Assembly (NCBI GenBank): GCA_013178285.1
Contig: JABLXD010000009.1
Location: 1-52,528 of the forward strand
From: Methanofastidiosum sp.
GTDB lineage: Archaea > Methanobacteriota_B > Thermococci > Methanofastidiosales > Methanofastidiosaceae
DNA: 52,528 nucleotides
Direction: 5' to 3'
Shown here piece by piece: positions 1 to 52,528 of this stretch. A program made the translations under genes and the position numbers. How positions within the stretch are numbered: position 1 is the first letter of the stretch; every line of letters starts with the position of its first letter. The notes under the pieces were generated by a model. That model was not told where the DNA came from, searched no databases, and saw nothing but the letters and a program-made list of their open reading frames with translations.

Positions 1-407
1 CCAATTCCGAATATAATCGCCTGTCTACTTTGATTGGCTAATTTACTCGAATACCGTCTAGGTCTGTCATCCGTAAAGTCATAGAAGCAGTACAGTCTAT
101 CTATGAATGTTTTTACCAATGCAGGAACATTGTAGTTGTGAGTCGGAGAGCCAATTATCAAACCCACAGAATCAAAAATTAAGGGATATATACTCTGCAT
201 ATCATCAGAAAAATTTGTACATATCCCATCTTTTCTACACTTTTCACATCCATTGCATGGATTTATATCTAAATCTCTCAAGTATAAGATATTAAGATCA
301 ATTTTTCTAGCATTAGCAGATCTTAAAAAACAATCTAAAAGATAGTCTGTGTTCCCATTCTTTCTTGGGCTACCACTTATTGCCAGGATTTTCTTTTTTA
401 AGAACAT
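1..407 (-). CDS. iron-sulfur flavoprotein / NADPH-dependent FMN reductase family (3' end outside window)
   Basis: The gene reads leftwards off the window edge, so only the first 135 residues are visible. They show a flavodoxin-like fold start: an N-terminal beta strand, then the FMN-phosphate loop GSPRKNGNT (residues 12-20), and a later GSPTHNYNVP segment (86-95). Between them lies a compact cluster C51-x2-C54-x2-C57-x5-C63, the spacing typical of archaeal iron-sulfur flavoproteins (Isf) that bind a [4Fe-4S] cluster next to FMN. The start ATG at 407 gives MFLKKKILAI; an ATG at 420 is out of frame. The likely role is cytosolic electron transfer or reduction of small oxidants; the physiological partner cannot be read from sequence. 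Confidence 0.85.
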   Translation of the reverse strand, partial: MFLKKKILAISGSPRKNGNTDYLLDCFLRSANARKIDLNILYLRDLDINPCNGCEKCRKDGICTNFSDDMQSIYPLIFDSVGLIIGSPTHNYNVPALVKTFIDRLYCFYDFTDDRPRRYSSKLANQSRQAIIFGI

Positions 408-472
408 GATCTTTAAGCATTAACAAAAATATAATATTAAATTTTTATAATTTTATTTAAATAAAAATAATC

Positions 473-829
473 CTATAGTTTGAAAGATCTGTTGACTTCC
501 TCTATTAAAACATCACAGTCAGCTTTTATTTTTTCAAGAGTTTTTATTATTCTCTTTTTCTCAAGTTCAACTGCTTTCATGTTTTCGTAGGGTCTCACTG
601 CCTCTCTAAACATCACTTCATCAACTGTGACGTAAGGGCTATCATTTAACTTTGTTGATAGGTCTTCAATCATCTTACCTAAAAAGAGATTCATCTCTTC
701 CTTGACTTTCCTTGATATCATCTTGTCACTATCGAGATGGGTTCTCATAAGCCTTACAATAGTACCCATTGGCAAAGGAAATTTTTGACTGTCTTCACTT
801 GTTTCATCGTTGTTTAATTCTTCTTCCAT
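473..829 (-). CDS. archaeal histone-fold protein with C-terminal helical extension
   Basis: This is a 118-residue protein whose middle matches the histone fold: a short helix beginning LPMGTIVRLMR, a long central helix (ISRKVKEEMN onward) and a third helix after YVTVDEV. Canonical archaeal histones are about 67 residues. This one has an acidic N-terminal tail of about 18 residues and a C-terminal charged helix of about 45 residues, as in the extended histones of some methanogens. The first helix keeps the arginine of the classic LPxxxxGR motif, but the usual KT pair of loop 2 reads VT, so DNA binding may be altered. I chose ATG 829, preceded by AGGTG at 835-839, over the in-frame ATG at 850. 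It diverges from the MBL gene. Confidence 0.7.
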   Translation of the reverse strand: MEEELNNDETSEDSQKFPLPMGTIVRLMRTHLDSDKMISRKVKEEMNLFLGKMIEDLSTKLNDSPYVTVDEVMFREAVRPYENMKAVELEKKRIIKTLEKIKADCDVLIEEVNRSFKL

Positions 830-882
830 ATAAACACCTATAATCTGCATAGACTATAAAACTTATAAGACTTTCCAATATA

Positions 883-1584
883 TTGAAAAATGTGGAAAAT
901 TATTTTAATATTATCCAAGTTGGGGTAACAAATTGCTATCTTTTGAAATCTGACCGGTGTAATATCCTAATTGATACAGGTTACAAAGGCAAAGCAAAGA
1001 TAATCTTAGATTTCCTTGAAAAATACGAAATTTCTCCTGATAGTATCAAACTTATTATATTGACCCATGCCCATTATGATCATATTGGAAATGCTTCCGA
1101 GTTGAAAAAAATAACTGGGGCCAAGATACTTCTTCATAAAAAAGATTTCTCCTTACTGGATTCTGGAGTAACAGATTCACAAAGTACAAAACCCCTTAAC
1201 TTATGGGGTAAACTTCTCTTGAGCAAAGTTTCATCAATCGACACTAAATTCAATCAAATAAAACCTGATATAATAATTGATTCTGAATTTGATCTTAAAA
1301 AATATGGATTTAATGGAAGAATAATAAATACTCCGGGGCACTCTAAAGGATCAATTTCTGTCATCTTAGATTCCGGCGATGCGTTTATAGGCGATCTTGC
1401 AATGAATGGACTTCCACTTCGGGTAGGCGCTGGAGAACCAATATTTGGTGAGGATATAGATGAAATTTATCAGAGCTGGCAGAAATTAGTCGAAAATAAG
1501 GTCAAGAAATTATACCCCTCACACGGGGATAGTTTCGACATCAAAATAATAAAAAAAATACTTTCAAGAAAAGGTCACTTCTAG
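883..1584 (+). CDS. MBL-fold metallo-hydrolase
   Basis: The protein is 233 residues and carries the metallo-beta-lactamase metal ligands: THAHYDH (H62, H64, D66, H67), H153 in TPGHSKGS, D171 in FIGDLAMNG and H214 in LYPSHGD. This is a complete dinuclear-metal site, so the enzyme should be active, but the family covers many substrates (glyoxalase II-like thioesters, nucleotides, lactones) and none can be assigned. The start is TTG 883, or GTG 892; a TATA-like ACTTATAAG lies about 22 bases upstream of the TTG, suggesting a leaderless message. It ends directly against the stop codon of the convergent DUF1624 gene, with no intervening base. Confidence 0.85.
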   Translation: MKNVENYFNIIQVGVTNCYLLKSDRCNILIDTGYKGKAKIILDFLEKYEISPDSIKLIILTHAHYDHIGNASELKKITGAKILLHKKDFSLLDSGVTDSQSTKPLNLWGKLLLSKVSSIDTKFNQIKPDIIIDSEFDLKKYGFNGRIINTPGHSKGSISVILDSGDAFIGDLAMNGLPLRVGAGEPIFGEDIDEIYQSWQKLVENKVKKLYPSHGDSFDIKIIKKILSRKGHF

Positions 1585-2346
1585 CTATATTCCAATAAAA
1601 GAAAGTTTTGCAAATCCCCATAAGTATAGCAACAGAATTATTACTGGTTGATGAATGAGATAAATTTTAAGTGAATGCCTTCCTAGGAAAGATAGTGCTG
1701 TAGATAGTAAATTACTTGAAAAATCAGGGATCTCAAATCTCCTTTGGGAATTAGGGTATACTGAGTTGCCTAGGAATATTCCAATTAGAACAACGCCATA
1801 CCAAGGTAGTATCGGGAAATAATCAAATGAGAAAAAGGATCTGGGCTCAAATCCTAACCATAATAGATAAGCTGTGTCAAATGTAAAGTTGCTTAAATAA
1901 GTGCCCAATAATATTACTAAAACTCCCAACACAAGATTTTTGTATCTGTATTCAAGCAAAGGATAAGAAATTATTATAGAAATCCCGATTAGATGAAGGA
2001 TTCCAAAAAGAATTACCCCATTATTCACAAAAACAAAAGTAAAGAGCGTTATTATAGCGCCCCAAAAGAATATTTTGGCACCTCTTTTTAGATTTCTAAA
2101 GAAGAGATCTTTTTCTGAATATTTTTCTTTTGATTTAAAATGGCTAATTGTTAATGATATACCTACAAGCAATAGAAATAAAGAAGCTGTAGTCCTCTGG
2201 AAAAGAACCCAAGAAAGTGAATTAATTTTTATTTGGAAATTCCCTAGAAAGTAAAGGTCATAGCTTAAATGATAGATAACCATCATAACTATTGCTATCC
2301 CTCTAAAGACATCAATCTCCCAGAATCTTTTTGAGGACATTTCCAT
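1585..2346 (-). CDS. DUF1624 / heparan-alpha-glucosaminide N-acetyltransferase-like membrane protein
   Basis: A 253-residue integral membrane protein with about seven hydrophobic segments. The N-terminus, RFWEIDVFRGIAIVMMVIYH, is the signature of the DUF1624/HGSNAT catalytic family, in which a D-x-x-RG motif and an intramembrane histidine take part in acyl transfer across the membrane. The substrate in archaea is unknown; modification of a surface glycan or lipid is the usual guess. A TATA element (CTTATATATC, about 2366-2375) sits about 25 bases upstream of the ATG at 2346, consistent with a leaderless transcript. It is convergent with the MBL hydrolase gene. Confidence 0.75.
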   Translation of the reverse strand: MEMSSKRFWEIDVFRGIAIVMMVIYHLSYDLYFLGNFQIKINSLSWVLFQRTTASLFLLLVGISLTISHFKSKEKYSEKDLFFRNLKRGAKIFFWGAIITLFTFVFVNNGVILFGILHLIGISIIISYPLLEYRYKNLVLGVLVILLGTYLSNFTFDTAYLLWLGFEPRSFFSFDYFPILPWYGVVLIGIFLGNSVYPNSQRRFEIPDFSSNLLSTALSFLGRHSLKIYLIHQPVIILLLYLWGFAKLSFIGI

Positions 2347-2428
2347 AGAAGATTTTTTAATTTTAGATATATAAGGGTGAGTTTATTTTAACCTTAAGAT
2401 TTATATTTAATTAATTAGTTGATTTTTC

Positions 2429-3136
2429 ATGGTCAAAAGAAGGGCATTTCTTTTTATTATGGCAATACTAATACCTTTGCTTATTTTATCATCAGGATGT
2501 AGTAAAACTAAGGAAGAAACGCCCCCGGTTGTCAATACTAATCCATGTGAGACTGTAGAATGTCCAGATGTCTGCAAAGGAGAGGATCTATGGGCCCAGA
2601 AATGTTTAGATGGAGAATGTGTTGATTTTGTAAGATTAGAACCATGTTCTGAAAAATGTGGGTGCGTAGTTGATTTGTGTGAAAGAATCAAATGCAATGA
2701 CCAATGTAGAGGGGAAGATCTTTGGAATTACAATTGTGTAAATGGTATTTGCGTTCCTGAAGATATTAAAGAAAAGTGCTCCGTTGAATGTGGATGTTCT
2801 CCAAAATTTTTCTATAAGTTAGTTCCAGAAGCAAGATATAGACTACGAGAAGTCGGGATAATTGCAAATGTATACTCTATAAGAACTGACCAAGTTATAA
2901 GGGCAGTTGTGACTTGCAGAACCTCATTATGTACAGATCCTCCAACAGTATACTACACAAAATTTGAAGACCCTTTTGTCCGAAGTGAAGATGAAACAGT
3001 TGACTATTTTGGATCGGCCTGGAAGAACTTCGAAGTAGTGCAGGGAAATGAACTAACTGTCGATGAGGGCGGAACTTATATGATAGGCGTTAGCAATCAG
3101 TATTACATCGAAGTAGGATTCTTAGAGGATACATAG
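2429..3136 (+). CDS. lipoprotein with two tandem Cys-rich modules
   Basis: This 235-residue protein starts with a basic-hydrophobic signal and a lipobox (LILSSGC, Cys24), so it should be an exported, lipid-anchored protein. Residues 40-79 and 84-123 are two copies of a module of about 40 residues, each with eight cysteines and a shared GEDLW core, ending in CGC. The Cys pattern suggests disulfide-bonded mini-domains outside the cell. The C-terminal 110 residues are beta-rich and Cys-poor with no family I recognise. A TATA-like TTTATATTTAATT around 2400 lies about 26 bases from the ATG, implying a leaderless message. It stands alone between oppositely oriented neighbours. Confidence 0.7.
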   Translation: MVKRRAFLFIMAILIPLLILSSGCSKTKEETPPVVNTNPCETVECPDVCKGEDLWAQKCLDGECVDFVRLEPCSEKCGCVVDLCERIKCNDQCRGEDLWNYNCVNGICVPEDIKEKCSVECGCSPKFFYKLVPEARYRLREVGIIANVYSIRTDQVIRAVVTCRTSLCTDPPTVYYTKFEDPFVRSEDETVDYFGSAWKNFEVVQGNELTVDEGGTYMIGVSNQYYIEVGFLEDT

Positions 3137-3183
3137 AAGATTATATTCCTTGAATAGTAATTACATTTACCATAGCCAATCTT

Positions 3184-4338
3184 TCAAGTTTTATGTTTTA
3201 GATGATGACTTATGACTACCCCAACGACAATAATAATAAGTGAGGCATTTATGAATATGGGGATAAATCCGAATGAGCTCAAAATTTTCCCATTTACAAA
3301 AGTTCCAACTCCTCCACCTATGAACATATTAAAAGAAGCAAGTGACATTACAGTACCCCTCTGATTAGGCATTAATTGCTGGGCAGTTTGAATTATTGTA
3401 GATTGGAGGATTATAAATGAAAATCCAAATCCAATCAAAGACACCGACATAAGAATTGGATTTTTCCATAAAATCATAGATCCCCACGAGAAGGCTCCAA
3501 TAATGCCTGCATAAAGAAGCAGATTGTTACCAATTTTTTGCCTTAGCGTTCCAGCCCTTCTACCTCCAAGGGCAGTGGCAAATCCAAATAGGGATAAAAG
3601 AGCCCCTATTATTAGAATATTATATTTTAACGTTTCTTGGATGTAATTGCCAGAGAACATGAAGCTTCCAAAAACTGCAAATCCTAAGAAAAAAAGTATA
3701 CTTACAACTTTCATCAAATTTTTATTGCTGAATGATTTTTTATATACCTCAATAAAATTAAGACTTTCAATTACTCCAGGATTTCTTTCCAAGCTTTTTA
3801 TCATTATTAATGCGACAATAAGTTCTGCAACACCATATATTAGATATAATAATCTCCACGATCCATAATATGAAACAAGTCCGCCAATACCTGGAGACAC
3901 AGCCCCTCCAAAAAACATCATTCCGATTACAGCACCCAAAGCATTCTGCCTTTTTGAATCTTCAAAGCTATCCCCTACAAGAGATACTGCAACAGGTAAA
4001 ACAGCAGCAGCAAATGCACCATTTGCCCCTCTAAGTAAACAAAGTGAAACCAAATCAAATGAGAAAGAACATAACATGCTGAAAATAGCGGTGCAAAAAG
4101 CTGCAATATTTAATATCTTCGCCTTTCCATATCTATCTGCCAAAGGTCCAAAAAACAATGTAAATATTCCAAATGGGACCATATAAGCTGAAACAGATAG
4201 GGCCGCAGAAGGAATTGTCAAATTTAGATCTTTTGATATGCTCACAATCAATGGTGCCGCTGCGTAGTTGTCTCCTTGGACTAAAAAAGCAATACTACCT
4301 AGGAGCAATAATAATTTTTTCGGATTTTTTGAAACCAT
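3184..4338 (-). CDS. MFS family transporter
   Basis: A 384-residue polytopic membrane protein with about 12 hydrophobic segments and the major-facilitator loop 2-3 signature in the form GPLADRYGKAKIL. The N-terminal half resembles drug/multidrug MFS exporters (DHA1-like), but the substrate is not readable from sequence. It has its own TATA element (ACTTATAAATTT, about 4364-4375) in the 43-base gap to the upstream ThiF-like gene. It could therefore be transcribed separately from the nadM-thiT-TPK-E1 run on the same strand. Confidence 0.85.
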   Translation of the reverse strand: MVSKNPKKLLLLLGSIAFLVQGDNYAAAPLIVSISKDLNLTIPSAALSVSAYMVPFGIFTLFFGPLADRYGKAKILNIAAFCTAIFSMLCSFSFDLVSLCLLRGANGAFAAAVLPVAVSLVGDSFEDSKRQNALGAVIGMMFFGGAVSPGIGGLVSYYGSWRLLYLIYGVAELIVALIMIKSLERNPGVIESLNFIEVYKKSFSNKNLMKVVSILFFLGFAVFGSFMFSGNYIQETLKYNILIIGALLSLFGFATALGGRRAGTLRQKIGNNLLLYAGIIGAFSWGSMILWKNPILMSVSLIGFGFSFIILQSTIIQTAQQLMPNQRGTVMSLASFNMFIGGGVGTFVNGKILSSFGFIPIFINASLIIIVVGVVISHHLKHKT

Positions 4339-4381
4339 TTAATTTTACGCTTTTTTTAAATTTATAAGTATTCTCTAATTA

Positions 4382-5125
4382 TTACAAATATTTTGAACAA
4401 ACCGTGCAATCTTCTTTTCTCTTAAAATTGATAGTTTCAAACTCCATATATTTTAGGTCAACGGTAAGCAGTTTCCCAGATAAAATTTCGCCAATTCCTG
4501 TAAGGACTTTGATAACTTCCATAGCTTCAATCGATCCTACAACTCCACAAATTGGCCCAATTATTGGAAATATCTCCCCTTTATTTGGCATATTTGGGAA
4601 TAAGCATTTTATGCAGGGTGTTTTCTTAGGAATAAGTGTGGTAATTTGACCATAGTACGCCTCAACAGCAGCATGGACTAAAGGGATTTTTTCTTTCAGT
4701 GAAAATTCATTCAAAATGTATCTTGTATGAAAATTATCTAAGCAGTCAACTAGCACATCGCTTTCTTTAAACTTGAAAATATTTTTCTCATCAATCTCTA
4801 AAGAAAAGGATTTAAGTTCTATGTCACTATTCAATTTTTCTAGTTTTTCTTTCAGCGAAGTTGATTTGTCCTTTTTTCCCAAATCTTCTTCAAAATGCAT
4901 TATTTGTCTATTGAGATTTGAAAGTTCAGGTTTTTGGAAATCAATCAGATTTATTTTTCCAATACCGCTTGCGGCAAGATAAGTTGCGGTAGGGCATCCA
5001 AGACCGCCACATCCAAATATTGTAACAGTTGAATCTTTAAGAATAATCTGAGATTGTTCTCCAAAATCTTTTAGAAGTAATTGTCTTTTATATCTTTGAA
5101 TCTCCTTTTCTGAAAGTTCAGTTAT
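4382..5125 (-). CDS. ThiF/MoeB/HesA family E1-like adenylyltransferase, probable ATA start
   Basis: The enzyme should adenylate the C-terminal Gly-Gly of a ubiquitin-like sulfur carrier (ThiS/MoaD/SAMP). With an ATA start it is 247 residues, the normal family length. Visible are the N-terminal LSEKEIQRYKRQ segment, the nucleotide loop GCGGLG (38-43), D62, the NRQ arginine finger (72-74), the DCLDN motif, and two zinc pairs, CIKC and CTVC. The reading frame between its upstream stop and the nucleotide loop has no ATG, GTG or TTG; the first ATG (4900) lies after the loop. An SD GGTGAT three bases before ATA 5125 marks the start. It lies 17 bases downstream of thiamine pyrophosphokinase, suggesting a thiamine or sulfur-transfer role. 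Confidence 0.85.
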   Translation of the reverse strand: MTELSEKEIQRYKRQLLLKDFGEQSQIILKDSTVTIFGCGGLGCPTATYLAASGIGKINLIDFQKPELSNLNRQIMHFEEDLGKKDKSTSLKEKLEKLNSDIELKSFSLEIDEKNIFKFKESDVLVDCLDNFHTRYILNEFSLKEKIPLVHAAVEAYYGQITTLIPKKTPCIKCLFPNMPNKGEIFPIIGPICGVVGSIEAMEVIKVLTGIGEILSGKLLTVDLKYMEFETINFKRKEDCTVCSKYL

Positions 5126-5142
5126 AGGATCACCACATTTTA

Positions 5143-5772
5143 TTATCTTTTAAGGATAGATAAAACTTTACCTTTCTTAAAATATACCTTTGCTTTATTG
5201 TCAATTATTATATTTCTTAAAGTTAGAGTCTGACCCATTTCAACTTTTACATCTTTTAGGTTATACTTACTGCCTTCAATATTTAGCCCCTCAACTGTTT
5301 CAGATACGGGAATAAGTGATAATTCATGGCCTTTCTTCCCAAGGTATTCTTTGTTATATTTTATTAGTTCAATTTCGTACTTCTGTGTAAGTAGTCTTGA
5401 GTTAATACCTATCTTATCGGCCTTGAAAAGTAAGAATAAATTCCCTAAAGCGTGATCAAGTTCTTCCTTGAAACTACCAAGGATTGTTATCTCTTTTGAA
5501 TTTTGAGAAATAGCATAGTCTAAAGCTAATTCTCCATCAGTCTTATCCTTGTCAGTCGGGAATGATATAGTTTTGATTCCTTTTTCTTGTGCTTCCTTTA
5601 GTTCTTCAATAGTTATTGAATCAAAATCTCCTAGAAGCACATCAACATCTAGCCCCATTTTACTTGCAGTTTTATAGCCGCCATCAGAAGCTAATATGAG
5701 ATCGAACGTTTCCTCTAGATTACAAGGCTCAGATTCACTTAGTATTATCAATGTTTTTTTATTTGAAGGCAT
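5143..5772 (-). CDS. thiamine pyrophosphokinase
   Basis: It transfers pyrophosphate from ATP to thiamine to make TPP in the cytosol. The 209-residue protein has the family landmarks in order: ASDGG (28-32), LLGDFDS (46-52), FPTDKDKTDGE (71-81) and LDHALGN (105-111), which form the ATP/Mg and thiamine sites, followed by the all-beta C-terminal domain. The start overlaps the end of thiT by 14 bases, so uptake and activation of thiamine are translationally coupled. This indicates salvage of external thiamine rather than, or in addition to, de novo synthesis. Confidence 0.9.
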   Translation of the reverse strand: MPSNKKTLIILSESEPCNLEETFDLILASDGGYKTASKMGLDVDVLLGDFDSITIEELKEAQEKGIKTISFPTDKDKTDGELALDYAISQNSKEITILGSFKEELDHALGNLFLLFKADKIGINSRLLTQKYEIELIKYNKEYLGKKGHELSLIPVSETVEGLNIEGSKYNLKDVKVEMGQTLTLRNIIIDNKAKVYFKKGKVLSILKR

Positions 5773-6280
5773 CTATTAACTTCTTTTTGGACAGTATATA
5801 AATAAATATCGCTGTCACGATAAGTTCAGGCAGTAAATAAGAACCGTTATAGATTGCCGAATAATATAATGGGCTAAAGCCTTCAGGGGCATACATGCCG
5901 AAAAATATGAATCCCGAAAGAAAGTGGCACAAGAATCTAAAAGCTACTCCTATACCTGCGCCGACGAAGGGATATTTTTTCAAGAATGTTGCAATCCCAA
6001 GTGCACCAAAAGCTAAAGGATAGTCCAAAAGAAATTGTGCAGGGTGGATAAAGAAGGGCTCAATCATAAATTGAACAATGCCATAAAGAATGGCACCAGT
6101 AAGTGCAACTTTTGGTCTGTTTCTTAGTGCAAGATAGATTATAGGGATCATGCTGCCGGCTGTTATTGATCCTCCTTGAGGCATCTGGAAAACTTTGATA
6201 AAACTAAGGACTGTTGAGAGCGCTATGGCAATAGCCATCTCAGATATCTCTCTAGCAGTAAATATACTTTTATGTTCCAT
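5759..6280 (-). CDS. thiT: ThiT family thiamine transporter (ECF S-component)
   Basis: A 173-residue membrane protein with about six hydrophobic helices. The N-terminal region with KVFQMPQGGSITAGSMIPII, plus the later EPFFIHPAQFLLDYP segment, is characteristic of the ThiT/YuaJ thiamine-binding S-component of group II ECF transporters. The shared energising module (EcfA, EcfA', EcfT) is not in this window and must be encoded elsewhere. It overlaps the thiamine pyrophosphokinase gene by 14 bases. The 47-base gap to nadM upstream is too short for a TPP riboswitch. Confidence 0.88.
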   Translation of the reverse strand: MEHKSIFTAREISEMAIAIALSTVLSFIKVFQMPQGGSITAGSMIPIIYLALRNRPKVALTGAILYGIVQFMIEPFFIHPAQFLLDYPLAFGALGIATFLKKYPFVGAGIGVAFRFLCHFLSGFIFFGMYAPEGFSPLYYSAIYNGSYLLPELIVTAIFIYILSKKKLIDAFK

Positions 6281-6327
6281 AATCTAAACCTTTTGATTTA
6301 TTAGAAAACAGTATTTAAAATTAACTA

Positions 6328-6879
6328 TCAGATTGAGTTTGCCATCTCTTGGTAAGAAGTTTCCTTTTTGTCGGATTTTATTATTTCTAAAAGCCTAGCA
6401 ACACCATCAATATCCTTTATTACTTCGGCTGTGGCCTTTGGCACTAGACTCTCCCAATCTTGATCTTTTAGGATTCTATTCCTTATCTCTTCTCCGGAGT
6501 AGGATGTTCTTTTATAGAATTCTGGCCCCCTTACATCATAAGATGATTCTTTAAATAATCTCACGGTTACAGGTTCATTTGCATATACCACATCAAAAGT
6601 CGGGGTAATAGTTTCAACATGCTTTACCCACAAGGCATTTCTATAAATGTCAGGAACTGGTAATATGTGGACACGTCTGAGATCAACACCTTCAGTTTCC
6701 AGTGTCTTTTTAATCATGAGAAATCTTTCACCTGCAGTAAAAGGATTTTGTATTGTATGGGAAACTTGGGAGCTCCCTATAGCTATTATTACCTCTTTAG
6801 ATGAATTTAATATAAGCTTTACAACATGAAGATGCCCAAGGTGGAAAGGTTGAAACCTACCTATGTATAGTGCCCTCAT
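6328..6879 (-). CDS. nadM: nicotinamide-nucleotide adenylyltransferase (archaeal NadM type)
   Basis: It makes NAD from NMN and ATP. The 183-residue protein carries the nucleotidyltransferase motif GRFQPFHLGH (7-16), the archaeal NPFTAGER segment and the C-terminal SYSGEEIRNRI motif, the counterpart of ISxTxIR. The length matches archaeal NadM, which has a single catalytic domain. It is the first gene of the minus-strand run nadM-thiT-TPK-E1, a cofactor-supply grouping. It diverges from the prefoldin gene across a 101-base gap. Confidence 0.92.
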   Translation of the reverse strand: MRALYIGRFQPFHLGHLHVVKLILNSSKEVIIAIGSSQVSHTIQNPFTAGERFLMIKKTLETEGVDLRRVHILPVPDIYRNALWVKHVETITPTFDVVYANEPVTVRLFKESSYDVRGPEFYKRTSYSGEEIRNRILKDQDWESLVPKATAEVIKDIDGVARLLEIIKSDKKETSYQEMANSI

Positions 6880-6980
6880 AAATCCTTACTTCTCTTAGGA
6901 TTATTTAAACTTATGCTACCCAAAGGTTTATAATTGTTGTTTTTTAGATTGGATTATATATAATATTGAGGTGATGTTTT

Positions 6981-7334
6981 TTGCAGAATATTCCGGAAAA
7001 TATACAACAGGAACTAATGCAATTCCAACAGTTGCAGAGTCAGTACCAGATAATAGTTAGCCAATTACAATCTTTGAAATTGGAAATGAACGAGACAGAG
7101 GTAGCATTGAATGAACTTTCAAAGACCGAAAATCCAGTTGTTTACAAGAGTATTGGTAGCATTCTAATTAAATCTGAAAAAGCAGATATGTTGGATGATC
7201 TTAACAAAAAGAAGGAGTCCATCGGTATCCGGATTACTACTATCGAGAAACAAGAAGATAGAGTGAAGAAGAAGCTTGAAGAGATGCAGAAGAATCTTCA
7301 GAAGGCTTTAGGTGGACAACCTACATCAGGCTAA
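6981..7334 (+). CDS. pfdB: prefoldin beta subunit
   Basis: A 117-residue coiled-coil protein: an N-terminal helix rich in Q, a short beta-hairpin segment (NPVVYKSIGSILIKS) and a C-terminal helix, the prefoldin beta layout. Prefoldin is a hexamer of two alpha and four beta subunits that delivers unfolded proteins to the thermosome. The start is TTG at 6981 behind GAGGTGAT (6968-6975). An ATG at 6974 is in another frame. The DHH phosphoesterase gene follows 34 bases downstream on the same strand. Confidence 0.92.
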   Translation: MQNIPENIQQELMQFQQLQSQYQIIVSQLQSLKLEMNETEVALNELSKTENPVVYKSIGSILIKSEKADMLDDLNKKKESIGIRITTIEKQEDRVKKKLEEMQKNLQKALGGQPTSG

Positions 7335-7368
7335 AGCTTTGATATTAAATTTTGTTGAGAATGAATAA

Positions 7369-8433
7369 ATGTTAAGTAATGTAGAGTATACTAGATTAAT
7401 GGAAATTTTATTGCGGCAAGACCAATATATAATACTTCTTCATCAAAATGCGGACCCCGATGCAATAGGGAGTGCAATCGCTTTAAAGGAGCTTTTGAAG
7501 TCCCAAGGTAAAAATATAATGATTGGAACAGAGACTTTAAACAATTTGTCAAAAAACTTGCTATCAAGCCTTGGCGAGTTTATTGTCACTTCTCCTACAG
7601 ACCATAAAAACTTGATAATCCTTGACACTTCTACGCCAGTTCAACTTGGGATTTTTGAGAGCATGGTCGAAAAAGCAGAAGTCGTGATATCAATTGACCA
7701 CCACGAAACATTTGAAACGAGTAAATTCAAGGGGACTAAATATACATATTTTATTAACAAGGAAAGGACTTCCACAGCAGAAATTATATTCGATATAATG
7801 CTTAAGATGAGAGAAGAAGGTTTGCTGGATAAAGAAAATACAAATTGTGACAAAATAATTCGAGGCATACTTACTGGGATAGTGACAGATACTGGACATC
7901 TAAGATTTTCAGATGTTAATACTTTGAAGACTTTAATTCATATTTTTAAAAGAGGGTACCATATATCCGATGTCGATGAGCTCTTGAGAGTTGAGGACGA
8001 TATTTCAAAGAAAATAGCTATCCTTAAAGCACATCAAAGAATGAAACTTTATAGCGTTTCTGATTTTATTGTTGCAACTTCTAACGTATCAAGCTGTGAA
8101 GCACTTGCAGCAAAGGCAATTCTTTCAACAGGTGCTGACGTAGCTTTTGTTGGAGCGGATAATGGAAATGAAGTTAGAATAAGCGGAAGAGCAAAAAAAG
8201 TGGTCATTGATCGAGGTATTAATCTTGCAAAGATAATGTCTCAAGTTGCTCCAATAATTGGCGGTGAAGGTGGCGGCCATAAAGGCGCTGCCGGGGCCAA
8301 TGGTAAATCTAACATGGAAGAAGGATTAAAGAAATGCGTGGAATTCTTTGTTCAGGACCTTGGAGGCCAGGGCAATGGAGAAAGTTTGGAGTATACTGAA
8401 GAGGCAGAAGTACAGGATTGTTGGGGCACATAG
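7369..8433 (+). CDS. DHH-family phosphoesterase (NrnA / RecJ-like)
   Basis: This 354-residue protein has the DHH metal motifs in order: HQNADPDAIGS (25-35), LDTS (85-88), the DHH triad (110-112) and GIVTDTGHL, followed by a DHHA1 domain ending in GGGHKGAAGA. The family includes nanoRNases, pAp phosphatases and archaeal RecJ-like exonucleases. The single-domain-pair length fits NrnA-like oligoribonuclease or pAp phosphatase better than RecJ, but the substrate is open. Its 3' end overlaps taw1 by 59 bases. Confidence 0.85.
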   Translation: MLSNVEYTRLMEILLRQDQYIILLHQNADPDAIGSAIALKELLKSQGKNIMIGTETLNNLSKNLLSSLGEFIVTSPTDHKNLIILDTSTPVQLGIFESMVEKAEVVISIDHHETFETSKFKGTKYTYFINKERTSTAEIIFDIMLKMREEGLLDKENTNCDKIIRGILTGIVTDTGHLRFSDVNTLKTLIHIFKRGYHISDVDELLRVEDDISKKIAILKAHQRMKLYSVSDFIVATSNVSSCEALAAKAILSTGADVAFVGADNGNEVRISGRAKKVVIDRGINLAKIMSQVAPIIGGEGGGHKGAAGANGKSNMEEGLKKCVEFFVQDLGGQGNGESLEYTEEAEVQDCWGT

Positions 8434-9283
8434 TGCAGTAAAAATCTGTCACTGGACAAAACAAAGTTTAACCGAAGGTAGAGTTTGTTACAAACAAAGA
8501 TTCTATGGGATTGAAAGCCATAGATGCCTTCAGATGACTCCTTCTGTTGCATGGTGCACACACAAGTGTTTATTTTGTTGGCGTCCTGTTGAATACAATG
8601 AAGATGCACCTGCGAAATATGATGATCCTGAGGAAATAATTGAAGGATGCATAGAGGCCCAAAGAGAGCTACTCTCAGGTTACCACGGATTTCTAGAGAA
8701 AGTTGACATAAATAAATTGAAGGAAGCAGAGAATCCTACAAACGTTGCAATTTCTTTGGCCGGTGAACCAACACTTTATCCAGACCTATCTGGATTAATT
8801 GAGGGATTTAGAAAAAGGAACTTCTCAACATTTCTCGTGACTAACGGAACAACACCTGAAGTATTGTCTTCAATGAGCGCCTACCCAGATAACCTTTACA
8901 TAACTCTTCCAGCATCTACAAAAGATACTTATGAACACGTATGTAATCCACAGATAAGTAATGGTTGGGAAAAATTGAACGAGTCTTTAGAGCTTTTACC
9001 AAAGATTAAGACAAAAAGAAGGATCCTAAGATTAACGCTCGTTAAGGATTTTAATATGGGCGACATAGGTAAATACTCTAAATTAATTGAGAAGGCAAAT
9101 CCCGACTTCATAGAAGCCAAAGCTTACATGTACGTGGGGTATTCCAGAAAAAGGCTTGAAGTAGGAAACATGCCCACATTTGAAGATATTCTTGAATTTT
9201 GTAAGAAGTTGGAAGAAGAATCCGGGTATAGGGCAATTGATTCAGCTTCTGACTCAAGAGTTGTTTTATTATCAAGAGACTGA
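8375..9283 (+). CDS. taw1: tRNA 4-demethylwyosine synthase Taw1 (radical SAM)
   Basis: Taw1 condenses pyruvate with N1-methylguanosine-37 of tRNA-Phe to form the tricyclic wyosine core. With the start at ATG 8375 (SD GGAGG at 8362-8366) the protein is 302 residues. It has the radical-SAM triad C61-x3-C65-x2-C68 and three upstream cysteines (C25, C38, C51) that bind the second Taw1 cluster. The SLAGEPTLYPDL segment is the family's SAM-contact region. A longer TTG start at 8348 is less likely because the SD then falls inside the gene. It overlaps the DHH gene by 59 bases. Confidence 0.93.
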   Translation: MEKVWSILKRQKYRIVGAHSAVKICHWTKQSLTEGRVCYKQRFYGIESHRCLQMTPSVAWCTHKCLFCWRPVEYNEDAPAKYDDPEEIIEGCIEAQRELLSGYHGFLEKVDINKLKEAENPTNVAISLAGEPTLYPDLSGLIEGFRKRNFSTFLVTNGTTPEVLSSMSAYPDNLYITLPASTKDTYEHVCNPQISNGWEKLNESLELLPKIKTKRRILRLTLVKDFNMGDIGKYSKLIEKANPDFIEAKAYMYVGYSRKRLEVGNMPTFEDILEFCKKLEEESGYRAIDSASDSRVVLLSRD

Positions 9284-9333
9284 GACATATAAGTTAATCT
9301 TATATATAATATCTCATACATTTGGTTGGTATT

Positions 9334-9753
9334 ATGGGAGGCGTAATTTTAACAGGAATTGAAGCAAAAAGATTCATCAGAGTTGATGAAGGTTCACCAT
9401 CTGTTAGCATTGCAAGTAATCTTACTTTAACAGATGCGTATTTTAGCAATAATGATAATGTATTTGTAGAATTTGTTTTTTGTTGCAATTACACCCCTAA
9501 TGTCTGCTCTATTAAAATTGAGGGCGTATTTATTTATGATGGGCCTGAAAAAGAAGGTCTACTTAACGAATGGAAAGAAAAAAAGAGGTTTGACACAGAC
9601 AAATTTCTTTTTATTCACAATTCAATACTATACAGATGTTTTGTTGAATCAGTAGGTGTTTCTAAAGACATTAATGTTCCATCCCCTGTGTCTATACCTG
9701 CAGTTTCAGCAAAGAAAGAAGTTGATCCTGGAGAGGGGCTAGTTTATGGGTAA
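9334..9753 (+). CDS. SecB-like archaeal protein (candidate chaperone)
   Basis: A 139-residue soluble protein. The order of features recalls the archaeal SecB-like family exemplified by Methanocaldococcus MJ0357: alternating beta strands with VFVEFVFCCNYTPNVCSIKIEG, a YDGPEKEGLLNEWKEKKRF helix, a hydrophobic helix containing ILYRC, and a C-terminal proline-rich VPSPVSIP. If right, it would bind unfolded or secretory proteins; the assignment rests on remembered pattern only. A TATA element TTATATATAATAT at 9299-9311 precedes the ATG by about 25 bases, so the message may be leaderless. The last 8 bases overlap sepS. Confidence 0.5.
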   Translation: MGGVILTGIEAKRFIRVDEGSPSVSIASNLTLTDAYFSNNDNVFVEFVFCCNYTPNVCSIKIEGVFIYDGPEKEGLLNEWKEKKRFDTDKFLFIHNSILYRCFVESVGVSKDINVPSPVSIPAVSAKKEVDPGEGLVYG

Positions 9754-11188
9754 GCCACACGTTTTAGAAGAAACAATTTCAATGCTTAGAAATATTTATC
9801 TTGATCTTGGATTTGATGAAGTTTTCAATCCTCTATTCATAACTGATGATGATATGTATAAACAGTGGGGTTCTGAAACTCCCGCTATATTAGATAGGGT
9901 ATATTATCTTGCAGGGCTTCCAAGGCCAAATGTTGGTCTTTCAAAGGAAGTCAAGGATAAAATATCCCAGTTTGTAGAGCTTGATGAGAGACGAAGTAGA
10001 AACCTTGAAAGAACTCTTCAAGACTACAAGAGGGGAACAATAGAAGGTGACGATTTCGTTGAAGCAATTTCAAAAGGCCTTGGAATCGAGTTTGAAGATG
10101 CTGAAAAAGTATTAGATCTTTTTAAAGAATTCAAGGACTTAATTCCAGTTCCTACAAATCTTACCTTAAGGTCTCACATGACCTCTGGATGGTTTATTAC
10201 TTTACAAGCTCTTGCAGGCAGAAGTGAGTTGCCTTTGAAATTATTTTCAATTGATAGGTGTTTTAGACGTGAGCAGAGAGAAGATCAGACTCACCTTAGA
10301 AGCCATTTTTCTGCTTCATGTGTCGTCATGGACAAAGAAATAACTCCTGAACTCGGTAAAGAGATAGTCACAAATTTTACTGAAAGACTTGGATTTGACA
10401 AAGTAAAATTCAAAGTTAAAAAAAGAAGTGCTAGCTACTATGAAGCCGGAACTGAACATGAAGCATTTATTAAACTTGGAGATTGGATTGAGATAGCGGA
10501 TTTTGGACTTTATTCCAAGGAAGTTTTGAAGAAATACAAAATTCCTTATGATGTCTTAAACATTGGCCAGGGAGCTGAGAGAATATCCATGATTAGAAGT
10601 GGGGTAACAGATATTCGTGAATTAATATACCCACAGTTTTACAAAATTGATTTCTCTGACCAGGACATTGCAAAGTCTATAGAGTTTGTTGAAGATATCA
10701 AGACCCCTGAAGGGGAAAAGCTATTGAAGGCTTTACTAGAAACTGCAAGGCAAAACAAAGATGCGCCTTCGCCATGTGAATTTTCTTCTTATAAGGGAGA
10801 TTTTTTAGGCAGGAAAATAGAGGTAAAGATTGTGGAGCCTGAAGATAATACAAAACTAATCGGGCCTGCGGGATTTAATCAAATCTATGTTTTTGAAAAA
10901 GCTATGGTTGGGATACTTCCTGAGTCTCAGGATGAAAACTCACTAAATATGATAAAAAATGGTGTGGACACCAAAGTTTCTTACCTTGAGGCTTTCTTTA
11001 GAAAGGTTGTTTCAAAAATTGAATTAACAAAAGAACAAGGAGAATACGAGGAAAGAATTCCTATTGTTAGAAGTATTTCTGATATCAATATATCTTTACC
11101 AACATATATACACCAATACCTTAGGGGTAAAGGTAGAATAGATATCAGGGGGCCAGTCTTTACAACTGTAAAGTGGAAAATACTATAA
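9746..11188 (+). CDS. sepS: O-phosphoserine--tRNA(Cys) ligase (SepRS), N-terminally short
   Basis: SepRS charges tRNA-Cys with phosphoserine, which SepCysS then converts to Cys-tRNA; this is the methanogen route to cysteine. The class II core is intact: YKQ near residue 38, YLAGLPRPNVG, LTLRSHMTSGW (139-149), motif 2 KLFSIDRCFRREQ (165-177) and motif 3 NIGQGAERISMI. The protein is 480 residues, against about 540 in Methanocaldococcus; the missing part is the N-terminal segment before GKPH. A TAG at 9740 in the same frame rules out an upstream extension, and GAGGGG gives an SD. It overlaps the SecB-like gene by 8 bases. SepCysS is not in the window. Confidence 0.92.
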   Translation: MGKPHVLEETISMLRNIYLDLGFDEVFNPLFITDDDMYKQWGSETPAILDRVYYLAGLPRPNVGLSKEVKDKISQFVELDERRSRNLERTLQDYKRGTIEGDDFVEAISKGLGIEFEDAEKVLDLFKEFKDLIPVPTNLTLRSHMTSGWFITLQALAGRSELPLKLFSIDRCFRREQREDQTHLRSHFSASCVVMDKEITPELGKEIVTNFTERLGFDKVKFKVKKRSASYYEAGTEHEAFIKLGDWIEIADFGLYSKEVLKKYKIPYDVLNIGQGAERISMIRSGVTDIRELIYPQFYKIDFSDQDIAKSIEFVEDIKTPEGEKLLKALLETARQNKDAPSPCEFSSYKGDFLGRKIEVKIVEPEDNTKLIGPAGFNQIYVFEKAMVGILPESQDENSLNMIKNGVDTKVSYLEAFFRKVVSKIELTKEQGEYEERIPIVRSISDINISLPTYIHQYLRGKGRIDIRGPVFTTVKWKIL

Positions 11189-11235
11189 ATTTTTATATTA
11201 AAAATAAGATAATAGAAAAGTATTAATTAAAAAAC

Positions 11236-11559
11236 TTAAATGTTTCTCTGTATTCTTTTTATGAGTTCTTCTTTAGGCACGAACCCAATTATCGTGTCAA
11301 ATACTTTTCCATCCCTGAATATTGCAATTGTAGGTATACTTCTAATTCCATATCTCTGAGCTACTGAAATACTTTTATCAACATCGAGTTTACCAATTTT
11401 CCATTCTGGGTGTTCCCCTGCAACTTCTTCAATAATAGGGGCAATCATTTGACATGGACCGCACCAAGTTGCCCAAAAATCAACTATGACCGGTTTAGTA
11501 GACTTAATTACTTCTTGGTCAAAATTTGCATCTGTTAGCTCAACAGTGTTCTTTCCCAT
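11236..11559 (-). CDS. trxA: thioredoxin
   Basis: A 107-residue single thioredoxin domain with the redox site WCGPC (C33, C36), the buried VDFWA strand and the cis-proline loop SIPT. It should be a cytosolic dithiol reductant. The length and motif are those of a classical bacterial-type thioredoxin rather than the CPYC glutaredoxin-like archaeal type. An SD AGGTGAA just upstream supports the start at 11559. It is convergent with sepS and separate from the next minus-strand operon by 72 bases. Confidence 0.95.
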   Translation of the reverse strand: MGKNTVELTDANFDQEVIKSTKPVIVDFWATWCGPCQMIAPIIEEVAGEHPEWKIGKLDVDKSISVAQRYGIRSIPTIAIFRDGKVFDTIIGFVPKEELIKRIQRNI

Positions 11560-11631
11560 TTAATTCACCTAAACTTAAAAGGTGGATAATTACTTAAAAA
11601 TCTTTGGTGTGATATTTTTTTCATATAATCG

Positions 11632-11982
11632 TTATAGCGATTTAACTGCTTCTTGGAGCCCTTCGTACCAATTGTCAATACTTGCCAGTACCTTCTTTCT
11701 AATCTCTTCACGCTCTAAGGATTTATATACAAAATATCTTCCTCTTTTGCCTTGGACACAGCATTTAGACTCTCTAAAAATAAGCCCCTTATCGACTAAA
11801 ATTTTTAATGATTTTTGAATAGTAGTTCTATCCTTTTTCAAAATGTTTTGAATTTCTTTCACCCTCATACCTTCTGGAGGGAGCATTAGTGTAATACTTA
11901 CCTCTAAATCTGTAAGATCAAAAGCACATCTTAGGATTTTTTTTATCTCGGTACTACTTTTTATAGTTGGAATATTTTCCAT
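11632..11982 (-). CDS. winged-helix transcriptional regulator (TrmB/MarR-like)
   Basis: A 116-residue protein with a central winged helix: a recognition region MRVKEIQNILKKDRTTIQKSLKILVDKGLI (39-68), then a wing with a CC pair (C74, C75) and KRGRYFVYK. C19 is a further cysteine. The Cys pair in the wing could make the protein redox- or metal-responsive, but that is inference. It is 7 bases downstream of the radical SAM gene, so it is the last gene of the lplB-like / radical SAM / regulator operon. It is a natural candidate to bind the 13-bp inverted repeat at that operon's promoter. Confidence 0.75.
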   Translation of the reverse strand: MENIPTIKSSTEIKKILRCAFDLTDLEVSITLMLPPEGMRVKEIQNILKKDRTTIQKSLKILVDKGLIFRESKCCVQGKRGRYFVYKSLEREEIRKKVLASIDNWYEGLQEAVKSL

Positions 11983-11989
11983 AAAACCA

Positions 11990-12808
11990 CTAACAAACAG
12001 AACAACATATATCCTTTACAACTATATTATATTCATTTTTTATAAGTTTAATCATGTTTTTAGATGGATTCACAATATTGTCAAATAGGATTGCAGTTTC
12101 ATCGAGTTCTTTTATCCTAGGGCGCATACAGCCTAGAGATAATTTTGCATCAGGAAATGATTTTCTTGTATAAATAAAAAAATCTTTTATTGCATGGACA
12201 TCATAATTGATACTTCCTGTTTTTTCAAGTTCATTTTTAATGAGAACAAGAAGTGTCAACGATTTTATTGGATATTTCTTTAATATTTGAATTGCGTTAT
12301 ACTCCCCCACTATCGTTCCAAGATCAAGGCCAACACATATATGGGGGATAAAATTGACCCCTTCTTCTATTAAAAATCTTAGAGTGTCTTCATAATCAGA
12401 AACTTTGAAGGGCATCTTTAGTATATTTTTTATTGTATTGTCACTCCCCACAAAATCTACAGATACTGCATCAATTCCACTTTCCACTATCTTCTTAGCG
12501 TCATTTCTTTTTAATAAACCAGAATGGAGATTAATAATAAGATTGGTATCATTTTTTATTTTCTTAAGAATAGAATAGTCAATTGGAACTTTTCCACTTT
12601 CATCTAATCCTCCACTAATCAGTAACCCTTTTGCACCTCTTTTTTCAAGTTCAATTGACTTTTGGTATAGGTCGTCTTGGGTAACATGTAACATGAACTT
12701 CAAATATTTTCGATTACAGTGTGTACAAGAAAAATGACATTCGTCTCCAGTTATTGAAATGCTGGGGAAAGAATCTTTAGAGGGATAGCAAATATTCTTA
12801 CCTTTCAT
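11990..12808 (-). CDS. radical SAM protein, candidate lipoyl synthase component (LipS1-like)
   Basis: The 272-residue protein has an N-terminal SITGDECHFSCTHCNRKYLKFM region with C24-x3-C28-x2-C31, the site for the SAM-cleaving [4Fe-4S] cluster, and a C-terminal CCSVC tail (C268, C269, C272). It looks like the biotin-synthase-homologue group (COG1856-type) to which archaeal LipS1 belongs. LipS1 and LipS2 together insert sulfur into octanoyl groups to make lipoate. The adjacent upstream gene (overlap 11 bases) is a lipoate-ligase C-terminal domain, which strongly favours a lipoate role. A separate LipS2 is not visible here. Radical SAM is certain; LipS1 is inference. Confidence 0.6.
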   Translation of the reverse strand: MKGKNICYPSKDSFPSISITGDECHFSCTHCNRKYLKFMLHVTQDDLYQKSIELEKRGAKGLLISGGLDESGKVPIDYSILKKIKNDTNLIINLHSGLLKRNDAKKIVESGIDAVSVDFVGSDNTIKNILKMPFKVSDYEDTLRFLIEEGVNFIPHICVGLDLGTIVGEYNAIQILKKYPIKSLTLLVLIKNELEKTGSINYDVHAIKDFFIYTRKSFPDAKLSLGCMRPRIKELDETAILFDNIVNPSKNMIKLIKNEYNIVVKDICCSVC

Positions 12809-13070
12809 TTATTGCCCTCTTAAATGCCTCTTCTAAGTCTTCTTTTTTTATTCCATAGACTTCCACATCAGAAGAAAAAAAATTTTCAATAATGCCTAGC
12901 AATTCAGATAGTTTCTTTCCTTCAATAGTTCTTTCTAGATTCTCTATCGATTCTTCAGGGAATACAAAAAAATCTCCATAAATCATTACATCTGAAAATA
13001 AGCCGTTCATATAATTAAAAGATATACCTATAAGCTTTCCACCTAATGGTTTATATTCAAAAATAGTCAT
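12798..13070 (-). CDS. lplB: lipoate-protein ligase C-terminal domain protein (LplB type)
   Basis: A 90-residue protein matching the stand-alone C-terminal domain of split archaeal lipoate ligases: FEYKPLGGKLIGISF, then GLFSDVMIYGDFFVFPEESIENLE and a C-terminal helical part. LplB is needed with LplA to activate lipoate and attach it to carrier proteins such as GcvH or E2 subunits. The catalytic LplA is not in the window. I prefer ATG 13070 (MTIFEYKP) because it aligns with the family start and follows the TATA region by a sensible distance; ATG 13100 would add ten residues. It is the first gene of the operon. Confidence 0.75.
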   Translation of the reverse strand: MTIFEYKPLGGKLIGISFNYMNGLFSDVMIYGDFFVFPEESIENLERTIEGKKLSELLGIIENFFSSDVEVYGIKKEDLEEAFKRAINER

Positions 13071-13134
13071 TCTTATTCTACCAATTTTAAATGGAATCAT
13101 TTATTTAAATAAATATTGTAATAGAATAAGAATG
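13068..13134. promoter_or_regulatory. inverted-repeat operator around the lplB-like operon promoter
   Basis: Two perfect 13-base arms face each other: CATTCTTATTCTA at 13068-13080 and TAGAATAAGAATG at 13122-13134. Between them lies a 16-base palindrome ATTTATTTAAATAAAT (13099-13114) that can serve as the minus-strand TATA box. The left arm covers the expected transcription start and ends in the chosen lplB-like start codon, so a protein bound there would block initiation. The co-transcribed winged-helix protein is the obvious candidate regulator (inference). Confidence 0.6.
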
Positions 13135-13186
13135 CCTTAATGTGTATATTTTATATATAAGTCTCTTTAATAATAATTTGAGAAAA

Positions 13187-14758
13187 ATGTCAAATCCTGA
13201 ATCTCTGAGGCTAAATGATTACTACCTTTGGAAGAAATACCCTACGTATTCTGAGTATCCTTGGGATAGATCTTATTTCAACGTTGAATTCTTAGAATAT
13301 GAAAGGAAAAGAATTAGCAAGATTGAGATCTGGAATAAAGAATTTAATAGGTCTGAAAATGGAAAATCTTTAGATGAAATATCTCTTTATGTCGTGCCAT
13401 TGAAAATTGATACTTCGTGGAACGTTGCAATTGAATCCCAAACTAAATCTAAGCCATTAGGACTATCTGCTCTTTTCAATACGCCTATTGTAGTAACGTT
13501 AGGTTTGATTCAAGAAGGTAAGAATATACCTGAAAATTATAGTTTGATTAACATCATTAAATCAAAGAAATCATATATTTTTAATGAGAAGTTAAACAAA
13601 ACAGAATCTGCAGTTTTGATAGAAGAATGGGAAGAACTCCCTTCTGATTCAATTTATTTAGATATCCCGTACGAAAAAAGAGTTATAGAAAAGTTATTTA
13701 CAGAGAATTTACCATTGGATAAAGAAATCTCAAAATCTTTCCAAGCCCCCATACTAAGTGCACCTTATGATGGAAAAGTTGGCGGGATATCCCTTTCATC
13801 TCTTTCTTGGAATTCAAAACTTGCAATTGAATTGATGAAGATTATACAGCTAATGGTTCCACCAGAATATAGGGATATAGGCCCACCAAAAAAAGCAGTT
13901 AATGGAATAAATTTTGAGTCAAATGGAATCCAGTACAAACTTTCTGAAAGACCCAAATTAGGGAATAGCATTCTTTCTAAGGTCTACTCAGATAACTATG
14001 ATAAATTGCATCAATCTCTAATAGATAGAAATAATTTTGATGGCGAGTATTCGCTTTTCTCTTCAATCAAAGTAAGTGAGGGGACAAGAAGGCAGAAGAT
14101 TTTAGAAACTTTCAGAAATTTTACTCAAACAGAGATTACTCTTTCAGACATAGATCAAATTCTTACGGAAGACGACATGTATGTAAGACCTTTGTTAAAA
14201 ACTATCGATGAGAATTTATGGATTCAAGTTGTTCATGCACACCAGAACTTTCCTAAAGAAGGAAAGAACTATGATAAAGAATACCATGACATAATAGAAT
14301 TATTATCTAAAGACTATGATGTTTTTTTGGCTGACAAATTTAAACAAGAAAAAATAAGGGAATTGATAGTTCGGTCAATGTTGAATAAGACAAGTTATAA
14401 TATAAGAAGACTGGCACAATCATTTGCAAGAGCTGATGATAAAAATGAAATTAAAAATAAATATTTAAAAGAATCAAGGAGAATTACGCTGGATAACTTT
14501 GAACGTTTGATAAGTGAGCCTTCGATTAAGAAGGAAATTAATTCCATAAAGGATTACGAATCAAATGAGAGATATAATGCTGTTCAAGCAACTCTAATAA
14601 ACAATCCCAATCTAACTGTGATTGAAATATTTCGAGAAGTAAAGGCTACCGATTTGTTCAAGGATGAATACGACCTTCAGGATTTATTGGACTGGATGCA
14701 TAAGAAAGGACACGTTATAAGGGATTCACAGAATCGCTATTCTTTTATTATCCTTTGA
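13187..14758 (+). CDS. unrecognised 523-residue protein with C-terminal winged-helix-like domain
   Basis: I do not recognise a family. There is no signal peptide or membrane segment, so it should be cytosolic. The first 130 residues are rich in aromatic residues (NDYYLWKKYPTYSEYPW) and contain a beta-rich part around SLYVVPLKIDTSWNVAIES. The middle is mixed, with PPEYRDIGPPKKAVNG. The C-terminal 200 residues are helical and charged, ending in a winged-helix-like pattern (LTVIEIFREV, LQDLLDWMHKKGHVIRD). The start ATG at 13187 follows TATA TTTTATATATA (13148-13158) by a leaderless-type distance; an in-frame ATG at 13142 lies ahead of that TATA. It stands alone. Confidence 0.6.
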   Translation: MSNPESLRLNDYYLWKKYPTYSEYPWDRSYFNVEFLEYERKRISKIEIWNKEFNRSENGKSLDEISLYVVPLKIDTSWNVAIESQTKSKPLGLSALFNTPIVVTLGLIQEGKNIPENYSLINIIKSKKSYIFNEKLNKTESAVLIEEWEELPSDSIYLDIPYEKRVIEKLFTENLPLDKEISKSFQAPILSAPYDGKVGGISLSSLSWNSKLAIELMKIIQLMVPPEYRDIGPPKKAVNGINFESNGIQYKLSERPKLGNSILSKVYSDNYDKLHQSLIDRNNFDGEYSLFSSIKVSEGTRRQKILETFRNFTQTEITLSDIDQILTEDDMYVRPLLKTIDENLWIQVVHAHQNFPKEGKNYDKEYHDIIELLSKDYDVFLADKFKQEKIRELIVRSMLNKTSYNIRRLAQSFARADDKNEIKNKYLKESRRITLDNFERLISEPSIKKEINSIKDYESNERYNAVQATLINNPNLTVIEIFREVKATDLFKDEYDLQDLLDWMHKKGHVIRDSQNRYSFIIL

Positions 14759-14839
14759 AATTAAGAATGGCACAAAAATGTCATAATCAATAAAAACACT
14801 TAAATACTTATTTTCTTAACACTCAATTCCGGTGATGCA

Positions 14840-15055
14840 TTGTCGAAGTTGCTACTAAAAAGACTAGAACAATATAGCGGAAAAAAATTAGTGGTATCAA
14901 TTGACGGTAGCATCTTTAAAGGAAAGTTAGTAGATTTCGATGAAGATGTACTTTGTCTTAGTGATGTAACGGATATCGGCGGTTCCACAGGTAAGGAACT
15001 AGTTGTAAGTCTTAGCAATGTGGTCTGGATTATATTGGCTGAGGATAATAAATAA
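14840..15055 (+). CDS. LSm (Sm-like) RNA-binding protein
   Basis: A 71-residue Sm-fold protein with the Sm1 pattern GKKLVVSIDGSIFKGKLVDFDEDVLCLSDV and a short Sm2. Archaeal LSm proteins form heptameric rings that bind U-rich RNA. The start is TTG at 14840, three bases after GGTGAT (14831-14836). A TATA-like ACTTAAATACTTATT lies at 14798-14812. It precedes the ribosomal superoperon by 213 bases and has its own promoter. Conserved Sm2 RNA-contact residues are less clear than in typical SmAP1, so it may be a divergent paralogue. Confidence 0.7.
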   Translation: MSKLLLKRLEQYSGKKLVVSIDGSIFKGKLVDFDEDVLCLSDVTDIGGSTGKELVVSLSNVVWIILAEDNK

Positions 15056-15079
15056 TGGAAAAATTAATACACCATAACA

Positions 15080-15088
15080 TTTATAAAT
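15080..15088 (+). promoter_or_regulatory. TATA box of the ribosomal superoperon
   Basis: TTTATAAAT is a near-consensus archaeal TATA element. A start about 25 bases downstream (near 15110) would give a leader of about 160 bases before L3, long for an archaeal mRNA and large enough to hold the two hairpins annotated separately. Confidence 0.6.
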
Positions 15089-15149
15089 CCCATATAATAC
15101 TGCCAATACAGCAGAAATTGCTTAAAAAAAGACGTTACGAATTACAGAC

Positions 15150-15179
15150 GGGGATAAAGTGAAAGCGACTTTATTCCTC
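15150..15179 (+). promoter_or_regulatory. leader hairpin A of the L3 operon
   Basis: GGGGATAAAGT (15150-15160) pairs with ACTTTATTCCTC (15168-15179), giving 11 base pairs with one G-U and one bulged T around the 7-base loop GAAAGCG. The top of the stem can also be drawn as opposed GA/GA steps, reminiscent of a kink-loop. Control by a ribosomal protein is possible but unproven. Confidence 0.5.
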
Positions 15180-15247
15180 AATTCTTGACTAATAGTAGTA
15201 CAATAATAAAATTTGGAGATTTGGGCTAATAGGCCTAATACTCTTTA

Positions 15248-15267
15248 TTTAAAGCCGGAGGCTTAAA
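15248..15267 (+). promoter_or_regulatory. hairpin B containing the L3 Shine-Dalgarno
   Basis: TTTAAAGCC (15248-15256) pairs with GGCTTAAA (15260-15267) with one bulged A and a tight GGA loop. The SD of L3, GGAGG (15257-15261), lies across the loop and upper stem, so folding would hide it. This would make L3 translation, and the genes coupled to it, responsive to RNA structure or a bound protein. Confidence 0.5.
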
Positions 15268-15268
15268 A

Positions 15269-16276
15269 ATGGGCGGTAGCGGACGAAATAAAAGACCCCG
15301 TAGAGGTTCCTTGGGATACAGCCCCAGAAAGAGGGCTTCAAAGATAGTGCCAACTTTGAATAGCTGGCCAGAAGTGGATGATGTTAAGATCTTAGACTTT
15401 CCCGGCTATAAGGTAGGGATGTCCCACATATTAAGGATAGATGATAGAAAGTATACACTTACAAAAGGAAAGGAAATGGTAGTGCCTGTAACTTTAGTAG
15501 AAACTCCACCAGTTTATGTTTGTGGTGTTAGGGCATATAAGAAGACTCCATATGGATTGAAGACTGTCACGGAGTCATGGGCTGAAGGTCCAAAAGAACT
15601 TTCACGATCAAAAACTGTTTCTAAAAATCCTGAAAAAGACCTTTCTAAAATCCAATCACTTATAGAAAGTGGAAAAGTAGATGATTTAAGAGCCATTGTT
15701 TGTACACAACCAAAGCTCATCAATCTGAAAAAGAAGCCAGAGGTCATGGAAAGTGGGATTGGCGGAGCAGATGTTAATGCCAAGTTGGAATACCTTAAGG
15801 GTGTTTTTGGAAAAGAATTAAATGTAAAAGATGTTTTAGACGAAGGAGAATTCGTTGATGTTATTTCAGTTACAAAAGGAAAAGGGTTCCAAGGCGTAAT
15901 TAGACGATGGGGTGTAAAAATACAGGACAGAAAAGTCAACGATGCAAGAAGGCATGTTGGTTCAATCGGTCCATGGCATCCACCAAAAGTCATGTGGACT
16001 GTACCATTTGCGGGTCAGATGGGATTCCACACGAGAACTGAACTTAACAAAAGAATATTTAGGATAACAAATCCAAAAGATCTCGATATTACTCCGAAAG
16101 AAGGATTTAAGAATTATGGATTATTAAAATCTGACTATGCTATGCTAAAAGGTAGTGTAGGAGGATCTACAAAGAGAATCTTAAGGCTTAGAAAATCTGT
16201 AAGGGTACCAGTAAGAAGAACTGGAGGAGTCCCAAATATTACTTACCTATACAAAGCTTCTGTAGGGGAGGCATAA
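15269..16276 (+). CDS. rpl3: 50S ribosomal protein L3 (uL3)
   Basis: A 335-residue protein of archaeal/eukaryotic length. The N-terminus GGSGRNKRPRRGSLGYSPRKRA and the later TKGKGFQGVIRRWG and HRRVGSIGPWHPPKV-type loop (here RRHVGSIGPWHPPKVMW) are L3 signatures for the extension reaching the peptidyl-transferase centre. It is the first gene of the superoperon and follows the two leader hairpins; ATG 15269 sits 7 bases after GGAGG. L4 follows after 3 bases. Confidence 0.97.
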   Translation: MGGSGRNKRPRRGSLGYSPRKRASKIVPTLNSWPEVDDVKILDFPGYKVGMSHILRIDDRKYTLTKGKEMVVPVTLVETPPVYVCGVRAYKKTPYGLKTVTESWAEGPKELSRSKTVSKNPEKDLSKIQSLIESGKVDDLRAIVCTQPKLINLKKKPEVMESGIGGADVNAKLEYLKGVFGKELNVKDVLDEGEFVDVISVTKGKGFQGVIRRWGVKIQDRKVNDARRHVGSIGPWHPPKVMWTVPFAGQMGFHTRTELNKRIFRITNPKDLDITPKEGFKNYGLLKSDYAMLKGSVGGSTKRILRLRKSVRVPVRRTGGVPNITYLYKASVGEA

Positions 16277-16279
16277 AGT

Positions 16280-17050
16280 ATGAAGTCTAATGTATATTCA
16301 ATAACTGGAGAGAAGATGAAAGCTATAGATCTTCCCTCAGTGTTTTCTTATGAGTACAGGCCAGATCTAATAAAGAGGGCAGTATTGGCATCTATAACCC
16401 ATAGAATTCAACCTTGGGGAGTAAGCCCAATTGCAGGAAGAATGACTTCTGCACATCCAAGAAGGAAAAATCTTGGAATCTCAAGAGTCCCAAGGATGAA
16501 ATCTGGCCCAAGAAGGGCTGCATTTGCGCCCCATGTTGTAGGTGGATTTGTTGCTCATCCACCAAAACCTTGGAAGGTCATAAGTGAAAAAATCAATAAT
16601 AAAGAAAGAACTGTAGCTATCAAATCAGCTATATCAATAACTGGTAACAAAGAAATGGTAATGTCAAGAGGTCACAGATTTTCTGATAAAGTTGAATTCC
16701 CAATAATTGTCGAGAATAAGATTCAGACAGTAAAGAAGACAAAGGATACCCGAGAGATATTCAAGAGTCTTGGAGTTTGGGATGATATAATTAGATCAAA
16801 ATCTAGAACAATAAGGGCCGGAAGAGGAAAGATGAGAGGAAGGAAATACAAGAACAAGATAGGCCCATTAATAGTTATTGGAAAGGATGCAGGCATAATG
16901 AAGGCTGCAAGGAATCACCCTGGCGTGGATATTGTAATGGTCGATAAATTAAGCGCCGAACATCTTGCCCCAGGTACTCATGCAGGAAGGCTCACAATAT
17001 GGACTGAAGATGCAATAAAGTATCTTTCTAAGAATGAGGTGTTCAAGTGA
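16280..17050 (+). CDS. rpl4: 50S ribosomal protein L4 (uL4)
   Basis: A 256-residue archaeal L4. The long loop that lines the exit tunnel is visible (PWGVSPIAGRMTSAHPRRKNLGISRVPR), followed by RAGRGKMRGRKYKN and the C-terminal LAPGTHAGRLTIWTEDA. The start ATG follows GGGGAGG within the end of L3. The stop overlaps the GTG start of L23 by 4 bases, indicating coupled translation. L4 is an autogenous repressor in bacteria, relevant to the structured leader, though no such role is established here. Confidence 0.97.
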   Translation: MKSNVYSITGEKMKAIDLPSVFSYEYRPDLIKRAVLASITHRIQPWGVSPIAGRMTSAHPRRKNLGISRVPRMKSGPRRAAFAPHVVGGFVAHPPKPWKVISEKINNKERTVAIKSAISITGNKEMVMSRGHRFSDKVEFPIIVENKIQTVKKTKDTREIFKSLGVWDDIIRSKSRTIRAGRGKMRGRKYKNKIGPLIVIGKDAGIMKAARNHPGVDIVMVDKLSAEHLAPGTHAGRLTIWTEDAIKYLSKNEVFK

Positions 17051-17310
17051 AAAATCCACATGATGTGATTGTCCATCCACTTATTACAGAAAAGACTGTA
17101 GCTACTATGGAAAGAGACAATATATTGACATTTATTGTTACTATGGGTAGCAACAAGCAGGATATATACAATGCCGTGGAAGAACTATATGAAGTTGAAG
17201 TAGAAAAAGTAAGCACTACAGTTTTACCTTCTGGAAAGAAAAAGGCATATGTTAAACTAAAAGAAGAATACCCTGCTGACGAAGTCGCAACAAAAATAGG
17301 TGTATTTTAA
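17047..17310 (+). CDS. rpl23: 50S ribosomal protein L23 (uL23)
   Basis: An 87-residue L23, starting at GTG 17047 in overlap with the L4 stop. The N-terminal NPHDVIVHPLITEKTVATME and the central VEEVYEVEVEKVST-like segment (here VEELYEVEVEKVSTTVLPSGKKKAYV) are diagnostic. It sits at the tunnel exit, where SRP and the translocon dock. Length is normal for archaea. Confidence 0.97.
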   Translation: MKNPHDVIVHPLITEKTVATMERDNILTFIVTMGSNKQDIYNAVEELYEVEVEKVSTTVLPSGKKKAYVKLKEEYPADEVATKIGVF

Positions 17311-17320
17311 GGTGATATGA

Positions 17321-18046
17321 TTGGGTAAAAGAATTATTTCACAGAGAAGAGGAAGGGGAACACATACTTACAAGGCACCCTCCCACAGATATAATGGGAA
17401 AGTAAAACATAGAAACTATGATAGCATTGAGAGAGATGGAGTGACCCGTGGTGTAGTTAGAGAACTATTCAACGATCCTGCCAGAACATCACCAGTAGCA
17501 ACAATTCTTTTCGAAAATAATGAGGAAAAAATATTCCTTGTACCGGAAGGAATTAGACTAGGTAGTAAAATAGCTACAGGAACAATGGCAGAAGTTGAAG
17601 TAGGTAACACACTTCCTTTGAGAAATGTTCCAGAAGGAACTTATATTTATAATATAGAATCAAGACCTGGAGATGGTGGCAAATTTGTTAGATCCTCAGG
17701 GACTTATGCTACATTAATAGCTCATGATAGCCAGAAGACAGTAATACAGTTTCCTTCAGGCGTAATGAAAACTTTGAATCCAGATTGCAGATGTACAATA
17801 GGTGTAGTAGCTGGTGGAGGAAGAAAAGAAAAGCCTTTGGTAAAAGCTGGAAAGAAGTTCCATAAACTTAGAAGCAAATCAACACTTTATCCAAAGGTTA
17901 GGGGGGTCGCAATGAATCATAACGATCACCCATTTGGTGGGGGTAATCACAAACACGCTGGTAAAGGTACAACTTCCTCAAGAAATGCACCGCCTGGTAG
18001 AAAAGTTGGGCACATAGCGGCTAGAAGAACAGGTAGGAGGCGCTAA
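17321..18046 (+). CDS. rpl2: 50S ribosomal protein L2 (uL2)
   Basis: A 241-residue archaeal L2. The sequence [15 protein letters not shown] near the N-terminus and the C-terminal [21 protein letters not shown] loop identify it; the histidine in that loop is the conserved residue near the peptidyl-transferase centre. The start is TTG at 17321, four bases after GGTGAT. Two bases separate it from S19. Confidence 0.97.
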
Positions 18047-18048
18047 AC

Positions 18049-18456
18049 TTGGCTAAAAAAGAATTTAGTTTCATGGGATATTCTGTTGATCAAATGGAAA
18101 AAATGTCTATGGACAAGCTAATTGAACTCTTGCCATCAAGACAGAGAAGATCTCTTAAGAGGGGACTTCCTGTAAGACAGAAAAAATTACTTAAAAATAT
18201 TAGAGAATCAAAAAAAGAAATGGAAGCTGGAAACAAATACGTTGTAAAGACTCACTGCCGTGATATGGTAATCCTCCCTGAAATGCTTGGAGTTACAATA
18301 GGAATTTACAACGGCAAGGAATTTGTTCCTGTAGAAATAACGCCTGAAATGGTGGGACACTACCTAGGGGAATTTGCACTTTCAAGAAGAAAAGTTTCAC
18401 ATGGAGCGCCTGGAGTAGGGTCTACAAAGTCTTCCCAGTATGTACCATTGAGGTGA
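18049..18456 (+). CDS. rps19: 30S ribosomal protein S19 (uS19)
   Basis: A 135-residue S19 with an archaeal N-terminal extension of about 45 residues ahead of the core. The core motifs are [28 protein letters not shown] and the C-terminal [27 protein letters not shown]. It starts at TTG 18049, with the SD (AGGAGGCG) inside the end of L2, so the two genes are tightly coupled. Confidence 0.97.
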
Positions 18457-18460
18457 TCTT

Positions 18461-18913
18461 ATGCCTTATTCAAGAACTGATATAGATGAAACAAAAACTG
18501 CAAAAGTTTACGGAAAAAATATGGATATATCTCCAAAACACAGTAGAGAAATATGTAACACGATCAAAGGCATGAAGATCGAAAGAGCAAAGGAACTACT
18601 AGAAAGCACAATGAAACTAGAAACTCCTATACCTTTCAAAAGACATTATAAAAAAGTTGGTCATAAGAAAGGACTTTCAAAATGGTTTGCCGGAAGATAT
18701 CCAGTAAAAGCATCAAAGAGTGTTCTGAAACTTCTCAAGGAAGCGGAATCAAATGCGGAATATAAAGGACTGAACACTACAAAACTAAGAATAATACATG
18801 CTTCAGCTTACAGGGGCAGAGTAATTCCAGGATTCATGCCAAGAGCTTTTGGAAGAGCTTCACCATTTAATAAAGAGCTTACAAATGTTGAGATAATTGT
18901 GGAGGAGAGATAA
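18461..18913 (+). CDS. rpl22: 50S ribosomal protein L22 (uL22)
   Basis: A 150-residue archaeal L22. The segments [23 protein letters not shown] and [23 protein letters not shown] (the tunnel-lining beta-hairpin region) identify it. ATG 18461 follows GAGGTGAT by three bases. Its TAA shares one base with the ATG of S3. Confidence 0.97.
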
Positions 18914-19509
18914 TGGCCATTGAGAGGAAGTTTATAGAAGAGAGTGTTTCAAATTTAACGATTGATGAATTCCTTGGGGATTCATTGAGAAGGGCTGGAT
19001 ATGCAGGTATGGACATAAAAAGAAACCCTCTTGGAACTAGAGTTACAGTTTTCGTTCAGAAACCTGGAATCGTTATTGGAAAAAGAGGAAGGGCCATTAA
19101 GGATCTAACAGATCAGCTTGAAAAATCTCCATTTAATTTAGAAAATCCTCAGATAGAAGTTCAGCAAATTGAAAATCCTGACCTTAATGCAGAGGTAATG
19201 GCATTTCAACTTGCAAGTGCTATTGAGAGAGGGGAACATTACAGAAGAGCAGCTTACAATTACCTTAGAAGAATAATGAAGTCTGGGGCAAAGGGCGCTG
19301 AAATTAAGATATCTGGAAAACTCAGCGGTGAAAGAGCCCGTTCAATGAGATTTGCAGAAGGATATTTAAAAAAATGTGGAGACCCAGCTATTGAGCATGT
19401 AAGAGTTGGATATTCACCTGCAAAGAAGAAACTAGGTATAATTGGTGTAGTAGTAAAAATAATGCCTCAGGACATATCATTGCCCGATGAAATAAAGTTT
19501 AAGTCATAG
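18913..19509 (+). CDS. rps3: 30S ribosomal protein S3 (uS3)
   Basis: A 198-residue S3. The KH-type RNA-binding motif is visible as [23 protein letters not shown], followed by the C-terminal domain with [21 protein letters not shown]. It lines the mRNA entry channel of the 30S subunit. It overlaps L22 by one base; L29 follows after 10 bases. Confidence 0.97.
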
Positions 19510-19519
19510 GTGTATAGTA

Positions 19520-19729
19520 ATGGCAATATATAAAGTAGACGATATAAGGGACCTTTCAGTTGAAGAAATTGAAGGCAACATAGACGAACTAAAAAGTGAA
19601 TTATCAAAGGAAAGGTCTTTACTTGCTACAGGCAGCGCACCTGAAAATCCAGGGAGGATAAGGGAGCTTAGAAGAACTATAGCAAGATTAAAAACAATAA
19701 AGGCTGAAAAGGAGAAACAAAATGAGTGA
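19520..19729 (+). CDS. rpl29: 50S ribosomal protein L29 (uL29)
   Basis: A 69-residue, two-helix L29: [30 protein letters not shown] followed by [25 protein letters not shown]. It binds near the tunnel exit with L23. Its end overlaps the SUI1 gene by 8 bases. Confidence 0.96.
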
Positions 19730-20030
19730 GATTTGTGCAGTTTGTGGACTTCCCAAAGATCTTTGTGTTTGTGAGGAGATAGCAAGGGAAGAACAACAAA
19801 TACGCATTTTCACCGAAAAAAGAAGATTTGGAAAACTTATGACGGTGGTTGAAGGGATCGATTCATCAAATATTGACATCAAGGATTTGTGTACAACCCT
19901 AAAAACAAAATGTGCATGCGGTGGAACCTCAAAAGACGGAAAGATTGAACTTCAAGGGGATCACAAGAATAAGGTTAAAAAAATACTGATTGACCTTGGA
20001 TTTAGTAAGAACATGATTGTAGTTTCATGA
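19722..20030 (+). CDS. translation initiation factor aIF1 (SUI1/eIF1 family) with N-terminal Cys motif
   Basis: This 102-residue protein has an N-terminal [15 protein letters not shown] zinc-like motif, then the SUI1 fold: [32 protein letters not shown] and a C-terminal strand. aIF1 supports start-codon selection on the 30S subunit, which is notable in a window with likely AUA starts. The position between L29 and Rnp1 is conserved in euryarchaea. It overlaps both neighbours (8 and 4 bases). Confidence 0.95.
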
Positions 20031-20260
20031 ATCACGTAACACTCCTGGGGAAAAAAGTCGAGGTAATACAAAGCTCAAATAGATACGAGGTTGGCATTAA
20101 AGGGCTAGTCATTGAGGATACAAAAAATACGATAAAAATAAGGACAGAAAACGGAGTAAAAATAGTAATAAAAAATAATATAATCCTGATGGTCAACGAT
20201 AGAAAAATTGATGGTAATTTACTCATAGGGAAGGAAGAAGAAAGAATCAAGAGGATGTGA
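20027..20260 (+). CDS. rnp1: ribonuclease P protein component 1 (Rpp29/Pop4)
   Basis: A 77-residue Sm-like beta-barrel protein of archaeal RNase P. The pattern [30 protein letters not shown] with a hydrophobic C-terminal strand fits Rpp29. It matures tRNA 5' ends with the RNase P RNA. Its place between aIF1 and S17 is the conserved archaeal arrangement, and two tRNA genes embedded later in the same operon depend on this activity. The start ATG overlaps the aIF1 stop. Confidence 0.9.
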
Positions 20261-20264
20261 TGTG

Positions 20265-20576
20265 ATGATAGGCATCGGTGTTAAAGAACCTAAAAAAAGT
20301 TGTAATAATGAAAAATGTCCATTTCACGGAACTTTACCTGTCAGAGGCAAATTAATGGAAGGGAAAATTGTAAGCGATAAAATGAATAAAACCGTAGTTG
20401 TTAAGAAAGAGTATATGACGAAACTTGACAAATATGAAAGATTTGAAAAGAGGAGTACAAAAGTTTCAGCACATATTCCTGACTGTATAAATGCCAAAAC
20501 AGGCGATAATGTGAAGATAATGGAATGCAGACCATTAAGTAAAACTAAAAAGTTTGTTGTAGTTGAGGTGATCTGA
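20265..20576 (+). CDS. rps17: 30S ribosomal protein S17 (uS17)
   Basis: A 103-residue archaeal S17. The core [26 protein letters not shown] and C-terminal [23 protein letters not shown] are diagnostic; the N-terminus has the archaeal/eukaryotic extension with [13 protein letters not shown] 20265 is preferred over the GTG one codon upstream (20262). The last base overlaps the L14 start. Confidence 0.96.
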
Positions 20577-20998
20577 TGGCTAAAGGTGCAGGAGCAACTC
20601 GTGGAAGATCAACTGTAAGGCCTGGCAGATTTCATACAACAAAAACAAAATTAGTTTGTGCCGATAATACCGGTGCAAAAGAACTTGAAATTGTAGCTGT
20701 AATTAATTACAAAGGTACCTCTAGAAGATACCCAAAGGCCGGCGTAGGTGATATGGTAATGGTTTCCGTTAAAAAAGGTAGACCTGATGTCAAAAAGAAA
20801 GTATTGCCTGCAGTAATTGTAAGACAAAGAAAAGAATACAAGAGGATAGATGGTACTAGAATTAAATTTGAAGATAATGCAGCCGTAATTACTGGTGAAG
20901 ACGGCGTTCCGAAAGGCTCTGAGGTAAGGGGCCCAGTTGCAAAGGAAGCAGTTGAAAAATGGGTAAGAATTGCTAACGTTGCAAGTATCATAGTATAG
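20576..20998 (+). CDS. rpl14: 50S ribosomal protein L14 (uL14)
   Basis: A 140-residue L14. It shows the L14 pattern [45 protein letters not shown] and the C-terminal [20 protein letters not shown]. It forms an intersubunit bridge region. It overlaps S17 by one base and is followed by L24 after 14 bases. Confidence 0.97.
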
Positions 20999-21012
20999 AG
21001 GGAGAGATAAGA

Positions 21013-21381
21013 ATGATGAAAAAATACTCAGAAAAACCATCAAAGCAGAGAAAAAGGCACTTTAATGCGCCACTACATAAAAAACATAGCTTAATGTCTT
21101 CTCACCTAGCTGTAAGTCTTAGAGGTAAGATAAATGCAAGGTCACTACCCTTAAGAAAAGGCGATAAGGTCAGGGTAATGAGGGGAGATTTCAAAGATCA
21201 CGAAGGAGAAATAACAAGAGTTGACCTCAAAGGAATCAGAGTATACGTAGATGGTGCAGTAGTCGAGAAGGCAGATGGGACAAGAATTGAGTATCCTATA
21301 CACCCTTCAAATTTAGAGATTATTGATGTTGATAGAAAAGATGAAATGAGAGATAAAGCTATTGAGAGAAAAGGAGAATAA
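21013..21381 (+). CDS. rpl24: 50S ribosomal protein L24 (uL24)
   Basis: A 122-residue archaeal L24: an N-terminal basic tail (KPSKQRKRHFNAPLHKKHSLMSSHLA) and a KOW motif (LRKGDKVRVMRGDFKDHEGEITRVDL). An SD GGGAGAGA lies at 21000-21008. L24 is an early assembly protein bound to 23S rRNA domain I. S4e follows after 9 bases. Confidence 0.97.
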   Translation: MMKKYSEKPSKQRKRHFNAPLHKKHSLMSSHLAVSLRGKINARSLPLRKGDKVRVMRGDFKDHEGEITRVDLKGIRVYVDGAVVEKADGTRIEYPIHPSNLEIIDVDRKDEMRDKAIERKGE

Positions 21382-21390
21382 GGTGGTAAA

Positions 21391-22104
21391 GTGGGGAGAA
21401 AAGGACAGAGAAGATCATTAAAAAGATTGTTTGCTCCAAAAAATTGGAGAATTGAGAGAAAAGTCAAAGAATGGACCGTAAAACCTATTCCCGGGCCCCA
21501 TTCTAAAGAAGTGTCTATTCCAATTACAATCTTACTTAGGGATTATCTTGGACATGCTACAAATAGGAAAGAAGTAAACTTTATCCTAAATAATGGAGAT
21601 GTTCTTGTAAATGGAAGACCAATAAAAGATTCCAGTTTCCCTGTAGGACTTATGGACGTTATAGAAATTCCTAAAACAAAGGAATATTTCCGAGTATTAT
21701 TTGATAAGAAAGGTTCTGTAAATCTTCTTAAAATTGATGAATCTGAAAAGAACACTAAACTCTTCAAATTGATCAATAAGACAATGATTAGAGGAAATAA
21801 ACTTCAATTGAATCTTCACGACGGAACAAATGTATTATCTGAAGAAGGATATCCAACATCTTCAACACTAGTCATGAAAGTACCGGAAATGAAAGTTGTA
21901 GATTCACTTGAATTTAAAGAAGGTTACATTGGACTAGTTATTAAGGGTAAAAACGTTTCAAAGATAGGTAAGATTTCAAAAATCACTGAATTTGGAATAT
22001 ACAAAGATGCAGTATTATTAGAATCAGGAAATGACAAGTTCCAGACATTGAAAGACTATGTGCTTGTCGTTGGAAAAGATTCTCCCATAATTAAAATTGA
22101 GTGA
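21391..22104 (+). CDS. rps4e: 30S ribosomal protein S4e (eS4)
   Basis: A 237-residue S4e, specific to archaea and eukaryotes. It contains an S4-like RNA-binding segment (NRKEVNFILNNGDVLVNGRPIKD) and a C-terminal KOW-type region. The start is GTG 21391 after AGGTGG. It ends within the SD region of L5. The length is typical. Confidence 0.96.
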   Translation: MGRKGQRRSLKRLFAPKNWRIERKVKEWTVKPIPGPHSKEVSIPITILLRDYLGHATNRKEVNFILNNGDVLVNGRPIKDSSFPVGLMDVIEIPKTKEYFRVLFDKKGSVNLLKIDESEKNTKLFKLINKTMIRGNKLQLNLHDGTNVLSEEGYPTSSTLVMKVPEMKVVDSLEFKEGYIGLVIKGKNVSKIGKISKITEFGIYKDAVLLESGNDKFQTLKDYVLVVGKDSPIIKIE

Positions 22105-22115
22105 GGCTGGTAAAG

Positions 22116-22646
22116 ATGGAAGAGATACTAAAAAATTGGGAAAATCCTATGAGAAAACCTTACCTCTCAAAAGTAACTGTAAACATTGGGGTAGGAGAAT
22201 CAGGAGAAAAACTAGAAAAAGCTAGGGCACTTCTTGAATTCCTTACTGGTCAGGCACCTATTAGAAATAATGCTAGGCAGACCAATAAAGACTTTGCAAT
22301 TAGGAAAAGTGAACCTATTGCAGTTTCTGTTACTCTTAGAAGAGAAAAAGCAAATAAATTCCTTATGAGAACTCTTGAAGCTGTTGAGTTTAATTTAAAG
22401 GAAAGAAGTTTTGATAATCATGGTAATTTCTCTTTTGGTATAAAAGAACACATTGATCTACCCGACGTTCAATATGATCCTGATGTCGGAATCTTTGGAA
22501 TGGATGTTTGTGTTAATCTCCAAAAGAGAGGATATAGGGTAAAAGAGAGAAGAATTAAAAAGAGCCACGTACCCAGAAAGCATCAGTTAACTAAAGAAGA
22601 AGGGGTACTGTTTGCCAAACAGGAGTTTGGGGTGAACATTATATGA
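22116..22646 (+). CDS. rpl5: 50S ribosomal protein L5 (uL5)
   Basis: A 176-residue L5 that binds 5S rRNA. Motifs include [27 protein letters not shown], the [24 protein letters not shown] loop and [26 protein letters not shown] use ATG 22116 (MEEILKNW); an in-frame GTG at 22101 would add five residues and overlap S4e. The stop overlaps the S14 start in an ATGA arrangement. Confidence 0.96.
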
Positions 22647-22786
22647 ATAAGAAGTTTGGAGTAGGCTCAAGAACGTGCAGACGCTGTGGCACACACCGTG
22701 CAGTTATTCGTAGGTATAATCTCATGGTCTGCAGGCGCTGCTTTAGAGAAGTAGCCAGAAAAATTGGCTTCAAAAAATATCATTAG
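22643..22786 (+). CDS. rps14: 30S ribosomal protein S14 (uS14, zinc type)
   Basis: This very short gene encodes 47 residues starting [20 protein letters not shown]. The zinc ligands are two CxxC pairs: C12/C15 and C30/C33. The C-terminus [13 protein letters not shown] is the universal S14 ending that contacts 16S rRNA. It starts in the ATGA overlap with L5, and S8 begins 10 bases after its stop. Confidence 0.97.
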
Positions 22787-22796
22787 GTGATTAAAG

Positions 22797-23183
22797 ATGA
22801 AAATAGATCCTTTGGCCGACGCACTTTCAAATATTTATAATTATGAAAATGCTAGAAAGCCCGATTGTGTTATCCCGGCATCAAAACTTATGGGAAATGT
22901 CCTAAGAATTATGCAGAAATGGGGATACATAGGAGCGTTTGAATTTATAGACGATGGTAAGAATGGCCTGTTTAAAGTTGAATTAATGGGGGCCATAAAC
23001 AAGTGCGGAGTTATCAAACCAAGAACCCCCGCAAAGAATCATGAAATTGAAAATTGGGAAATGAGATACCTTCCTGCAAAGGAGTTTGGGATATTGATTA
23101 TGTCAACACCAAACGGGGTAATGTCCCATAAGAAGGCCAGAGAGCAAAATATTGGAGGCATTCTTTTAGCTTACGTTTACTAG
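22797..23183 (+). CDS. rps8: 30S ribosomal protein S8 (uS8)
   Basis: A 128-residue S8. The N-terminal [29 protein letters not shown] and the C-terminal [30 protein letters not shown] are diagnostic. It is a primary binder of the 16S central domain. ATG 22797 follows AGGTGATTAAAG. The stop TAG lies just before the SD of L6. Confidence 0.97.
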
Positions 23184-23192
23184 GTGATGTTT

Positions 23193-23741
23193 ATGGTGCA
23201 ACATGTCGAGTGGTTGATTGATATACCAGAATCTGTAAAAGTTATGATAGAAGGGGCAAGAGTAACTGTAGAAGGCCCAAAAGGTAAATTAGAAAGAGAT
23301 TTTCACTTAAAGAACCTTAAGATGGAAAAGCTAGAAGAAGATAAAATTGTTAGAGTATCAATGCCCCATGCATACAAAAAAGAAAAAGCTATGATAGGTA
23401 CCATCAGTTCACATCTAAAAAATATGATAAAGGGCGTCTCAGAAGGATTTGAGTATAAAATGAAAATAATATATGCACATTTCCCAATGAACGTTAAATT
23501 AGATGGCAAGCAGCTTGTGATTTCTAATTTCCTTGGGGAAAAGAGTCCAAGAAGGGCTAATATTTTTGGTAATGTAGCCGTTAAAGTATCTGGCGAATTT
23601 GTTACTATAAATGGTATTAACATAGAAGAAGTTGGCCAAACTGCAGCCAATATAGAACTTGCTACTAGGGTTAGAAAGAGAGACCCAAGGGTATTCCAAG
23701 ATGGTATATATTTATTTGAAAGGGACGGAGCCCCAATATAG
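23193..23741 (+). CDS. rpl6: 50S ribosomal protein L6 (uL6)
   Basis: A 182-residue L6 with two homologous domains: ESVKVMIEGARVTVEGPKG at the N-terminus and VTINGINIEEVGQTAANIELATRVRKRDPRVFQDGIYL at the C-terminus. ATG 23193 follows GGTGAT at 23183-23188, so the upstream in-frame GTG/ATG codons at 23184 and 23187 lie in the SD and are unlikely starts. L32e follows after 10 bases. Confidence 0.96.
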   Translation: MVQHVEWLIDIPESVKVMIEGARVTVEGPKGKLERDFHLKNLKMEKLEEDKIVRVSMPHAYKKEKAMIGTISSHLKNMIKGVSEGFEYKMKIIYAHFPMNVKLDGKQLVISNFLGEKSPRRANIFGNVAVKVSGEFVTINGINIEEVGQTAANIELATRVRKRDPRVFQDGIYLFERDGAPI

Positions 23742-23751
23742 GTGAGAAAAA

Positions 23752-24279
23752 ATGAGTTCACGATTATTAAGAGTGAGAAAAAAGCTTAATAGCAAGAGGC
23801 CAAAATTTCTGAGATCTGAAACATGGAAACATAAGTCCTTTAAGAACGATCCTAAATGGAGAAAACCTAAAGGTAAAGATAACAAGATGAGGATGAAAAG
23901 AAGTGGGAAACAACCACTAGTTTCAGTTGGCTACAGGGGCCCTAAAGAAGTTAGAGGCACACACGCATCTGGCTTGAAAGAGGTCATGATTTCAAATCCC
24001 GGGCAAATTGAAGGATTGGAAAATGTTATAGTCAGAATCAATGCATCAGTTGGAAACAAAAAGAAGATTGAAATAGTCAAAAAGGCAGTTATGTCTAACC
24101 TCAAAATAGCAAATCCCTCATTGGTATATGTAAAAGTTTCTTCAGTTGAAGAATTTGATGCTATTGAACCTATTAAGAATCATATTCAAAAATTGATAGT
24201 CCCGCTTAGCCTTGAAAGCGACACAAGGTCGGATATAGTTAGAAAGGCCGAAGATGCCGGCTTAACGGTGGAGGAGTGA
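23752..24279 (+). CDS. rpl32e: 50S ribosomal protein L32e (eL32) with C-terminal extension
   Basis: The first 122 residues are a complete L32e: KRPKFLRSETWKHKSF, WRKPKGKDNKMRMKR, GYRGPKEVRGTHASGLKEVMI and a final VGNKKKIEIVKKA helix. Most archaeal L32e proteins end near there (about 130 residues). Here about 53 residues follow, and their last 28 (LIVPLSLESDTRSDIVRKAEDAGLTVEE) resemble the preceding C-terminal segment (VIVRINASVGNKKKIEIVKKA), as if it had been duplicated. The reading frame and spacing to L19e are clean. Confidence 0.94.
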   Translation: MSSRLLRVRKKLNSKRPKFLRSETWKHKSFKNDPKWRKPKGKDNKMRMKRSGKQPLVSVGYRGPKEVRGTHASGLKEVMISNPGQIEGLENVIVRINASVGNKKKIEIVKKAVMSNLKIANPSLVYVKVSSVEEFDAIEPIKNHIQKLIVPLSLESDTRSDIVRKAEDAGLTVEE

Positions 24280-24283
24280 TCAT

Positions 24284-24745
24284 ATGGATCTAAGTGTACA
24301 GAAAAGACTTGCAGCACAATTATTAAAATGCGGCGAAGGCAGAGTTTGGATTGATGGTAACAGCGCATCAGAAATTTCTATGGCAATTACAAGAGAAGAT
24401 GTAAGAAAATTGATTGATAGCGGCAAAATCAAAAAGAAGCAGGAAGCAGGCATATCAAGGCACAGAGCAAGAGAGAGACACGTTAAGAGAAAGAAAGGAA
24501 GAATGAGTGGATTTGGATCTAGAAAAGGAAAAGCCACTGCAAGATATCCTAAGAAGAGAAAATGGATTAATACAATTAGACCATTAAGAAGAACTTTGAA
24601 TGACTTGAGAGAAAATAAGAACATCGATAAAGTATCTTACAGAAAACTTTATAGGATGGCTAAAGGTGGAGCATTTAGAAGTGTTTCTTACATGAATACT
24701 TACATAAAAGAACACGGCCTTATGTCCGAAAAGAGGAAGAGGTGA
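24284..24745 (+). CDS. rpl19e: 50S ribosomal protein L19e (eL19)
   Basis: A 153-residue, highly basic helical L19e: QKRLAAQLLKCGEGRVWIDG, ITREDVRKLIDSGKI, SRHRARERHVKRKKGRMSGFGSRKGK and the C-terminal YRMAKGGAFRSVSYMNTYI. It is an archaeal/eukaryotic-specific protein that bridges the subunits. The start ATG follows GGAGTGATCAT, with the SD (GGTGGAGG) in the end of L32e. Confidence 0.97.
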   Translation: MDLSVQKRLAAQLLKCGEGRVWIDGNSASEISMAITREDVRKLIDSGKIKKKQEAGISRHRARERHVKRKKGRMSGFGSRKGKATARYPKKRKWINTIRPLRRTLNDLRENKNIDKVSYRKLYRMAKGGAFRSVSYMNTYIKEHGLMSEKRKR

Positions 24746-24749
24746 AACA

Positions 24750-25322
24750 ATGTCAACAGGACCAAGATCAAGAGTACCTTTCAAAAGAAGAAGAGACGGT
24801 AAGACTAACTATAAGAGAAGATTAGCCTTAGTTAAATCTGGAAAGAATAGGGTCGTAATAAGAAAATCACTAAATAATATAATAGTCCAAATTGTAAGTT
24901 CTACCTTTGAAGGTGATAAAACCCTTGTAACTGCCTTTTCAAAGGAATTAAGGGAGATGGGTTGGACCTTCCATTGTGGCAATACCCCAGCGGCCTACCT
25001 AACAGGATACCTTTGTGGTAAAAGGGCTTCTAAAATAGCTGATGAATTCATACTTGATATAGGTCTTCAAAGGTCTATAAAAGGAGGAAGGAGTTACGCT
25101 GCTTTAAAGGGATTTATCGATGCAGGGTGTAGCGTTAATGTGGACGAGAGTATTTTCCCCCCAGAGGAGAGATTAAAGGGAGGGGACATATCTTCATATT
25201 ATGAAGGTCTCGACGGATCTTTAAAGGAAAAAATATTCTCAAATTATTTAAAAAATAAAACAGACCCTTCAAAAATGCCAGGGACTTTTGAAGAGGTTAA
25301 ATCTAAATTAGACAAGCTATGA
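24750..25322 (+). CDS. rpl18: 50S ribosomal protein L18 (uL18)
   Basis: A 190-residue archaeal L18, the other main 5S rRNA binder. It has [30 protein letters not shown] at the N-terminus, the [17 protein letters not shown] core and the archaeal C-terminal part with [12 protein letters not shown]. It ends inside the SD region of S5. Confidence 0.97.
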
Positions 25323-25332
25323 GGTGTATATA

Positions 25333-26250
25333 ATGCCAAGAAAGAAAAAAGAAATCATTGAAGAACCTGTTGAGGAAGTTAAGGAAGAGCCATTAGAGAG
25401 TCTTGATACTAACGAGATAATTGAAGAACCAAGTGAGGTAGTTGAAGATAATACCGAAGAAGCATTAGAAGAAACTCCCCTGGAAGATGAAGGTACTGAA
25501 GAGGACATTATTAAAGATACAGTCTCTGAAGAAGAAGTAATAAAGAAATTATCCATATCAGAGAAAAAGAGACTTGAGGAAGAGAAAAAATCTATGGGAA
25601 ATAGATGGGTCCCCAAGACAAAACTTGGCAGAATGGTTGCAAATGGAGAGATTACCGATATATCACAAATATTAAATAAGGGACTCAGAATAATGGAGCC
25701 TGAGATTGTAGATGTATTACTACCTGAAGTGACTGATCAGAACAATCAGGAAGTCTTGAATATAAACATGGTCCAGAGAATGACTGACTCTGGAAGAAAA
25801 GTTAGATTTTCAGTGATGGTTGTTATTGGTAACAGAAATGGTTACGTTGGAATAGGGAAGGCCAAAGCAAAGGAAGTCGGGCCTGCAATTAGAAAAGCAA
25901 TCAACAATGCCAAACTAAACGTTATCCAAGTTAAGAGGGGATGTGGCAGTTGGGAGTGTAAATGCGGCACAGCACATACAGTTCCATTTAGAGTAACAGG
26001 TAAGGCAAGTAGTGTCACTGTAACTTTAATACCCGCTCCAAACGGTTTAGGACTTGCAGTAGGGGGAGTTGGAAAGAAAATCTTAGGACTTGCAGGAATT
26101 AAAGATGTGTGGTCAAAAACAGATGGCCAGACACAGACAACAGTTAACTTTGCAAATGCAGTAATGGACGCGCTTTACCAAACAAATACAATGAGTGCTC
26201 AGGAGAGAGATATTAAGGTCATAGGTATTGTCACAGGAAATACTAATTAG
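25333..26250 (+). CDS. rps5: 30S ribosomal protein S5 (uS5) with acidic N-terminal tail
   Basis: From residue about 88 the protein is an ordinary archaeal S5: [16 protein letters not shown], the [32 protein letters not shown]-binding region and [23 protein letters not shown]. Before it lies an unusual tail: residues 1-70 contain 29 Asp/Glu and few aromatic residues. Archaeal S5 normally reaches the WVPKT motif within about 20-30 residues. ATG 25333 follows GAGGTG (25321-25326); the frame is continuous and the next in-frame ATG is at codon 88, so the tail is probably translated. Confidence 0.94.
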
Positions 26251-26258
26251 GTGAGATT

Positions 26259-26720
26259 ATGAACAGACTAGCCGTTGTAAGAGTAAGAGGAAGGGTGGAT
26301 GTAAGAAAAGATGTACAAGACACTCTTAAAATGCTTAATTTAACTAAAGCAAATCACTGCGTTATAATTGATGATAGGGAATCCTTTGCAGGAATGCTTC
26401 AAAAAGTTAAAGATTATGTTACGTACGGGCCGATTGACTCTGATACTTTAGCCAAACTCATAATTAAGTGGGGTAGACTAGAAGGAGACGTTCGAGTAAC
26501 TGAGGAATATGTAAAGGAAAAAACAGGTAAAGACATAGAATCGTTCTGTAAAGAATATTTGGAATTTAAAGCTGAACTTTCTGACCTTAACATAAAAAAG
26601 GTATTTAGGCTTCACCCACCCCATAAAGGGTATGAGGCAACTAAAAAACCTTATACATTGGGCGGAACTCTAGGTCCAAGGGATGTTGAAATCAACGGCC
26701 TTATTCAAAAAATGATTTAG
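26259..26720 (+). CDS. rpl30: 50S ribosomal protein L30 (uL30)
   Basis: A 153-residue archaeal-length L30. It begins MNRLAVVRVRGRVDVRKDVQDTLKMLNLTKANHC, the family signature, and ends with FRLHPPHKGYEATKKPYTLGGTLGPRD. SD AGGTGAG is directly upstream. L15 follows after 10 bases. Confidence 0.97.
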   Translation: MNRLAVVRVRGRVDVRKDVQDTLKMLNLTKANHCVIIDDRESFAGMLQKVKDYVTYGPIDSDTLAKLIIKWGRLEGDVRVTEEYVKEKTGKDIESFCKEYLEFKAELSDLNIKKVFRLHPPHKGYEATKKPYTLGGTLGPRDVEINGLIQKMI

Positions 26721-26730
26721 GTGTTTTAAG

Positions 26731-27186
26731 ATGATCAGAGTAAAAAAGAAGAGTACAAAAATGAGAGGATCAAGGACATGTGGCGGTGGCTGCTCTAAGA
26801 AAAGAAGAGGGGGCGGTCACAGGGGTGGAAGAGGACTTGCTGGTAGCGGTAAGAAAAAGAAGACAAAATGGACAAGAACAATTATCACAATGCCTGGTCA
26901 CATAGGATCCTATGGATTTTCTAGAGATTCATACTTGAGAAAAGATACTTCCTTTATCAATGTCGGGGCTATTGAAGAACAGATTGAATCTTTAATGGAT
27001 AAGAACGTTGCTGAAAAGAAGGAAGGAAAGATATATGTTGATGTTTCAAAATTAGGCGTTAAAAAAGTATGCGGAAAAGGTAACGTCAAGGGAACATATG
27101 TTATCACAGCAAATGAATTCTCTAAAAAAGCAGAAGAAAAAATATTATCAGCTGGCGGAGAAGCTGTAATTGCAGGTGACAATTAA
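26731..27186 (+). CDS. rpl15: 50S ribosomal protein L15 (uL15)
   Basis: A 151-residue L15 with the Gly-rich basic N-terminus (KMRGSRTCGGGCSKKRRGGGHRGGRG) and the C-terminal VKGTYVITANEFSKKAEEKILSAGGEAV. It shares one base with the secY start, the classical arrangement coupling the last spc-type ribosomal gene to the translocon. Confidence 0.97.
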   Translation: MIRVKKKSTKMRGSRTCGGGCSKKRRGGGHRGGRGLAGSGKKKKTKWTRTIITMPGHIGSYGFSRDSYLRKDTSFINVGAIEEQIESLMDKNVAEKKEGKIYVDVSKLGVKKVCGKGNVKGTYVITANEFSKKAEEKILSAGGEAVIAGDN

Positions 27187-28562
27187 TGAGTGCAGCCGTT
27201 GAAGGACTTCAGCAAAGTATATTTAGATTTTTGCCAGAAGTAACATTACCAAAAAAGCGTATCAATCTAAAGAAGAGATTAATTTGGAGTGGATTGATGT
27301 TATTCATCTATTTCATATTGGCAGAAATACCTATATATGGGGTAACAGGAAGCCAGATTGATTACTTTGCTGGTCTTAGGGCTATCATGGCTGGAGAAAA
27401 TGGGTCAATTTTAACATTAGGTATAGGGCCAGTTGTTACTGCAGGAATTATAATGCAGTTACTCGCAGGTTCTGAAATTATAAAATTTGATCTTTCTTCC
27501 CCTAAGGGAAAAGCATCCTTCCAAGGCACTCAAAAAATATTAGCAATTTTCCTATGCTTTTTTGAAGCGGCAATATGGATATTGGGTGGTGCATTTGGTA
27601 GACCTGATAGTTCATTTTTGTTAGGCTTCATGATTTTACAGCTTGCCATCGGCGGGCTTTTAGTATTAATGATGGACGAAGTTGTTACAAAGTGGGGATT
27701 CGGTTCCGGTATTTCTTTATTTATCGCAGCAAATGTTTCTCAGAGGATATTATGGGAAGCCTTTAGTTTTGCCAAGTCACCGATTAATCCTGATGAATTT
27801 ATTGGGGCTATCCCTGCATTTGTAAAATCATTTATAGATGGGCAACCTGTCTGGGTTAGGGGAGGTTTACTCCCAGATATTACGCAGGTATTCTTTACTT
27901 TATTAGTATTCTTAATTGTAGTCTATGCCGAAGGAATGAGATTGGAGATACCACTATCATATGGTAAATTCAGAGGGGCAAGAGGAAGATATCCCATCAA
28001 GTTCTTATATGCTTCAAATATCCCAGTCATTTTAGCAGCAGCATTATTCGCAAATGTTCAGTTATTTGCTAGAGTCTTAACTAGTAGAGGAATAAATTGG
28101 CTTGGAACGTTTAATGAATTTGGGGGTGCAAAAAGTGGCCTTATTTATTACTTAACTCCTCCTCATAGTCTTGAAGTATTAATCAATGAACCTTTAAGAG
28201 CAATAATATATTTAGTTATATTTATAGCCCTTTGTGCCATGTTTGCAGTCCTTTGGATTGATTTAACTGGTATGGGCCCAAAAGAAGTTGCCAAAAAACT
28301 TCAAGGTTCAGGAATGCAAATACCTGGATTTAGAAGGGATATTAGAATATTAGAAAAAGTTCTTGACAGGTATATTCCTCCAATTACTCTAATGGGAGGT
28401 ATATTTGTCGGACTTCTTGCAGCATTTGCCGATTTCACTGGGGCCCTTGGTACTGGTACAGGAATACTTTTAACAGTGGGTATTGTTTATAGAATGTACG
28501 AGGAATTAGCAAAAGAGCAAATGGGTGAAATGATGCCTGCATTCAGGCAATTTTTAGGTTAG
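27186..28562 (+). CDS. secY: preprotein translocase subunit SecY (Sec61 alpha)
   Basis: A 458-residue membrane protein with about ten transmembrane helices, the channel of the Sec translocon. The plug and lateral-gate regions (TLGIGPVVTAGIIMQLLAGSEII, IKFDLSSPKGKASFQGTQK) and the cytoplasmic loop RYPIKFLYASNIPVILAAALFANVQ are typical archaeal SecY. It overlaps L15 by one base. In many euryarchaea adenylate kinase (adkA) follows; here DUF106 follows directly. Confidence 0.97.
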   Translation: MSAAVEGLQQSIFRFLPEVTLPKKRINLKKRLIWSGLMLFIYFILAEIPIYGVTGSQIDYFAGLRAIMAGENGSILTLGIGPVVTAGIIMQLLAGSEIIKFDLSSPKGKASFQGTQKILAIFLCFFEAAIWILGGAFGRPDSSFLLGFMILQLAIGGLLVLMMDEVVTKWGFGSGISLFIAANVSQRILWEAFSFAKSPINPDEFIGAIPAFVKSFIDGQPVWVRGGLLPDITQVFFTLLVFLIVVYAEGMRLEIPLSYGKFRGARGRYPIKFLYASNIPVILAAALFANVQLFARVLTSRGINWLGTFNEFGGAKSGLIYYLTPPHSLEVLINEPLRAIIYLVIFIALCAMFAVLWIDLTGMGPKEVAKKLQGSGMQIPGFRRDIRILEKVLDRYIPPITLMGGIFVGLLAAFADFTGALGTGTGILLTVGIVYRMYEELAKEQMGEMMPAFRQFLG

Positions 28563-28571
28563 GTGGAAATA

Positions 28572-29126
28572 ATGAGTTTATATGATGCTATATTAAATCC
28601 CATATATAGGGCACTGGACGTAGCATTTGGATGGCTATTTGCATACGGGTCGATGTATGCTATTTTAGTGGTAGCTATTGTAATAGGAACTACACTTACA
28701 CTCGTTCAGTACCTTCTAGTAGATCAAAAGGAACTCAAATCAATGAGGGAAGAAACTACTGCATTTCAGAAAGAAATGCTTGCTGCACAGAAGGCAAATG
28801 ATAAGAATAGAATAAAAAAGCTTCAGAAAAAGAAAGGCAGAATAGATGAAATGCAAAGAAAGCTAATGTCAATGTCATTTAAACCCTTGTATATAACTAT
28901 GATACCAATATTTATCTTCTTTTCATGGCTTAGGCAGTCCCCTGCAGCAGATATTGTAGATCCAGTAGTTGTTAAACTACCTTTTGACACACTTCTTGTT
29001 CAATTGTTTCACAGAAGTAGTCCCGCTGGATTACAAACTGGTGATTGGCTAGGATGGCTTGGATGGTATATATTTTCAAGTTCAGTAGTATCAAATATAC
29101 TTAGAAAAATAATGGGAATGGCTTAG
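28572..29126 (+). CDS. DUF106 / archaeal YidC-like (Oxa1 superfamily) membrane protein
   Basis: A 184-residue membrane protein: an N-terminal hydrophobic hairpin, a positively charged cytoplasmic coiled coil (about residues 50-100: MREETTAFQKEMLAAQKAND, then KKLQKKKGRIDEMQRKLMSM) and two C-terminal membrane segments. This is the archaeal Ylp1/EMC3-like insertase layout, which helps membrane protein insertion alongside SecY. ATG 28572 follows AGGTGG. Its place between secY and L34e is conserved. Confidence 0.9.
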   Translation: MSLYDAILNPIYRALDVAFGWLFAYGSMYAILVVAIVIGTTLTLVQYLLVDQKELKSMREETTAFQKEMLAAQKANDKNRIKKLQKKKGRIDEMQRKLMSMSFKPLYITMIPIFIFFSWLRQSPAADIVDPVVVKLPFDTLLVQLFHRSSPAGLQTGDWLGWLGWYIFSSSVVSNILRKIMGMA

Positions 29127-29138
29127 AGGTGAGAAATT

Positions 29139-29414
29139 ATGCCGAGACCGATGTATAGATCAAGATCTTTAAAGAGAAAAAATGTAAGAACACCTTCTGG
29201 AAAAGTAGTAACACATTACAGAGAAAAGAGAACAGGTACACCTCATTGTGCCGAGTGTGGAGCTATTCTTGGTGGAGTGCCACGAGGTTTGAGATCTTAC
29301 GAAATGAGAAGATTACCAAAAACTAAAAAGAGACCAGAAAGAAAATTTGGAGGCGTTCTCTGCCCTTGTTGCACAAGCGACCTAATTAAAAAGGAAGTAA
29401 GAGGACAAATCTAA
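29139..29414 (+). CDS. rpl34e: 50S ribosomal protein L34e (eL34)
   Basis: A 91-residue L34e: MPRPMYRSRSLKRKNVRTPSGKV at the start and two zinc-type Cys pairs, CAECG and CPCC. SD GAGGTGAG is upstream. Its last base overlaps the cmk start. Confidence 0.96.
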   Translation: MPRPMYRSRSLKRKNVRTPSGKVVTHYREKRTGTPHCAECGAILGGVPRGLRSYEMRRLPKTKKRPERKFGGVLCPCCTSDLIKKEVRGQI

Positions 29415-29956
29415 TGCGTGTGACTATCGGGGGACCTCCCGGCAGCGGAAAAACAACTGTAGCCAAAATTGTTTCAGAGGAACTTCGATATACACACATA
29501 TATACTGGAGATATCTTTAGAAATCTTGCTAAAGAAAGAGGAATGTCCTTAGGTGATTTTTCTAAACTAGCTGAGAATGATTACTCAATTGACATTGAAG
29601 TTGACCGAAGGCAGAAAGAACTAGGGGCCAAGGACAATATAATCCTTGAAGGAAGAATGGCAAGATTCATGATAGAACCCGACTTAAGTGTCTGGATTAC
29701 TGCTCCTTTTGATGAGAGAGTCAGAAGAATATCTCAAAGAGAAAATCTCAACTACGATGTGATCTTTAAAGATACAGAATTAAGAGAAAAAAGTGAAATA
29801 AGCAGATATCAAAAGATTTATAATGTGGATATATCTAATTTGGCTTCATATGATCTTGTGATTAACTCACTTAGGTTGAGTGCTGAGGGAGTAAGCCAGA
29901 TCATAATTGCAGCCATAAATAACATATCACCGGTACCAAAGGGCGACCGGGTATAA
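29414..29956 (+). CDS. cmk: cytidylate kinase (archaeal type)
   Basis: A 180-residue P-loop kinase with GGPPGSGKTT (6-15), YTGDIFR, the LEGRMARF lid segment and ITAPFDERVRRISQRE. It phosphorylates CMP/dCMP to the diphosphate. The short archaeal form lacks the CMP-binding insert of bacterial enzymes. Overlap with L34e by one base and the position before L14e are conserved in euryarchaeal operons. Confidence 0.93.
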   Translation: MRVTIGGPPGSGKTTVAKIVSEELRYTHIYTGDIFRNLAKERGMSLGDFSKLAENDYSIDIEVDRRQKELGAKDNIILEGRMARFMIEPDLSVWITAPFDERVRRISQRENLNYDVIFKDTELREKSEISRYQKIYNVDISNLASYDLVINSLRLSAEGVSQIIIAAINNISPVPKGDRV

Positions 29957-29971
29957 ATTGGAGGTGACATA

Positions 29972-30226
29972 ATGGCAATGGAAATAGGAAGAGTTTGTAC
30001 AAAACTTTTAGGAAGAGAAGCAGATAAAAACTGCGTTATAGTAGAAATTGTAAACAAAAACTTTGTTGTTGTTTCAGGGCCAAAGGAATTAACTGGTGTT
30101 AAGAGAAGAAGATGCAATATAAAGCATCTTGAGCCTTGGGACGTTAAAATTAACGTCGAAAAAGGCGCATCTGACGATACCCTTAAGGAGGCCATACTAA
30201 AGGCCAAGGTAGAGGGGTACAGTTGA
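29972..30226 (+). CDS. rpl14e: 50S ribosomal protein L14e (eL14)
   Basis: An 84-residue KOW-containing L14e: MEIGRVCTKLLGREADKNCVIVEIVNKNFVVVSGPK and GVKRRRCNIKHLEPW. ATG 29972 follows GGAGGTGAC. Its stop overlaps the TTG start of cbf5 by 4 bases. Confidence 0.95.
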   Translation: MAMEIGRVCTKLLGREADKNCVIVEIVNKNFVVVSGPKELTGVKRRRCNIKHLEPWDVKINVEKGASDDTLKEAILKAKVEGYS

Positions 30227-31194
30227 AATTGTCCGATGGAGACATATTATATAAATCAAAGGACAAGACAAGTTCGAGATATGGGAAAAAACCTGAAGAA
30301 CGAAGTTTAAACGAACTTTTGCAGAAAGGTATTGTCAATATAGATAAACCCAGAGGGCCTACTTCTCACGAGGTAACTTCTTGGGTAAAAAAAGTTCTTG
30401 GCATATCAAAAGCTGGTCATTCTGGAACACTTGATCCTAACGTTTCAGGAGTATTACCTGTCACTCTTGGGAAAGCTACAAAACTTGTTAAACTTTTAAT
30501 GACCTCTCCTAAGGAATATGTTTGCGTGCTTCATCTACAAAAAGAAGTGCCACAAAACGATCTTATGGGGATATTAAAAGAATACGAAGGTGTTTTGTAT
30601 CAAAAGCCACCTGTAAAAAGTGCAGTTAAGAGAAGAGTTAGGACTAGAAAAGTACATTACCTAAAACCAATAGAGATAGAAAAAAAAGATATTCTCATGA
30701 GAGTCGGGTGTGACGCTGGGACATACATAAGAAAGCTATGTTACGATATGGGGCTTTCATTGGGATGCGGTGCAAGCATGGAAGAGCTAAGAAGGACTAA
30801 AACGGGAATTTTTGGAGAAGAGTCCACAATATTGCTTCAAGACCTTCTAGATGCAAAAGTTTTTTCGGTAGAAGAAAACAATGAAGATATATTAAAGAAA
30901 TATATAATGCCCTATGAAATAGTTCTCGATCCATTAAAAAAAATATGGATTAAAGATACTGCAGTAGAGGCATTATGCCAAGGATCAGTGCTTACAGTTC
31001 CTGGCGTATCTAAATTACAAAGCGGAATATCAAAGGGAGAAACAGTCGCTATAATGACTCTAAAAAACGAGGCAGTTTCAATTTCAGAAGCTGAAATGAC
31101 TTCAGAAGACATACTTAAAAATGATAATGGTATTGTTGCAAAATCATTATCCGTTTTAATGGAAACTGGTGTCTATCCAAGGACGTGGAATTAA
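30223..31194 (+). CDS. cbf5: tRNA/rRNA pseudouridine synthase Cbf5 (TruB family)
   Basis: A 323-residue archaeal dyskerin homologue, catalytic core of H/ACA RNPs and also able to make Psi55 in tRNA. It shows NIDKPRGPTSHEV, the catalytic aspartate D71 in GHSGTLDPNVSG, CDAGTYIRKLCYDMG and a C-terminal PUA domain with an ETVAIMTLKNEAVS-type strand. The start is TTG 30223 with GAGGGG upstream, overlapping L14e. Its stop overlaps the methyltransferase ATG by one base. Confidence 0.95.
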   Translation: MKLSDGDILYKSKDKTSSRYGKKPEERSLNELLQKGIVNIDKPRGPTSHEVTSWVKKVLGISKAGHSGTLDPNVSGVLPVTLGKATKLVKLLMTSPKEYVCVLHLQKEVPQNDLMGILKEYEGVLYQKPPVKSAVKRRVRTRKVHYLKPIEIEKKDILMRVGCDAGTYIRKLCYDMGLSLGCGASMEELRRTKTGIFGEESTILLQDLLDAKVFSVEENNEDILKKYIMPYEIVLDPLKKIWIKDTAVEALCQGSVLTVPGVSKLQSGISKGETVAIMTLKNEAVSISEAEMTSEDILKNDNGIVAKSLSVLMETGVYPRTWN

Positions 31195-31763
31195 TGCCGC
31201 ACTATTACTCTGAAGATGTTACAGCACCCTTGAAAATAGACAGAATCTCAGAAATGATATTGGGAAAAATGTATCAATTTGATATTGCACCGGGTGTTTT
31301 CTCTTCAAAGAGAGTGGACAAAGGAACTTTAGCACTATGTGAACTTATGGAGTTAAATAAAAATCATAAAGTACTTGATATGGGATGCGGATACGGAGTC
31401 ATAGGAATAGTTGCATCATCTTACGTTTCAGAAGTCCATATGAGAGATATAAACAAGAGGGCAATATATTTAACGAAAAGAAATATAAATCTTAATACTA
31501 TCAAAAACGCATCGGTAAGTCATGGAAACCTTTATGAAGAGCTTGATAAGTTTAATATTATATTGACAAACCCCCCTGTGTCTTCAGGAATGGACGTAGT
31601 CGGACTTATGATAGATGAAGCACCAAAACATTTATATGAAGGTGGAAATCTACAACTTGTAATACGAAAAGGGGTAAATATTATAAAAGAGAGATTAGAA
31701 AAAAGCTTTGAAAAGGTGAATATAAAGAAGAAATATGGGTATAATGTTATATTTGCTTCATAG
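31194..31763 (+). CDS. class I SAM-dependent methyltransferase (RsmC-like)
   Basis: A 189-residue methyltransferase with SAM loop LDMGCGYGVIG (61-71), the acidic post-strand MRDINKRAI, and the catalytic LTNPPVSSG motif (124-132). NPP(Y/F/V) motifs mark N-methyltransferases of bases, and the general layout matches the small RsmC-type 16S/23S guanine-N2 enzymes. The location beside Cbf5 and ribosomal genes fits an RNA substrate, but which RNA is unknown. I use ATG 31194; the stop codon's last base is the first base of tRNA-Ser. Confidence 0.85.
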   Translation: MPHYYSEDVTAPLKIDRISEMILGKMYQFDIAPGVFSSKRVDKGTLALCELMELNKNHKVLDMGCGYGVIGIVASSYVSEVHMRDINKRAIYLTKRNINLNTIKNASVSHGNLYEELDKFNIILTNPPVSSGMDVVGLMIDEAPKHLYEGGNLQLVIRKGVNIIKERLEKSFEKVNIKKKYGYNVIFAS

Positions 31764-31847
31764 CCGGGGTTGCTGAGCTTGGGACGGCGCGGGCCTGGAA
31801 AGCCCGTTCTCCATTGGAGTGCATGGGTTCAAATCCCATCCCCGGCG
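31763..31847 (+). tRNA. tRNA-Ser (GGA)
   Basis: A type II tRNA of 85 bases. The acceptor stem GCCGGGG pairs with CCCCGGC, with discriminator G. The anticodon loop CTGGAAA between CGGGC-type stem arms gives anticodon GGA, read as serine. A long variable arm (TTCTCCATTGGAG) and TPsiC arm ATGGGTTCAAATCCCAT are present. CCA is not encoded. It lies inside the ribosomal operon, one base overlapping the preceding gene and 13 bases before S13, so the polycistronic transcript must be cut at both tRNA ends. Confidence 0.95.
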
Positions 31848-31860
31848 CTATGGTGATTAT

Positions 31861-32316
31861 ATGGATGAAGAAGTAAAAGGTATTGTTCGTGTACTAGGTA
31901 CAAACATAATGGGAAACGACATCTTTGAAGTTGGAATATTGAAAATAAGAGGTGTCGGACCAGTTATGGCTAGAGCTGTGGCTCAAGTGGCAGGTATATC
32001 CTCAAAGACAAAAGTAGGAAATATACCTCCAGAAAAATTAAAATTAATTGAAACAATTATTGAGGATCCTATAAAAAATGGCATTCCAGTATGGCTTGTT
32101 AATAGGAGAAAGGACTACGAAACTGGCGAGAATATGCACGTAGTCGGGCCAAAATTGTTAATGTCATTGAGAGAAGACCTTAACAGAATGAGAAAGATGA
32201 AAAGCTATAAGGGTGTTAGACACCAGCTTGGCCTTCCTGTAAGGGGGCAAAGAACAAAATCCTCATTTAGAAAAGGAACCTCATTAGGAGTTCAGAGGAA
32301 AAAGGCTGCAAGGTGA
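31861..32316 (+). CDS. rps13: 30S ribosomal protein S13 (uS13)
   Basis: A 151-residue archaeal S13 starting MDEEVKGIVRVLGTNIMGND. It contains the helix-two-turn-helix GVGPVMARAVAQVAGI and the C-terminal HQLGLPVRGQRTKSSFRKG. ATG 31861 follows GGTGAT by three bases; reading further upstream would run into the tRNA. It contacts P-site tRNA in the 30S head. Confidence 0.97.
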   Translation: MDEEVKGIVRVLGTNIMGNDIFEVGILKIRGVGPVMARAVAQVAGISSKTKVGNIPPEKLKLIETIIEDPIKNGIPVWLVNRRKDYETGENMHVVGPKLLMSLREDLNRMRKMKSYKGVRHQLGLPVRGQRTKSSFRKGTSLGVQRKKAAR

Positions 32317-32321
32317 TTTGA

Positions 32322-32858
32322 GTGGGCGATCCAAGAAAAACTAGACGTAAATATGATAAACCATCTCATCCATGGCAAAAAGATAGAATTGAATCTGAAA
32401 ACGTATTGATGAAAAAATACGGACTTGCTAACAAAAAAGAAATTTGGAAAGCTTTGAGTTTCCTTAGAAATGTTAGAAGACAAGCAAGAGCTCTATTGGC
32501 AAGCCATGATGAGGCATCAATGAATCAGACTAAAGACCTTATAACAATGCTTCAAAAATATGGAATATTAAAAGATGAATCTACATTAGAGGACGTATTA
32601 ACGTTATCTCTAGAAGATATACTTGATAGAAGATTACAATCACTTGTATTAAGGAGGGGACTGGCAAAAACACCAAAGCAAGCAAGACAGTTCATTGTTC
32701 ACAAACATATTGTATTAAACGGTGCCAAGGTATCAATCCCAAGTTATCTAGTTCCTAAATCTATCGAAGATTCAATTGGATATTCTGCTAGATCAACATT
32801 AAATGATCCAAGTCATCCAGAAGTTCCTAAAAAAACAGTAGTTGAGGAGGGTAATTAA
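32322..32858 (+). CDS. rps4: 30S ribosomal protein S4 (uS4)
   Basis: A 178-residue archaeal S4. The S4 RNA-binding domain is seen as [42 protein letters not shown]. It starts at GTG 32322, four bases after GGTGAT. The last base overlaps S11. Confidence 0.97.
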
Positions 32859-33253
32859 TGCCAAAAGAAGGTGGAAGATGGGGAGTAGCCCATATATATG
32901 CTTCATATAACAATACTCTAATTCATATAACAGACCTAACGGGTGCTGAAACTATAAGTAGAGTTTCAGGCGGTATGATCGTTAAAACAGGTAAAGATGA
33001 ATCATCCCCTTATGCTGCAATGAAAGCAGCAGCTAAAGCAGCTGAAGAAGCTATAGAGAAGGGAGTAGTAGCTGTCCACATAAGAGTTAGGGCGCCAGGC
33101 GGAAACAAAGCAAAGACCCCAGGCAGAGGAGCTCAAGCAACTATCAGGGCTCTTACTAGAGCGGGACTTAGAATTGGAAAAATTGAGGATGCTACACCTA
33201 TACCTCATGATGGTACAAGAGCCAAAGGGGGCAAGAGAGGTAGAAGAGTATAA
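32858..33253 (+). CDS. rps11: 30S ribosomal protein S11 (uS11)
   Basis: A 131-residue S11: [38 protein letters not shown] and the C-terminal [17 protein letters not shown]. It lies on the 30S platform near the mRNA exit. One-base overlaps link it with S4 and rpoD. Confidence 0.97.
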
Positions 33254-34038
33254 TGGAAATTGAGATTTTCAAAAAAGACGAAAGAGAATTAAGATTTCTG
33301 GTCAGAGGAGTATCTGTACCATTGGTCAACGCCTTGAGACGTATTTTTATTTCAGAAATGCCTTCAATGGCAGTCGACTATCTTAAATTTTATAAAAATA
33401 ATTCTCCAGTTTTTGATGAAATAATCGCACATAGGGTAGGATTAATTCCATTAAATAATGCATCTGAAATCTATATATCTCCTGAAGAATGCGGGTGTAA
33501 TGAAGGGTGTGAAAAATGCTCAGTTACTTTATCTCTTGAAAAAACAGGCCCATGCACCGTTTACTCAAGAGATTTAGTTTCTGGAGATCCAGATATACAT
33601 CCAATTCTTGAAGACATACCAATTACTAAACTCGGTGAGGGGCAAGAATTAAAATTTGATGCCATAGCAAGAATTGGAACCGCAGAAGATCATGCAAAAT
33701 GGCAGATAGCAAATGCAGGTTATAAATATATTCCTAAGATTGATTTGAATTTAGATAAATGTGATATATGCGAAGAATGTGTTCCTAAATGCCCCAAAGA
33801 TATTCTTTACAAGGAAAAAGATCAAATTAAAGTTAAAGATATTTATGAATGCACAATGTGTAGAGCCTGTGAAGAAGCCTGTGAACAAGGAGTTATTAAA
33901 ATATCTTATGAAAATGACGCATTTATATTCTTTGTAGAATCTTATGAAAATATGAATGCTAACGAATTAGTTTCAAAAGCTTTGGACATGCTGTCAACAA
34001 AATTGGACAATTTGAAAAGTCTAGTTGAAAAGATTTGA
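33253..34038 (+). CDS. rpoD: DNA-directed RNA polymerase subunit D with two 4Fe-4S motifs
   Basis: A 261-residue Rpb3/alpha-like subunit that dimerises with RpoL to begin polymerase assembly. The RFLVRGVSVPLVNALRRIFISEMP dimerisation region is at the N-terminus. The inserted ferredoxin-like domain has two complete quartets, C170/C173/C176/C180 and C200/C203/C206/C210, so two [4Fe-4S] clusters are likely. A further CGCNEGCEKC group lies at 80-89. Many archaeal RpoD proteins keep only one or no cluster. It ends three bases before tRNA-Leu. Confidence 0.96.
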   Translation: MEIEIFKKDERELRFLVRGVSVPLVNALRRIFISEMPSMAVDYLKFYKNNSPVFDEIIAHRVGLIPLNNASEIYISPEECGCNEGCEKCSVTLSLEKTGPCTVYSRDLVSGDPDIHPILEDIPITKLGEGQELKFDAIARIGTAEDHAKWQIANAGYKYIPKIDLNLDKCDICEECVPKCPKDILYKEKDQIKVKDIYECTMCRACEEACEQGVIKISYENDAFIFFVESYENMNANELVSKALDMLSTKLDNLKSLVEKI

Positions 34039-34041
34039 AGC

Positions 34042-34126
<85 letters not shown>

Positions 34127-34410
34127 CTTTTTAACACTCTGTTTTAGAAATTTTGTTTCCCAAACATAATGGAGATTTATAGTTAATTTTAGAATATTGT
34201 TCAAACGGCCTGTTATTAAGATTTTACCTTTATTGTAGATAATGCCCCTAAAAACTTTGGATTTGTTATCAATTCTTACTATCTTTTACTTAATTTATTT
34301 AATATTAGGCATACGTAACTATTTTTAGCCTTCCTACAATTGCCGATATTAATAAACATATTTTTATACAATCAACGAAAACTTTATATATTAAAAAGCA
34401 TATCTTAGTA
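34127..34410. other. intergenic region at the end of the superoperon
   Basis: No gene is visible. The stretch starts with a T-rich tract after tRNA-Leu and is AT-rich throughout. Many euryarchaea have L18e, L13, S9 and RpoN here; none of them is present, so the superoperon is broken at this point. The right end holds the TATA element TTTATATAT (about 34383-34391) of the next gene. Confidence 0.6.
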
Positions 34411-34440
34411 TGTAATTATGCATCGAATGGCATAATTATA
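34411..34440 (+). promoter_or_regulatory. 5' UTR hairpin next to the Shine-Dalgarno of a small gene
   Basis: TGTAATTATGC (34411-34421) pairs with GCATAATTATA (34430-34440): 11 pairs with one G-U, loop ATCGAATG. The SD GGAG (34441-34444) begins directly after it. The TATA element at about 34386 predicts a transcript start close to 34411, so the mRNA would begin with this hairpin. It could protect the 5' end or tune translation. Confidence 0.55.
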
Positions 34441-34453
34441 GGAGTTGAAACTA

Positions 34454-34648
34454 ATGGCAATAGAAAAAACTTATCTAGATCTTGTAGAAGTAATAAAAAG
34501 CGAATTGGGAGACGCTAAAAATCCGTCAACACGCAAAACAATAGAATCTGCTCTGGCAGAGATTTCAACGAAATACGGAGTAGGCGCAGCACACAAAGCA
34601 TACGATGCTTGCAAACTAGAACCTTTGGGCATTTCAAAGCCAATGTAA
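34454..34648 (+). CDS. small hypothetical protein (64 residues)
   Basis: A 64-residue soluble, mostly helical protein with no family I recognise. It starts MAIEKTYLDLVEVIKSELGD and contains KYGVGAAHKAYDACKLEP near the end with a single cysteine. ATG 34454 lies 9 bases after AGGAG; an in-frame TTG at 34445 abuts the SD and is unlikely. The strong TATA element and hairpin-SD leader suggest an abundant or regulated product. It is alone on this strand. Confidence 0.6.
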   Translation: MAIEKTYLDLVEVIKSELGDAKNPSTRKTIESALAEISTKYGVGAAHKAYDACKLEPLGISKPM

Positions 34649-34725
34649 TTATAGTTTAATAAAATATTTTCTTTATTATTTTTATTAATCCACTCTTTCA
34701 ATAGTTTTTATTGTACTCTGCGAGA

Positions 34726-36735
34726 TTAATCTAGTCCAAATAGCTTCCGTATATTATCTAAAAAACCGGGATTACTTTTTTCTTCAATATTTTTTTGATA
34801 GTTAATATCGACAGAATAAAGGACATTTGGCGACTCAGAAGGTGATTTTATAATTTCATTGCCTGTATCTAATTCAAAATAATAGAATAACTTATTCCTT
34901 CCTGAAGGATCTACTTCACTTAAGTAGCTATTATTCCCTTCATTATTCATCTTTAGAATGAAAAAAGAACTGTTTGATTCATCATATTTGTAATATAAAT
35001 AGACATTTGATGCATTAATGTCTTCTAGTTTCATTGATATCGTGATAAACTTAGAGCTATTTACATCTTCAGGGGTCGTGTTTAATATCAAACTTCTTTC
35101 AGAATCAAGCATTTCTTGATTTACATTTCTGTAAAATTTCTTACTGGCAATGTTATTATTTTTATTAGTCTCATTAATCTTGTTTTCTTCATCGATAGAT
35201 ACAATAACTTCCCCATTATTTTTAGTTGGGACAAACCTAATACTTTCTTCAACTATTTCTTCTGGGTCTAAAGAAAGATATATTTTTTCTATAAATATAT
35301 TATTAGAACTATTATTATCTTTTTCATAAAAAGTAACTGAAAAATCTTCTACTCTAGTACCGCTCTTGTTTTTTATTTTGGCTTTAACAGTAAGAAATTC
35401 GTTTTCTTGTTCTTCAATAGTAATATAATATGGGTATATCAGTAAATCAATATCTTTATTGGTTTTCACATTATTTTGAGCCGTAACTGAACTGTTTTCT
35501 CTTTTCATTACCCTTATGTTGAAATTAATATAGTTATTAGATTTTGATATTTCATCAATAATGTTTTCAGGATCAACTCTGATTTCTATGCTATATTCGC
35601 CTGGGTCCGTGAATGTAAGATATAAAGACATATCTATGTAAGAAGAAGATAAAAGCTGATTTATATTTGAAGATGATTTAAGGTTGCCATTTACATAAAC
35701 TTTAACTGGAACTTCAAAAGCAGTTGACTTCCCAATGTTTCTTATCCTAAATGAAACTAAAGAAGAAGTCCCTTGGTATACGTTTTGGGAGTAGGATAGC
35801 TCACTATTAGAGAGGTATAAGTCTGATTTACCGCTTGTTGTAGGTGGTGCAGTATTATTTACTGTTTCTTCTGTACCATTTTGCTTTGATGTCGACTTTA
35901 TTGAGAGGGAATAAGTTTCTATATTGTTATTTTCGTTCTCTTCTTCAATTTCATTGTTGTAATCCACAATAAAATATAATGTATAACTTCCTTCTGAAGG
36001 GAGCGTCCAATTAAAATTGGCAGTTATGCTTTGTCCTGCATAGAGTGAAGAAATATTTACTTTTCCTAAAAAATTTCCTTTTTCTGGCAATCCTTCAAAA
36101 ACAGCAAATACAAATTTTCCGGCATTTTTCTTACCTGAATTATTTAGCGTTATTTTCATGGATATTGGTTTTAAAGATTCAGTTTGTCCAGAATAATCTA
36201 TACTTTTTATTGTTAGATCAGGTTTTCCTTGTGAGTCTTGAGATTGAGTATTTGAGGGAGTCACCAAATTTCCTGCCTGTGTTCCAAAAAGTTGAGTTAT
36301 CATTTTTCCATATGGCCCACCATCAACTATACCTATTCCTACCTCTTTGTAGGCTGAATTTAAGATATTTGTTCTATGAGAAGGGCTACCCATAAGAGAA
36401 GAATGGCCTGCATCTATTGAGGGATTTCCACAAATATTTTCGGCCAATGCAATGAAATTATATCCTGCATTTCTAGCCCTATCTGAAGGGGCTAGGCCAT
36501 CAGGATTTACATGATTGAAGAAATTCCTATTAATCATGTCCTGGCTGTGGAGTCTTGCAGCATTAGAAAGAGCTGAATTCATGGTAAGGGGCTCAAGGCC
36601 TTGTGATTGCCGTTCATTATTAATTAGATTAAGCATATAATATTCTTCAGAACTATCTGAATATATTGCAGGCATCGCCCCTAGTATAAGTATTGCCAAA
36701 ATAGGGGGCAATAGGAATCTCCTATAATCACCCAT
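34726..36735 (-). CDS. secreted CAP (SCP/TAPS) domain protein with CARDB-type repeats
   Basis: A 669-residue protein with a signal-like hydrophobic N-terminus (residues 6-24). Residues about 33-155 are a CAP domain: NNERQSQGLEPL, H63, NHVNPDGLAPSDRA, ALAENI (E99) and PSHRTN (H120), the cavity residues of bacterial-type CAP proteins. Then come about four beta-sandwich repeats of about 110 residues beginning PDLTIKSIDYSG, of the CARDB/DUF11-like adhesion type, with many N-x-S/T sites. It should be extracellular or wall-associated. Its function is unknown. No C-terminal membrane anchor is obvious. Confidence 0.85.
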   Translation of the reverse strand: MGDYRRFLLPPILAILILGAMPAIYSDSSEEYYMLNLINNERQSQGLEPLTMNSALSNAARLHSQDMINRNFFNHVNPDGLAPSDRARNAGYNFIALAENICGNPSIDAGHSSLMGSPSHRTNILNSAYKEVGIGIVDGGPYGKMITQLFGTQAGNLVTPSNTQSQDSQGKPDLTIKSIDYSGQTESLKPISMKITLNNSGKKNAGKFVFAVFEGLPEKGNFLGKVNISSLYAGQSITANFNWTLPSEGSYTLYFIVDYNNEIEEENENNNIETYSLSIKSTSKQNGTEETVNNTAPPTTSGKSDLYLSNSELSYSQNVYQGTSSLVSFRIRNIGKSTAFEVPVKVYVNGNLKSSSNINQLLSSSYIDMSLYLTFTDPGEYSIEIRVDPENIIDEISKSNNYINFNIRVMKRENSSVTAQNNVKTNKDIDLLIYPYYITIEEQENEFLTVKAKIKNKSGTRVEDFSVTFYEKDNNSSNNIFIEKIYLSLDPEEIVEESIRFVPTKNNGEVIVSIDEENKINETNKNNNIASKKFYRNVNQEMLDSERSLILNTTPEDVNSSKFITISMKLEDINASNVYLYYKYDESNSSFFILKMNNEGNNSYLSEVDPSGRNKLFYYFELDTGNEIIKSPSESPNVLYSVDINYQKNIEEKSNPGFLDNIRKLFGLD

Positions 36736-36846
36736 ATATCAACACTTTCAAATGTTCTTTTTAAGAATTTCTGAATAGAATATAATCAATTTTATTCCTT
36801 TATTTATTATTTAAATGAAAATTAATAAAATAGAATAAAAAAAGAT

Positions 36847-37302
36847 TTATCTTACAATAAGCTGAGCCTTTTCTGGGTGGTATCTCCAGTCTTGCGGAAT
36901 TCTACCTTTCGCAGAATAGTATTTCCCAAGTCTTCTAATCTTTGACTCAATAAGATTTAATCCTCTTGTTGAGTGGAGATCCTTTGGATTAAGCTCAAGA
37001 TGCTTTCTTAAGTTGACGGCTCTAGCAATAAGATTGAAAAGGTCTTCTGGATATTCACTTTGGAGATTGTTCTCCTTCAATATCTCATTAATGCTCTTCC
37101 CAGCTATAAGTCTTACATCAGGGATACCATACTGGTCCCTTAATACAATTCCTATCATACTGGGTCCGTGACCTTCTTTTGACATAGTTACTACTAAATC
37201 AACAACCTCTTCTGGCCTTTTTTCAACCCAATGTGGCATTGAAGTTCTTACCGGCTTTTTTGAACCGGATTTTCCTCTTCTTCTTGAATGCATTCTTGCC
37301 AT
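36847..37302 (-). CDS. rps15: 30S ribosomal protein S15 (uS15)
   Basis: A 151-residue archaeal S15: an N-terminal [19 protein letters not shown] and the core with [23 protein letters not shown]. It binds the 16S central domain. ATG 37302 directly follows the stop codon of the HAM1 gene; the SD GGAG lies within that gene. The HAM1-S15 pairing is seen in some other euryarchaea. Confidence 0.97.
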
Positions 37303-37860
37303 TTATTCAACTCCATTTTCAAGGTACTTTGCCATGATTTCAAGAGTTTTGCCCCTATGAGAATATTTATTTTTCTCAATAGTAGTCATTTCTCCAAATG
37401 TTTTTGAGGTTCCTTCGGGAATGAATATTGGATCATATCCAAATCCTCCTTGACCTCTTATTTCATTTGAGATAGTGCCCCTAGATATGCCTTCAAATAT
37501 ATGTGGGCCATTCATATATAGGCCCACGGTAGATTTGAAGTATGCACTTCTATTGTTTGAATTCAACAGAAGCTTTAGGATGCCCTCGTTTCCAAGGGTT
37601 TCATGGACATACCTTGAGTACGGTCCAGGAAAGCTGTTTAGTTCTTCTATGAACAGTCCCGAGTCTTCTAAAAAGAAGGGACTTTTAAGGCTTTCGCTAC
37701 AAAAATCAATCCCAAATAAGGCTATTTCCTTAAGATCTGAAGCTTGAATTTCTGGATATCCAATATTTGCTTGAATAAGTTCAACATCAATATGTTTCAG
37801 TTTTTCTCTGGCTTCTTTGAATTTTCCACTGTTGCCAGTGATAAAATATAATTCTTCCAT
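37303..37860 (-). CDS. XTP/dITP diphosphatase (HAM1/RdgB family)
   Basis: It hydrolyses non-canonical purine nucleoside triphosphates (dITP, XTP) to monophosphates and so cleans the nucleotide pool. The 185-residue protein has the N-terminal FITGNSGKFKEA loop, LEDSGLFIEELNSFPGPYSRYV and the C-terminal GFGYDPIFIPEG, FGEMT and KNKYSHRG motifs. I use ATG 37860 (MEELYFITGN); the in-frame ATG at 37932 lies beyond the divergent promoter and inside the FtsZ-like gene. The message is probably leaderless. Confidence 0.93.
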   Translation of the reverse strand: MEELYFITGNSGKFKEAREKLKHIDVELIQANIGYPEIQASDLKEIALFGIDFCSESLKSPFFLEDSGLFIEELNSFPGPYSRYVHETLGNEGILKLLLNSNNRSAYFKSTVGLYMNGPHIFEGISRGTISNEIRGQGGFGYDPIFIPEGTSKTFGEMTTIEKNKYSHRGKTLEIMAKYLENGVE

Positions 37861-37909
37861 AAACTTACAAACAATAACCCTTATAAAAAAATATCTTAAA
37901 AAAACTTTA

Positions 37910-38839
37910 ATGGGCCAGTCTAAGAAGGACACAGATTCTCAGAAACTTAAGATCATGGTTATAGGAATCGGAGAAGAGAGTTTTAAAATATTAGAATCTA
38001 AACCTCAAAATCTTGACTTGAAAACTCTAGCGATTGGATACGACAAAGAAAGATTAAAATTTTTAAAAACAGAAAAGAAATTTTTTATAAATGACACGTT
38101 AAAAAATAAAATTGATTATTCAGAAAACATTCAAGATTTATCGAAGGTCGCTTCAAAAGTTGGAGAAGAGTTTAGTGGATTTTTTAGTATAGCAAATATT
38201 GTTTTTGTTTTGACTGATCTATCTGATATAAATATTAAGTTAGCTTCAATTCTACTTAAATTGGCAAAGGATAGTAAAGCTGTGCCTATTCCCGTAATAA
38301 AGGCAGATGATGTACTTAACGTGGGTAAAGAAATTTCAAAAGAGAAATTTTCTGAATTGAAAAAATATTCAAATTCTTACATTATAAGGGAAGATGAACA
38401 ACGAACAGTATTTTCAAGAGGATTCTCTCCTTTTTGGGAAAAGATTGAAGGATTGTATCTATCCCTTGCACTTCCGAGTCTTGTTAATATTGATTTTGCC
38501 GACTTTAGAACTGTTATAAATAAAGGCGGAGCATGCTATATCGGGGTAGGTGAAGGTAAGGGGGATAATAAGACAATTAATTCCTATGAAAGTGCATTAA
38601 AATCTAAATTTGATTTAGAACTAGAAGATGTTAATGGTGCGCTTATTAATATAATTGGAAACAAAGATTTGGCTTTAAAAGAATCAACAAATGTAACTGG
38701 CCACATAGAGGAAAGAATACATAAAAATGCAGAAATAATCTGGGGTGTATCTCTAACAGATAACTCTCCAGACATTCTTAAAGTTGTTATTGTCCTGACG
38801 GGAGTAACTTATCCCGAATTGGAGGAGTATTTACCTTAA
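37910..38839 (+). CDS. divergent FtsZ/tubulin-superfamily protein lacking the GTP-binding loops
   Basis: The C-terminal half of this 309-residue protein is clearly FtsZ: T7 loop LVNIDFADFRTVINKGG (191-207), GACYIGVGEG, VNGALINIIGNKDLALKE and NAEIIWGVSL. The N-terminal half keeps the layout (MVIGIG at 16-21, IANIVFVLTD at 94-103), but the T1 loop lacks the GGxGxN pattern and the T4 tubulin signature GGGTGTG is replaced by LTDLSDINIKLA. GTP binding is therefore unlikely, while the T7 loop that triggers hydrolysis in the neighbouring subunit is kept. The start ATG 37910 gives a leaderless message divergent from HAM1. It overlaps the convergent lipoprotein gene by 4 bases. A role in division or the cytoskeleton is inference. 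Confidence 0.8.
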   Translation: MGQSKKDTDSQKLKIMVIGIGEESFKILESKPQNLDLKTLAIGYDKERLKFLKTEKKFFINDTLKNKIDYSENIQDLSKVASKVGEEFSGFFSIANIVFVLTDLSDINIKLASILLKLAKDSKAVPIPVIKADDVLNVGKEISKEKFSELKKYSNSYIIREDEQRTVFSRGFSPFWEKIEGLYLSLALPSLVNIDFADFRTVINKGGACYIGVGEGKGDNKTINSYESALKSKFDLELEDVNGALINIIGNKDLALKESTNVTGHIEERIHKNAEIIWGVSLTDNSPDILKVVIVLTGVTYPELEEYLP

Positions 38840-40122
38840 TTTACCTCTATTGCAGGTGCACTGGGCTTATCTTCTGGGATTGTAGGGATTAATATTTGTT
38901 GATCCATTAGTAATCTTACAACATCATCTAGAATTTTTCCTTTTTCTTCAATTTTGGCATCAGTAGCTTCACTTAGGGGCAGGTCTGGATCAATGTATAT
39001 CCATCCTTTGTTCCTAATTCCAAATTGGTCATATAAGTAGTTAATGTCTGAAACATTAGTTTTGTCGCTATAGAAATCAATTACAGCTTCAAATGGATAA
39101 TATTTGTCTGCGCCATAGTGCCTGTAAACATATGGTCCTGAGATCACCCCTATGATTATACCATACTCTCCATCTTTTTTATAATCGTAAAGAACACACT
39201 CTTTATAGAAGTCTGTTGTAATTGGGTATTCTCCTGTATTCCTATACTCCTTTTCAAAATTAGAGAAATTTCTCCAAACTTGTGAATCATATTTGTATAT
39301 CCTTTTTACTTCGAATCCGTCTTGTTTGTCAAGATTCCAATAATCTTCACTTAAAGTTCCAGAAGTGTATCGACTCCACCTATCTAGTGTGCCGTCCTTT
39401 CCATCATCAATAAAGAAGGATTTTTCAAAAGGATCTTGCATAATCAAAGTTATGCTATCTGTAGTCATTTCATACTCAAAATCAGATTTGGCAGCTATAT
39501 CTATTAAGAATTTATTTTTATCAAATATCCTAAGTAGTAAATCTGCAATATTAATTGCATCAGTTGAAGCCTGAGGGAATTTAATTTCCATAAAATCTGA
39601 TATCTTTGGGGGAAGTTTATCCAAGTAGCTGTTGTAAAGCTCTTGCCTTTCTTTTGATTGAGCTTCTGTAGTTATAACGCTTAAAATGATTTCATTCAGT
39701 GTTGTTTTAGAGAAACTATCTTTAGAAATAAGATTATTCAATATTGAGTTTTTTTGATCTTCAGGGAATCCTCTATAATTTAGGTAATTTCTACAATATT
39801 CAAGATTCTCGGGTGTTTTAAGGTCAGATAATAATTCCCTATCTGTCACTGGGTCAATAATCATCATATTAAAGTCAAAATATCTTTTTGAGCCTTTAAA
39901 AGCTAGATCGACATAATAAATATCTCCCACTCTCTTGATTTTGCCTTCGCTAGTCTTTTGGTTTATATACGCTTCTCCAACGATGCCTTTCGCCTTCTCA
40001 AACTCATCTATTGAGAGCTTTGCTTCATATTCTCCCAAGTCTGACGATTGATTGGTACAACCTAAGAAAAATATTGAGATTGTAATCAAAACCAAAGTAG
40101 GATATGCCAAAATCTTATTTAT
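38836..40122 (-). CDS. lipoprotein of unknown function, probable ATA start
   Basis: About 428 residues. With an ATA start at 40122 the N-terminus reads MNKILAYPTLVLITISIFFLGC, a perfect lipoprotein signal with lipobox FLGC. ATA lies four bases after GGTGAT, the spacing used across this window. The only nearby canonical start is GTG 40131, inside the SD itself. The mature protein is rich in charged and aromatic residues with a C-terminal proline-containing tail; I do not recognise a family. Its SD and start lie inside the last codons of the upstream GT-C glycosyltransferase, so the two are translationally coupled and may act together at the membrane. Confidence 0.65.
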   Translation of the reverse strand: MNKILAYPTLVLITISIFFLGCTNQSSDLGEYEAKLSIDEFEKAKGIVGEAYINQKTSEGKIKRVGDIYYVDLAFKGSKRYFDFNMMIIDPVTDRELLSDLKTPENLEYCRNYLNYRGFPEDQKNSILNNLISKDSFSKTTLNEIILSVITTEAQSKERQELYNSYLDKLPPKISDFMEIKFPQASTDAINIADLLLRIFDKNKFLIDIAAKSDFEYEMTTDSITLIMQDPFEKSFFIDDGKDGTLDRWSRYTSGTLSEDYWNLDKQDGFEVKRIYKYDSQVWRNFSNFEKEYRNTGEYPITTDFYKECVLYDYKKDGEYGIIIGVISGPYVYRHYGADKYYPFEAVIDFYSDKTNVSDINYLYDQFGIRNKGWIYIDPDLPLSEATDAKIEEKGKILDDVVRLLMDQQILIPTIPEDKPSAPAIEVN

Positions 40123-41572
40123 AATTATCACCCCAGAATATGTACAGAGAGGTTTTACCTGTACTGTATAATTTATCAATTGAAGAAGCATTTAAATAGC
40201 TTTCACTATTTTTAAACTCTGCCGTTTCTCTAGGTCCAAGGTATGCATATTTTATATCATAATTATCTATAACGGTATGATTTCCAGAATAAAGGGCTTT
40301 TATGTCTTGACTTCTCTTGACATAGTCCCAGCTACCTGAGGCATACCCCCCTTCCACAGTTTTCAACCCTGAAATTTTACCGATTATAGGAGAATTAAAC
40401 CAAGACGAAGCAACTGTGAAATCCCCCGGAATAGAATTTTCACTTAGATATGAAAAGCTTGAATACTCCTCATTTACCAACATTGGCTTGACTTTTGAAA
40501 CATATTCTGCAGCTGGGAAAGAAGATATAATCATAATTCCAACAATTGCTGCAATAACTACTTCTTTTCTTTTATCTTTAGCAAATTCAAATATGGCATA
40601 AGAAGAATAAAAAGCAAGTGGATAGGCCAAAAATTCTAAGAATCTAAAGGGGAGAAGATCCAGACTTGCGATATAGTTTCTGGATAGAAGAAAAGACACC
40701 ATGCCCCAGGAAATTAACATTAAATCTTCTTCTCTCTTTCTTAGTATCAAGAATACTATTCCTGGCAAGGCTAAGGCCATAGTTATGTACCCTAATTTTA
40801 CCGGGTAGAATGATAGTTTGAATACTCCTCCATAGGGAATGTTTGATGCAATTCCATACCTCAGGAGCTGAATAATCCATGGGAAGGAGATAATAAGCGT
40901 TATTAAAGCAAATATTAAGAAATTATGGAGTTTAATTTCTCTTTTAGTAAAATATAAGAACAACGTGAACACTATAATTGATAAAAAGAATACAATAAAT
41001 GAAAGGCCGTGTGTATAAAAAATAGCTGAAGATATAATTCCAGAGACATACAAGTATTTCCTTTCTTTTAAACCTAAAAGGTATGTAAGAAGGCCTAGAG
41101 GAATCAATACTAATGCAAGAGATTGTGGCGAGGCTATTATTCCCCTATCAAGAGAGACTTGTATAACAAGTACAAAAAATGATGTTAGAAGACCTATTTC
41201 TTTTCCATAAAATTTATTTACAAATAAGAATGTTGATATTGCAGATAGTGGGAACAGTATTGCGGGCATTATCCTTGCAGCGTCCATAATAGATAATCCG
41301 GTAAGATTCAATATTTTGTATAATCCTAATAAAAGTAAATGGAAAAGTGGGGGATAGGTATGAATTCTCCCTTCAGGACCAAAAGAAACTGGATCAAAAG
41401 TAAAAAATCCATTTGAAAAGTTCTCCACAATTCTCATATGATACCATATATCCCATGATAAAGGATATTGAAATCTACCATAGAGAGGATATGTTTCACA
41501 CAATGCAAGTATTGTTATTAGGATTATTGGAATAAGAAAATACTTTATATTTTTTATTTCAGGCAATCCCAT
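40115..41572 (-). CDS. GT-C type membrane glycosyltransferase (PMT/AglB-like)
   Basis: A 485-residue protein with about 11 hydrophobic segments and a soluble C-terminal domain. After the first helix, a lumen-side loop holds SWDIWYHMR (39-47), resembling the acidic motif of STT3/AglB and PMT GT-C enzymes (D41 as likely catalytic or metal ligand), and YPPLFHLLLLG follows. These use lipid-phosphate sugars on the outer face of the membrane. It is too short for AglB and lacks WWDYG, so it is probably another surface-glycan or lipid glycosyltransferase. It overlaps the lipoprotein gene downstream. Confidence 0.7.
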   Translation of the reverse strand: MGLPEIKNIKYFLIPIILITILALCETYPLYGRFQYPLSWDIWYHMRIVENFSNGFFTFDPVSFGPEGRIHTYPPLFHLLLLGLYKILNLTGLSIMDAARIMPAILFPLSAISTFLFVNKFYGKEIGLLTSFFVLVIQVSLDRGIIASPQSLALVLIPLGLLTYLLGLKERKYLYVSGIISSAIFYTHGLSFIVFFLSIIVFTLFLYFTKREIKLHNFLIFALITLIISFPWIIQLLRYGIASNIPYGGVFKLSFYPVKLGYITMALALPGIVFLILRKREEDLMLISWGMVSFLLSRNYIASLDLLPFRFLEFLAYPLAFYSSYAIFEFAKDKRKEVVIAAIVGIMIISSFPAAEYVSKVKPMLVNEEYSSFSYLSENSIPGDFTVASSWFNSPIIGKISGLKTVEGGYASGSWDYVKRSQDIKALYSGNHTVIDNYDIKYAYLGPRETAEFKNSESYLNASSIDKLYSTGKTSLYIFWGDNYK

Positions 41573-41631
41573 TGATTAATTAAATAGGCATCTTTTTATA
41601 TAGTTTAGGGTATACACAAAGTGGAGATTAA

Positions 41632-42957
41632 ATGAAGAAAAAAGTAATTATAATGGGGGCAGCCGGTAGAGATTTTCATGATTTTAATACTTATTTTAGA
41701 GACAATTCAAAGTATGAAGTTGTATGTTTCACAGCAACACAGATACCAGATATAGAGGATCGTGTTTATCCCAAAGAGTTAGCGGGTTCATTATATCCTA
41801 ATGGCATCCCAATATATTCTGAAAGCAGATTAAGGGAATTAATTAAAAGATATAACGTTGATAAGGTTTTTTTATCTTACAGTGACATATCCCACAATTA
41901 TGTTATGGACAAAGCATCAGTTGTTCTTTCAAGTTGTGCCGATTTTTCAATTTTGGGGCCAAAATCTGTAATGCTAGTATCAAAAAAACCTGTCATAAGT
42001 ATATGTGCAGTAAGAACAGGAAGTGGCAAAAGTCCAACAACTAGAAAAGTCAGAGATATACTGAAAGGCATGGGATTGAAAGTTGTTGTCGTAAGGCATC
42101 CAATGCCATATGGCAATCTTTTAAAGAGTGCAGTCCAAAGGTTTGAAACTTATGCAGATCTAGACAAGGCAGATTGCACAATTGAAGAAAGAGAGGAGTA
42201 TGAGCCGCATATTGAAAATGGAACAGTTGTATTTGCTGGTGTCGATTATCAAAAGATATTAAGGGAAGCAGAAAAAGAAGCGGATGTTATACTTTGGGAC
42301 GGGGGAAACAACGACCTTCCATTCTTTAAACCTGATTTGCACATTGTAATTGCCGATCCATTAAGGGCAGGTCAAGAGCTAACATACCACCCTGGTGAAA
42401 CAAATGCAATGATGGCCGATGTAATAATAATAAATAAAATTGACTCTGCTACAATTGAGCAAGTTGAGACTATAAAAAAGAATATTCAAAAAATAAATCC
42501 TACTGCAACTATAATACAAGCAAAATCTCCAGTTTATGTTGAAGATTCTAAATTAATAGAAGATAAAAATGTTCTAGTTGTTGAAGATGGACCAACTCTT
42601 ACTCATGGAAACATGAGTTTTGGGGCAGGAATAGTGGCTGCAAATAAATTTAATGCCAAGGAAATCATTGACCCAAGACCATGGGCAATAGGCACAATTA
42701 AAGAAATATTTGAAAAATTTAATCAACTTGGGAAAGTACTGCCTGCAATGGGTTACAGTAAAGAACAGATAGAAGAGCTTGAAACAACGATAAATAACGT
42801 TCCTTGTGATTCTGTTATCGTGGGAACGCCCATAGACATAGGCAAGCTAATGGAGTTAAATAAACCTCTAATTAGGGTAAAGTATTCATTAGAAGAAGTA
42901 GGAAAACCAGATTTAATTGATATCTTAAGTTCATTTAAGAAAGAAAAAGGAATTTAA
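41632..42957 (+). CDS. cyclic 2,3-diphosphoglycerate synthase-like P-loop protein
   Basis: A 441-residue protein with N-terminal IIMGAAGRDFHDFN and a central P-loop RTGSGKSPTTRK (128-139), followed by VVRHPMPYGNL, ILWDGGNNDLPF and a metal/phosphate region. This is the COG2403 family annotated as cDPG synthase, which cyclises 2,3-diphosphoglycerate to the osmo- and thermoprotectant cDPG in some methanogens. The family also has members in organisms without known cDPG, so a different GTPase/kinase role is possible. SD GGAG precedes ATG 41632, and a TATA element TTTTTATATAG lies upstream. Confidence 0.65.
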   Translation: MKKKVIIMGAAGRDFHDFNTYFRDNSKYEVVCFTATQIPDIEDRVYPKELAGSLYPNGIPIYSESRLRELIKRYNVDKVFLSYSDISHNYVMDKASVVLSSCADFSILGPKSVMLVSKKPVISICAVRTGSGKSPTTRKVRDILKGMGLKVVVVRHPMPYGNLLKSAVQRFETYADLDKADCTIEEREEYEPHIENGTVVFAGVDYQKILREAEKEADVILWDGGNNDLPFFKPDLHIVIADPLRAGQELTYHPGETNAMMADVIIINKIDSATIEQVETIKKNIQKINPTATIIQAKSPVYVEDSKLIEDKNVLVVEDGPTLTHGNMSFGAGIVAANKFNAKEIIDPRPWAIGTIKEIFEKFNQLGKVLPAMGYSKEQIEELETTINNVPCDSVIVGTPIDIGKLMELNKPLIRVKYSLEEVGKPDLIDILSSFKKEKGI

Positions 42958-43307
42958 CTTTCAATCGAATCAATTACCTTTTTACATTCCCTTAAAGACA
43001 TACCAAGGGCAGAGGATTCTGAGATAAGGGCGCTTATTTCAATAACATTGAATAATTCATCTACTGTAGCACCTGCATTTATGGCGTTTCTTATATGTAC
43101 ATCTAGACAAAAGGGGGTTTTAAGTGCTGCAGCAGCCGAAACTGCAACAAGTTCAGCTGTTTTTGTATCAAGGGCGCTTCCACCCATAAGGTGAAGAACT
43201 CTCTTGGTCCTTGGAACAAAGTACTCTTCATCTTTAGATATCTCTTGAGTAATAAATGGTATTTCTCCATATTTTTCCTTAATCTTTTTTAGTAATTCCT
43301 CTTTCAT
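42954..43307 (-). CDS. AhpD / carboxymuconolactone decarboxylase-like protein, paralogue 1
   Basis: A 117-residue all-helical AhpD-like protein (VLHLMGGSALDTKTAELVAVSAAAAL, then FCLDVHIRNAINAGATVDELFNVI). Family members that reduce peroxides use CxxC followed by a histidine; here only the second Cys and the His remain (C-x3-H) and the first Cys is replaced, so classical disulfide chemistry is impaired. It overlaps paralogue 2 upstream by 29 bases; SD GGAGAT supports ATG 43307. Its end overlaps the convergent cDPG synthase-like gene by 4 bases. Confidence 0.75.
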   Translation of the reverse strand: MKEELLKKIKEKYGEIPFITQEISKDEEYFVPRTKRVLHLMGGSALDTKTAELVAVSAAAALKTPFCLDVHIRNAINAGATVDELFNVIEISALISESSALGMSLRECKKVIDSIES

Positions 43308-43656
43308 TTTCTATCTCCTTTAACCTTCTAAGCCCCACAGCAAGTGAGGACGATTCTGCCATAAGAGCAGCTATCAATATAACTTGGAATAATTCTTCTT
43401 CAGTAGCCCCAAATTTTAGGGCTTGTTTAATATGAAACGCTAAACAATGACTGCCATTATTTCCGACAGCACTTGCAATAGCAAATAGTTCAGTTTCTTT
43501 TGGTGAGAAAACTTTATTTGACCCCATTAGGTGAAAAAGTTTTTGGACCGAAGTTATGAAGTCTTTTTCATCTTTAGATATCTCTTTTAGAATAAAAGGT
43601 ACTTCTCCGTAGAAATCCTCTATCTTCTTTAGAGTTTTCTCAACATTTAATGTCAT
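43279..43656 (-). CDS. AhpD / carboxymuconolactone decarboxylase-like protein, paralogue 2
   Basis: A 125-residue paralogue of the next gene, sharing the DFYGEVPFILKEISKDEKDF-type N-terminus and the core HCLAFHIKQALKFGATEEELFQVI. As in its neighbour the first Cys of the CxxC pair is missing, while the second Cys and the histidine remain. The pair likely arose by tandem duplication and may form a hetero-oligomer, as AhpD-fold proteins trimerise or hexamerise. The promoter region is shared divergently with the ArsC-like gene. Confidence 0.75.
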   Translation of the reverse strand: MTLNVEKTLKKIEDFYGEVPFILKEISKDEKDFITSVQKLFHLMGSNKVFSPKETELFAIASAVGNNGSHCLAFHIKQALKFGATEEELFQVILIAALMAESSSLAVGLRRLKEIENERGITKKD

Positions 43657-43718
43657 AAGAACACCATTAGAGGGTCAAAAATGAATATGTTTAAATATTT
43701 TTGGGAGAAATTATTTTT

Positions 43719-44135
43719 ATGAAAAAAAGAATACTTTTCATATGCACCCATAATGCAAATAGATCTCAGATTGCAGAAGGATTCGTAAATTCTCTTTATC
43801 CTGATTTATATGAGGCATATAGTGGAGGTATGGAACCCACAGAAATTAATCCTATGTCGATAAAGGTAATGAAGGAAATTGGGATAGATATGTCCAAATA
43901 TAAATCAAAGGGGATTGAAGGATTTTTAGATAAAGAATTTGATTATGTTGTAATGCTTTGCGACTCATCTACAGGATGTCCATTTTTTCCAGGTGGAAAA
44001 GAGTATATTCATATGAATTTCGAAGACCCTTCCCTATTTAATGGAGATGAAGAAACTAAGTTAGCTTCTTACAGAAAACTGAGAGATGGAATAGGGAAAT
44101 GGATTAAAGAAACTTTTATCAATTCAAAAACATAG
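43719..44135 (+). CDS. low-molecular-weight phosphatase family protein (ArsC thioredoxin-type arsenate reductase-like)
   Basis: A 138-residue protein with the phosphate loop C9-THNANR15-S, the C-x5-R signature, and a distal acid D103-P. It also has C81 and C87, placed like the C82/C89 pair of thioredoxin-coupled arsenate reductases. An arsenate reductase is therefore the best guess; protein-tyrosine phosphatase is the alternative. ATG 43719 follows a TATA element (GTTTAAATATT), and TTG 43701 would lie within the promoter spacing. A thioredoxin that could recycle it is at 11236-11559. Confidence 0.8.
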   Translation: MKKRILFICTHNANRSQIAEGFVNSLYPDLYEAYSGGMEPTEINPMSIKVMKEIGIDMSKYKSKGIEGFLDKEFDYVVMLCDSSTGCPFFPGGKEYIHMNFEDPSLFNGDEETKLASYRKLRDGIGKWIKETFINSKT

Positions 44136-44168
44136 AAACTCAATTTTAATAATTAGAGATTTGAAAAA

Positions 44169-44414
44169 TTAATCTTCTGATTCTAATAGCCTGTCAAGTT
44201 CTCCGTAGAATCCCATTTTTCTTGGCCCATACATCAGTCTTTTGAAAAGATCCATATCATTTCCTTCCATTATTATTGTTATAACTCCAGAAATACCACT
44301 TTTAGAATCTTTTTCCGAAATAACAAACTGAAGACTACTAACATCTGTTTTCCAAGAATAAATTTCATATATTTGCTCTATATTTTCTTTGTCTAGCTTT
44401 ATTATAGCTTTCAT
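44169..44414 (-). CDS. small hypothetical protein (81 residues)
   Basis: An 81-residue protein without signal or membrane segment. It has an alpha/beta pattern: MKAIIKLDKENIEQIYEIYS, a strand SLQFVISEKD, a strand ISGVITIIMEG and an acidic C-terminal helix. I do not recognise a family. It is convergent with the ArsC-like gene and divergent from trmO; base composition matches its neighbours. Confidence 0.55.
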   Translation of the reverse strand: MKAIIKLDKENIEQIYEIYSWKTDVSSLQFVISEKDSKSGISGVITIIMEGNDMDLFKRLMYGPRKMGFYGELDRLLESED

Positions 44415-44523
44415 AAATAATAATAGTTTTAGTTTCTTAAAAATATTCTTATTTTAATTTAACTGTAATTATAATCATTTCTATAAAGAAAATAGATATA
44501 TATCTTTTATTAAAATTAGTTTC

Positions 44524-44967
44524 ATGGAAGAAATAAAATTAAGGCCAATAGGTGTTGTACATTCCCCTTTTAACGAACCTTTTGGCGTACCAAAGGACTC
44601 AACAGACGGAATGGAGTATAAAGGAACAATTGAAATATTTCCAGAATATAAAGATGGTTTAAAAGATCTTGATGGATTTTCCCATATACTAGTTCTTTTT
44701 TATTTTCATAGATCCGAATACTCTCATCTTATTGTTAAACCTTACCTGGACACAAATCTAAGGGGGGTGTTTGCCACACGGTCCCCTCACAGGCCGAACT
44801 TCATTGGGCTATCGGTAGTTGAGTTGTTGAAAATAGAGGATGGGATACTATTTATAAGAGGGATAGATATGATCGAAGGAACACCTGTGTTAGATATCAA
44901 ACCATATATCCCAGAGTTTGACTCAAATGAAGGAATAAGAATTGGATGGCTTGAGGGAAAGATATAG
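44524..44967 (+). CDS. trmO: TsaA/TrmO family tRNA N6-threonylcarbamoyladenosine methyltransferase
   Basis: A 147-residue all-beta protein with RPIGVVHSPF at the N-terminus, LDGFSHILVLFYFHRS and the SAM-site motif FATRSPHRPNFIGLS. TrmO methylates t6A37 in some tRNAs; archaeal members are usually annotated by homology only. An AGATATATATC TATA-like element is 20-30 bases upstream, suggesting a leaderless mRNA. Confidence 0.85.
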   Translation: MEEIKLRPIGVVHSPFNEPFGVPKDSTDGMEYKGTIEIFPEYKDGLKDLDGFSHILVLFYFHRSEYSHLIVKPYLDTNLRGVFATRSPHRPNFIGLSVVELLKIEDGILFIRGIDMIEGTPVLDIKPYIPEFDSNEGIRIGWLEGKI

Positions 44968-45043
44968 ATTTCTAAAAGCGGCTGGCCATGCCATCCATCA
45001 AAAGTAATTTATATTAAAGAGTAGTATATATTTTGGTGAAATT

Positions 45044-45238
45044 ATGAAAGTCTGTCCTGATTATGCAAAAATTGATGACAAAACTCTTGGCAAGATAAAA
45101 GCGCTAGAGAATGAACTTGGGGTAATTTTATTGGCATATGAAAAGACCCCTTCTTATGCAAAGATGCAAGATAGTGACGTTATTAAGTTGAAAGAAGTAG
45201 AAAGGTCAATGGGAGTTACCCTAGTAGCTTTTTCTTAA
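45044..45238 (+). CDS. small protein made of two tandem 29-residue repeats
   Basis: A 64-residue protein. Residues 5-33 and 36-64 are two copies of one unit: P-x-YAK, a helix with K and E, then GV-x-L-x-A ending each copy. Each unit would be a helix followed by a beta strand. I do not recognise a family. ATG 45044 has GGTGA four bases upstream and a TATA-like TTTATATTAAAGAG region about 30 bases before. It stands alone between trmO and tRNA-Glu. Confidence 0.6.
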   Translation: MKVCPDYAKIDDKTLGKIKALENELGVILLAYEKTPSYAKMQDSDVIKLKEVERSMGVTLVAFS

Positions 45239-45339
45239 ATTCAATATTTTTATTTTTAATAATTAAAATTTTAAATACAAAATTTATATCCAGAACTTTC
45301 AGGCATTTTTCAGCCGGGGGATTTCAATCGCTGTAAAAG

Positions 45340-45414
45340 TGCCCCGTACGGGATTTGAACCCGTGCCACGGCCTCGAAAGGGCCGCATTCTTGACCGGTC
45401 TAGACTAACGGGGC
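45340..45414 (-). tRNA. tRNA-Glu (TTC)
   Basis: A 75-base tRNA on the minus strand. Acceptor GCCCCGT pairs with ACGGGGC, discriminator A. The anticodon stem-loop CGGCC-CTTTCGA-GGCCG gives anticodon TTC, glutamate. TPsiC arm is CGGGTTCAAATCCCG; CCA is not encoded. A TATA element CATTTATAAAAATGG lies just upstream (about 45422-45436), so it has its own promoter. Confidence 0.95.
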
Positions 45415-45457
45415 CTAACAAGCCATTTTTATAAATGCTTATAAAACTTTTGGTTAT

Positions 45458-45601
45458 CTATTTTAAATATTTTTCAGGATTCTGGTCGAACGCTTTTTTA
45501 CAGCCCGGCGCACAGAAGTAATACATTTTACCTTTATAGTCGCTCTTAAACTTTGCAGTCTTTTCATCAACAGTCATTTTACATACAGGATCAATTGCCA
45601 T
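45458..45601 (-). CDS. YHS-domain metal-binding protein
   Basis: A 47-residue protein with DPVCKMTVDEKTA at the start and YYFCAPGCKKAF: C7, C30 and C34 form the YHS (TRASH-like) metal site. Such mini-proteins or domains often accompany or are fused to copper P-type ATPases and probably hand over or sense copper. ATG 45601 follows GGGGTGAT by three bases, and the gene begins 11 bases after copA on the same strand, so it is in one operon with it. Confidence 0.92.
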   Translation of the reverse strand: MAIDPVCKMTVDEKTAKFKSDYKGKMYYFCAPGCKKAFDQNPEKYLK

Positions 45602-45612
45602 ATTATCACCCC

Positions 45613-48027
45613 TTAATTTTTATCAGGATTAAACCTCTTTAACATCAAGGACAGAGTTACAACTGTAACAGAGCTCATGGCCATTGCAAAACCAGCAAAC
45701 TCTGGCCTTAGAGAAATACCAAATGAAGGATACAAGACCCCTGCTGCAACTGGTATAAGCGCAGTATTGTAAGCAAATGCCCAGAATATGTTTTGCTTTA
45801 TTCTCTGCATGACTTTTTTACTTAACTTTATTGCCGAAACGACATCTCTTGTATCATTTTTTACAAGAACTATGTCTCCGCTTTCTATGGCCACATCTGT
45901 ACCACTCCCAATAGCAATTCCAACATCCGCTTGGGCAAGGGCAGGGGCATCGTTTATTCCATCACCTACGAAAGCAACAACTTCACCATTTTTCTGAAGT
46001 CTTTTTACTTCCTTTGCCTTGTCTTCAGGCAATACCTCTGCAAGTATATTTTTTATACTCAAAATATTTGCTATAGCAGAAGCTGTTCTCTTGTTATCTC
46101 CAGTAATCATGTAGACTTTGAGGCCATTGTTCATTAATTCCTTAATTGAATCTATAGATGTCTGTTTTAAGGTGTCTGAAATTCCGATAATTCCAGAAAA
46201 TTTATTTTCGGAAGATACCAGAACCGCAGTCTTTCCTTCAGTTTCTAGCTTAGTTATCTGTAATTCTATTTCTTTTGAGATATCAATTTTCTTTTCAGTA
46301 AATAGAGTTCTGTTCCCAATAAGTACTTTTTTTCCAGAAATATTTGCCTCAACACCTTTTCCCCCAAATGTATCAAACTTTGTAGTAGTTGTGAGACTAA
46401 TCTTTAGTTCTTCAGATTTTTTAACAATAGCATTTGCTAATGGATGGTCTGAATTCTTCTCAACACTTCCTGCTATTTTCATTAGTTCTTTTTCTGATAT
46501 TTCAAATGGAACAACATCTGTAACTTCTGGCATCCCTTTTGTTAATGTTCCAGTTTTATCAAATAAGACTGCCGTCAACTTTTCCGATATTTGGAGGGCG
46601 TCCCCATTTTTTATGAGAATGCCTAGGTCTGCTCCTTTACCAATACCTACAGTAACTGCAGTCGGCGTTGCAAGACCTAAAGCACAAGGGCATGCTATTA
46701 CAAGAATGGATATAAGTCTTGTGACTGCGAAAAGGAAAGTGCTATCAAAGATAAAATACCAGCTAATGAATGAAATGGCTGCAATTGTCAAGACTGTGGG
46801 TATGAAATAGCTCACAGCTTTATCTGCTATTTTTTGAATTTCAGGTTTTGACCCTTGAGCTTCTTCAACTAATTTTATAATTTGTGATAAAACAGTGTCT
46901 TTACCTACTTTTGTGGCTCTAAAATTAATTACACTGTTCTTGTTAATTGTTGCTCCAATTACTTTACTTGTCTTTTCCTTAAGGACGGGTATGGGCTCTC
47001 CAGAAATCATTGATTCATCAACATAACTCTGTCCAGATATTACTTCTCCATCGACTGGGATTTTTTCTCCAGGCTTGACTATAACTATATCCCCCACAAC
47101 AACATCTTCAATAGGAATTTCTATTTCCTTTCCGTCACGTATTACAGTTGCATTCTTTGCTTGGAGTCCCATTAATCGTTTTATTGATTCTGAGGTCTTT
47201 CCCTTAGCTCGCTCTTCAAGAAACCTGCCAAAAGTTAGGAATGTTGCAAGCATTACCGCGGCTTCATAAAACATGAATTCACTGCCTAATAAAATATTGA
47301 AAGTTCCAAGGATACTTGAAAAGAAAGCAACTCCAATACCCATAGAATACATAACGTCCATGTTTAGATTCTTGTTTTTCAAAGATCTATACGCAGCATT
47401 AAATATTGGGTAACTTAGATATAAAAAAGCCGGGAGAGCTATTAAAAACATTAAAAATGACATCGATATTGGGAGCATCGTCATTGGGGCGTACATAAGT
47501 CCCATCAATATTGCAGAATCTATTGCCCCTATAATTATCCTAATTTTTTTCTTCTTTTGATTTTCTTCTCGTTTTAAATCCTCAACAGCTTCTCCTTCTA
47601 TACCAAGATACTGGTATCCTGAGCCTTCAATGGCTTTTTTCATTTCAGCTATTGAAATTATTTTTGGATTGTAAGTTACATACACTTTTTCAGAGGAAAC
47701 ATTTACATGGACTTCAATAACTCCATCGAGATTAGATAATGTGCCCTCTATAGTATTTGCACACATTACGCAAGTCATTCCTCCAACTTTTAACACGGCC
47801 TTCTCATTTATTACATCATAACCTGCATCTTTTACAGCACCATCAAGGTCATTTATTTTAAGTTTGTTTGAGTCATATTCTACAGAAGCCGTTTCTTTAG
47901 CAAGATTCACTTCAGCTTTACTTACTCCTTCTAAATTCATAAGTGACTTTTCTATAGTTGAAGCGCATGTCGCGCATGTCATGCCAGTAACTTTAATCTC
48001 TGCTTTCTTAGTTTTCTTATCTTCCAT
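45613..48027 (-). CDS. copA: copper-exporting P1B-type ATPase CopA
   Basis: An 804-residue ATPase. Two N-terminal HMA domains carry GMTCATC (15-21) and GMTCVMC (83-89). Eight membrane segments follow, with the transport motif CPC (446-448), the phosphorylation site D490-KTGT, a TGD and GDGINDAP hinge, and the actuator SGEP. CPC with GMTCxxC fits Cu(I) export. ATG 48027 follows AGAGGAATAAG, and TATA-like TTTAAATATATTC lies upstream. The YHS protein is cotranscribed. Confidence 0.95.
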
Positions 48028-48320
48028 CTTATTCCTCTATCTATAAATTTATGATTGAATATATTTAAACCTATCATTTTTAAGAAATAAAATAAATTTT
48101 AAAATCTCCGTCTACTATTTTTAAGTCTTCTTTTTTATTTACTGTTTTTTCATAGCCCTATTCACTAAAAATAACAAACTAATTAACATTGGTATAAAAT
48201 CATTAGTAGATAGGTACTATGTTATTTATAATATTGAATATTGGATAAAATTATATTAAAATCTCATAACCAGTACTTTCAAAAGTAGCGAAAAACATAT
48301 ATAGAATAATAAAAGAAAAG
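48028..48320. other. AT-rich intergenic region
   Basis: No gene is visible on either strand. The left end holds the copA promoter (TATA-like sequences at about 48040-48070). The rest is AT-rich, with no repeats or RNA signatures that I can support. Confidence 0.5.
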
Positions 48321-48380
48321 ATTTGAGGGAGAACTTAGAGTCTCCATTGGATTTTTCGACTCATAAGATTCTTCCTCAAA
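48321..48380 (-). terminator. long hairpin with T-rich tail after the Cys-rich membrane protein
   Basis: Read on the minus strand, TTTGAGGAAGAATCTTATGAGTC pairs with GACTCTAAGTTCTCCCTCAAA across a 15-base loop, giving about 21 pairs with one G-U and two single-base bulges. It begins 5 bases after the stop codon at 48386 and is followed by TCTTTTCTTTTATT. Archaeal terminators rarely need such long stems, so it may also stabilise or regulate the mRNA. Confidence 0.65.
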
Positions 48381-48385
48381 CTCTT

Positions 48386-48877
48386 TTAACAGTCTGTGCA
48401 ACTACTAGTATAACAGCATGAGCATGAACTTGGGCAGTACCAGTCATAGTAACAGTAGCCGTTGCATGTGCAATTATACCTGTAGTATCCACATGAGCAG
48501 TAGGATGTATATGTAACTGTAGTCTTATGCTCACAATCGTAAAGCTGATCTTCTAATGAGTCTACCCTAGTTTCATAATTGTCAATTACCTTTTGTTTCA
48601 AATCAACGCTTCTTTGGGCGCTATCGTATTGAGATTTAAGAGATCTCACTTCAGATTCAAGATCCGTTATTTTCTTATTTTTATCCGCTATCTGCGATTC
48701 CAATAAAGATATTTTATTATCAAGGCCTATCTTTTCAGTTAGCAAAACATTATATTGGGCTCCTTGTCCTGCGTCTGATAGCGACCTATACAAGAAAAAG
48801 AAGTTTCCTATTATAGATACTAATAAAAGCACTGCAAGAACTGCAGATAAAACTTTCAATCCATCGCCATTACTCAT
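48386..48877 (-). CDS. membrane-anchored coiled-coil protein with Cys/Tyr-rich tail
   Basis: A 163-residue protein: one N-terminal membrane helix (about 8-30), a long coiled coil (about 45-118, with heptad-like LESQIADKNKKITDLESEVRSL) and a 45-residue tail holding 11 cysteines and many tyrosines (CSCGYY, CTCNGYC, CPSSCSCC). I know no family with this tail. It could bind metal, form a disulfide network outside the cell, or pack as a sheath. A very strong SD AAGGAGGT precedes ATG 48877, implying high translation, and a long hairpin follows the stop. Confidence 0.7.
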   Translation of the reverse strand: MSNGDGLKVLSAVLAVLLLVSIIGNFFFLYRSLSDAGQGAQYNVLLTEKIGLDNKISLLESQIADKNKKITDLESEVRSLKSQYDSAQRSVDLKQKVIDNYETRVDSLEDQLYDCEHKTTVTYTSYCSCGYYRYNCTCNGYCYYDWYCPSSCSCCYTSSCTDC

Positions 48878-49026
48878 AGCATACCTCCTTATTATAATTT
48901 GATTATTACACTATACCTAAAGATGAAACAATATATAAAAGTTTAGATGAAATAGTAATAAAACCGTTTCATATTTTGAAAAAGTCAAATCCAAACTCTT
49001 AAAAACATATTTCTTAATGATTTTTT

Positions 49027-50115
49027 ATGAAAATACTCTCAATAGTGGGCGCAAGACCTAATTTCATGAAAATAAAGCCCATATATGAAGAGTTAAAGAA
49101 GAGAAATATTGATCAAGTTCTAGTTCATACAGGTCAACACTATGACGAGAACATGAATAGAGTTTTTTTTGAAGATTTACAATTGCCAAAACCTGATGTT
49201 TTTCTTGGGATAGGATCTGGTACCCACGGCGTTCAAACAGGGGCAATGATGTCAAGAATTGAGGAAGTATTGGCACAAGAAAAACCCGATTTAACAATTG
49301 TTGTAGGGGATGTAAATTCTACACTTGCAGGTGCAATATCTTCAATTAAAATGCAGATTCCAGTAGCGCATGTAGAAGCAGGATACCGTTCTTTTGATAT
49401 GATAATGCCTGAAGAAATAAACAGAATACTTGTTGATAGAATCTCTCAATTTTTGTTTGCGCCAACAGAAGATGCAGTTAATAATCTTTTATCCGAAGGA
49501 TCTGATAAAAATAGAATTTTCTTTGTAGGAAATGTAATGGTTGAAACGTTGCTATCACATCTTCAAAAATCAAAAAAATCAAATATTTTAAAGGGCTTTT
49601 CTTTGGACTCTCAAAATTATGGCCTTATGACAATTCATAGAGCAGAGAATACTGCCGACCCAGTTAAACTTGTTGAATTATTTGATTCTTTAAATAAGAT
49701 AGAAACAAAGATTATCGTTCCCCTTCACCCCCGAACTAAAAAAGTATTGGAAGATATTGGACATCTAAAAAAACTTGGGGATAATATAGAAATAATAGAG
49801 CCTTTGGGCTATCTTGACTTTTTATGTTTGATGTCAAACTCTAAATTTATAATGACAGATTCTGGAGGGATTCAAGAAGAGGCATTAATGCTAGATGTGC
49901 CATGTATCACGTTAAGAGAAAATACCGAGAGGGTAGTGACATTAAAAAATGATGCCAATATCCTTGTAGGCACAGACCCAGTAAGGTTATCTAATGCTAT
50001 AGAGGATATATCAAAAAGGAAGAAAAAATATCCAAAGCCTCCTTTGTGGGATGATAAAGTTTCAAAAAGGATAGTTCAGGCAATATTAGATCATCCTGAA
50101 TTATTTTTCCTTTAA
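49027..50115 (+). CDS. wecB: UDP-N-acetylglucosamine 2-epimerase (non-hydrolysing)
   Basis: A 362-residue enzyme that interconverts UDP-GlcNAc and UDP-ManNAc for surface glycans. It has the N-terminal SIVGARPNFMK, HTGQHYD, HVEAGYRSFD and MPEEINR motifs, FVGNVMVET, MTIHRAEN and the UDP-binding MTDSGGIQEEA. The start ATG has no SD, so it is probably leaderless. Two membrane proteins follow on the same strand and may form an envelope-related run. Confidence 0.94.
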   Translation: MKILSIVGARPNFMKIKPIYEELKKRNIDQVLVHTGQHYDENMNRVFFEDLQLPKPDVFLGIGSGTHGVQTGAMMSRIEEVLAQEKPDLTIVVGDVNSTLAGAISSIKMQIPVAHVEAGYRSFDMIMPEEINRILVDRISQFLFAPTEDAVNNLLSEGSDKNRIFFVGNVMVETLLSHLQKSKKSNILKGFSLDSQNYGLMTIHRAENTADPVKLVELFDSLNKIETKIIVPLHPRTKKVLEDIGHLKKLGDNIEIIEPLGYLDFLCLMSNSKFIMTDSGGIQEEALMLDVPCITLRENTERVVTLKNDANILVGTDPVRLSNAIEDISKRKKKYPKPPLWDDKVSKRIVQAILDHPELFFL

Positions 50116-50160
50116 ATTTATATACTCTTAACTAATTTATTGTTAAAAGAGAGGGATCTA

Positions 50161-51285
50161 ATGGAAGAAAGCGAGTATAGAATTGCAATTGCTTCAATAT
50201 TCATATTTTTTCTAATAATAGCAGCTCTTACACTTTTCCCACTTGTAGACGCACTTATTGTAACTTTTGTTTTAGTATATCTAATGCGGCCAATTAATAC
50301 AATATTATTAAGATTTATGAACAAAACTTATGCTGCGATTCTTTCTGCAATAGCGGTAATAGTCCCTGCATTTTTACTTTTCTTTTATCTTGCGGCCGCC
50401 ACTATAAATTATGTAATGAGGGAAAAGATTTTTGAAAAATTAATTATTGTATTTGGAGATCTTGATACATATTCTAAAAATTTATTCATTTCATTCTTAA
50501 ATTACTATAACATAGAATATTCTGAAGATCTTGACAAAATTGTAAATGTTTTAACTTCTAAGTTACATGAATTAATATCGTACATCTCTGAGGAGATTAT
50601 TGATCTTACAATCCATATGCCAGAATATGCAATGAAACTTTTGCTTGCATCAATACTGGCATTGTATCTAATAAAAGAAGGGGTTACTATTCGAGATACA
50701 TTTGTCTCTTTACTGCCAGATACTAAAAAGAAGACAATATCTTCTCTTCTTAACGGAATTGATATAGTCTTTGAGAGTATCATCCTTGTTAATATTTTAA
50801 AGGCTATCTTCACTTCAATAATTAGTTATTTCATATTCCTAATTTTTGGAGTTCCTTATCCAATGCTTTTAGGAATAATGTCGGGTTTTATGGACTTTGC
50901 GCCAATCTTAGGTCCATGGATGTTATTTTCTGGAATTGCAGTTGTCTATATAATGAACGGTCAAGCAATGACTGGGATCTATATCTTTATTATTGGTCAA
51001 GTATTAGTTACTGTAATACCTGAACTTTACATCAAACCAAAACTTGCAGGAAAATATGCCAAGATTCATCCAATGATATTCCTTTTTGGATTCTTTGGAG
51101 GTCTTCTAGCCTTTGGGGCGATAGGAATTTTTGTAGGCCCAATAGCAATTGGAATCGTGATTGTATTCATTAAATACTACCTTTTAGGTAAAGAGCTAGA
51201 AAACAAAAATTCTTTTATAGACAAAATATTGAACCAAGTAGACAAGATGATAAAACTAGAGGGAACTAAAAATGGTAAATTATAA
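50161..51285 (+). CDS. AI-2E family (PerM/YdiK-like) membrane permease
   Basis: A 374-residue membrane protein with about seven hydrophobic segments and the C-terminal family pattern FGVPYPMLLGIMSGFMDFAPILGPWM, followed by GGLLAFGAIGIFVGPIAIGI. Substrates of the family vary and are often unknown (ions, autoinducer-2, export of small molecules). ATG 50161 follows GAGAGGGATCTA; the in-frame TTG at 50140 would put the SD inside the gene. It overlaps the next gene by 14 bases. Confidence 0.85.
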   Translation: MEESEYRIAIASIFIFFLIIAALTLFPLVDALIVTFVLVYLMRPINTILLRFMNKTYAAILSAIAVIVPAFLLFFYLAAATINYVMREKIFEKLIIVFGDLDTYSKNLFISFLNYYNIEYSEDLDKIVNVLTSKLHELISYISEEIIDLTIHMPEYAMKLLLASILALYLIKEGVTIRDTFVSLLPDTKKKTISSLLNGIDIVFESIILVNILKAIFTSIISYFIFLIFGVPYPMLLGIMSGFMDFAPILGPWMLFSGIAVVYIMNGQAMTGIYIFIIGQVLVTVIPELYIKPKLAGKYAKIHPMIFLFGFFGGLLAFGAIGIFVGPIAIGIVIVFIKYYLLGKELENKNSFIDKILNQVDKMIKLEGTKNGKL

Positions 51286-52330
51286 GGCCATTCTACCTTT
51301 TTTCGCCGGAATTGTTTTAATATTTATTTTTATACATTTTGTAGGATACGGAGAATTCATTACTTTAATTAGGAGTTCTAATCCTCTATATCTAGCTCTT
51401 GCGCTTTTATTCCAAATATTAAATTTATTTTTTGAAGCATACAAGTGGAAACCTATCCTTGAATCCCTAAAACCTAACATATCCATAAAAAACGTTTTCG
51501 TAGCTACAATGGTAGGAATTTTCTTCAATAACGTTACTCCGGGTGCAAGAACGGGCGGAGAGCCGATGAAAACTTTCTTAATTTCAAGGGAAGAAGAGCT
51601 CAGCCCAATTGAAACTGTATTTGCAACAGTGACGGTAGATAGAATTGTGGAGTCTCTTCCTTTCTTTGCCCTTGCAGTTTTTTCAGTTATGTATGTCAAT
51701 CTTTTCTATACCGTCAAATGGGGAGTAATTGTTTTACTTTCATTAATAATTGTCGCATATATTGCAGTCCTATTGGTAGCTTCTTATATATGTTTCAATA
51801 AAAATGCAGGAGAGAAAGTTGTCTTTAGATTATTGACAATAGTTGGAAAGTTTTCCAAGAGAATCAAAAAATACGAAGACCTTGCGTTATCAATGGTCGA
51901 GAACTTCCACACCCAGTTTCAGTTAATACTAAAAAGTAGGAACAATCTTTACCGATCAATTTTAGCTTCAGTGATAATGTGGATTTGTTGGATACTAAGA
52001 ACATATTTTGTGTTTTTAGCATTGGGAAAACCATTAAATCCGGTTTTAGTTGCTCTAGTTACTACCATAAGCCTTCTTATGGGACTCATACCCTTTTTAC
52101 CCGGGGGCCTTGGGATAGTTGAGGTAACAATGTCAGTGTTATACGCAGCATTGAAAGTTGGAAAGAACGTAGCTTTAACTGCCACAATTCTTGATAGAAT
52201 CTTATCTTTTTGGTTTGTTTTGGTCTTCGCAGGAATTATATCCTCTTATAATCTACCAAAATTAAAAAGCATGAAATCTGATGCAAGAAATAGAATGACA
52301 ACCTATAATATTGAAAAAGAAACAGATTAA
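51272..52330 (+). CDS. UPF0104 / lysylphosphatidylglycerol synthase-type flippase-like membrane protein
   Basis: A 352-residue protein with about eight hydrophobic segments. The motif FFNNVTPGARTGGEPMKTFLI (in the third helix region) and the late GLIPFLPGGLGIVEVTMSVLY are the LPG_synthase_TM/UPF0104 (AglD-like) hallmarks. Members are proposed to flip lipid-linked sugars or lipids. It overlaps the AI-2E-family gene by 14 bases and follows wecB, fitting surface-glycan traffic. Confidence 0.88.
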   Translation: MVNYKAILPFFAGIVLIFIFIHFVGYGEFITLIRSSNPLYLALALLFQILNLFFEAYKWKPILESLKPNISIKNVFVATMVGIFFNNVTPGARTGGEPMKTFLISREEELSPIETVFATVTVDRIVESLPFFALAVFSVMYVNLFYTVKWGVIVLLSLIIVAYIAVLLVASYICFNKNAGEKVVFRLLTIVGKFSKRIKKYEDLALSMVENFHTQFQLILKSRNNLYRSILASVIMWICWILRTYFVFLALGKPLNPVLVALVTTISLLMGLIPFLPGGLGIVEVTMSVLYAALKVGKNVALTATILDRILSFWFVLVFAGIISSYNLPKLKSMKSDARNRMTTYNIEKETD

Positions 52331-52402
52331 TATTTAAATAGAACCGATAATTATAAATTAATTTTATATACTTTATATAATAAATTTAATAAGGTGAATT
52401 TG

Positions 52403-52528
52403 TTGAGGGTTAGGGAAGCTTCGTTTAGAGACCGGTATAATATCTATGATCTTATTGAAAGTCTGCACAATGTACCTCTAAAGTCTCCTGATGAAATTGC
52501 TAATTTTTATAAGGTACTTACAGAATAC
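52403..52528 (+). CDS. partial protein, possibly GNAT acetyltransferase (3' end outside window)
   Basis: Only 42 residues are visible, starting MRVREASFRDRYNIYDLIESL from TTG 52403 behind AAGGTGA. Tandem TTG codons at 52400 and 52403 leave the exact start open. The opening beta strand plus helix with REA-x-x-x-D-x-x-x-I resembles the start of GNAT acetyltransferases, but too little is present to be sure. Confidence 0.4.
   Translation, partial: MRVREASFRDRYNIYDLIESLHNVPLKSPDEIANFYKVLTEY

Follow-up and report, generated by a model that had tools for sequence, protein, structure and literature searches.

The window, by which we mean the whole 52,528-nucleotide stretch analysed here, comes from a genome assembly (2.1 Mb, 97% complete) of Candidatus Methanofastidiosum, an uncultured methanogenic group of archaea, and carries a gene for an FtsZ-like protein next to a divergently transcribed HAM1 gene, which serves as the marker of this locus within the genus:

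37303..37860, minus strand: HAM1 (XTP/dITP pyrophosphatase), the divergent neighbour
37881..37886, plus strand: TTATAA element between HAM1 and the FtsZ-like gene, 29 bp upstream of the ATG (alignment of nine upstream regions)
37910..38839, plus strand: FtsZ-like protein without a nucleotide site, 309 aa (ORF with ATG start, Pfam, orthologue alignment)
38528..38806, plus strand: FtsZ_C domain, PF12327 (Pfam)

The gap between HAM1 and the FtsZ-like gene is ~50 bp, and the TTATAA element within it is found upstream of all nine orthologues. Its spacing from the ATG suits a leaderless archaeal promoter, and the element is consistent with a putative promoter of this type. HAM1 is the divergent neighbour at 9/9 orthologue loci, and in the relatives with ORFs listed, HAM1 and the downstream genes are ordered as in the window. 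The FtsZ-like gene adjoins neither ftsZ1, ftsZ2 nor sepF, its neighbours being HAM1 and S15; the genome also encodes two canonical FtsZs (FtsZ1 and FtsZ2; G000:C12 and G000:C42) and SepF. The gene at 38836-40191 (minus strand), which is syntenic in the genus, converges on the FtsZ-like gene, and the two share 4 bases at their ends. Its product is a conserved protein of 451 aa that has no Pfam match and carries a lipoprotein-like segment close to the N-terminus. Elsewhere in the window lie genes for an RNA polymerase subunit D/Rpb3 with ferredoxin-like 4Fe-4S motifs (33253-34038, plus strand) and for a protein of 669 aa that looks secreted and contains a CAP (SCP-like) domain along with three CARDB stretches (34726-36735, minus strand).

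Orthologues with 71-87% identity are present in nine of the ten Methanofastidiosum genomes. In the tenth (G003; 87% complete, 310 contigs) neither an FtsZ-like orthologue nor HAM1 was found, and because HAM1 is absent there too, that assembly most likely lacks the locus. No orthologue was found in 11 further genomes of the order, and when FtsZ_C and PF00091 matches were compared by their place in the genome, the nine orthologues were the only ones of 50 FtsZ_C places in 21 genomes of the order without an adjoining PF00091 match. In the sampled rest of the class, no place scored above 100 bits with either the query or an orthologue profile. HAM1 in the sister families is flanked by other genes, its neighbour apparently being a Bud32-like kinase ORF in two cases, and no FtsZ homologue lies beside it. 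Since orthologues were found only in the genus and the HAM1 flanks differ in sister families, the FtsZ-like gene appears either to have been gained at the level of the genus or to be a paralogue that was kept and greatly altered, in a location that has been rearranged.

The initial annotation described the C-terminal half of the protein as a close match to FtsZ, and profile searches bear this out, with PF12327 matching at E 1.2e-19 (70.9 bits; cut-off 27) and also matching in 9/9 orthologues. The tubulin/FtsZ GTPase domain PF00091, by comparison, has no match at E<=10 in any of the nine, and the FtsZ equivalog model TIGR00065 reaches 92.7 bits over residues 6-302, far below its cut-off of 295.2. 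The protein is nonetheless alignable to FtsZ over its full length (in a phmmer search of PDB sequences, residues 11-300 matched M. jannaschii FtsZ at 3.3e-27), with ~30-38% identity to canonical copies in the C-terminal part but 14-20% in the N-terminal part. We also considered whether it is a CetZ; CetZ and other non-canonical archaeal tubulin-superfamily proteins are likewise extra paralogues beside FtsZ1/2 (PMC9856176). In CetZ, however, the N-terminal domain is conserved and Pfam recognises no C-terminal domain (PMC9871819); the pattern here (FtsZ_C present, PF00091 absent) is the reverse, and CetZ identity is ruled out.

AlphaFold2, supplied with an alignment of eight orthologues and two bacterial FtsZs, returned an FtsZ fold (pLDDT 85, pTM 0.87) with a Rossmann-like core, for which the best Foldseek matches in the PDB are FtsZ structures (TM ~0.76). 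Without the two bacterial rows the model is poor (pLDDT 50), and the modelled fold thus rests partly on the family information supplied.

Motif retention was scored against 32 canonical FtsZ copies for the set of nine orthologues, and the elements of the nucleotide site, all placed by alignment, are changed as follows:

37946..37990, plus strand: S1 strand and degenerate T1, residues 13-27, LKIMVIGIGEESFKI; canonical GGAGNN
38090..38125, plus strand: lost T3 loop, residues 61-72, NDTLKNKIDYSE; canonical GKELTRGLGAGG
38198..38239, plus strand: lost T4 glycine loop, residues 97-110, IVFVLTDLSDINIK; canonical MVFVTCGLGGGTGTG
38297..38323, plus strand: lost T5, residues 130-138, IKADDVLNV; canonical TLPF.MEG

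Strongly conserved columns are kept at 1/11 positions around T3, 5/15 around T4 and 3/19 around T5-H6, and the H5 arginine after T5, conserved in 100% of the 32 canonical copies, has no counterpart. The loss of the T4 signature and the degeneration of T1, both proposed from the window alone, hold throughout the family: T4 reads LTDLSDINIK where canonical copies have GGGTGTG, a motif found in 0/9 orthologues, and T1 is reduced to GIG(E/D)E (GIDDE in L034). An orthologue with an intact GGGTGTG would have pointed to a local error in the window; we looked for one and found none among the nine. That GTP or another nucleotide is still bound, through rewritten residues, is very improbable; the invariant G19, the mostly kept Asp of the NTD motif and the Rossmann-like core of the model are compatible with it, but G21 is only mostly kept (D in L034), the T3, T4 and T5 motifs have gone, SPFWEK stands in place of the start of H7, and the orthologue alignment shows no conserved glycine or basic motif that would compensate. 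The alignment shows the nucleotide face to be gone, and the protein is, as predicted from its motifs, a pseudo-GTPase paralogue of FtsZ fixed in Methanofastidiosum.

The opposite face is retained. In FtsZ, the T7 loop, the H10 N-loop and S9 form the C-terminal side of the longitudinal contact (PMC5414002), and their counterparts lie in the second half of the gene, behind a rewritten H7 (invariance is among the nine orthologues):

38426..38470, plus strand: rewritten core helix H7 with lineage-specific motif SPFWEKIEGLYLSLA, residues 173-187; 15/17 of columns 173-189 invariant
38477..38518, plus strand: intact T7 catalytic loop SLVNIDFADFRTVI, residues 190-203; 14/14 invariant
38657..38695, plus strand: loop and H10 N-terminus, GNKDLALKESTNV, residues 250-262; 12/13 invariant; longitudinal contact, C-terminal side
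38729..38755, plus strand: S9 strand AEIIWGVSL, residues 274-282; 9/9 invariant; longitudinal contact, C-terminal side

As the initial annotation had it, the T7 loop is kept: NIDFADFRTV is unchanged in 9/9 orthologues, and 7/9 canonical columns are retained, including N193, D195 and D198. By alignment these three residues correspond to N208, D210 and D213 of S. aureus FtsZ (SaFtsZ), which keep the catalytic water in place and extend to the GTP of the neighbouring subunit (PMC8936486). At the level of sequence, the combination of a lost GTP site and a kept T7 loop therefore extends across the lineage, in all nine orthologues. Together, T7, the H10 N-loop and S9 are invariant at 35/36 positions, versus 64/96 in the rest of the region; equal or better conservation arose in 29 of 20,000 random three-block placements and in 1/132 rotations (only the true one), with element borders that were drawn by homology once the alignment had been seen, rather than from a structure of the protein itself. 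Within H7 and the C-terminal domain, conservation also extends beyond these elements to SPFWEKIEGL, a GKG at 216-218 and the rest of H10, so that folding or other surfaces may be under selection as well.

One reading of such conservation is that the C-terminal half of FtsZ has been repurposed outside FtsZ filaments, for example as an adaptor, with T7 kept for folding or for a new partner. The invariant lineage-specific motifs SPFWEKIEGLY, STNVTGHIEE and YPEL, which differ from canonical FtsZ, and a locus that adjoins HAM1 and S15 rather than division genes would fit this, but the catalytic Asn and both Asp are unchanged even though the protein's own nucleotide site is gone, and we consider repurposing somewhat unlikely.

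Pairwise dN/dS of the FtsZ-like gene is ~0.053 (Nei-Gojobori), a value that is approximate because dS is near saturation; FtsZ1 and FtsZ2 of the genus have ~0.017. A pseudogene, or a sequencing or assembly error, is ruled out with near certainty by open frames in nine assemblies, by dN/dS of ~0.05 and by the conserved upstream element. Constraint is uneven along the protein, with dN of 0.142 in residues 1-170 versus 0.052 in residues 171-309. Unlike the FtsZ-like protein, canonical FtsZ1/FtsZ2 show almost no conservation gap between domains, their identity in the genus being 0.957/0.978 in the GTPase domain and 0.978/0.991 in H7 and the C-terminal domain. The T7/H10/S9 face is under very strong purifying selection. 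Another reading is that the protein is a non-hydrolysing structural subunit that copolymerises inside filaments, or forms a heterodimer with one FtsZ, through a nucleotide-free replacement contact. An N-terminal domain is still present, has an FtsZ-like fold in the model and includes invariant residues (ANIVF, GY.K..L.FLK); however, the contact residues of T1, T3, T4, T5 and H5 are lost, and the domain drifts, with 49/162 columns invariant, which is unexpected for a second filament face. We regard a structural role of this kind as unlikely.

Conservation of the T7 face fits a filament-end partner. Adjacent FtsZ subunits jointly form each GTPase site, the T7 loop of one acting on GTP bound by its neighbour, and in current models the T7-exposing end of the filament grows while the nucleotide-face (minus) end shrinks (PMC8936486). 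We propose, with slightly less than even confidence, that the protein serves as a pseudo-subunit whose T7 face docks on FtsZ1 or FtsZ2 where their nucleotide face carries GTP. The docking target would be either a free GTP-FtsZ monomer or the exposed nucleotide face at the minus end of a filament, and the docked protein would supply the Asn-Asp-Asp that completes GTP hydrolysis. Having no nucleotide face of its own, it would take no further subunit, so that annealing and extension would be blocked on that side, and GTP-FtsZ monomers would be sequestered or turned over in a GAP-like manner. A more specific version, in which FtsZ itself gave rise to this half-interface form, dedicated to capping the minus end and activating the GTPase of FtsZ1 or FtsZ2, is offered tentatively, as a possibility. 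Severing is less likely than either capping or triggered hydrolysis, because internal nucleotide faces are occupied and a T7-only subunit would reach only an exposed face or a free GTP-bound monomer. The protein ends 10 residues past the core (YPELEEYLP) and has no C-terminal tail of the anchor-binding kind, and the N-terminal extension of the genome's canonical FtsZs is missing; it therefore probably acts from the cytosol, as a regulator of FtsZ assembly. FtsZ1, FtsZ2 and SepF of the same genome are its possible partners.

The protein resembles archaeal FtsZ1/FtsZ2 in FtsZ_C, the T7 motif NxDFAD, the S9 motif IIWG, full-length alignability and, in the model supplied with bacterial FtsZ rows, fold, and differs from them in lacking the GTP site, the N-terminal extension and the C-terminal tail, and in failing the TIGR00065 cut-off. 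By its sequence it is best classed as a non-GTPase paralogue of FtsZ. The proposed effect, with one FtsZ face blocked, is like that of the FtsZ assembly inhibitors MciZ (Bacillus subtilis) and SulA, which are not FtsZ homologues. MciZ binds the bottom (T7-side) face of FtsZ (PMC8936486), whereas the FtsZ-like protein would itself present a T7-side face and attach to the nucleotide face, on the other side of FtsZ. Misato/DML1 and FtsZ-like Tubulin_2 proteins are also divergent FtsZ/tubulin relatives (PMC9871819), but by description have other domains and lineages. The pattern seen here is absent from the portions of archaeal FtsZ/CetZ papers retrieved by open-access term searches. Nor did we find an open-access paper joining FtsZ with Methanofastidiosum, or FtsZ paralogues with pseudoGTPase, in agreement with the earlier suggestion that no archaeal FtsZ-family member with this loss has been described, most subscription journals being outside this scope.

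FtsZ filament polarity and end dynamics are still debated, and a natural subunit with only the catalytic face would be a ready-made reagent to mark or block one filament end; it would also show how an FtsZ duplication can give rise to an FtsZ regulator. For annotation, an FtsZ_C match in an archaeal genome does not by itself mean a polymerising FtsZ.

In trees, the nine orthologues form one fully supported clade whose stem is very long, at 4.3 changes per column, and is placed with modest support (94/78; 90/72) beside third FtsZ copies of family f2 (L064, L065 and L066), and long-branch effects are likely. These third copies have an intact GGGTGSG and may be related paralogues; that they are T4-intact orthologues is not supported, given the other locus of the L064 copy, the modest tree support and the very long stem. 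The L064 copy is possibly a relative of the parent of the FtsZ-like protein; for the parent paralogue, the FtsZ2 side is tentatively favoured. We note that the third FtsZ at L064:6957-7940 (genome G010) lies beside FtsZ1 and FtsZ2 and ends right after the core, with no C-terminal tail.

A viral origin was rejected, two scans of viral contigs having yielded no relative; a viral fold search matched phage FtsZ/tubulin-like models (best E 1.8e-13, 8-15% identity), far more weakly than cellular FtsZ. Five matches in plasmid and phage collections were examined, and all have an intact GGGTGTG. A Halanaeroarchaeum sulfurireducens plasmid (NZ_CP011565.1; L114:44-1423) encodes an FtsZ fused to a ribbon-helix-helix-like N-terminal segment, in which GGGTGTG is intact and T7 is altered (VDIDFGDFKTV for NxDFAD), nearly the opposite loss to that of the FtsZ-like protein. 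On a Salinibaculum plasmid (NZ_CP129994.1; L115), ftsZ lies directly downstream of a CopG/ribbon-helix-helix gene, recalling the haloarchaeal cdrS-ftsZ2 arrangement.
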